From positions 1 through 20,836 of IMG/VR virus record IMGVR_UViG_3300037264_005451: 20,836 bases of DNA. The stretch is one strand, 5' to 3'. The translations under genes were made by a program, and so were the position numbers. This DNA comes from a virus. Shown in pieces: positions 1 to 20,836 of the stretch (the first letter of the stretch is position 1; each line of letters begins with the position of its first letter). The notes beneath the pieces were generated by a model. The model was not told the DNA's origin, made no database searches, and worked only from the letters and a program-made list of their open reading frames with translations.

Positions 1-156
1 ATACCTGGAAGCGAGGAGTTCCCTCCTGAGCTTCTCTGATACATCGACGGATTTACCCGGCTCGACGATGACTCCTCCAACGTCGATCGGCACATTGACC
101 ATCCCTTGAACATTCAGAATGATCGTGGGCTGGTCGGTGACGTTGAAGACCTTCAC
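1..156 (-). CDS. Unknown small phage protein, 3' end off the window
   Basis: This reading frame begins with GTG at 154-156 and stays open for 52 codons to the window edge, so its C-terminus is missing. The start overlaps the TGA stop of the 173-aa gene (GTGA overlap), and a purine-rich AAGGGGAAG stretch just upstream can act as ribosome binding site, arguing for translational coupling. The visible protein starts MKVFNVTDQPTIILN and looks like a small beta-rich protein with a PGKSVDV turn. The family is not recognised. Its position after the capsid genes suggests a head-completion or head-tail connector neighbourhood, but that is only inference from gene order. Confidence 0.6.
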   Translation of the reverse strand, partial: MKVFNVTDQPTIILNVQGMVNVPIDVGGVIVEPGKSVDVSEKLRRELLASRY

Positions 157-674
157 TTCTTCCCCTTGCTCTTCTTCGACTTGTCTGGAGAAGATGGTTC
201 TTCTATAGGGGGCAATTCCTCTACGAAAGACGGCTCTTCACCTTCTGGCATCTGCTCTCGCATGAGGACTGGTTCTTCCACTTCCTCGAGCTGAGCCTTG
301 CCTTCGGCATAGGGCCTGACGTGAACGTTGATCGGCTTGTCCCGTGCAACAGAGTCGGCGGGGAAGTCAGGCATGGGTTTCGGTACAGTCGCCCTTCCTG
401 CTACCTTGAGGGTATTGAGGTCGAGCATACGACCATCGCTGGTACGCACCTCTAGAAGACCGAGTGCGGACTTAGCCTTGATCTCATCGAGATGCTTGAG
501 AAGTGTGGCCTCAGAGACACGCACCGGACGTGCTCTTCGAACAACGACATCTCCTCCTGCAAGCTTCTGCACGAACTTGGCCCTATAGGCCATAGCGTTC
601 TGCATTCGCAGAGCACGAGTGTGGCGCTTGCGAACGCCACTGTGGATCACGTAGACCTGCTGAGCGTCAGCCAT
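153..674 (-). CDS. Unknown 173-aa phage protein with acidic and Lys-rich tail
   Basis: A 173-residue protein starting at ATG 672-674, preceded by a strong GGAGG ribosome binding site seven to eight bases upstream. Residues 1-100 look folded and basic (VRKRHTRALRMQNAMAYRAKF, then VVVRRARPVRVSEATLLKHL). The remainder is a low-complexity acidic segment rich in Glu and Pro, ending in a Lys/Ser tail (PDKSKKSKGKK). It lies 17 bases after the repeat-containing decoration candidate and overlaps the start of the partial gene downstream, so it belongs to the head operon. The bipartite layout would suit a protein that contacts nucleic acid or an internal capsid surface, but no family is recognised and function is unknown. 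Confidence 0.85.
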   Translation of the reverse strand: MADAQQVYVIHSGVRKRHTRALRMQNAMAYRAKFVQKLAGGDVVVRRARPVRVSEATLLKHLDEIKAKSALGLLEVRTSDGRMLDLNTLKVAGRATVPKPMPDFPADSVARDKPINVHVRPYAEGKAQLEEVEEPVLMREQMPEGEEPSFVEELPPIEEPSSPDKSKKSKGKK

Positions 675-691
675 GGTTCCTCCAGGCCAGC

Positions 692-1720
692 TCAGATGTT
701 CTGGCTGGCGTCGTACTCGTAGTAGATGGCGTGATCACTAACACCATCCGCGATTGTATTTGGAGCGTACGAGCCGTATGGCAGATTGCTTGTGGTCGGC
801 GCTGTAATAACACCGTTGGTTACCAAAGCACCTGCCGCAATCTCACGAACCAAAGCACCCAAACCAGCCCGAGATTTGACCTTCCTGCTCACGCCAATGG
901 CGTCCGTGAAGGTGATCGTGATCGTCGCATCCGTACCATCAGCTGCAGGATAGACAAGACTCGAAACACTCTTGTAGAAATTGGCACTAGTAGCCGTCGA
1001 AGCCGACTGTGCCAATGCAAGAGTCTCGGTGATGACTTTACCTTTAGCGTCTGTACCTGTGATCACCACATTGGCCGGAGCGTCTGATGCTGTACCACCA
1101 CCCGTAGTGAAAACTAGTGCTCGTGGATTATTCACAAGGTCGTTCGTGATGAGGCCAGTGGGACCCACCGTGACTGGTGCTGCCACTGTAGCCGTCGAGC
1201 TCTTTACCTGAGATGCTGCCGCGCCAATGGCAACGGTAGCGTCAGTACCATCGCCAGCTGGATAATCCACCTTGACGATGGTCTTCCAGTGCTTGACGCT
1301 AGTAACCATGGCACCCGTCTGAGCCAGCACCAGGGTCTCCGTCTGTGCCGCACCGTATGGGTCAGTACCTGTGATGAAGACTGTAGCCGGCGCATCAGAT
1401 GGGGTACCACCAGCAGTGGTGAAGGTCAGCCGGCGAGGCCAAATTGCTAGCTGAGCAAGCCCAGCAGCAACCATAGCGGCAGCAAGCACCGTTACAGGAG
1501 AAGCAGACGTGGCTGTTGCCGCCAAGATGGCATTAGTCGCCAAAGCAGCGGTACCAGCCGCATTGGTGAACTCCTCTACTGCGATAGCGGCATTTGCAGA
1601 CATGTCATCTGCGATGTCCTGCCGAAGATCTGCGATCTCACCCGCAAGACCGCCGGTACCACGGGTGAGGTGGGGTTTCTGTGCCCTCTGCCCACTGAAC
1701 TGTCCAGATCCAAGTGCCAT
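692..1720 (-). CDS. Putative capsid decoration / head fibre protein with two repeated beta domains
   Basis: A 342-residue protein placed directly after the major capsid gene. Residues 1-95 are Ala-rich and mostly helical, with a coiled-coil-like segment around 25-60 (EIADLRQDIADDM). Two homologous domains follow, at about 97-166 and 200-270. Each has the order TFTT.GGT.SDAPA, ITGTD, TETL.LAQ, then YPA.DGTDAT. The C-terminus (YGSYAPN ... YYEYDASQNI) resembles tails of phage head-surface proteins. An AGAAGGA ribosome binding site sits seven bases before ATG 1718-1720, with two further copies upstream. Order and repeat architecture fit a capsid decoration or head-fibre role in the virion. That assignment is inferred; the repeats are seen directly. 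Confidence 0.8.
   Translation of the reverse strand: MALGSGQFSGQRAQKPHLTRGTGGLAGEIADLRQDIADDMSANAAIAVEEFTNAAGTAALATNAILAATATSASPVTVLAAAMVAAGLAQLAIWPRRLTFTTAGGTPSDAPATVFITGTDPYGAAQTETLVLAQTGAMVTSVKHWKTIVKVDYPAGDGTDATVAIGAAASQVKSSTATVAAPVTVGPTGLITNDLVNNPRALVFTTGGGTASDAPANVVITGTDAKGKVITETLALAQSASTATSANFYKSVSSLVYPAADGTDATITITFTDAIGVSRKVKSRAGLGALVREIAAGALVTNGVITAPTTSNLPYGSYAPNTIADGVSDHAIYYEYDASQNI
911..1123 (-). repeat. Repeat domain copy 2 in the decoration candidate
   Basis: Encodes residues 200-270 of the 342-aa protein, homologous to copy 1 (1223-1432). A spacer of about 33 residues rich in Ala, Val and Thr separates the two copies. Confidence 0.8.
1223..1432 (-). repeat. Repeat domain copy 1 in the decoration candidate
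   Basis: Encodes residues 97-166 of the 342-aa protein. It shares the ordered motifs TFTT.GGT.SDAPA, ITGTD, TETL.LAQ and YPA.DGTDAT with copy 2 (911-1123). This is a diverged intragenic domain duplication seen at protein level, not a recent DNA repeat. Confidence 0.8.
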
Positions 1721-1727
1721 CGTGATC

Positions 1728-1755
1728 TCCTTCTATGGTCCTTCTATGTCCTTCT
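1728..1755 (-). promoter_or_regulatory. Triple Shine-Dalgarno-like array before the decoration gene
   Basis: Three copies of AGAAGGA on the minus strand (1749-1755, 1739-1745, 1728-1734) recur every 10-11 bases. The last lies seven bases from the start codon and is the functional ribosome binding site. The extra copies may act as standby ribosome sites or simply reflect local duplication. Confidence 0.55.
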
Positions 1756-1761
1756 CAAGAG

Positions 1762-1796
1762 AAAGGGCGCCGGGCCTGCCAGCGCCGACGCCCTTT
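1762..1796 (-). terminator. Terminator-like hairpin after the major capsid gene
   Basis: Twenty-one bases past the capsid stop codon the transcript can form an 8-bp perfect stem, AAAGGGCG pairing with CGCCCTTT, around a 19-base GC-rich loop that offers an alternative inner GGCGC/GCGCC pairing. The 3' arm runs into TTTCTCTT, a moderately U-rich tract. It could be a partial terminator lowering expression downstream of the capsid gene, or an RNA-stabilising 3' hairpin. The U-tract is imperfect, so strength is uncertain. Confidence 0.5.
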
Positions 1797-1817
1797 GACT
1801 CACCCGAAGGTGATTGG

Positions 1818-2951
1818 TCAGAACGCCACGATCTTCGGGAACTTGAGTCCTTCGTCGACGCGGTTGTTGACCGCTCCCAATTGATCCTCGTCGCGAGGGA
1901 TGAAGTTCGCGATGAGAGTTTGTGAACCCGCACTCGGGTTCGCGTTGCCCGAGTAGAGCTCGAGCTTGCGCACTGCTGCGATGTTCGCCACCAAGATCGA
2001 GATGTCCTCCCACGCCTGGAAGGTGATCGTGTTGGCGATCTTGTCGATGTAGAACTTGGTGTTGTTCAAGACATAGAACTTCCCAAAGAACTCTGGCGCC
2101 GTGAAGCAGTACACATTGCCTGGACGGAGGATATCCGTCTTGATCGTCCTGACGTACGGACGACCGAGCAGGGTGTTGTACTTGAAGCCGTCGACCGTGG
2201 TCTCCGACTGCACGCGGTCACCGAAGTCTTCGACAGTCCACTGCAGGATGTCGTCCCAGTCCGGCTCCGACATCAGGAGCCGCTCAGCGCGCAACCTGTT
2301 GCTGTCGAGCAGCTTGAACAGGTTGACTACGTCTGGACGCTGGATGGGTCGCACCGTTGCGTCATCGGTCGTCGCAGAGCGAGCAAGCTCGCCCTTGATG
2401 ATCGAGAACTCAACCGGTGGGGTGCCACCCTGCAAAGTCGTTGCACTGAGCTCTGCCGAGACACCACCATTCGCCTCCGTCTGAAGTGCCTGTGTGGCAG
2501 CTTCGATGTGGATGACGAACTCGCGGTCCTCGACTTCCTGGATGTCCTTCACCGAGTTCTCTTCGATGACCTTGGTGATGGGCATCTCGTAGGCGAGGAG
2601 CTCTTGCTCCGTCTTCTGGAAGATCTCCGATGAGATCGTGAAGAAGGCGGCCTCTGCCTTCGCTGCACGGATGAACCGAGCAGTCGGTTGGCCACGGAAC
2701 GTGAGAGTCATCGCCCGGCTCTTCGGCTCGATGTCCACGATCTTGACCAGGGTGTCGTGATTGACCGACCTCTGACAGTCGGCTCTTGTCACCTGTTCTG
2801 GTGGGAGAATCTTCCGTGTGAAGCTAACTTCACGCAGACGGTCCCTGATGTAGGACCCGCCGTATTCGGCGATCTTCTCCTTGCCTTCGGCCGAGCTCAG
2901 CTTCTGAGTGAAGAGCTCGTTCAGCATACGAGACGGGATGCTGGCGCTCAT
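1818..2951 (-). CDS. Probable major capsid protein
   Basis: A 377-residue protein beginning MSASIPSRMLNELFTQKL at ATG 2949-2951. A strong AAGGAG site sits in a purine-rich leader. It is predicted to build the icosahedral head shell, probably in the HK97 fold shared by tailed phages. Support is its size, the order protease, scaffold-like, small capsid-associated protein, this gene, then a decoration-like gene, the helical N-arm, and the mixed alpha/beta body. Its base composition is GC-rich, for example 38 of 60 bases at 2161-2220. It is followed by a terminator-like hairpin, typical of abundantly expressed capsid genes. No single diagnostic motif identifies it, so the call rests on context and general character. 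Confidence 0.75.
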   Translation of the reverse strand: MSASIPSRMLNELFTQKLSSAEGKEKIAEYGGSYIRDRLREVSFTRKILPPEQVTRADCQRSVNHDTLVKIVDIEPKSRAMTLTFRGQPTARFIRAAKAEAAFFTISSEIFQKTEQELLAYEMPITKVIEENSVKDIQEVEDREFVIHIEAATQALQTEANGGVSAELSATTLQGGTPPVEFSIIKGELARSATTDDATVRPIQRPDVVNLFKLLDSNRLRAERLLMSEPDWDDILQWTVEDFGDRVQSETTVDGFKYNTLLGRPYVRTIKTDILRPGNVYCFTAPEFFGKFYVLNNTKFYIDKIANTITFQAWEDISILVANIAAVRKLELYSGNANPSAGSQTLIANFIPRDEDQLGAVNNRVDEGLKFPKIVAF

Positions 2952-2998
2952 TGCAGTGTCTCCTTCTTCCCTTCTTCTCGCTGGAACTCAGCCGAGGA

Positions 2999-3523
2999 TC
3001 AAACCCTGTAACCCTTGATGAAGCGAAGCTTACTGCCGTTGGTTGCGGGAAGCCTAGAGACGTAACCGACAACGGGGTGAGTGTCGGCTGCGCCACCGTG
3101 TCCAACCAGGCCCACGAAATTGCGGGCACCGATCGTGACCGTTGCCACCTTAAGTGGCTGCATCATGGTGCCGATGACTGCACCGCTACCGACGACCGCT
3201 GCAGCATCGAAGATACGAGTATCGAACTCGTAGTCTCCAAGCCAGAGGATCATCGTCTTTGTGCCCGAGAGGGCCTGCACATCGGCACGCCCTCTTTCCA
3301 TGAAGAGCGGGAAGGTTCTCACTGTTGCTGCCGTGCCGGGAGTGCCGATGGCCGCACCACGAACGAGTTTGTTCGTGGCATCGATCGTCATCCACTCACC
3401 GTCTACGAGTGCAACAACATTGGTTGGGTCCGCAAGCGTCTTGTCCGCAAGCGGGAAATCACGCCGCTGAACCGGCAGGATGTCCGAGACTGGCTCGAAG
3501 TTGATCTTTCCAACGGTGCTCAT
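2999..3523 (-). CDS. Putative capsid-associated (decoration or stabilisation) protein, 174 aa
   Basis: A 174-residue protein starting at ATG 3521-3523 after a near-perfect AGGAGG site. It is beta-rich with many Gly, Thr and Val residues and no Cys, and its mid-region is compatible with a compact beta fold (TKTMILWLGDYEFDTRIFDA). It lies immediately before the probable major capsid gene, 47 bases away, and the strong ribosome binding site suggests high expression. Small beta-rich proteins in this slot are commonly head decoration or cement proteins in other phages. No family is recognised, so function is inferred from context only. Confidence 0.8.
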   Translation of the reverse strand: MSTVGKINFEPVSDILPVQRRDFPLADKTLADPTNVVALVDGEWMTIDATNKLVRGAAIGTPGTAATVRTFPLFMERGRADVQALSGTKTMILWLGDYEFDTRIFDAAAVVGSGAVIGTMMQPLKVATVTIGARNFVGLVGHGGAADTHPVVGYVSRLPATNGSKLRFIKGYRV

Positions 3524-3544
3524 GATCGGTTCCTCCTACAGCCT

Positions 3545-3901
3545 TCAGCCGACGTCGCCCATGATGAAGCTCTCGAAGTCGGAAGAACCGACGTGTTGTG
3601 CTCCATCATTGTTCAGGCTGGCGAAGCTCATGTTCGTACCCATCATACCCACGGCTTCCTGGATGATGGGAAGACGTCCTTGTTCTGCCGCCTTCTCCAG
3701 ACTGCCAACCAGAGAATCCATATCGACGTCTGTATGAATTCCCTTCTTCTGCATGTTCTGCGCGAGCTTCTCACACAGTGAGTGTCTCTCCACAGTCGCT
3801 AGCTTGGAGAGTGCTTCATCTCTCTCCTGAGCCATAACTCGGAGTGCATTCTCCGCATCACGGAGAACGGTAGCGATTTTTTGATTGCTGAGTTTTTCCA
3901 T
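3545..3901 (-). CDS. Small coiled-coil protein of the head operon, 118 aa
   Basis: A mostly helical protein, MEKLSNQKIATVLRDAENAL onward. Residues 5-45 form a heptad-like, Lys/Glu-rich coiled-coil candidate; residues 45-80 hold a second helical segment (LCEKLAQNMQKKGIH), and the C-terminal 40 residues are Gly/Ser/Asn-rich and probably flexible. A GTG at 3902-3904 is also in frame. ATG 3899-3901 is preferred because the GAGG of the upstream stop region then has normal spacing. The gene sits between the large disordered protein and the 174-aa protein. It may be an assembly or scaffold partner, but no family is recognised. Confidence 0.75.
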   Translation of the reverse strand: MEKLSNQKIATVLRDAENALRVMAQERDEALSKLATVERHSLCEKLAQNMQKKGIHTDVDMDSLVGSLEKAAEQGRLPIIQEAVGMMGTNMSFASLNNDGAQHVGSSDFESFIMGDVG

Positions 3902-3909
3902 CACTCACC

Positions 3910-5376
3910 TCACATCGACCCGCCACCCATAGATGACGCATTGAAACCACTATGGCCCTGAGGAGTCGGCGTCAACATGGACGACTTCTCCTTCTTGGCA
4001 TCTGGTTTCGGTTCTTCTTTCTTCTCACCACTCACATCTTGAGCAAGCTTGGAGAGAAGAGCACGAGCTGCAGCGACCTTGTGCATGTCACCGGCGATGT
4101 TCTGAACAGAGCTGATCTTCACTCCGGCATTGCCGGTGTTATCGAACGCCTGTTCAAGTGTCTTGTCCGTTGCCGAAGAGAGTGCAGGCTCAGAGAGAAC
4201 CTTGCCGAGATCTTTCTTCGGATCTGCCTTCGCCTGCCCCTTCGTGTAGTCAATAGCAGACTGGTTTGAACCAACCATGCTTGCCTGACTGCTCACATCA
4301 CTTGGCTGTGCCGGTACTGCACTCTCTGACGCGCTTGCAGCAGGCGGATCAGAAGAACCTGCCGAGATCTGAGCCGGGTTGATCGCGTCCTCTGCCTTCT
4401 TCTCCTTGCCAGCCGAGAAATTCTTTCGAATCTGATCGACGATGGAGCTTTCCTTCTTCGCACAAGTACACTCACTCTTGGCGTGCTTGCAGTCTGGACA
4501 CTTCTCCTCGTCCTGACCGATCTTGAGGATGCGCTCGAGGTTCTTGGTAAAGAGAGCAGAAGCAGTGATGGTTTTGTCACCTTCACTCGGACCGATCTTG
4601 CCCTTCTCGTTTCCGATTGGATCGGTGGGCTGCTCGGGATGACTCATATCGGCGTTCGTCTGCATGGCGTTCGCCGGATCTTTGGCCACCCCACTCGACT
4701 CCATCGCTGGAGTCTTCGGAGGAACGTGTGCGCTCGTCGCTTGGCCTTGCTGACCAGCATCGACGTTCGTTTCACTCGAGGTCGCCTGCGTGACCTCGAG
4801 CGCACCAGGGCCATTGCCCGGAGAAACAGAAGGCTCGTCTGCCTTCTTCTCCATCTCCGTGGCGATGTAGCTCAGCGCATCAGCGAGCTTCTCCACGTAG
4901 TCGGTGGGCACATGACCAGCCTGTACCGACTGAGCAGATGCTTCCTTGTTCTGATTCTCACCCTGGTTGACCATCTGGCGTACTGCTTCAGTGGTGATAT
5001 CCACCTTGCTGATCGTGCCAGTCATGGCTTCCTTCACCAGGTCTTGAAGGGTCGGTCGGGTCATCATCGAAGCGCTCATCTGAACCTCTGCGGTCTTTGC
5101 GGGCAGGAGCTCCAAGCCCCTAGGCGTGGCACTCTTCTGTGCTGAAGCTCCGGCGTCCGGAGGTGGTGGCAAACCTGCGTTCACTCGTGAGTAGGTTGTC
5201 CTTGGAGCCAAGCCTCTCGGTCCGGTTTGCCCTGGTGCTGGCTTGTTCTCCAAAACTGGTTGAGGTAGTGGAGCGACGGTGTCCGATGACTTCACCGGAT
5301 CTGGAGTTGCTGAACCGATCGCCGTCGACTGCTTTCGCAGCCAAGCCTTGATGGCTAGCACTTCCTCGAATTTCAC
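3910..5376 (-). CDS. Large low-complexity head-operon protein with a Cys4 knuckle, possibly scaffold-related
   Basis: A 488-residue protein starting at GTG 5374-5376, with an AGGA site about seven bases upstream. Most of it looks disordered and rich in Pro, Ala, Ser, Gln and Lys. Short helical islands lie near residues 1-17, 107-137, 157-178 and 272-287 and near the end (KVAAARALLSKLAQDV). A compact CPDC...CTC cluster (Cys293, Cys296, Cys303, Cys305) could bind one zinc ion. Lying between the 255-aa scaffold candidate and the capsid genes, it may be an internal head or scaffold protein processed by the protease. Sequence shows composition and cysteines; the role is inference. Confidence 0.75.
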   Translation of the reverse strand: MKFEEVLAIKAWLRKQSTAIGSATPDPVKSSDTVAPLPQPVLENKPAPGQTGPRGLAPRTTYSRVNAGLPPPPDAGASAQKSATPRGLELLPAKTAEVQMSASMMTRPTLQDLVKEAMTGTISKVDITTEAVRQMVNQGENQNKEASAQSVQAGHVPTDYVEKLADALSYIATEMEKKADEPSVSPGNGPGALEVTQATSSETNVDAGQQGQATSAHVPPKTPAMESSGVAKDPANAMQTNADMSHPEQPTDPIGNEKGKIGPSEGDKTITASALFTKNLERILKIGQDEEKCPDCKHAKSECTCAKKESSIVDQIRKNFSAGKEKKAEDAINPAQISAGSSDPPAASASESAVPAQPSDVSSQASMVGSNQSAIDYTKGQAKADPKKDLGKVLSEPALSSATDKTLEQAFDNTGNAGVKISSVQNIAGDMHKVAAARALLSKLAQDVSGEKKEEPKPDAKKEKSSMLTPTPQGHSGFNASSMGGGSM

Positions 5377-5394
5377 CGTCGTTCCTCATGGCTC

Positions 5395-6162
5395 TCACTT
5401 CTGAGCTGGCTCGTCCCACTTCACTGGGTAACCGACTTGCTCGAGCAACTCGAGGGCACGAAGCTCGATCGCTCCCTCGGTGTTGTCGGCAGCAGCGATC
5501 TTGGTGCTGTCCTTGGCCCCAAGCACGAAGAGGGCATCTAGCCTCTGCTTGCACTCGTCACCAGGGAAGCCAGATGCAGCCGCCTTCTCGATCGCCTTCT
5601 TGGCAGCAAGCTCATCAATGGCACTTGCCGCCTTGGTGAACTTGGCCGGAACCTGGACACCGGGCTGAGTTGCAGAAGCTTCCTTCTGCTTCGCGGCTTC
5701 CTTCTCCATGGCCTCGCCGATCAGGCCGAGCTCTTGGGTGAAGGAGTGCGCGATGACACGACCGAGGTAGTCAGCCTCAGCGAGCTTCGCCTGGGCTTCC
5801 TTGGTCTTCTCAAATTCGCGGGCAGCGGCTTCCTTCTTCTCCTCTTCCTTCTTCTCTTCGTCCTTCTTCTCTTCGCCGCCGTTGCCCTTCTGGAACTGCG
5901 GTGGAACTGCCCCACCACCGTTGCCCTCAGGCTTCTTCTCTTCCTCCGGCTTCTTCTCCTCATCCTCTGCGGACTTGTTGAAGGTAGCCTCATAGAGCTG
6001 AGTGACCTGTTCGTCACTCAACCTGTTGAGGTCGATGCCATTGTCAGCTGCGAGCTTAGCGAAGAGCTCTGACTCTGCAGCCTTGGTCATGTCTTCTTGC
6101 GTGGGTCCACCGGGCGTGCCGTACATTGCAGCCAGGTCTATTCTCATCGTGGGAGCACTCAT
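5395..6162 (-). CDS. Putative scaffolding protein, highly charged, 255 aa
   Basis: A 255-residue protein starting at ATG 6160-6162 after a GGAGG site. Residues 1-60 are helical. Residues 65-125 are an extreme Glu/Lys low-complexity block (EEKKDEEKKEEEKKEAAARE) interrupted by Gly/Asn patches, and the C-terminal half is Ala-rich and helical. Highly charged helical proteins encoded just downstream of the prohead protease are the usual scaffolds that guide capsid assembly and are later removed. Order here is protease, this gene, 488-aa protein, then capsid genes, which fits. No sequence motif proves it. Repeated KxA stretches (KEASATQ, TKAASAI) could be processing sites. Confidence 0.7.
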   Translation of the reverse strand: MSAPTMRIDLAAMYGTPGGPTQEDMTKAAESELFAKLAADNGIDLNRLSDEQVTQLYEATFNKSAEDEEKKPEEEKKPEGNGGGAVPPQFQKGNGGEEKKDEEKKEEEKKEAAAREFEKTKEAQAKLAEADYLGRVIAHSFTQELGLIGEAMEKEAAKQKEASATQPGVQVPAKFTKAASAIDELAAKKAIEKAAASGFPGDECKQRLDALFVLGAKDSTKIAAADNTEGAIELRALELLEQVGYPVKWDEPAQK

Positions 6163-6201
6163 TGGATTATCCTCCGAGACTTACTTGTCACTTCCACGTG
6201 T

Positions 6202-7842
6202 TCACTGAGGGGAATCCCCTCTCCACGCCGGCATCTGCCTGTTTTCAGAAGGTTGTACCATCCCACTGGCCATATCCCCAAACGGTAGGTCGTTGAAGTA
6301 CGCCTGTTGGAGATAAGCAACTGAGAGTGGTGTGAACAGCTCATCGAGTTCAGCGCTACCGAGCTTTCTGAACTCCTCGCCTGATTCATTCAAGAATTCA
6401 GGTGTGTTGGCTACGAGGTCCATCACTTGTTTTCGATAGCCGTTGTAGGCACTTCCAATCTTACGAAGAAGAGCCGAGCTATGGGAAGAAGCCTCTTTCT
6501 TAGCCTCATCTGACTTGTCTGAATTGATCAATACCCGCTTCTCAATGAAGGGCCCTAAGGCCGAACGAGTGGCTAGAAAAGGGGAAAGCAATCTAGCCAG
6601 AGAAGGCATGAAGTCCTCTGGTTTGATCTTCACGCCACTGTTCTCGAGACTGATGGTGATCTTCTGAAACTCGTGCGGCTTGAGCAGCATGCCGAGACCA
6701 GCCGTAGTGGCAAGGCTCTTCTCGAGTGGCAGTTTTCCTAGAAGACGGATGACATCTTCCGGTAGATCTGGTTCGCCATTGGTGAGCAACGGCACCGCCT
6801 TACCAGCAAACTGACTCGGTACAACCCGCTTGTCGATCTCCCCACTCTTGTTCTTCGCTAGCTTACCGAAGGCACGCTTGAAGAGCTCATCTTCTACTGA
6901 AGCAACCTTGTCGAACGACGCAGCCTTTTCTACTTCTTCTGCCTCCATACCCAGGTCATCTGCGACCTCTGCAGAGGGCTTCGCCTTGTAGATACCACTG
7001 CCTTGAAAGATGAAGAGCATTACTTTAGCTGTCTTGTCAGCTCCGATGAACACAAAGCTGATGTCGAAGAAGCGTGGGAAGTCGTTGTAGACAAAGACCT
7101 TCCGCCCATCAGAGTAGATTCTGTTCATCTCACTCTTAGCGTGATCGCAGTAATCCTTCCTCGTGATGCTGAGTCCACGAATGGGCTTGTTCTTGTGGTA
7201 CTCGAGGACAGCTATCCCAGGATGTCTGTGCTTCTTCGAATCGAAGGTTTGCAAGGCAGAGACATACTCATCCCAATTGAGGCAGATGGAGCACGTATCA
7301 AACGGCACCTTGCTGCCCATCGAAACGTCTGGATAGTCACCGGCCTTGAGCTTGTCCCAGATCCCCATCCCACCGAAGTTCTCGCACTTGTCTTTGTCCA
7401 CTCGTGTCACGAGCTCGACGCGCTTCATGCTCGGGTTCCAGGCAGCGAGCTCTACCTCTCCATAGGCTCTCGAAACATCCTTGTTTCTGTGATGGGCGTA
7501 GGGATGGGCGTTGTAGAAAGTCGGGTAGCCATAGCTCCACTCCTTGGCCTTCACCTTGTCGAGTAGAGGATTGCTGCTCCAATCATCGGGCCGATGAATC
7601 AATCCAGCTTCTGGGAAGTGATCACCGTTGATGTTCGAGCCGTAGTACTCACCGGCGCCCATTGCATTGACGAGCACGTACTGAGACCCTTGACTGGGCG
7701 TCAGTCTCTCGATGTACCTGACGACGTCACTCATCAAAGAGGCGCTCGCCCTCTTCTCGAACTCGGCATCTGCCGGTCCGAAAAGTGGAACGGCAGTCGG
7801 CCCAAGCTCAGACTGCCCAAGGAAATGACTAGCCTTGAGCAT
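6202..7842 (-). CDS. Putative prohead (capsid maturation) protease, 546 aa
   Basis: The start is taken as ATG 7840-7842, with GAAAGGA just upstream and seven bases between it and the preceding stop. A longer in-frame version to 7899 would overlap that gene. The N-terminal 280 residues look like a phage head maturation protease. They carry SNINGDHFPEAG (69-80), an H-rich AHPYAHH block (112-118, catalytic His candidate), DVSMGS with Ser174 as nucleophile candidate, and DFPRFFDISFVFIGA (254-268). Cys184, Cys187, Cys232 and His234 (CSIC, YCDH) form a possible zinc site. The C-terminal 265 residues are an unassigned helical extension with several KxA stretches. The enzyme would cleave scaffold and capsid precursors inside the prohead. 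Catalytic residues are inferred. Confidence 0.72.
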   Translation of the reverse strand: MLKASHFLGQSELGPTAVPLFGPADAEFEKRASASLMSDVVRYIERLTPSQGSQYVLVNAMGAGEYYGSNINGDHFPEAGLIHRPDDWSSNPLLDKVKAKEWSYGYPTFYNAHPYAHHRNKDVSRAYGEVELAAWNPSMKRVELVTRVDKDKCENFGGMGIWDKLKAGDYPDVSMGSKVPFDTCSICLNWDEYVSALQTFDSKKHRHPGIAVLEYHKNKPIRGLSITRKDYCDHAKSEMNRIYSDGRKVFVYNDFPRFFDISFVFIGADKTAKVMLFIFQGSGIYKAKPSAEVADDLGMEAEEVEKAASFDKVASVEDELFKRAFGKLAKNKSGEIDKRVVPSQFAGKAVPLLTNGEPDLPEDVIRLLGKLPLEKSLATTAGLGMLLKPHEFQKITISLENSGVKIKPEDFMPSLARLLSPFLATRSALGPFIEKRVLINSDKSDEAKKEASSHSSALLRKIGSAYNGYRKQVMDLVANTPEFLNESGEEFRKLGSAELDELFTPLSVAYLQQAYFNDLPFGDMASGMVQPSENRQMPAWRGDSPQ

Positions 7843-7849
7843 GTTCCTT

Positions 7850-8338
7850 TCAGAACTTGTACTTGATGGACGGTCCCGTACCTTGGAGCCCAATCTCAAA
7901 CGGTGAGGTCTTTTGTCGAGCTTCGAGTGATTCCACGATGGCTTTGCCAGCTGTTGCCGGGTTCATGCTCATCTGCCGCATGTAGGTACCAGCGACGATG
8001 GGATCTGCAGCGAAGGTTGGATTCAATGAGTAGAGCGAATCGAAGTGTCGACCGAACATCTCCGGATCACCCTGCTGAACCTCACGCAGGTCTTGGTTGT
8101 GACCCAGCATATCCTTGTAGCTCTGACGCTTCTTGATGGCATGAAAGACCTTCACTGCAGCGCCACCTAGGGCAATAGCAGCTGCTCCCATGCTTGCTTG
8201 AATGGCCCCTCTGGCCATCTCTTCTCCAATCTTGCCCCCAAAGAGACCACCAGTACCTGGGGCTGCAGTCTTCTCCTTCTCGACAGACTTGGTTCTACGC
8301 TCACACGACTCGAGAAACGTGTCGACTGGATTGGACAT
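7850..8338 (-). CDS. Unknown 162-aa protein with a hydrophobic Ala/Gly helix
   Basis: The ATG at 8336-8338 overlaps the TGA stop of the 417-aa gene in a TGATG arrangement, indicating coupled translation. A GTG one codon earlier is also possible. An Ala/Gly-rich hydrophobic helix (ASMGAAAIALGGAAVKVF, roughly residues 48-65) could cross a membrane or pack internally. The rest is polar and helical, and VEKEKTAAPGTGG near residue 20-30 resembles the KxA stretches of other head proteins here. It lies directly upstream of the protease. No family is recognised; a minor virion or internal head protein is a guess from context. Confidence 0.78.
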   Translation of the reverse strand: MSNPVDTFLESCERRTKSVEKEKTAAPGTGGLFGGKIGEEMARGAIQASMGAAAIALGGAAVKVFHAIKKRQSYKDMLGHNQDLREVQQGDPEMFGRHFDSLYSLNPTFAADPIVAGTYMRQMSMNPATAGKAIVESLEARQKTSPFEIGLQGTGPSIKYKF

Positions 8339-9591
8339 CACGCACCCATCTGAAGTTGATACTGCCGCACCATGTACGGGTGAGTGTATGGGATGCGGCT
8401 CATCAGCATGTTCTTGCCTGCTTGGAAGGCTGGGCTGTACTTCATGCGCTGATACACATCCTCTGCTGCTACACCAGCTGCGATGTGCGGAGCGTACTCG
8501 ACTCCTTTACCCACAACTTTACCGACGGTGCCACCACCAAGAGCTTCGGCGACCTCAGGAGCGAGCGCCTTCGTCCCCTCCGTAGCCGCCTTCCAAACTT
8601 TTGGGACAGATTCGATTGCCTTTCCCACAGTGCTACCAACGGCTTTGGCAGCTACGCTTGCGGCAAGCTTGTTGTTTGCCTGCTTGAGGAAAGTGTTCAA
8701 GGTGTCGACGCCCGAAGCGAGCTCTTCGGAGACGGCACGGATCTGAGCCATCTTCAAAAGGTTGTCGCAGAAATCAGCGTAGCTCTTGACGAGTGGATGC
8801 TCGACGTTGACAGTGCCGGCGGACGCAGTCTTCTCGATGGAGTTCGCGATCGAGAGCTTGTCCCCGAAGACCTTGTTCTCCAGCAGCTTCGGCGCGAGGA
8901 ACTGAAAAGCCACCTTCACGAAAGCGGGGTCGATCGTTATGGTGTGCCAAGCCTTGAGTACATCCCCGAGCGGTACTCCCTCGAGTGACGCTTGCTTCAC
9001 CTGCTGAAACATCTTGTTACAGACATCGAGATGAACTGACTCGAGCAAGCTGAGCTCACTTGTGAGCTCAGAGTGTGCTCCAGCGAGCTTCTGCTTCAGC
9101 GCCCAGGCATCCTGCAGTGGGTCGGAATACGGGATTTCCGACCCTGTCAAACCGAACGCCTCGGCAAGCTTGTCTTCCATCACTCCGAGTCGGTTTCTGT
9201 TCACCGCTGCGGTCTTGACCACATCCGGTGGTGGACGAGAGTAGTCCCCATCACCTCGGTCGAAGACGGTGCCGCCACCGCCATCGTTCAGATCTTTGAG
9301 GATCAACGACGGGTCGGCTGGGCCACCAGTGAACTCGATGACCCTGTGGTCCGAACCTTCCTTGCGGAACTCCTGCAAGTAGGCATCCGTATTGGCGAAC
9401 TCGACGACTCTCCTCACCTGTTCTGGGGATAGCCCAGCCTTCTTCACAGTCTCGACGACCGCATTGGTGAGATTCATCTGTCCGGATAGGTAAAGGGCAG
9501 CTGCCTGCTTGCCCAGGGTCTCGAGTTCCTCTCCAGTCTTCGGTTTTGCGCTCGATTGCTGGATGAGGGTCACGGAGGGCAGATCGTTCAT
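8338..9591 (-). CDS. Unknown 417-aa virion-type protein
   Basis: The protein starts at ATG 9589-9591 after a strong AGGAGG site. The N-terminal 80 residues are helical, followed by a Gly/Asp-rich turn region (NDGGGGTVFDRGDGDY, around 103-118). The remainder is mainly helical, with Ala/Val/Gly-rich stretches near 305-375 and a basic, Tyr-rich end (RIPYTHPYMVRQYQLQMGA). KTAAV, KQASL and KTASAG stretches recur as in neighbouring head proteins. It occupies the slot after the terminase where a portal is often found, but neither length nor sequence resembles a portal. It is the first minus-strand gene after the plus-strand helix-turn-helix gene. Function unknown. Confidence 0.82.
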   Translation of the reverse strand: MNDLPSVTLIQQSSAKPKTGEELETLGKQAAALYLSGQMNLTNAVVETVKKAGLSPEQVRRVVEFANTDAYLQEFRKEGSDHRVIEFTGGPADPSLILKDLNDGGGGTVFDRGDGDYSRPPPDVVKTAAVNRNRLGVMEDKLAEAFGLTGSEIPYSDPLQDAWALKQKLAGAHSELTSELSLLESVHLDVCNKMFQQVKQASLEGVPLGDVLKAWHTITIDPAFVKVAFQFLAPKLLENKVFGDKLSIANSIEKTASAGTVNVEHPLVKSYADFCDNLLKMAQIRAVSEELASGVDTLNTFLKQANNKLAASVAAKAVGSTVGKAIESVPKVWKAATEGTKALAPEVAEALGGGTVGKVVGKGVEYAPHIAAGVAAEDVYQRMKYSPAFQAGKNMLMSRIPYTHPYMVRQYQLQMGA

Positions 9592-9630
9592 GTGGTCCTC
9601 CTGCTAGAGATTACTCGCGGTTTCGGCTAC

Positions 9631-10359
9631 ATGAGAAGCGTGGATGAACTACTGACGACATCCCAGGCCTCCAAAATCCTTGGAGTTACGGTCAAACAGG
9701 TAAGGAACCTGATCAACCGTGGGGTGCTGATTGCACAGAGCCGAGAGGGCAAGACTGCCACATCCACGTTTCATGTTCGACTCTCGGACGTCCTTATCGC
9801 CAAAGGGACCAGGAGAAGGAGAGCCGGCAGGAAGCTGAGCGGCTACGACGCAGCCCTCATGGCGAAGCAAGCCTTCGCTGAGGTGAGGGCCATGCGCTCT
9901 GAATTCGAGAGACTGAAGTTCGGGATGGGCCTGCGTATCCAGGGACTCGACTTCAGCGAGCTCGGAGTTCAAGAAGTACTGGCCAAGATCGAGCACGCTC
10001 TGACCGAGATACCTCGTGCTCTCACGCCTTTTGAAGTGTGGCAGTGGGCTCGTCTTTTCTACTCCATCGGTGAAGAGTACTTCGAGATTGTGGAGCAGCA
10101 TACCGGTGACAAGGAGCCGTGGAAGAACTTCTTGGCCCTTGGTCAAAAGCTAGTGAAAGAAGCGCCCAGGTTCTACGACAAGGAGATCGAGATGGCGTAC
10201 GGATTCCTCGCTCTCAGCCGAACCATCATGCGTCAGGCCGCCTTCTTCTACGTCAGGAACAAGTATGGTCGGCGCGTCTCCGGCAAGATGTTCCCAGAGA
10301 CTGCGGATGAGATCGTATCTCCCGTCATCCTCATGGCCTACAACAACTTTCAGCCCTGA
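9631..10359 (+). CDS. Helix-turn-helix DNA-binding protein on the opposite strand, 242 aa
   Basis: One of only two plus-strand genes supported here. Residues 5-35 (LLTTSQASKILGVTVKQVRN) form a winged-helix/MerR-excisionase type helix-turn-helix that should bind DNA, followed by a basic patch (KGTRRRRAGRK). The C-terminal 160 residues are an unassigned helical domain with many aromatic residues. The start is set at ATG 9631-9633 because homology to helix-turn-helix proteins begins there; GTG 9640 is an alternative and neither has a clear ribosome binding site. It diverges from the 417-aa gene across 39 bases and its end overlaps the HNH gene end by ten bases. Possible roles are transcription regulation or DNA-site recognition during packaging; neither is shown. 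Confidence 0.82.
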   Translation: MRSVDELLTTSQASKILGVTVKQVRNLINRGVLIAQSREGKTATSTFHVRLSDVLIAKGTRRRRAGRKLSGYDAALMAKQAFAEVRAMRSEFERLKFGMGLRIQGLDFSELGVQEVLAKIEHALTEIPRALTPFEVWQWARLFYSIGEEYFEIVEQHTGDKEPWKNFLALGQKLVKEAPRFYDKEIEMAYGFLALSRTIMRQAAFFYVRNKYGRRVSGKMFPETADEIVSPVILMAYNNFQP

Positions 10360-10913
10360 TGCAAATGCTTCCACTTGTGCCCACGTAAAAGCTTGTTCAA
10401 ATACACGGGATGGAGACCGAAGCGCGAGGCCAACTCTCTCTGGGTGTATTTACCAGATTGACTCATCTTGAACAGTTTCAGCACGCTCTTCTCGGTAAGC
10501 TTCGCCCTCCCATGCTGTTCACCATAAGCTTTATTTGCACGCTCCTTACTAAACATGTCATCGACGTTGTCTTGATGCGTGCCAAGAAAGAGATGATCCG
10601 GCCGCACACAAGGGGGGTTGTCACACTTATGGAGCACAAGCAACCCATTAGGAACTGGACCATTGTGCATCTCCCACGACAATCGATGGACAAGAACACG
10701 CTCTCTACTTTTCTCTCTTCTGACTCGAGCATAGCCGCCTTTGTGTAGAGTGCTTTGCCACTCCCAACAACCAGCGCTTTTCTTCACACGAGTCCAAAAA
10801 CGATCGTCGTATGAACCACGACGTGTTTCAGCACACTCATCCGAGCAAGTAACTCTACCTTCGTAGTTAGCTACGAAGTGTTTCTTGCAAACCGGACATC
10901 TTAACCTTATCAT
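10350..10913 (-). CDS. Free-standing HNH homing endonuclease, 187 aa
   Basis: The protein begins MIRLRCPVCKKHF at ATG 10911-10913, just after the terminase stop. It has a zinc ribbon (Cys6, Cys9, Cys23, Cys27), an HNH nuclease core (VHRLSW around 76-81, then LHKCDNPPCVRPDHLFLGTH, 94-113) and a C-terminal helix-turn-helix (YTQRELASRFGLHPVYLNKL, 156-175). Such enzymes nick or cut allelic sites lacking the gene, so that repair copies it in. No ribosome binding site precedes the ATG; instead the start lies in a hairpin next to a promoter. Base composition is lower in GC than neighbouring structural genes (27 of 60 at 10501-10560). All predicted metal and catalytic ligands are present, so it is probably active. 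Confidence 0.88.
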   Translation of the reverse strand: MIRLRCPVCKKHFVANYEGRVTCSDECAETRRGSYDDRFWTRVKKSAGCWEWQSTLHKGGYARVRREKSRERVLVHRLSWEMHNGPVPNGLLVLHKCDNPPCVRPDHLFLGTHQDNVDDMFSKERANKAYGEQHGRAKLTEKSVLKLFKMSQSGKYTQRELASRFGLHPVYLNKLLRGHKWKHLHQG

Positions 10914-10939
10914 GTGGACCACTATAACATGGCCACATG
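10911..10939 (-). promoter_or_regulatory. Hairpin sequestering the HNH start codon
   Basis: Read-through terminase RNA can pair CATGTGGCCA with TGG(T)CCACATG, a 10-bp stem with one bulged base and an 8-base loop. The 3' arm contains the HNH ATG. RNA started at the internal promoter would lack the 5' arm and so expose the start codon. Confidence 0.6.
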
Positions 10940-10949
10940 TCAAGGTCAA
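10921..10949 (-). promoter_or_regulatory. Sigma70-type promoter for the HNH gene
   Basis: On the minus strand TTGACC (10944-10949) and TATAGT (10921-10926) are separated by exactly 17 bases, each one mismatch from the consensus elements. The -35 box overlaps the terminase TGA stop (10946-10948). Transcription would begin near 10913-10915, giving an almost leaderless HNH transcript. The match is seen in sequence; activity is inferred. Confidence 0.65.
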
Positions 10950-13900
10950 CCTTGGTCGATAGGACCTTGATATGTACCAACCATCCGTCCATCGACCTCC
11001 TTCATCGGAGCGACGATGTCTGCTCTCGGGATGATGAGCATCGAGGCGATCCAACAATACAGTAGTGAATGAAAGGCGTCGTCCGGCTTGTCCTGGCCGT
11101 GCATGTACTGAACCATCCTGAGTGACTCGTTGTACTCACTGTAAATGTTCAGCATGTCAGTAGCGTATGGATCTGAAAACTCATTCCACTTTGGGAACTC
11201 ACACTTCTTTCGCTTGATGGCATTGAAGATGTCGCTCATCACCTCGGTGCGATGAGTTTTCCATCGACGTAGCCTCACATCCCATTCGAGTTTCTTCTTA
11301 GCACGAGCCATGTACTGATACTTAACGATGCGCTCAGGACCGAAGACTCGAACCAGGTGATCGTTTCTATCGAAGCCACCACCATAATCGGTTCCGATCA
11401 CACGAACGTTGAAGTACTTCAGGAGTTCCACGATTCTCTCTAACTGAATCGGCGGATCTACTTCCTCACCAACGAAACGGTGGACGTAGAAGACTCTGAA
11501 CTTCATGTCTACATACGTAGCCAGCGTGATGACTGAATATGAATTTTCACCAGTATTACCTTGGTAAGAGATACACCCATTCCGCTCGGTGACGATATAA
11601 CCACTAGGTACTGCGCAGCAGTAGACCTTCCCCTTGTATGGAACTTTCTTAACCTTCGCGTTAGACATGTTGAAGGCATAATCTCGTCCTGCAGACCATA
11701 GTGCCCGCCATCGAGTTTTGCGCATTCCACTAGCTGGTTTGTGAAGCCGAACAATGCAGCGAAGCCCGAGCTTGATACAGATTTCTTGAAAGTCTTCGCA
11801 GAGACCTTTCGAGGTGGAGTAGTACGCCCCACCAGTGCAGTTGTCTCGTGGGTCGATATAGCCATCCCCCAGTAGCATTGCCTCGAAGAGAATGCGGAGT
11901 TGCCGCTTACCAAGCAACAGCATCCAACGAGGAAGCCTTTTCACGTCTCCTGTCATGCCCATGTTCTTCGAAAACCAATCCCAATACTGCTTACCGCAAA
12001 TAGTCCAATTTACATCCCCCGTCTTGGGATTGGGGAACTCGGAGAAGGGAACATCCAAACGGACCATACAATCACGAATCTTCTGATACCGATCTGGACT
12101 CACCGATGCTCGCTGCGACATCTTGAGGCAGTAGGGCACAAGCTCTCCTGCCTTGTTCTTTTTCAAGCAGACGCCGCCTTCAGTAATCATGTAGCCGAAG
12201 AATTCGATCCAATCGTCAGCATTGAATTGCCTTGGCTCGCAGCCTGAATAACCAGGACTCTTCGGCAATCCAGGCAACCCAAACCAAGTAATGTCCCTAC
12301 CCTTCCAATCTACATAACCAACAAACTTAACATTGCCGCGTTCCGCCGTTTCACTAGAAACCTCTGTTGTCCACTTGTCACCTTGTGGAGGAATCACACG
12401 CATTCGATGCGTGTGAGTTACCATCAAGTCCAGCCCTCCCTTAGTCTCAAAATGAAGAAGAGGTTGATCCCAATCACGCACTGTACGAACCATAGGTTTA
12501 GTAAGCGTCATCTCTCTAGTATCTGGATCCCACTGCATAACCTCATCTTCATCAGTAACATCTCGGAAGTACTTGAACCCATCTTTGGTGAGAATACGAG
12601 TATCTTCGTCGTGGCATCCCCAATCGATACCAGCGAAGATGGGCTGACCGAACGACAGCGGTCTGTACTTCTCGATGTCATACATCGACAGGTCCGGATT
12701 GCAGCACTCGAAGACTTGTCTCATAGTCAACGGTCGCATACCGCTGTCGTAGGAGATGCCTAGCACCTCGTTGTAGAACTTGTCTCTAGGATAGCCGTCG
12801 TACTGCTGCAGAACCTCGAGCCATGGCTTCCATGGAACCATCAGCTGACTGATACGAAAGCTCTCGAAGTAAGCCTTCTCCTGATCGAACTTCACCATGC
12901 GGGCCCAGCAAGATTCCACGTGCATGGGATTGATCAGAGTGTGGCACTTCTCACAGACGAGTCCCTTCTTACCGATGTTCTTCTCACCGAGGACGTTCCA
13001 GTATCGGCCTGCACCTTCAGTCGTACTCTTCATCCCACAGGCATCACACGGAACTACCCACTCGTTTTGGGTAGATCTCCTAGCTCTGTAGTACTCGATG
13101 TTGTTGTCGAGGCTCTTCGGGGTGCCGGAGTAGATGTACCGCTTCCAGATGGGTGGAGCGTGAGACAGACACTGCTCGATAATTGGAATGTTATCAGAAA
13201 GGATATCCTGAAACTCGTCGATCTCCAGGAGCCAAGCTGGAATTCCGCGGCACCGGTCTGCATTCAAGAAGGCATATCGAATGGTGAGCTTTGACCTGTT
13301 GATGAACTGTTTCTCGAGGATGTTGCTCGATAGCATCTTAGTTGTAAACTTCTTGAGTACGTTGCTAGTTTCGACTGGCTCTTTGATACGATCGTTCGAG
13401 AATGTAGTCGACTGTGTTGCAGAAGGACTAACGTAGAGCACCTTGTAAGCCGGCACGAGACACATGTACCCAAGCGCTATGTTGCCGAGCAGAGTCGAGT
13501 TGTGGGTAACGAGCCCCTCGGCCACAAAGTTGTGCGTTCCTGCTACCTCGAAGTCTATGCAAGTCTGTACCCCAGCATCCTTGATGGAAACAATCTCATC
13601 CCAATAGAGGTCGGTGGAGAGCAGCTCTTCTAACTGATTCACTAGCTGCTGGTCATATCGTTCATCGGAACGGAAGAACGCCACGTACTGCTGAACCTTT
13701 CCCATCGTAGGTGGGTACTTAAGCGTCTCACGCAACCCAGCTGTCCGAAGGCTCTTTCCACTCTCAGCCTGACAGCCCCTACGGCCCTCATCGCCGCGGG
13801 AACCGATGATCTGTCGAACGAGGTCATTCACCTCTTCCGGAAAGGTGTCACGGTTGTTGTTCGACACGAGTTCCGAAGCGAATACGTCCTCGCTCTTTCC

Positions 13901-15079
13901 CAGCGCCCCAACATCAGTGAGGAAGCGGCGCACACCTTCTTGTGTCTCGACCCGCACAATGTAGGCAAGCTTCTTCTCTCCACGACGCTTATAGATGCTT
14001 GGCCAGTTCTTACGAATCTTCGATGGGATACCGAACTTCCAGAGGAGGGCCTGCACCTCCTGCGCGAGAATCTTCGAAATGGAACAGTACTCAATACTGT
14101 ACTTGGAAAGCCCATTCCTCTTCACATGGCCATCAGTGGACCAGAGACGGTTCAAGAAGAGTGAGGTCTGCCTTTGATCGAGATCAAAAACCCAATTGGG
14201 CACGTACTTATTGCCAGAGAGCCGTCCGACAAGACCGTCTACCATCATCCAGGCACGGACCGATCCGTTCTCGTGAAGACGGACTTGGAGCGCCTGCCCC
14301 TTCGTCTTCGAGACGCAGTAGGTACCACCAGAGAGCCCCACATCGGAGAGGAACTCATCAAGCTTGGCGCCAGGCATAGAGGTAAAGCCGATGTACTTCT
14401 TGCCTATGTGGCCATCACCAAGAAGGTAAGCAGTAAGACGAACTCGCTCGTCGGAAACGCCGCCCTTCCCAAAGACGCCAGCTTTCCTAACTGCGGCGAG
14501 GCGGTCCCCCACCTTGAGTGCTGCGCCCTCAACCCACTTCCCCCAGAGGCGCATGGGATGGGTGAGAGCAATAGTCAGTACATGGCCCTGCCGTGTCGTG
14601 ATCTTGATGCAGGGCTTGTCGTAGAATTTCGAGACCCAGGTCACCCTGCCAGTCGTTGTGTGGACACCGCCTGCAGATATCGTCGCCAGCTCATCTCCAA
14701 TCCTGACGTGCTCGGCAAAGATGAGACGGCCATTTGCAAGACTCACCAATGACTTCACCCACAGGGTCTTCTCAACTTGGCGTCCGCAGATGAGCAAGAT
14801 ATGCTTCGCTGGTGAGTCATAGATCGCTCGCATGTGAGGGCGACCACCAAACGAGAAGTTATCGTAGCCCTGCCCATCATCTTTGGGCATCCTGAATGCG
14901 AACTCCGTGAACTCGCTGGGCTTAACTGCGTTCTTGAACTTAGGCAGTCGCTTATCTACATCGGCGAATACAATTGGATCTTCGAACAGTTCAGGTTCTG
15001 GTTTCCAGATCTCCCGCTCTGATAGTGCGTCGTCACCAAAGGGATTCTGGTAAGACAGATTGATATTAGGCTCACCCAT
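10946..15079 (-). CDS. terL: Terminase large subunit precursor with two inteins
   Basis: The ATP-driven motor and nuclease that packages DNA into the prohead. The precursor is 1377 aa; after removal of inteins of 423 and 354 aa it is 600 aa, normal for the family. In spliced numbering: Walker A GRQVEKS (99-105), Walker B LLEIDE (194-199), SGTP coupling motif (228-231), a Cys4 zinc ribbon (255, 258, 286, 289), and the RNase H-like nuclease acids Asp396 (DWG), Asp454 (GTDYG) and Asp556/557 (PDDAFHS). Start ATG 15077-15079 is chosen because AGGTGG lies just upstream; an in-frame ATG-type extension to 15112 lacks this. The Walker A Gly before Lys is replaced by Glu. Both inteins interrupt active-site motifs, so unspliced protein should be inactive. 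Confidence 0.93.
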   Translation of the reverse strand: MGEPNINLSYQNPFGDDALSEREIWKPEPELFEDPIVFADVDKRLPKFKNAVKPSEFTEFAFRMPKDDGQGYDNFSFGGRPHMRAIYDSPAKHILLICGRQVEKTLWVKSLVSLANGRLIFAEHVRIGDELATISAGGVHTTTGRVTWVSKFYDKPCIKITTRQGHVLTIALTHPMRLWGKWVEGAALKVGDRLAAVRKAGVFGKGGVSDERVRLTAYLLGDGHIGKKYIGFTSMPGAKLDEFLSDVGLSGGTYCVSKTKGQALQVRLHENGSVRAWMMVDGLVGRLSGNKYVPNWVFDLDQRQTSLFLNRLWSTDGHVKRNGLSKYSIEYCSISKILAQEVQALLWKFGIPSKIRKNWPSIYKRRGEKKLAYIVRVETQEGVRRFLTDVGALGKSEDVFASELVSNNNRDTFPEEVNDLVRQIIGSRGDEGRRGCQAESGKSLRTAGLRETLKYPPTMGKVQQYVAFFRSDERYDQQLVNQLEELLSTDLYWDEIVSIKDAGVQTCIDFEVAGTHNFVAEGLVTHNSTLLGNIALGYMCLVPAYKVLYVSPSATQSTTFSNDRIKEPVETSNVLKKFTTKMLSSNILEKQFINRSKLTIRYAFLNADRCRGIPAWLLEIDEFQDILSDNIPIIEQCLSHAPPIWKRYIYSGTPKSLDNNIEYYRARRSTQNEWVVPCDACGMKSTTEGAGRYWNVLGEKNIGKKGLVCEKCHTLINPMHVESCWARMVKFDQEKAYFESFRISQLMVPWKPWLEVLQQYDGYPRDKFYNEVLGISYDSGMRPLTMRQVFECCNPDLSMYDIEKYRPLSFGQPIFAGIDWGCHDEDTRILTKDGFKYFRDVTDEDEVMQWDPDTREMTLTKPMVRTVRDWDQPLLHFETKGGLDLMVTHTHRMRVIPPQGDKWTTEVSSETAERGNVKFVGYVDWKGRDITWFGLPGLPKSPGYSGCEPRQFNADDWIEFFGYMITEGGVCLKKNKAGELVPYCLKMSQRASVSPDRYQKIRDCMVRLDVPFSEFPNPKTGDVNWTICGKQYWDWFSKNMGMTGDVKRLPRWMLLLGKRQLRILFEAMLLGDGYIDPRDNCTGGAYYSTSKGLCEDFQEICIKLGLRCIVRLHKPASGMRKTRWRALWSAGRDYAFNMSNAKVKKVPYKGKVYCCAVPSGYIVTERNGCISYQGNTGENSYSVITLATYVDMKFRVFYVHRFVGEEVDPPIQLERIVELLKYFNVRVIGTDYGGGFDRNDHLVRVFGPERIVKYQYMARAKKKLEWDVRLRRWKTHRTEVMSDIFNAIKRKKCEFPKWNEFSDPYATDMLNIYSEYNESLRMVQYMHGQDKPDDAFHSLLYCWIASMLIIPRADIVAPMKEVDGRMVGTYQGPIDQG
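11555..12616 (-). mobile_element. Intein 2 (354 aa) in the terminase nuclease motif, with LAGLIDADG endonuclease
   Basis: This is inserted after Gly of IDWG|TGENSYSV, next to the first catalytic Asp of the nuclease domain. It starts with Cys1 (CHDEDTRILTKDG), has a canonical block B THTH (67-70), and LAGLIDADG motifs FFGYMITEGG (139-148, Glu146) and FEAMLLGDGY (244-253, Asp251). The C-terminus reads VYCCAVPSGY (331-340) then GCISYQGN before +1 Thr: the block F Asp position holds Cys and the penultimate residue is Gly instead of His. Base composition looks lower in GC than the capsid genes (26 of 60 at 12301-12360). Splicing must occur for the nuclease to form. Confidence 0.9.
13499..14767 (-). 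mobile_element. Intein 1 (423 aa) in the terminase Walker A motif, with LAGLIDADG endonuclease
   Basis: This is inserted between Lys and Ser of GRQVEK|S. It starts TLWVKSLVSLANGR and ends FVAEGLVTHN before +1 Ser. Block F (CIDFEVAGTHNF, 403-414) and block G (VTHN with penultimate His and terminal Asn) are canonical. The first residue is Thr where Cys or Ser is usual, and block B (IALTHPM, 66-72) has its His but Ala at the usual Thr position. LAGLIDADG motifs are LTAYLLGDGH (111-120, Asp118) and FLNRLWSTDGH (204-214, Asp212), both with intact acidic residues, so homing activity is plausible. Boundaries follow from the rebuilt Walker A sequence and from block alignment. Splicing efficiency with Thr1 is uncertain. 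Confidence 0.88.
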
Positions 15080-15113
15080 GTTTCCACCTGAGCCCACGAG
15101 CAACGTCCACACG

Positions 15114-15386
15114 ATGCTCGAGAACCTGCATGCTTCTCTCAGTAGGGCAGGAGGTCACTTCACCGACTTGGTAGGCTGCTTTCCCAACGAGGACGGCAGC
15201 TACAACGTAATGCTCAGTCAACATCTAATCTTGCCTGAAGCCGCCAAGGGTACTGTGTTGAGTTACATCCGACAGTATGCGGAAGCATCTGGTTGGAGGA
15301 CGATCAAGTCCAGAACCAGGCGTCTCACAATCGATCTCACTTTTGTTCGAGACGGCGATCCAGCTTCTCTGCGAAGCTCCCCATGA
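15114..15386 (+). CDS. Small plus-strand protein divergent from the terminase, 90 aa
   Basis: This frame fills the otherwise empty 250 bases between the terminase start and the 183-aa gene. The 90-residue product (MLENLHASLSRAGGHF onward) has ordinary amino-acid balance, a mixed helix/strand pattern and codons biased to C/G at third positions, all arguing for real coding. Start ATG 15114 is preferred; ATG 15078 is possible and would overlap the terminase start codon. Ribosome binding sites are weak for both. Its last 50 bases overlap the end of the 183-aa gene tail to tail. No family is recognised. Opposite orientation inside a late operon suggests separate expression timing. Confidence 0.55.
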   Translation: MLENLHASLSRAGGHFTDLVGCFPNEDGSYNVMLSQHLILPEAAKGTVLSYIRQYAEASGWRTIKSRTRRLTIDLTFVRDGDPASLRSSP

Positions 15387-15888
15387 AACCATCGAGATCG
15401 ATGAGATGATCGTAACCCCGAGCTCTGAGCCACCAGCTCTTGAGTTCCTCCGTATACTTGGCGACGAGTCGTGGGCTGGTAGCTTTGAAGTGCTCCTGCG
15501 CAACCTCGTTCAAGGCAGTTGGAAACATGTTGAGCCAGTACACCTCGTACTTCGGCCATAGCTGCTGGCAGACGATGGAGATCCTCTTGTACTTCTCCAC
15601 GAGCTCCGCCGGTGCCTTCGCGCGCTCTACTGGATGCACTGGCATCGGTAGCTCAGCGATCTCCGAGAATTCGATACACGGAAAGAACTGCACCACTACG
15701 TCACGGTCTTCCAGTGCATACTTCAAAAAGAACGTGGTGAAGTCATTGATCGGCTTGTACTGAAGAATTGCCTCCTCCAAACCTCCAATTCCTCTGGCGT
15801 CCTTAGCAAGCATCTTCTTCGCTTGCTCATCGGAAACCTCTGACAACACGACTTGTTTCTCACTCGGGTTCTGGCTCAGGTTCGGCAT
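15337..15888 (-). CDS. Unknown 183-aa protein upstream of the terminase
   Basis: The protein starts at ATG 15886-15888 with GAGGT upstream, inside the last codons of the 313-aa gene (29-base overlap), so the two are probably translated together. It is largely helical with many aromatic residues (DFTTFFLKYAL, QQLWPKYEVYWLNMFPTAL) and a basic C-terminus (LDRRLEQK). Being just ahead of the terminase, it could be a packaging partner, but it shows no helix-turn-helix or other recognised domain. Size is in the range of small terminase subunits, which is a weak argument. Function unknown. Confidence 0.82.
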   Translation of the reverse strand: MPNLSQNPSEKQVVLSEVSDEQAKKMLAKDARGIGGLEEAILQYKPINDFTTFFLKYALEDRDVVVQFFPCIEFSEIAELPMPVHPVERAKAPAELVEKYKRISIVCQQLWPKYEVYWLNMFPTALNEVAQEHFKATSPRLVAKYTEELKSWWLRARGYDHLIDLDGFMGSFAEKLDRRLEQK

Positions 15889-16801
15889 GCACTACCTCTG
15901 GTTCTTGATTGACTACGATAGGCTGTACATCAACTGTGTGGTGGCCACCAGTTAGTTGATGAATATCTGGTGGAGAAGCATCATCCGTCCTGAGCAGCAC
16001 CGACATCTGATGCTGCAGTTCTTCTTCAGGACTGCCGATGGACTCGATCATATTGTTCATGATCATCGCGATATTGGCATAGGAGTGCCCGCGCTCATGA
16101 TCGTACGGCCCACCGCGCATGACAGACTCCAATGTTCTGACGGTTGCAGCCGTTCGTGCTGTTGAAGCGATGCGTGTCACTTCCACGTGACCGGGCATAA
16201 AGCCCATCCGCATCATGTTCATCATCGTCGCGAGTGTGGGTATCGGCATGTTTGCCACCATCATGCGCGGATCTCCCTTGAAGTGTTTGAGATAGGCCTC
16301 CATCTGATGAGCATCTTTGAAATAGGTTAGGTCCACCCGCAAAGACAGAAGCGACTTCATTTCAGTGGAGTCGAGTAGATCGACATTCCAATAGTGCTTC
16401 TTGTACATCTCGATGACTTCACCAGAAGCACTGACACCAATGCGATTCAGCGCACTCGCCACCCATGTTGGGTTGCTTCGTGCGAGGAGCATGGTCTCGA
16501 TGAGCTCCTTGGCTCTAGTATCGTCCACCAATCTCTGTGCTGCCTCCATCTCTGGACTGGGATGGAAGAACTGCCAGATCCTATGCCTCAATAAGAAACG
16601 AGTACTGGGTTCGTGCCTGCGGTTCAGTGGATAGAACGGCACAGGTGGAACGGTCGTTCTCCTGAGCTGCTCGATGTACTCCTCCCCAATCGGGTCGAGC
16701 TGTTGAAGGCGAGCAATCCTGATAACTTGATCGTCCAAATACCGATCAGGGTGGACGGTCAGGTACCTCAGGTACAGCTCGCATGGGCTGTGCCGAATCA
16801 T
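15860..16801 (-). CDS. Unknown 313-aa protein, candidate packaging/DNA-recognition partner
   Basis: The protein starts at ATG 16799-16801; TAA lies in frame two codons upstream, so no longer start exists. There is no ribosome binding site and a 9-bp hairpin ends five bases before the ATG. It is helical: residues 85-155 (LARSNPTWVASALNRIGVSA, then EMYKKHYWNVDLLDSTEM) have a helix-turn-helix-like rhythm, a Met-rich helix follows (ATMMNMMRMGFMPGH, around 192-206), and the C-terminus is an acidic tail (EPEPEPE). Gene order and a possible DNA-binding segment make a small-terminase-like role conceivable. No family match is claimed. Confidence 0.8.
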   Translation of the reverse strand: MIRHSPCELYLRYLTVHPDRYLDDQVIRIARLQQLDPIGEEYIEQLRRTTVPPVPFYPLNRRHEPSTRFLLRHRIWQFFHPSPEMEAAQRLVDDTRAKELIETMLLARSNPTWVASALNRIGVSASGEVIEMYKKHYWNVDLLDSTEMKSLLSLRVDLTYFKDAHQMEAYLKHFKGDPRMMVANMPIPTLATMMNMMRMGFMPGHVEVTRIASTARTAATVRTLESVMRGGPYDHERGHSYANIAMIMNNMIESIGSPEEELQHQMSVLLRTDDASPPDIHQLTGGHHTVDVQPIVVNQEPEVVHAEPEPEPE

Positions 16802-16805
16802 CTGT

Positions 16806-16832
16806 GGTTAGGAGTGTTGAACTACTCCAACC
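16806..16832 (-). promoter_or_regulatory. Hairpin in the leader of the 313-aa gene
   Basis: Minus-strand RNA pairs GGTTGGAGT with ACTCC(T)AACC, a 9-bp stem with one bulged U and an 8-base loop, ending four to five bases before the start codon. No U-tract follows, so it is not a standard terminator. It contains the only GGAG sequence near the start, so it may mask or replace the ribosome binding site. Confidence 0.5.
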
Positions 16833-16853
16833 AAAATTTCAACTACTTGTCGA

Positions 16854-19019
16854 CTACACGCCCTGAAAGGCGAGCACCTTGAGGCCTTCGAGCACTTCCT
16901 CGGTGGCCCGAACTGCCTTCTCCAGAGCTGATTCAGACACTGCTTCGAGGCCGAGCCGAGTGGCAAGAAGGAGCTCGCACATTCGGGTCTGTGACTCCTC
17001 GAGCACCGGGAGGTAGCTGATGAAAGTCATCAGGTTCTCCGGGTTGATAAAGCCCAGGCTGAGCACGGTGTCTACAGCAATAGGGTCTGGGATGAAGAGG
17101 GCTTCCTTCGTCAGATCTTGCCGTAGATTCACCAGCTTGAGCTCGGATGCTGCATGGATAGCTGCAAGCTTACTTTCACTTGCAGGATGAAGGACTCGGC
17201 CGATCCTGACCTGGATGGGCTCTCTCTGGGCGAGAGCCTGACCTAGCTTCTTGACGCCGTAATCCTGCTTCACGCCAAGACCAGCGAGCAGGAACATAGC
17301 GTCGTCGAGGCCTAGGAAGTTCTTCGCATCAGTGGCAATCTTCATCAAAGAAGGGCCGTCGATGGAGAAACTCGAGCCGTCGGACCGGATGTAGACCGAA
17401 GCAATGGCCCTCTTGGCAGAAGCCTCTTTCGGCTCTTCGGCTTCGGTACCCACGAGATCGAGTGCATCTGCTGCCTCGAGAGGACTCCACTGCCAATGCT
17501 GTGGAACGAGGATCCGCCCCTCCTCTGTCTCGTAGATGGACTGGATGTTCGGCTGCTGACTAACCTCCACCGGTCGACCATCGAAGGTCTCACCAACGTA
17601 GACCATCATGCCGTCAGGACTGTCGTACGAGCCACCCTGAAGCTCGAACGGAATAGTGGCCTGAATCTGGTCACCCTGTCCCGTAAAGAAGAAACCTGCC
17701 CCCTGAGCGAGGTCTGCAGTCGGTAGCTCGAAGCCTTCACCTGCGGGCATGCCCACGATGTCGGACTGCACAGCTGCCTTCGAGCCGTTGGTGAAGAGAG
17801 ACAGAGGCAGAACGTCACCATCGGTATCAAGCAGATTGATGATGACGTACCCAATATGTTCACTGCCGTTGACATCCTTGACCTTGTAGAGACCGCTTGT
17901 TGCAACAGGTCCGATCTGAGAGGTATCAACGTCCTGCTCTGCGGCGTCTGCCCCATCAGCCATGGTAACTGCACCTTCAGTGTCAGCAGCCAAAGCCACC
18001 TTCTCACCGAAGCGCTGCACGAGCTCACGTCGTTCGATCTTCTCCTCCAGCGGCTCCCAGAACTTATGGTTCGCACTCTTGACGATGTAACAATCAACGT
18101 CCTTACGAATCTGAACCACGTCCGGCTTCACGAAGTTCGCGAGGGCTGAGGAAATCTTCTCCGAGCTGGGGTTGTAGCTCGACAGTGTCGAGAGAGCTTC
18201 TGATAGAGCAGCCTTGTTCTGCAGCAGTGCGGACTGCACGTCAGTTGTGCTCAACGCACTGGCGAACTTCGTATAGTCACCTTCGTTGATGGTCGGCAGG
18301 ATGGCTTTGAGCACAGAGCCCTTCTTCACCATCTTCGATACGATTGCAGAAGCGTTCTTGATGAAATCGTCGAGCATGCCTGGCTGTACTTCGCCAACCT
18401 TGTACTTCTTGCCGAGGCGCTCGTGCTTGACCGAGGAGGCCATGTAATCATCGAGGGCATCTGCTTTCTTCGTCAGGTACTCCTCGAGTACACTCGACTC
18501 CTTGCCCATACCAACATTCATGGACCCGCCGCCGCCACCGAAACCATGGTTCTGGCGATACGGCGGGTAGAGCTGACCGATCATGCTGAGGTCACCGGGG
18601 GTTCTAGCTGTGACGTCGAACGCCTGCGGGCGGAAGATCGTCTGACGGATTCTGCTCTCCGTCAGCGGCAGCATCTTCGAGTCGTCGGTGATGAGGATAT
18701 CGAACGGATAGAGCTTGCCGTTCTTGATGACTATTGGTACACGCACAGTCCGAACGCCAGCCGTCTGCAGCTGCTCCTGCGGGGTGCCCATCTGAGCTTC
18801 GGTCTGCGGGGAGACCTCTACGTGCCCGAGACCGTAGCCCTTCTCCGCATCGACCCTATCCATGGTCACGTGCGGTTCGAAGTCGGCGATGTAGGGGACC
18901 TGCTTGTAGAGCTCCTGCAGAATCTCCTGCGGCCAGAGATTCGGGTCCTCGGGTAGATCTACCTGGGCAGCGTACTTCTCCAGGTATTTCGCCGGCTCGA
19001 AGAACAACGGCTGAGTCAT
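16854..19019 (-). CDS. Large virion-type structural protein, 721 aa
   Basis: The protein begins MTQPLFFEPAKYLEKYAAQV at ATG 19017-19019, with GGAG about twelve bases upstream. Residues 45-140 look like a beta domain (VRTVRVPIVIKNGKLYPFDI, 89-108). A Gly-rich linker (159-171) leads to a Lys/Ala/Ser-rich helical region (175-320), a further beta region (about 320-550) and a helical C-terminus. KxA stretches occur (KKADALD, KNASAIV, KEASAK). It lies between tail/spike-like genes and the terminase. Length and domain mixture resemble a large phage virion protein; it does not resemble a portal. Precise function and family are not recognised. Confidence 0.85.
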   Translation of the reverse strand: MTQPLFFEPAKYLEKYAAQVDLPEDPNLWPQEILQELYKQVPYIADFEPHVTMDRVDAEKGYGLGHVEVSPQTEAQMGTPQEQLQTAGVRTVRVPIVIKNGKLYPFDILITDDSKMLPLTESRIRQTIFRPQAFDVTARTPGDLSMIGQLYPPYRQNHGFGGGGGSMNVGMGKESSVLEEYLTKKADALDDYMASSVKHERLGKKYKVGEVQPGMLDDFIKNASAIVSKMVKKGSVLKAILPTINEGDYTKFASALSTTDVQSALLQNKAALSEALSTLSSYNPSSEKISSALANFVKPDVVQIRKDVDCYIVKSANHKFWEPLEEKIERRELVQRFGEKVALAADTEGAVTMADGADAAEQDVDTSQIGPVATSGLYKVKDVNGSEHIGYVIINLLDTDGDVLPLSLFTNGSKAAVQSDIVGMPAGEGFELPTADLAQGAGFFFTGQGDQIQATIPFELQGGSYDSPDGMMVYVGETFDGRPVEVSQQPNIQSIYETEEGRILVPQHWQWSPLEAADALDLVGTEAEEPKEASAKRAIASVYIRSDGSSFSIDGPSLMKIATDAKNFLGLDDAMFLLAGLGVKQDYGVKKLGQALAQREPIQVRIGRVLHPASESKLAAIHAASELKLVNLRQDLTKEALFIPDPIAVDTVLSLGFINPENLMTFISYLPVLEESQTRMCELLLATRLGLEAVSESALEKAVRATEEVLEGLKVLAFQGV

Positions 19020-19053
19020 AAAGTCGATTCTACTCCGATGCTAAGAAAAACGC

Positions 19054-19686
19054 CTAGATGCCACGCAGGACGAAGTCTAGGCCGGACTTCGCCACCGGTG
19101 CCTTGGTAACCAGGATGTAGCCAAAAGCAGTATCGCCAGGGGTGATTCCACCACCAAGGCTGAGCCCAGAATTGAACAACGCCTGGATAGCTGTGCCATG
19201 CGCTGAAAGAGTTCCACCAGTGAATTCTAGGAGGATGGCTGGTCCAGCACCAAGCTCAGCAACAGCATTGGCTGCGAGTTCCACAGCCGGAATCTTGATT
19301 GCCAGTAGCGCCTTAACTGCAATGTCCAGCAGACCAAGCTTTGCCTCTAGAGCTGCAGCCAAGGCGAGCGTAGCTGAAAGCTGCCCACTCGCAGCGATGT
19401 TGATGGGAGGCAACGCAAGAGCTGCCGTAATGGCAGCTTGAAGTTGACCCACAGCAGCAAGAGCAGCCTGCAGATTCGCAAGAGGGTTACCGATGCTAAT
19501 AGAGATCGAAGCTGCTGCTGCAAGGCTCGCGTTAAGCTGCGCAGTCAAGTCAGCCTGCAGTGGGCCAAGAGTGGCCCCGAAGAAAGCATCGACTTGAGCG
19601 CCGAATGGATTCAGAAAACCCACTGCTGCCTGAGCAGTAAAGTTGATGCTGCCCAGCGTTCCTCCTGCGATCTCAGTGACTGCCAT
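19054..19686 (-). CDS. Ala-rich hydrophobic virion-type protein, 210 aa
   Basis: A 210-residue protein starting at ATG 19684-19686, two bases after the stop of the spike-like gene (TAGCTATG). It has no clear ribosome binding site, so translation is probably coupled. It is dominated by Ala, Leu, Ile and Gly, with long amphipathic helices (residues 40-125) and no Cys. The C-terminal 60 residues are more beta-like (GGGITPGDTAFGYILVTKA). Composition could suit a helical bundle in a tail or baseplate part. Membrane insertion is an alternative but the hydrophobic runs are broken by polar residues every few positions. Family not recognised. Confidence 0.78.
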   Translation of the reverse strand: MAVTEIAGGTLGSINFTAQAAVGFLNPFGAQVDAFFGATLGPLQADLTAQLNASLAAAASISISIGNPLANLQAALAAVGQLQAAITAALALPPINIAASGQLSATLALAAALEAKLGLLDIAVKALLAIKIPAVELAANAVAELGAGPAILLEFTGGTLSAHGTAIQALFNSGLSLGGGITPGDTAFGYILVTKAPVAKSGLDFVLRGI

Positions 19687-19688
19687 AG

Positions 19689-20836
19689 CTACACGAGGAC
19701 GGTTGGCTTCCCAGTACTGACGAGACCAGTAATGGTCAACGGATTGGAAGGCACAGGACCACCACCTGGTGGAGCAATACCAAGTGGAATGCCTGGGGGA
19801 ATAGTAACTATCACAACAGACCCTACATGAGCCACGTTGTCAGTGCCCGGTCCGATCCTCACCACCCCACCTGCAAGCTCGAGGAGTTTCTTTCCTTCGA
19901 TACGAGTAATGCCCTCGGCCTGCAGACGGAAGTTCTTGTCCGTCGTGATCTCGATGTCATCACCAGCTTTTACTCGAAGCTTCTGCTTCGTAGCAAGAAG
20001 AACGTTACCAGCACAACCTAGATAGGCTCCCCCGTTCTTGTTGAAGAAGAACCTGAGCTTCGTGCCTTTTGTCGTATCCGGCTGTACAGAACCGTCATCT
20101 GCTCCGAAGAGCTCTGGGGCAAGAGCCACTTCGTATATCAGATTGCTACCAATACCGAGGGTATCGATCTCTGCCTGGTTGCCAGTACCATCCTTGTGCT
20201 CACCAACTACATCGCTGATAGTGCCTACCGCTACACGGATAGTGGCTTTGTCCTCATTGGCTGAAAGTCTGAACGTCTGCTTCCAAGTAGTAGGCGGGTT
20301 GTCCTCACTGGGAGCTGTTGCGACTGACCAACTGATGGTGCCACCGGTGTTGTAGTGGTGGTAGTTCTGACTGATGTCTTTGACGACGTTACCGAGTGGG
20401 ATGAAGATCCTCTGCGCCAACATCGTAGACCCAATCTGAAGAACGCCTCCACGATGCAGAATGCAGAATTGACCATCTCTACCCTTCATGTAGATGTCAC
20501 CAGGCTTCGGCCTGAATCTTCCACCTCCGAACGTGAAGCCAGTGGCTTCGTTCGTATCCCCTCCCTTCGATTCAGTGCCGGCTGGTGCTTCGTCGCTCGA
20601 GGTATCGGAAATCGTCTCCTGCGGCATGATGAACGCAAGGATGAATGGCGGAGGTCCATCGCTTGGGATGCAAAGCAAACACTTTGAACCGACTTCTGGA
20701 AAGGCATAGATGCCTTCACCGCGGTTAGCATGCATGTATGGAGACGCGACCTGTACGTTCAAGAAGCTCTTTTGATCGAACTGAGAGACGAAGTCTACGG
20801 TCCACGTCATCAGGTTGATGTCGATTATTCTGCCTT
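19689..20836 (-). CDS. Baseplate spike / gpV-like protein, N-terminus off the window
   Basis: The frame is open to the right edge: codons before ATG 20808-20810 read GRIIDINL without a stop, and such a strand would complete the N-terminal OB-like domain. The gene therefore probably starts outside the window. Visible order: an OB-like domain (TWTVDFVSQFDQKSF to FILAFIMP), a Gly/Ser/Thr linker, a second beta unit (GDIYMKGRDGQFCILHRGG), a variable insert, then beta-helix-like repeats (LRVKAGDDIEITTDKNFRLQ) and a Pro/Gly-rich end (VVRIGPGTDNVAHVG ... PTVLV). This layout resembles phage baseplate central spike proteins (gpV/gp5 family) that pierce the outer envelope. It overlaps no gene and precedes the Ala-rich protein. 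Assignment is from architecture, not a proven motif. Confidence 0.7.
   Translation of the reverse strand, partial: GRIIDINLMTWTVDFVSQFDQKSFLNVQVASPYMHANRGEGIYAFPEVGSKCLLCIPSDGPPPFILAFIMPQETISDTSSDEAPAGTESKGGDTNEATGFTFGGGRFRPKPGDIYMKGRDGQFCILHRGGVLQIGSTMLAQRIFIPLGNVVKDISQNYHHYNTGGTISWSVATAPSEDNPPTTWKQTFRLSANEDKATIRVAVGTISDVVGEHKDGTGNQAEIDTLGIGSNLIYEVALAPELFGADDGSVQPDTTKGTKLRFFFNKNGGAYLGCAGNVLLATKQKLRVKAGDDIEITTDKNFRLQAEGITRIEGKKLLELAGGVVRIGPGTDNVAHVGSVVIVTIPPGIPLGIAPPGGGPVPSNPLTITGLVSTGKPTVLV

Follow-up and report, generated by a model that had tools for sequence, protein, structure and literature searches.

Behind the terminase large subunit gene of an uncultured phage lies an HNH endonuclease gene that we read, with fair confidence, as a mobile cassette. 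It would be expressed from a leaderless promoter of its own, and in some lineages a hairpin would keep read-through RNA silent. The cassette would have inserted between the terminase gene and a convergent downstream gene and brought along a σ70-like promoter, from which transcription would start on the HNH ATG or no more than two bases away from it. The resulting HNH mRNA would be leaderless and without a Shine–Dalgarno (SD) sequence. In the lineage studied here and at least one other, read-through terminase RNA would fold into a hairpin pairing or enclosing the ATG, and the endonuclease would then be translated from its own promoter only.

The window is a 20.8-kb virus record (IMGVR_UViG_3300037264_005451, 20,836 nt); L numbers denote comparison loci and G numbers phage records. 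Its relevant features are as follows.

10946–15112, minus strand: gene for the terminase large subunit, interrupted by two inteins; ends in stop codon 10948–10946, likely start ATG 15079; possible source of read-through RNA
10350–10913, minus strand: HNH endonuclease gene, 187 aa; ATG 10913–10911, stop 10352–10350; Pfam HNH_3
9556–10359, plus strand: MerR-like/terminase-small-subunit-like gene, convergent with the HNH gene and ending at 10359
10944–10949, minus strand: −35 element TTGACC, read from the sequence; overlaps the terminase stop codon and the outer 5′ hairpin arm
10921–10926, minus strand: −10 element TATAGT, read from the sequence; preceded by TGT (extended −10), with TATA in the hairpin loop
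10911–10914, minus strand: predicted transcription start, 10914 or 10913, at the HNH ATG; placed by the −10 spacing, the start codon being backed by homologs with forced starts
10901–10949, minus strand: predicted 20-bp hairpin; outer helix 10949–10941/10909–10901, core 10939–10929/10922–10911, loop 10928–10923

The HNH protein has an N-terminal zinc finger and a C-terminal HTH-like match, scores 60.9 bits against HNH_3 (PF13392; curated cut-off 24.8) and also matches PHROG HNH endonuclease families. In the window, 32 nt lie between the terminase stop and the HNH ATG, and no intrinsic terminator was seen in the sequence between the two genes.

Promoter geometry at the HNH start codon

The window promoter has a 17-bp spacer, a TG one base before the −10 and 7 nt between the −10 and the HNH ATG. 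TTGACC-17-TATAGT is the sole σ70 match of at least 10/12 on either strand of the window. Shuffled versions of the window contain 1.45 such matches on average, so the number of sites is not above chance, but the position is: among 678 window ATGs, the HNH ATG alone reaches this promoter score 4–8 nt upstream. Recognition of E. coli-type promoters by the host, and its tolerance of leaderless messages, are assumed. An earlier note had placed this promoter inside an inverted repeat with the HNH ATG in the 3′ arm, and both the arrangement and its coordinates are confirmed. Its description of a σ70-type rather than a late phage promoter, with no SD, is likewise borne out (−35 and −10 present; no SD match of at least 4 nt).

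The terminase belongs to an uncultured clade with related contigs of up to 194 kb. A DNA search of phage records with the window gave no match, and a protein search returned distant terminases only, leaving the clade without close matches among deposited phages. Five distinct relatives besides the window carry the HNH gene directly behind the same terminase (L015, L086, L097, L111/L112 and L223), of which L223 turned up after the promoter pattern had been stated. The promoters of the six loci are given below.

Window: TTGACC-17-(TGT)TATAGT-7-ATG
L015: TAGCCC-17-(TGC)TATACT-6-ATG
L086: TTGACG-16-TAGTAT-5-ATG
L097: TTGACA-16-TAGAAT-6-ATG
L111: TTGACA-16-CATACT-7-ATG
L223: TGCACC-16-(TGC)TATAGC-6-ATG

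With hexamers and the TG scored for promoter placement, the HNH ATG outscores every other ATG at each of the six loci (first of 678 in the window, 140 in L015, 181 in L086, 194 in L097, 221 in L111 and 119 in L223). The combined Fisher P of about 4 × 10−9 is bounded by the number of ATGs, and such P values are optimistic because the six loci are related and not fully independent. The TG term was added to the score after L015 and L223 were seen; both have a weak −35 together with an extended −10 TG. On hexamers alone L015 ranks third of 140 and L223 sixth of 119, and the first five loci give a Fisher P of 9 × 10−8. Within 45 nt upstream, the best promoter offset is 5–7 nt at every locus (7, 6, 5, 6, 7 and 6 in the order listed), inside the 5–8 nt taken here as leaderless spacing, and the arrangement persists across HNH identities of 41–56% (the L015 protein is 56% identical to that of the window). 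No SD match of at least 4 nt precedes the HNH ATG in the five loci scored (window, L015, L086, L097 and L111); in L223 a GGGG adjoins the ATG directly, a spacing too short for a normal SD. An in-frame stop just upstream in L086, L097, L111 and L223 makes the HNH ATG the sole plausible start. With the −10 ending 5–7 nt before the ATG in six of six loci, the comparison lends strong support to the internal promoter and near-leaderless message of the earlier note, the transcription start itself being predicted.

A clade-wide gene property was rejected as the source of this pattern: control starts mostly have an SD (at least 4 nt in 56 of 67 'down' genes of the clade, and in most window genes), and the promoter is rare among them (2 of the 67 'down' genes reach a score of at least 8/12, as does 1 of 54 terminase starts). 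Nor is it a property of all HNH genes. The other HNH genes of the same genomes lack the promoter, and HNH homologs elsewhere mostly lack it too, many having an SD, with a few low-identity exceptions scoring at least 8 (L011 at 11/12, L159 and L043 at 9/12). A promoter already present in the empty site was mostly rejected as well, given that in the region after the terminase stop of 60 HNH-less relatives only L098 reaches 10/12. From the geometry at all six loci, set beside neighbours and many other HNH genes that have an SD and no promoter, we infer that the conserved feature is a host-type promoter giving a leaderless mRNA. It is quite probable that such a promoter is joined to the start codon throughout this HNH lineage and that expression proceeds from a leaderless message.

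The distant HNH gene of L011, near position 5853 in an 86-kb phage, also has TTGACA-17-TATGAT-8-ATG. In L096 and L098, which are HNH-less and sister to L097/L111, TTGACC...TTGACACCCAAATAATACATG is kept in a 30-nt gap just after the terminase stop (3092) and resembles the HNH-bearing spacers; it may be the scar of a lost HNH gene or an ancestral spacer. TATAAT and TTGACA are scarce relative to dinucleotide shuffles across the whole records G010, G014, G015 and G016 (in G015, 3 TATAAT against 20), a depletion to which coding constraints may contribute and which is therefore not counted as main evidence. The best σ70 match of the 189-kb G015 is its HNH promoter.

Predicted hairpins over the start codon

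The predicted window hairpin has a 6-nt loop (GTTATA) closed by an 11-bp core in which a single T is bulged, and an A·A mismatch separates this core from a 9-bp outer helix; the 10-bp stem of the earlier note was an undercount. Its predicted minimum free energy is −25.9 kcal/mol (51 nt), with a z-score of −4.9 against dinucleotide shuffles (fixed 50-nt interval); an equally good fold is reached at 0.3% of window positions. All three letters of the HNH ATG are paired, in the 3′ arm, and the terminase stop TGA falls within the outer part of the 5′ arm. In a 100-nt read-through fragment, the predicted pairing probability of the ATG is 1.0 and opening it costs 6.2 kcal/mol (P 0.015 against shuffles), compared with 0.2 kcal/mol in a message starting at the ATG. 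A transcript from the predicted start would exclude the 5′ arm from 10949 to 10929. A competing 13-nt inverted repeat (92%) sets 10935–10947, in the hairpin 5′ arm, against 10963–10975 in the upstream terminase coding sequence, and could form an alternative structure that frees the HNH ATG.

The hiding of the ATG on read-through RNA, as the earlier note proposed, is supported for part of the family. The initiation region is predicted to be hidden in the window, in L086 and, less strongly, in L015; the prediction is weak for L111 and negative for L097 and L223. L086 forms a different, equally strong predicted hairpin that encloses the ATG; its stem of 13 bp stands on a 5-bp base, and its z-score is −6.0. 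No other structure among 65 distinct terminase ends is as strong as those of the window and L086, and z-scores of −4 or below occur in 3 of the 60 HNH-less ends. Chance is an unlikely origin for these two hairpins.

L015 repeats the window architecture, with an 11-bp core, TATA in a 6-nt loop and an outer helix. Its ATG costs 4.3 kcal/mol to open (P 0.035), and the fold is moderately unusual (z −1.5 to −2.8); chance could still suffice here. When the register is anchored on the ATG and the bulged T of the window is removed by hand, all 10 compared core pairs are kept between the two loci and 4 have changed on both sides. The window and L015 pairs thus covary, which the earlier note had suggested checking at homologous loci, but with two sequences only, four compensatory changes are no more than a hint. 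In L111 an unremarkable 6-bp stem, likely due to chance, covers the ATG, and fold predictions for L097 and L223 gave no hairpin of note. Its weakness or absence in these three loci indicates that the hairpin is not obligate and that the promoter can do without one. That the window hairpin silences read-through RNA is slightly more likely than not, given its fold statistics, the comparison with L015 and the separate hairpin of L086.

Competing explanations and timing of expression

The leaderless promoter could be the whole story, with the window hairpin a by-product or weak and the lack of an SD alone isolating the HNH gene from terminase read-through. The promoter geometry is found in all six homologs, against a strong hairpin in two and a moderate one in a third. 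However, both of the strongest hairpins among the terminase ends belong to HNH-bearing phages, the window and L086 hairpins differ in sequence and position in a way that looks like repeated selection, and the window and L015 pairs covary; we consider a promoter acting alone unlikely, though a serious contender. The main mechanistic worry for silencing by the hairpin is coupling to terminase translation: with the terminase stop in the 5′ arm, terminating ribosomes would cover part of that arm and could open the hairpin and expose the ATG. In its full form, ribosomes ending at 10948–10946 would melt the hairpin and reinitiate at the HNH ATG from terminase mRNA, for which the stop in the outer arm and stop-to-ATG gaps of 29–59 nt can be cited. 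Gaps of this size are long for reinitiation, however, and they vary between loci; the scored HNH starts have no SD of at least 4 nt, and the promoter at each HNH ATG is left unexplained. Coupling therefore strikes us as highly improbable.

The inverted repeat might instead act in the DNA, as an operator over the promoter bound by the HNH protein itself, in autorepression as for I-TevI, or by another regulator. Dyad symmetry overlaps the promoter in both the window and L086, the HNH protein has its HTH-like match, and I-TevI autorepression is known (PMC2988022). Yet the centre of symmetry shifts relative to the −10 (the window loop lies on the −10, that of L086 in the spacer), and three homologs have no strong repeat, which leaves an operator improbable. 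A 3′-end hairpin or terminator of the terminase transcript, surviving as a relic of the ancestral gene junction, would agree with the hairpins after the terminase stop in a few HNH-less relatives (the 3 of 60 noted above), but no T-run follows the stem in the window or L086 and neither is called a terminator. An intrinsic terminator was rejected on this ground, and of all these explanations we give the relic the smallest chance.

For the mobile cassette with its own leaderless promoter, a host-type promoter, a packaging gene upstream that is normally late and the scarcity of consensus σ70 sites in the clade make early activity of the HNH promoter the simplest assumption. The hairpin would most naturally limit the endonuclease to early infection by muting it on late terminase transcripts, a timing opposite to that of T4 I-TevI. 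A more ambitious reading combines a portable leaderless host-type promoter on a mobile HNH family, start-codon hairpins that evolved repeatedly, and early expression with late switch-off, in effect a time-inverted, SD-free T4 switch. We offer it tentatively, at less than an even chance; if true, the portable promoter belongs to phage genomes in which promoters of this type are otherwise scarce. A promoter fused to the ATG would be a clean rule by which a mobile gene is expressed wherever it lands, without its neighbours' ribosome-binding sites, and the six loci provide natural variants with and without the hairpin for testing its purpose.

Known systems and the terminase site

Transcribed from PRM, lambda cI gives a leaderless mRNA that begins at the AUG, with the −10 a few nucleotides before it; it differs from the window in having no hairpin switch and in being regulated by repressor. 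The promoter-in-hairpin principle is already known from T4-like phages. For T4 I-TevI, I-TevII, I-TevIII and segB and for Aeh1 mobE, the promoter's transcript lacks the 5′ half of a structure that hides the ribosome-binding site (PMC2988022, PMC3014915). The earlier note's analogy with I-TevI is apt, and a closer published case is mobE of phage Aeh1, which like the window gene is a free-standing HNH gene; its promoter is so placed that the 5′ arm of a hairpin blocking translation of longer RNA is left out of the transcript (PMC2988022). In contrast to the σ70-type promoter, absence of a clear SD and paired ATG of the window, mobE has a T4-type late promoter and a hidden ribosome-binding site, and it lies at nrdA rather than the terminase, so that the positions are not homologous. 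In the T4 I-Tev and segB genes read-through RNA is silenced by a hairpin within which the promoter lies (PMC2988022, PMC3014915), as proposed for the window, but they have an SD, the I-Tev enzymes are intron-encoded (segB is free-standing), and their middle or late promoters entail silencing early, whereas silencing in the window would most naturally be late.

Inhibitory structure at the initiation region of longer transcripts is also found in the leaders of T4 gene e (lysozyme), which has late promoters just upstream, and soc (PMC3014915), although these are SD-dependent and not selfish genes. The ShiLan-type HNH endonucleases hidden in mycobacteriophage methylases resemble the window gene in having no detectable ribosome-binding site, with leaderless initiation proposed, but they are internal out-of-frame ORFs for which no promoter is described (PMC11855218). 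The window HNH gene would work like the I-TevI/segB/mobE group, with a predicted transcript lacking the 5′ arm and a predicted hidden initiation region; it is not filed as a member, as it has neither a hidden SD nor a T4-type late promoter. The literature searched yielded no case that combines a σ70-type promoter, no clear SD, a hidden start codon and a terminase site. That such control should recur outside the T4-like phages, in an uncultured clade unrelated to them that has another promoter class and hides the start codon rather than an SD, suggests convergence of independent selfish genes.

At the terminase site the HNH gene is sporadic, as is typical of free-standing homing endonucleases: six sites are occupied, while 60 distinct terminase ends lack the gene. 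On a terminase tree with the first five of the six carriers, its presence needs at least three gains or losses, as expected of a mobile gene. In relatives without it, the 3′ end of the convergent MerR-like gene abuts the terminase stop, and in most terminase relatives the convergent gene adjoins that stop or lies close by. Intein content differs as well: the window terminase (15112–10946) has two inteins, L015, L016 and L097 have the second only, and L086, L111 and L223 have none. The terminase is thus a hot spot at which different kinds of selfish element gather. At the same terminase/convergent-gene junction, L016 (6684–8840) carries about 2.1 kb of extra genes, including, by eye, a DNA adenine methylase-like ORF.

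A search of genome contigs with the HNH protein found four loci, three matching the nuclease part at 33–39% and one matching the N terminus. G015 and G016, the phages of L097 and L111, have about ten HNH_3 genes each (11 and 10 matches), far above the other clade members searched. The HNH core reads CDNxxCVRPDHL in the window and L015 and CDVRxC(V/A)R-HL in L086, L097, L111 and L223; in the latter four the middle Asn is replaced and two residues are missing, and catalysis may be altered or lost.
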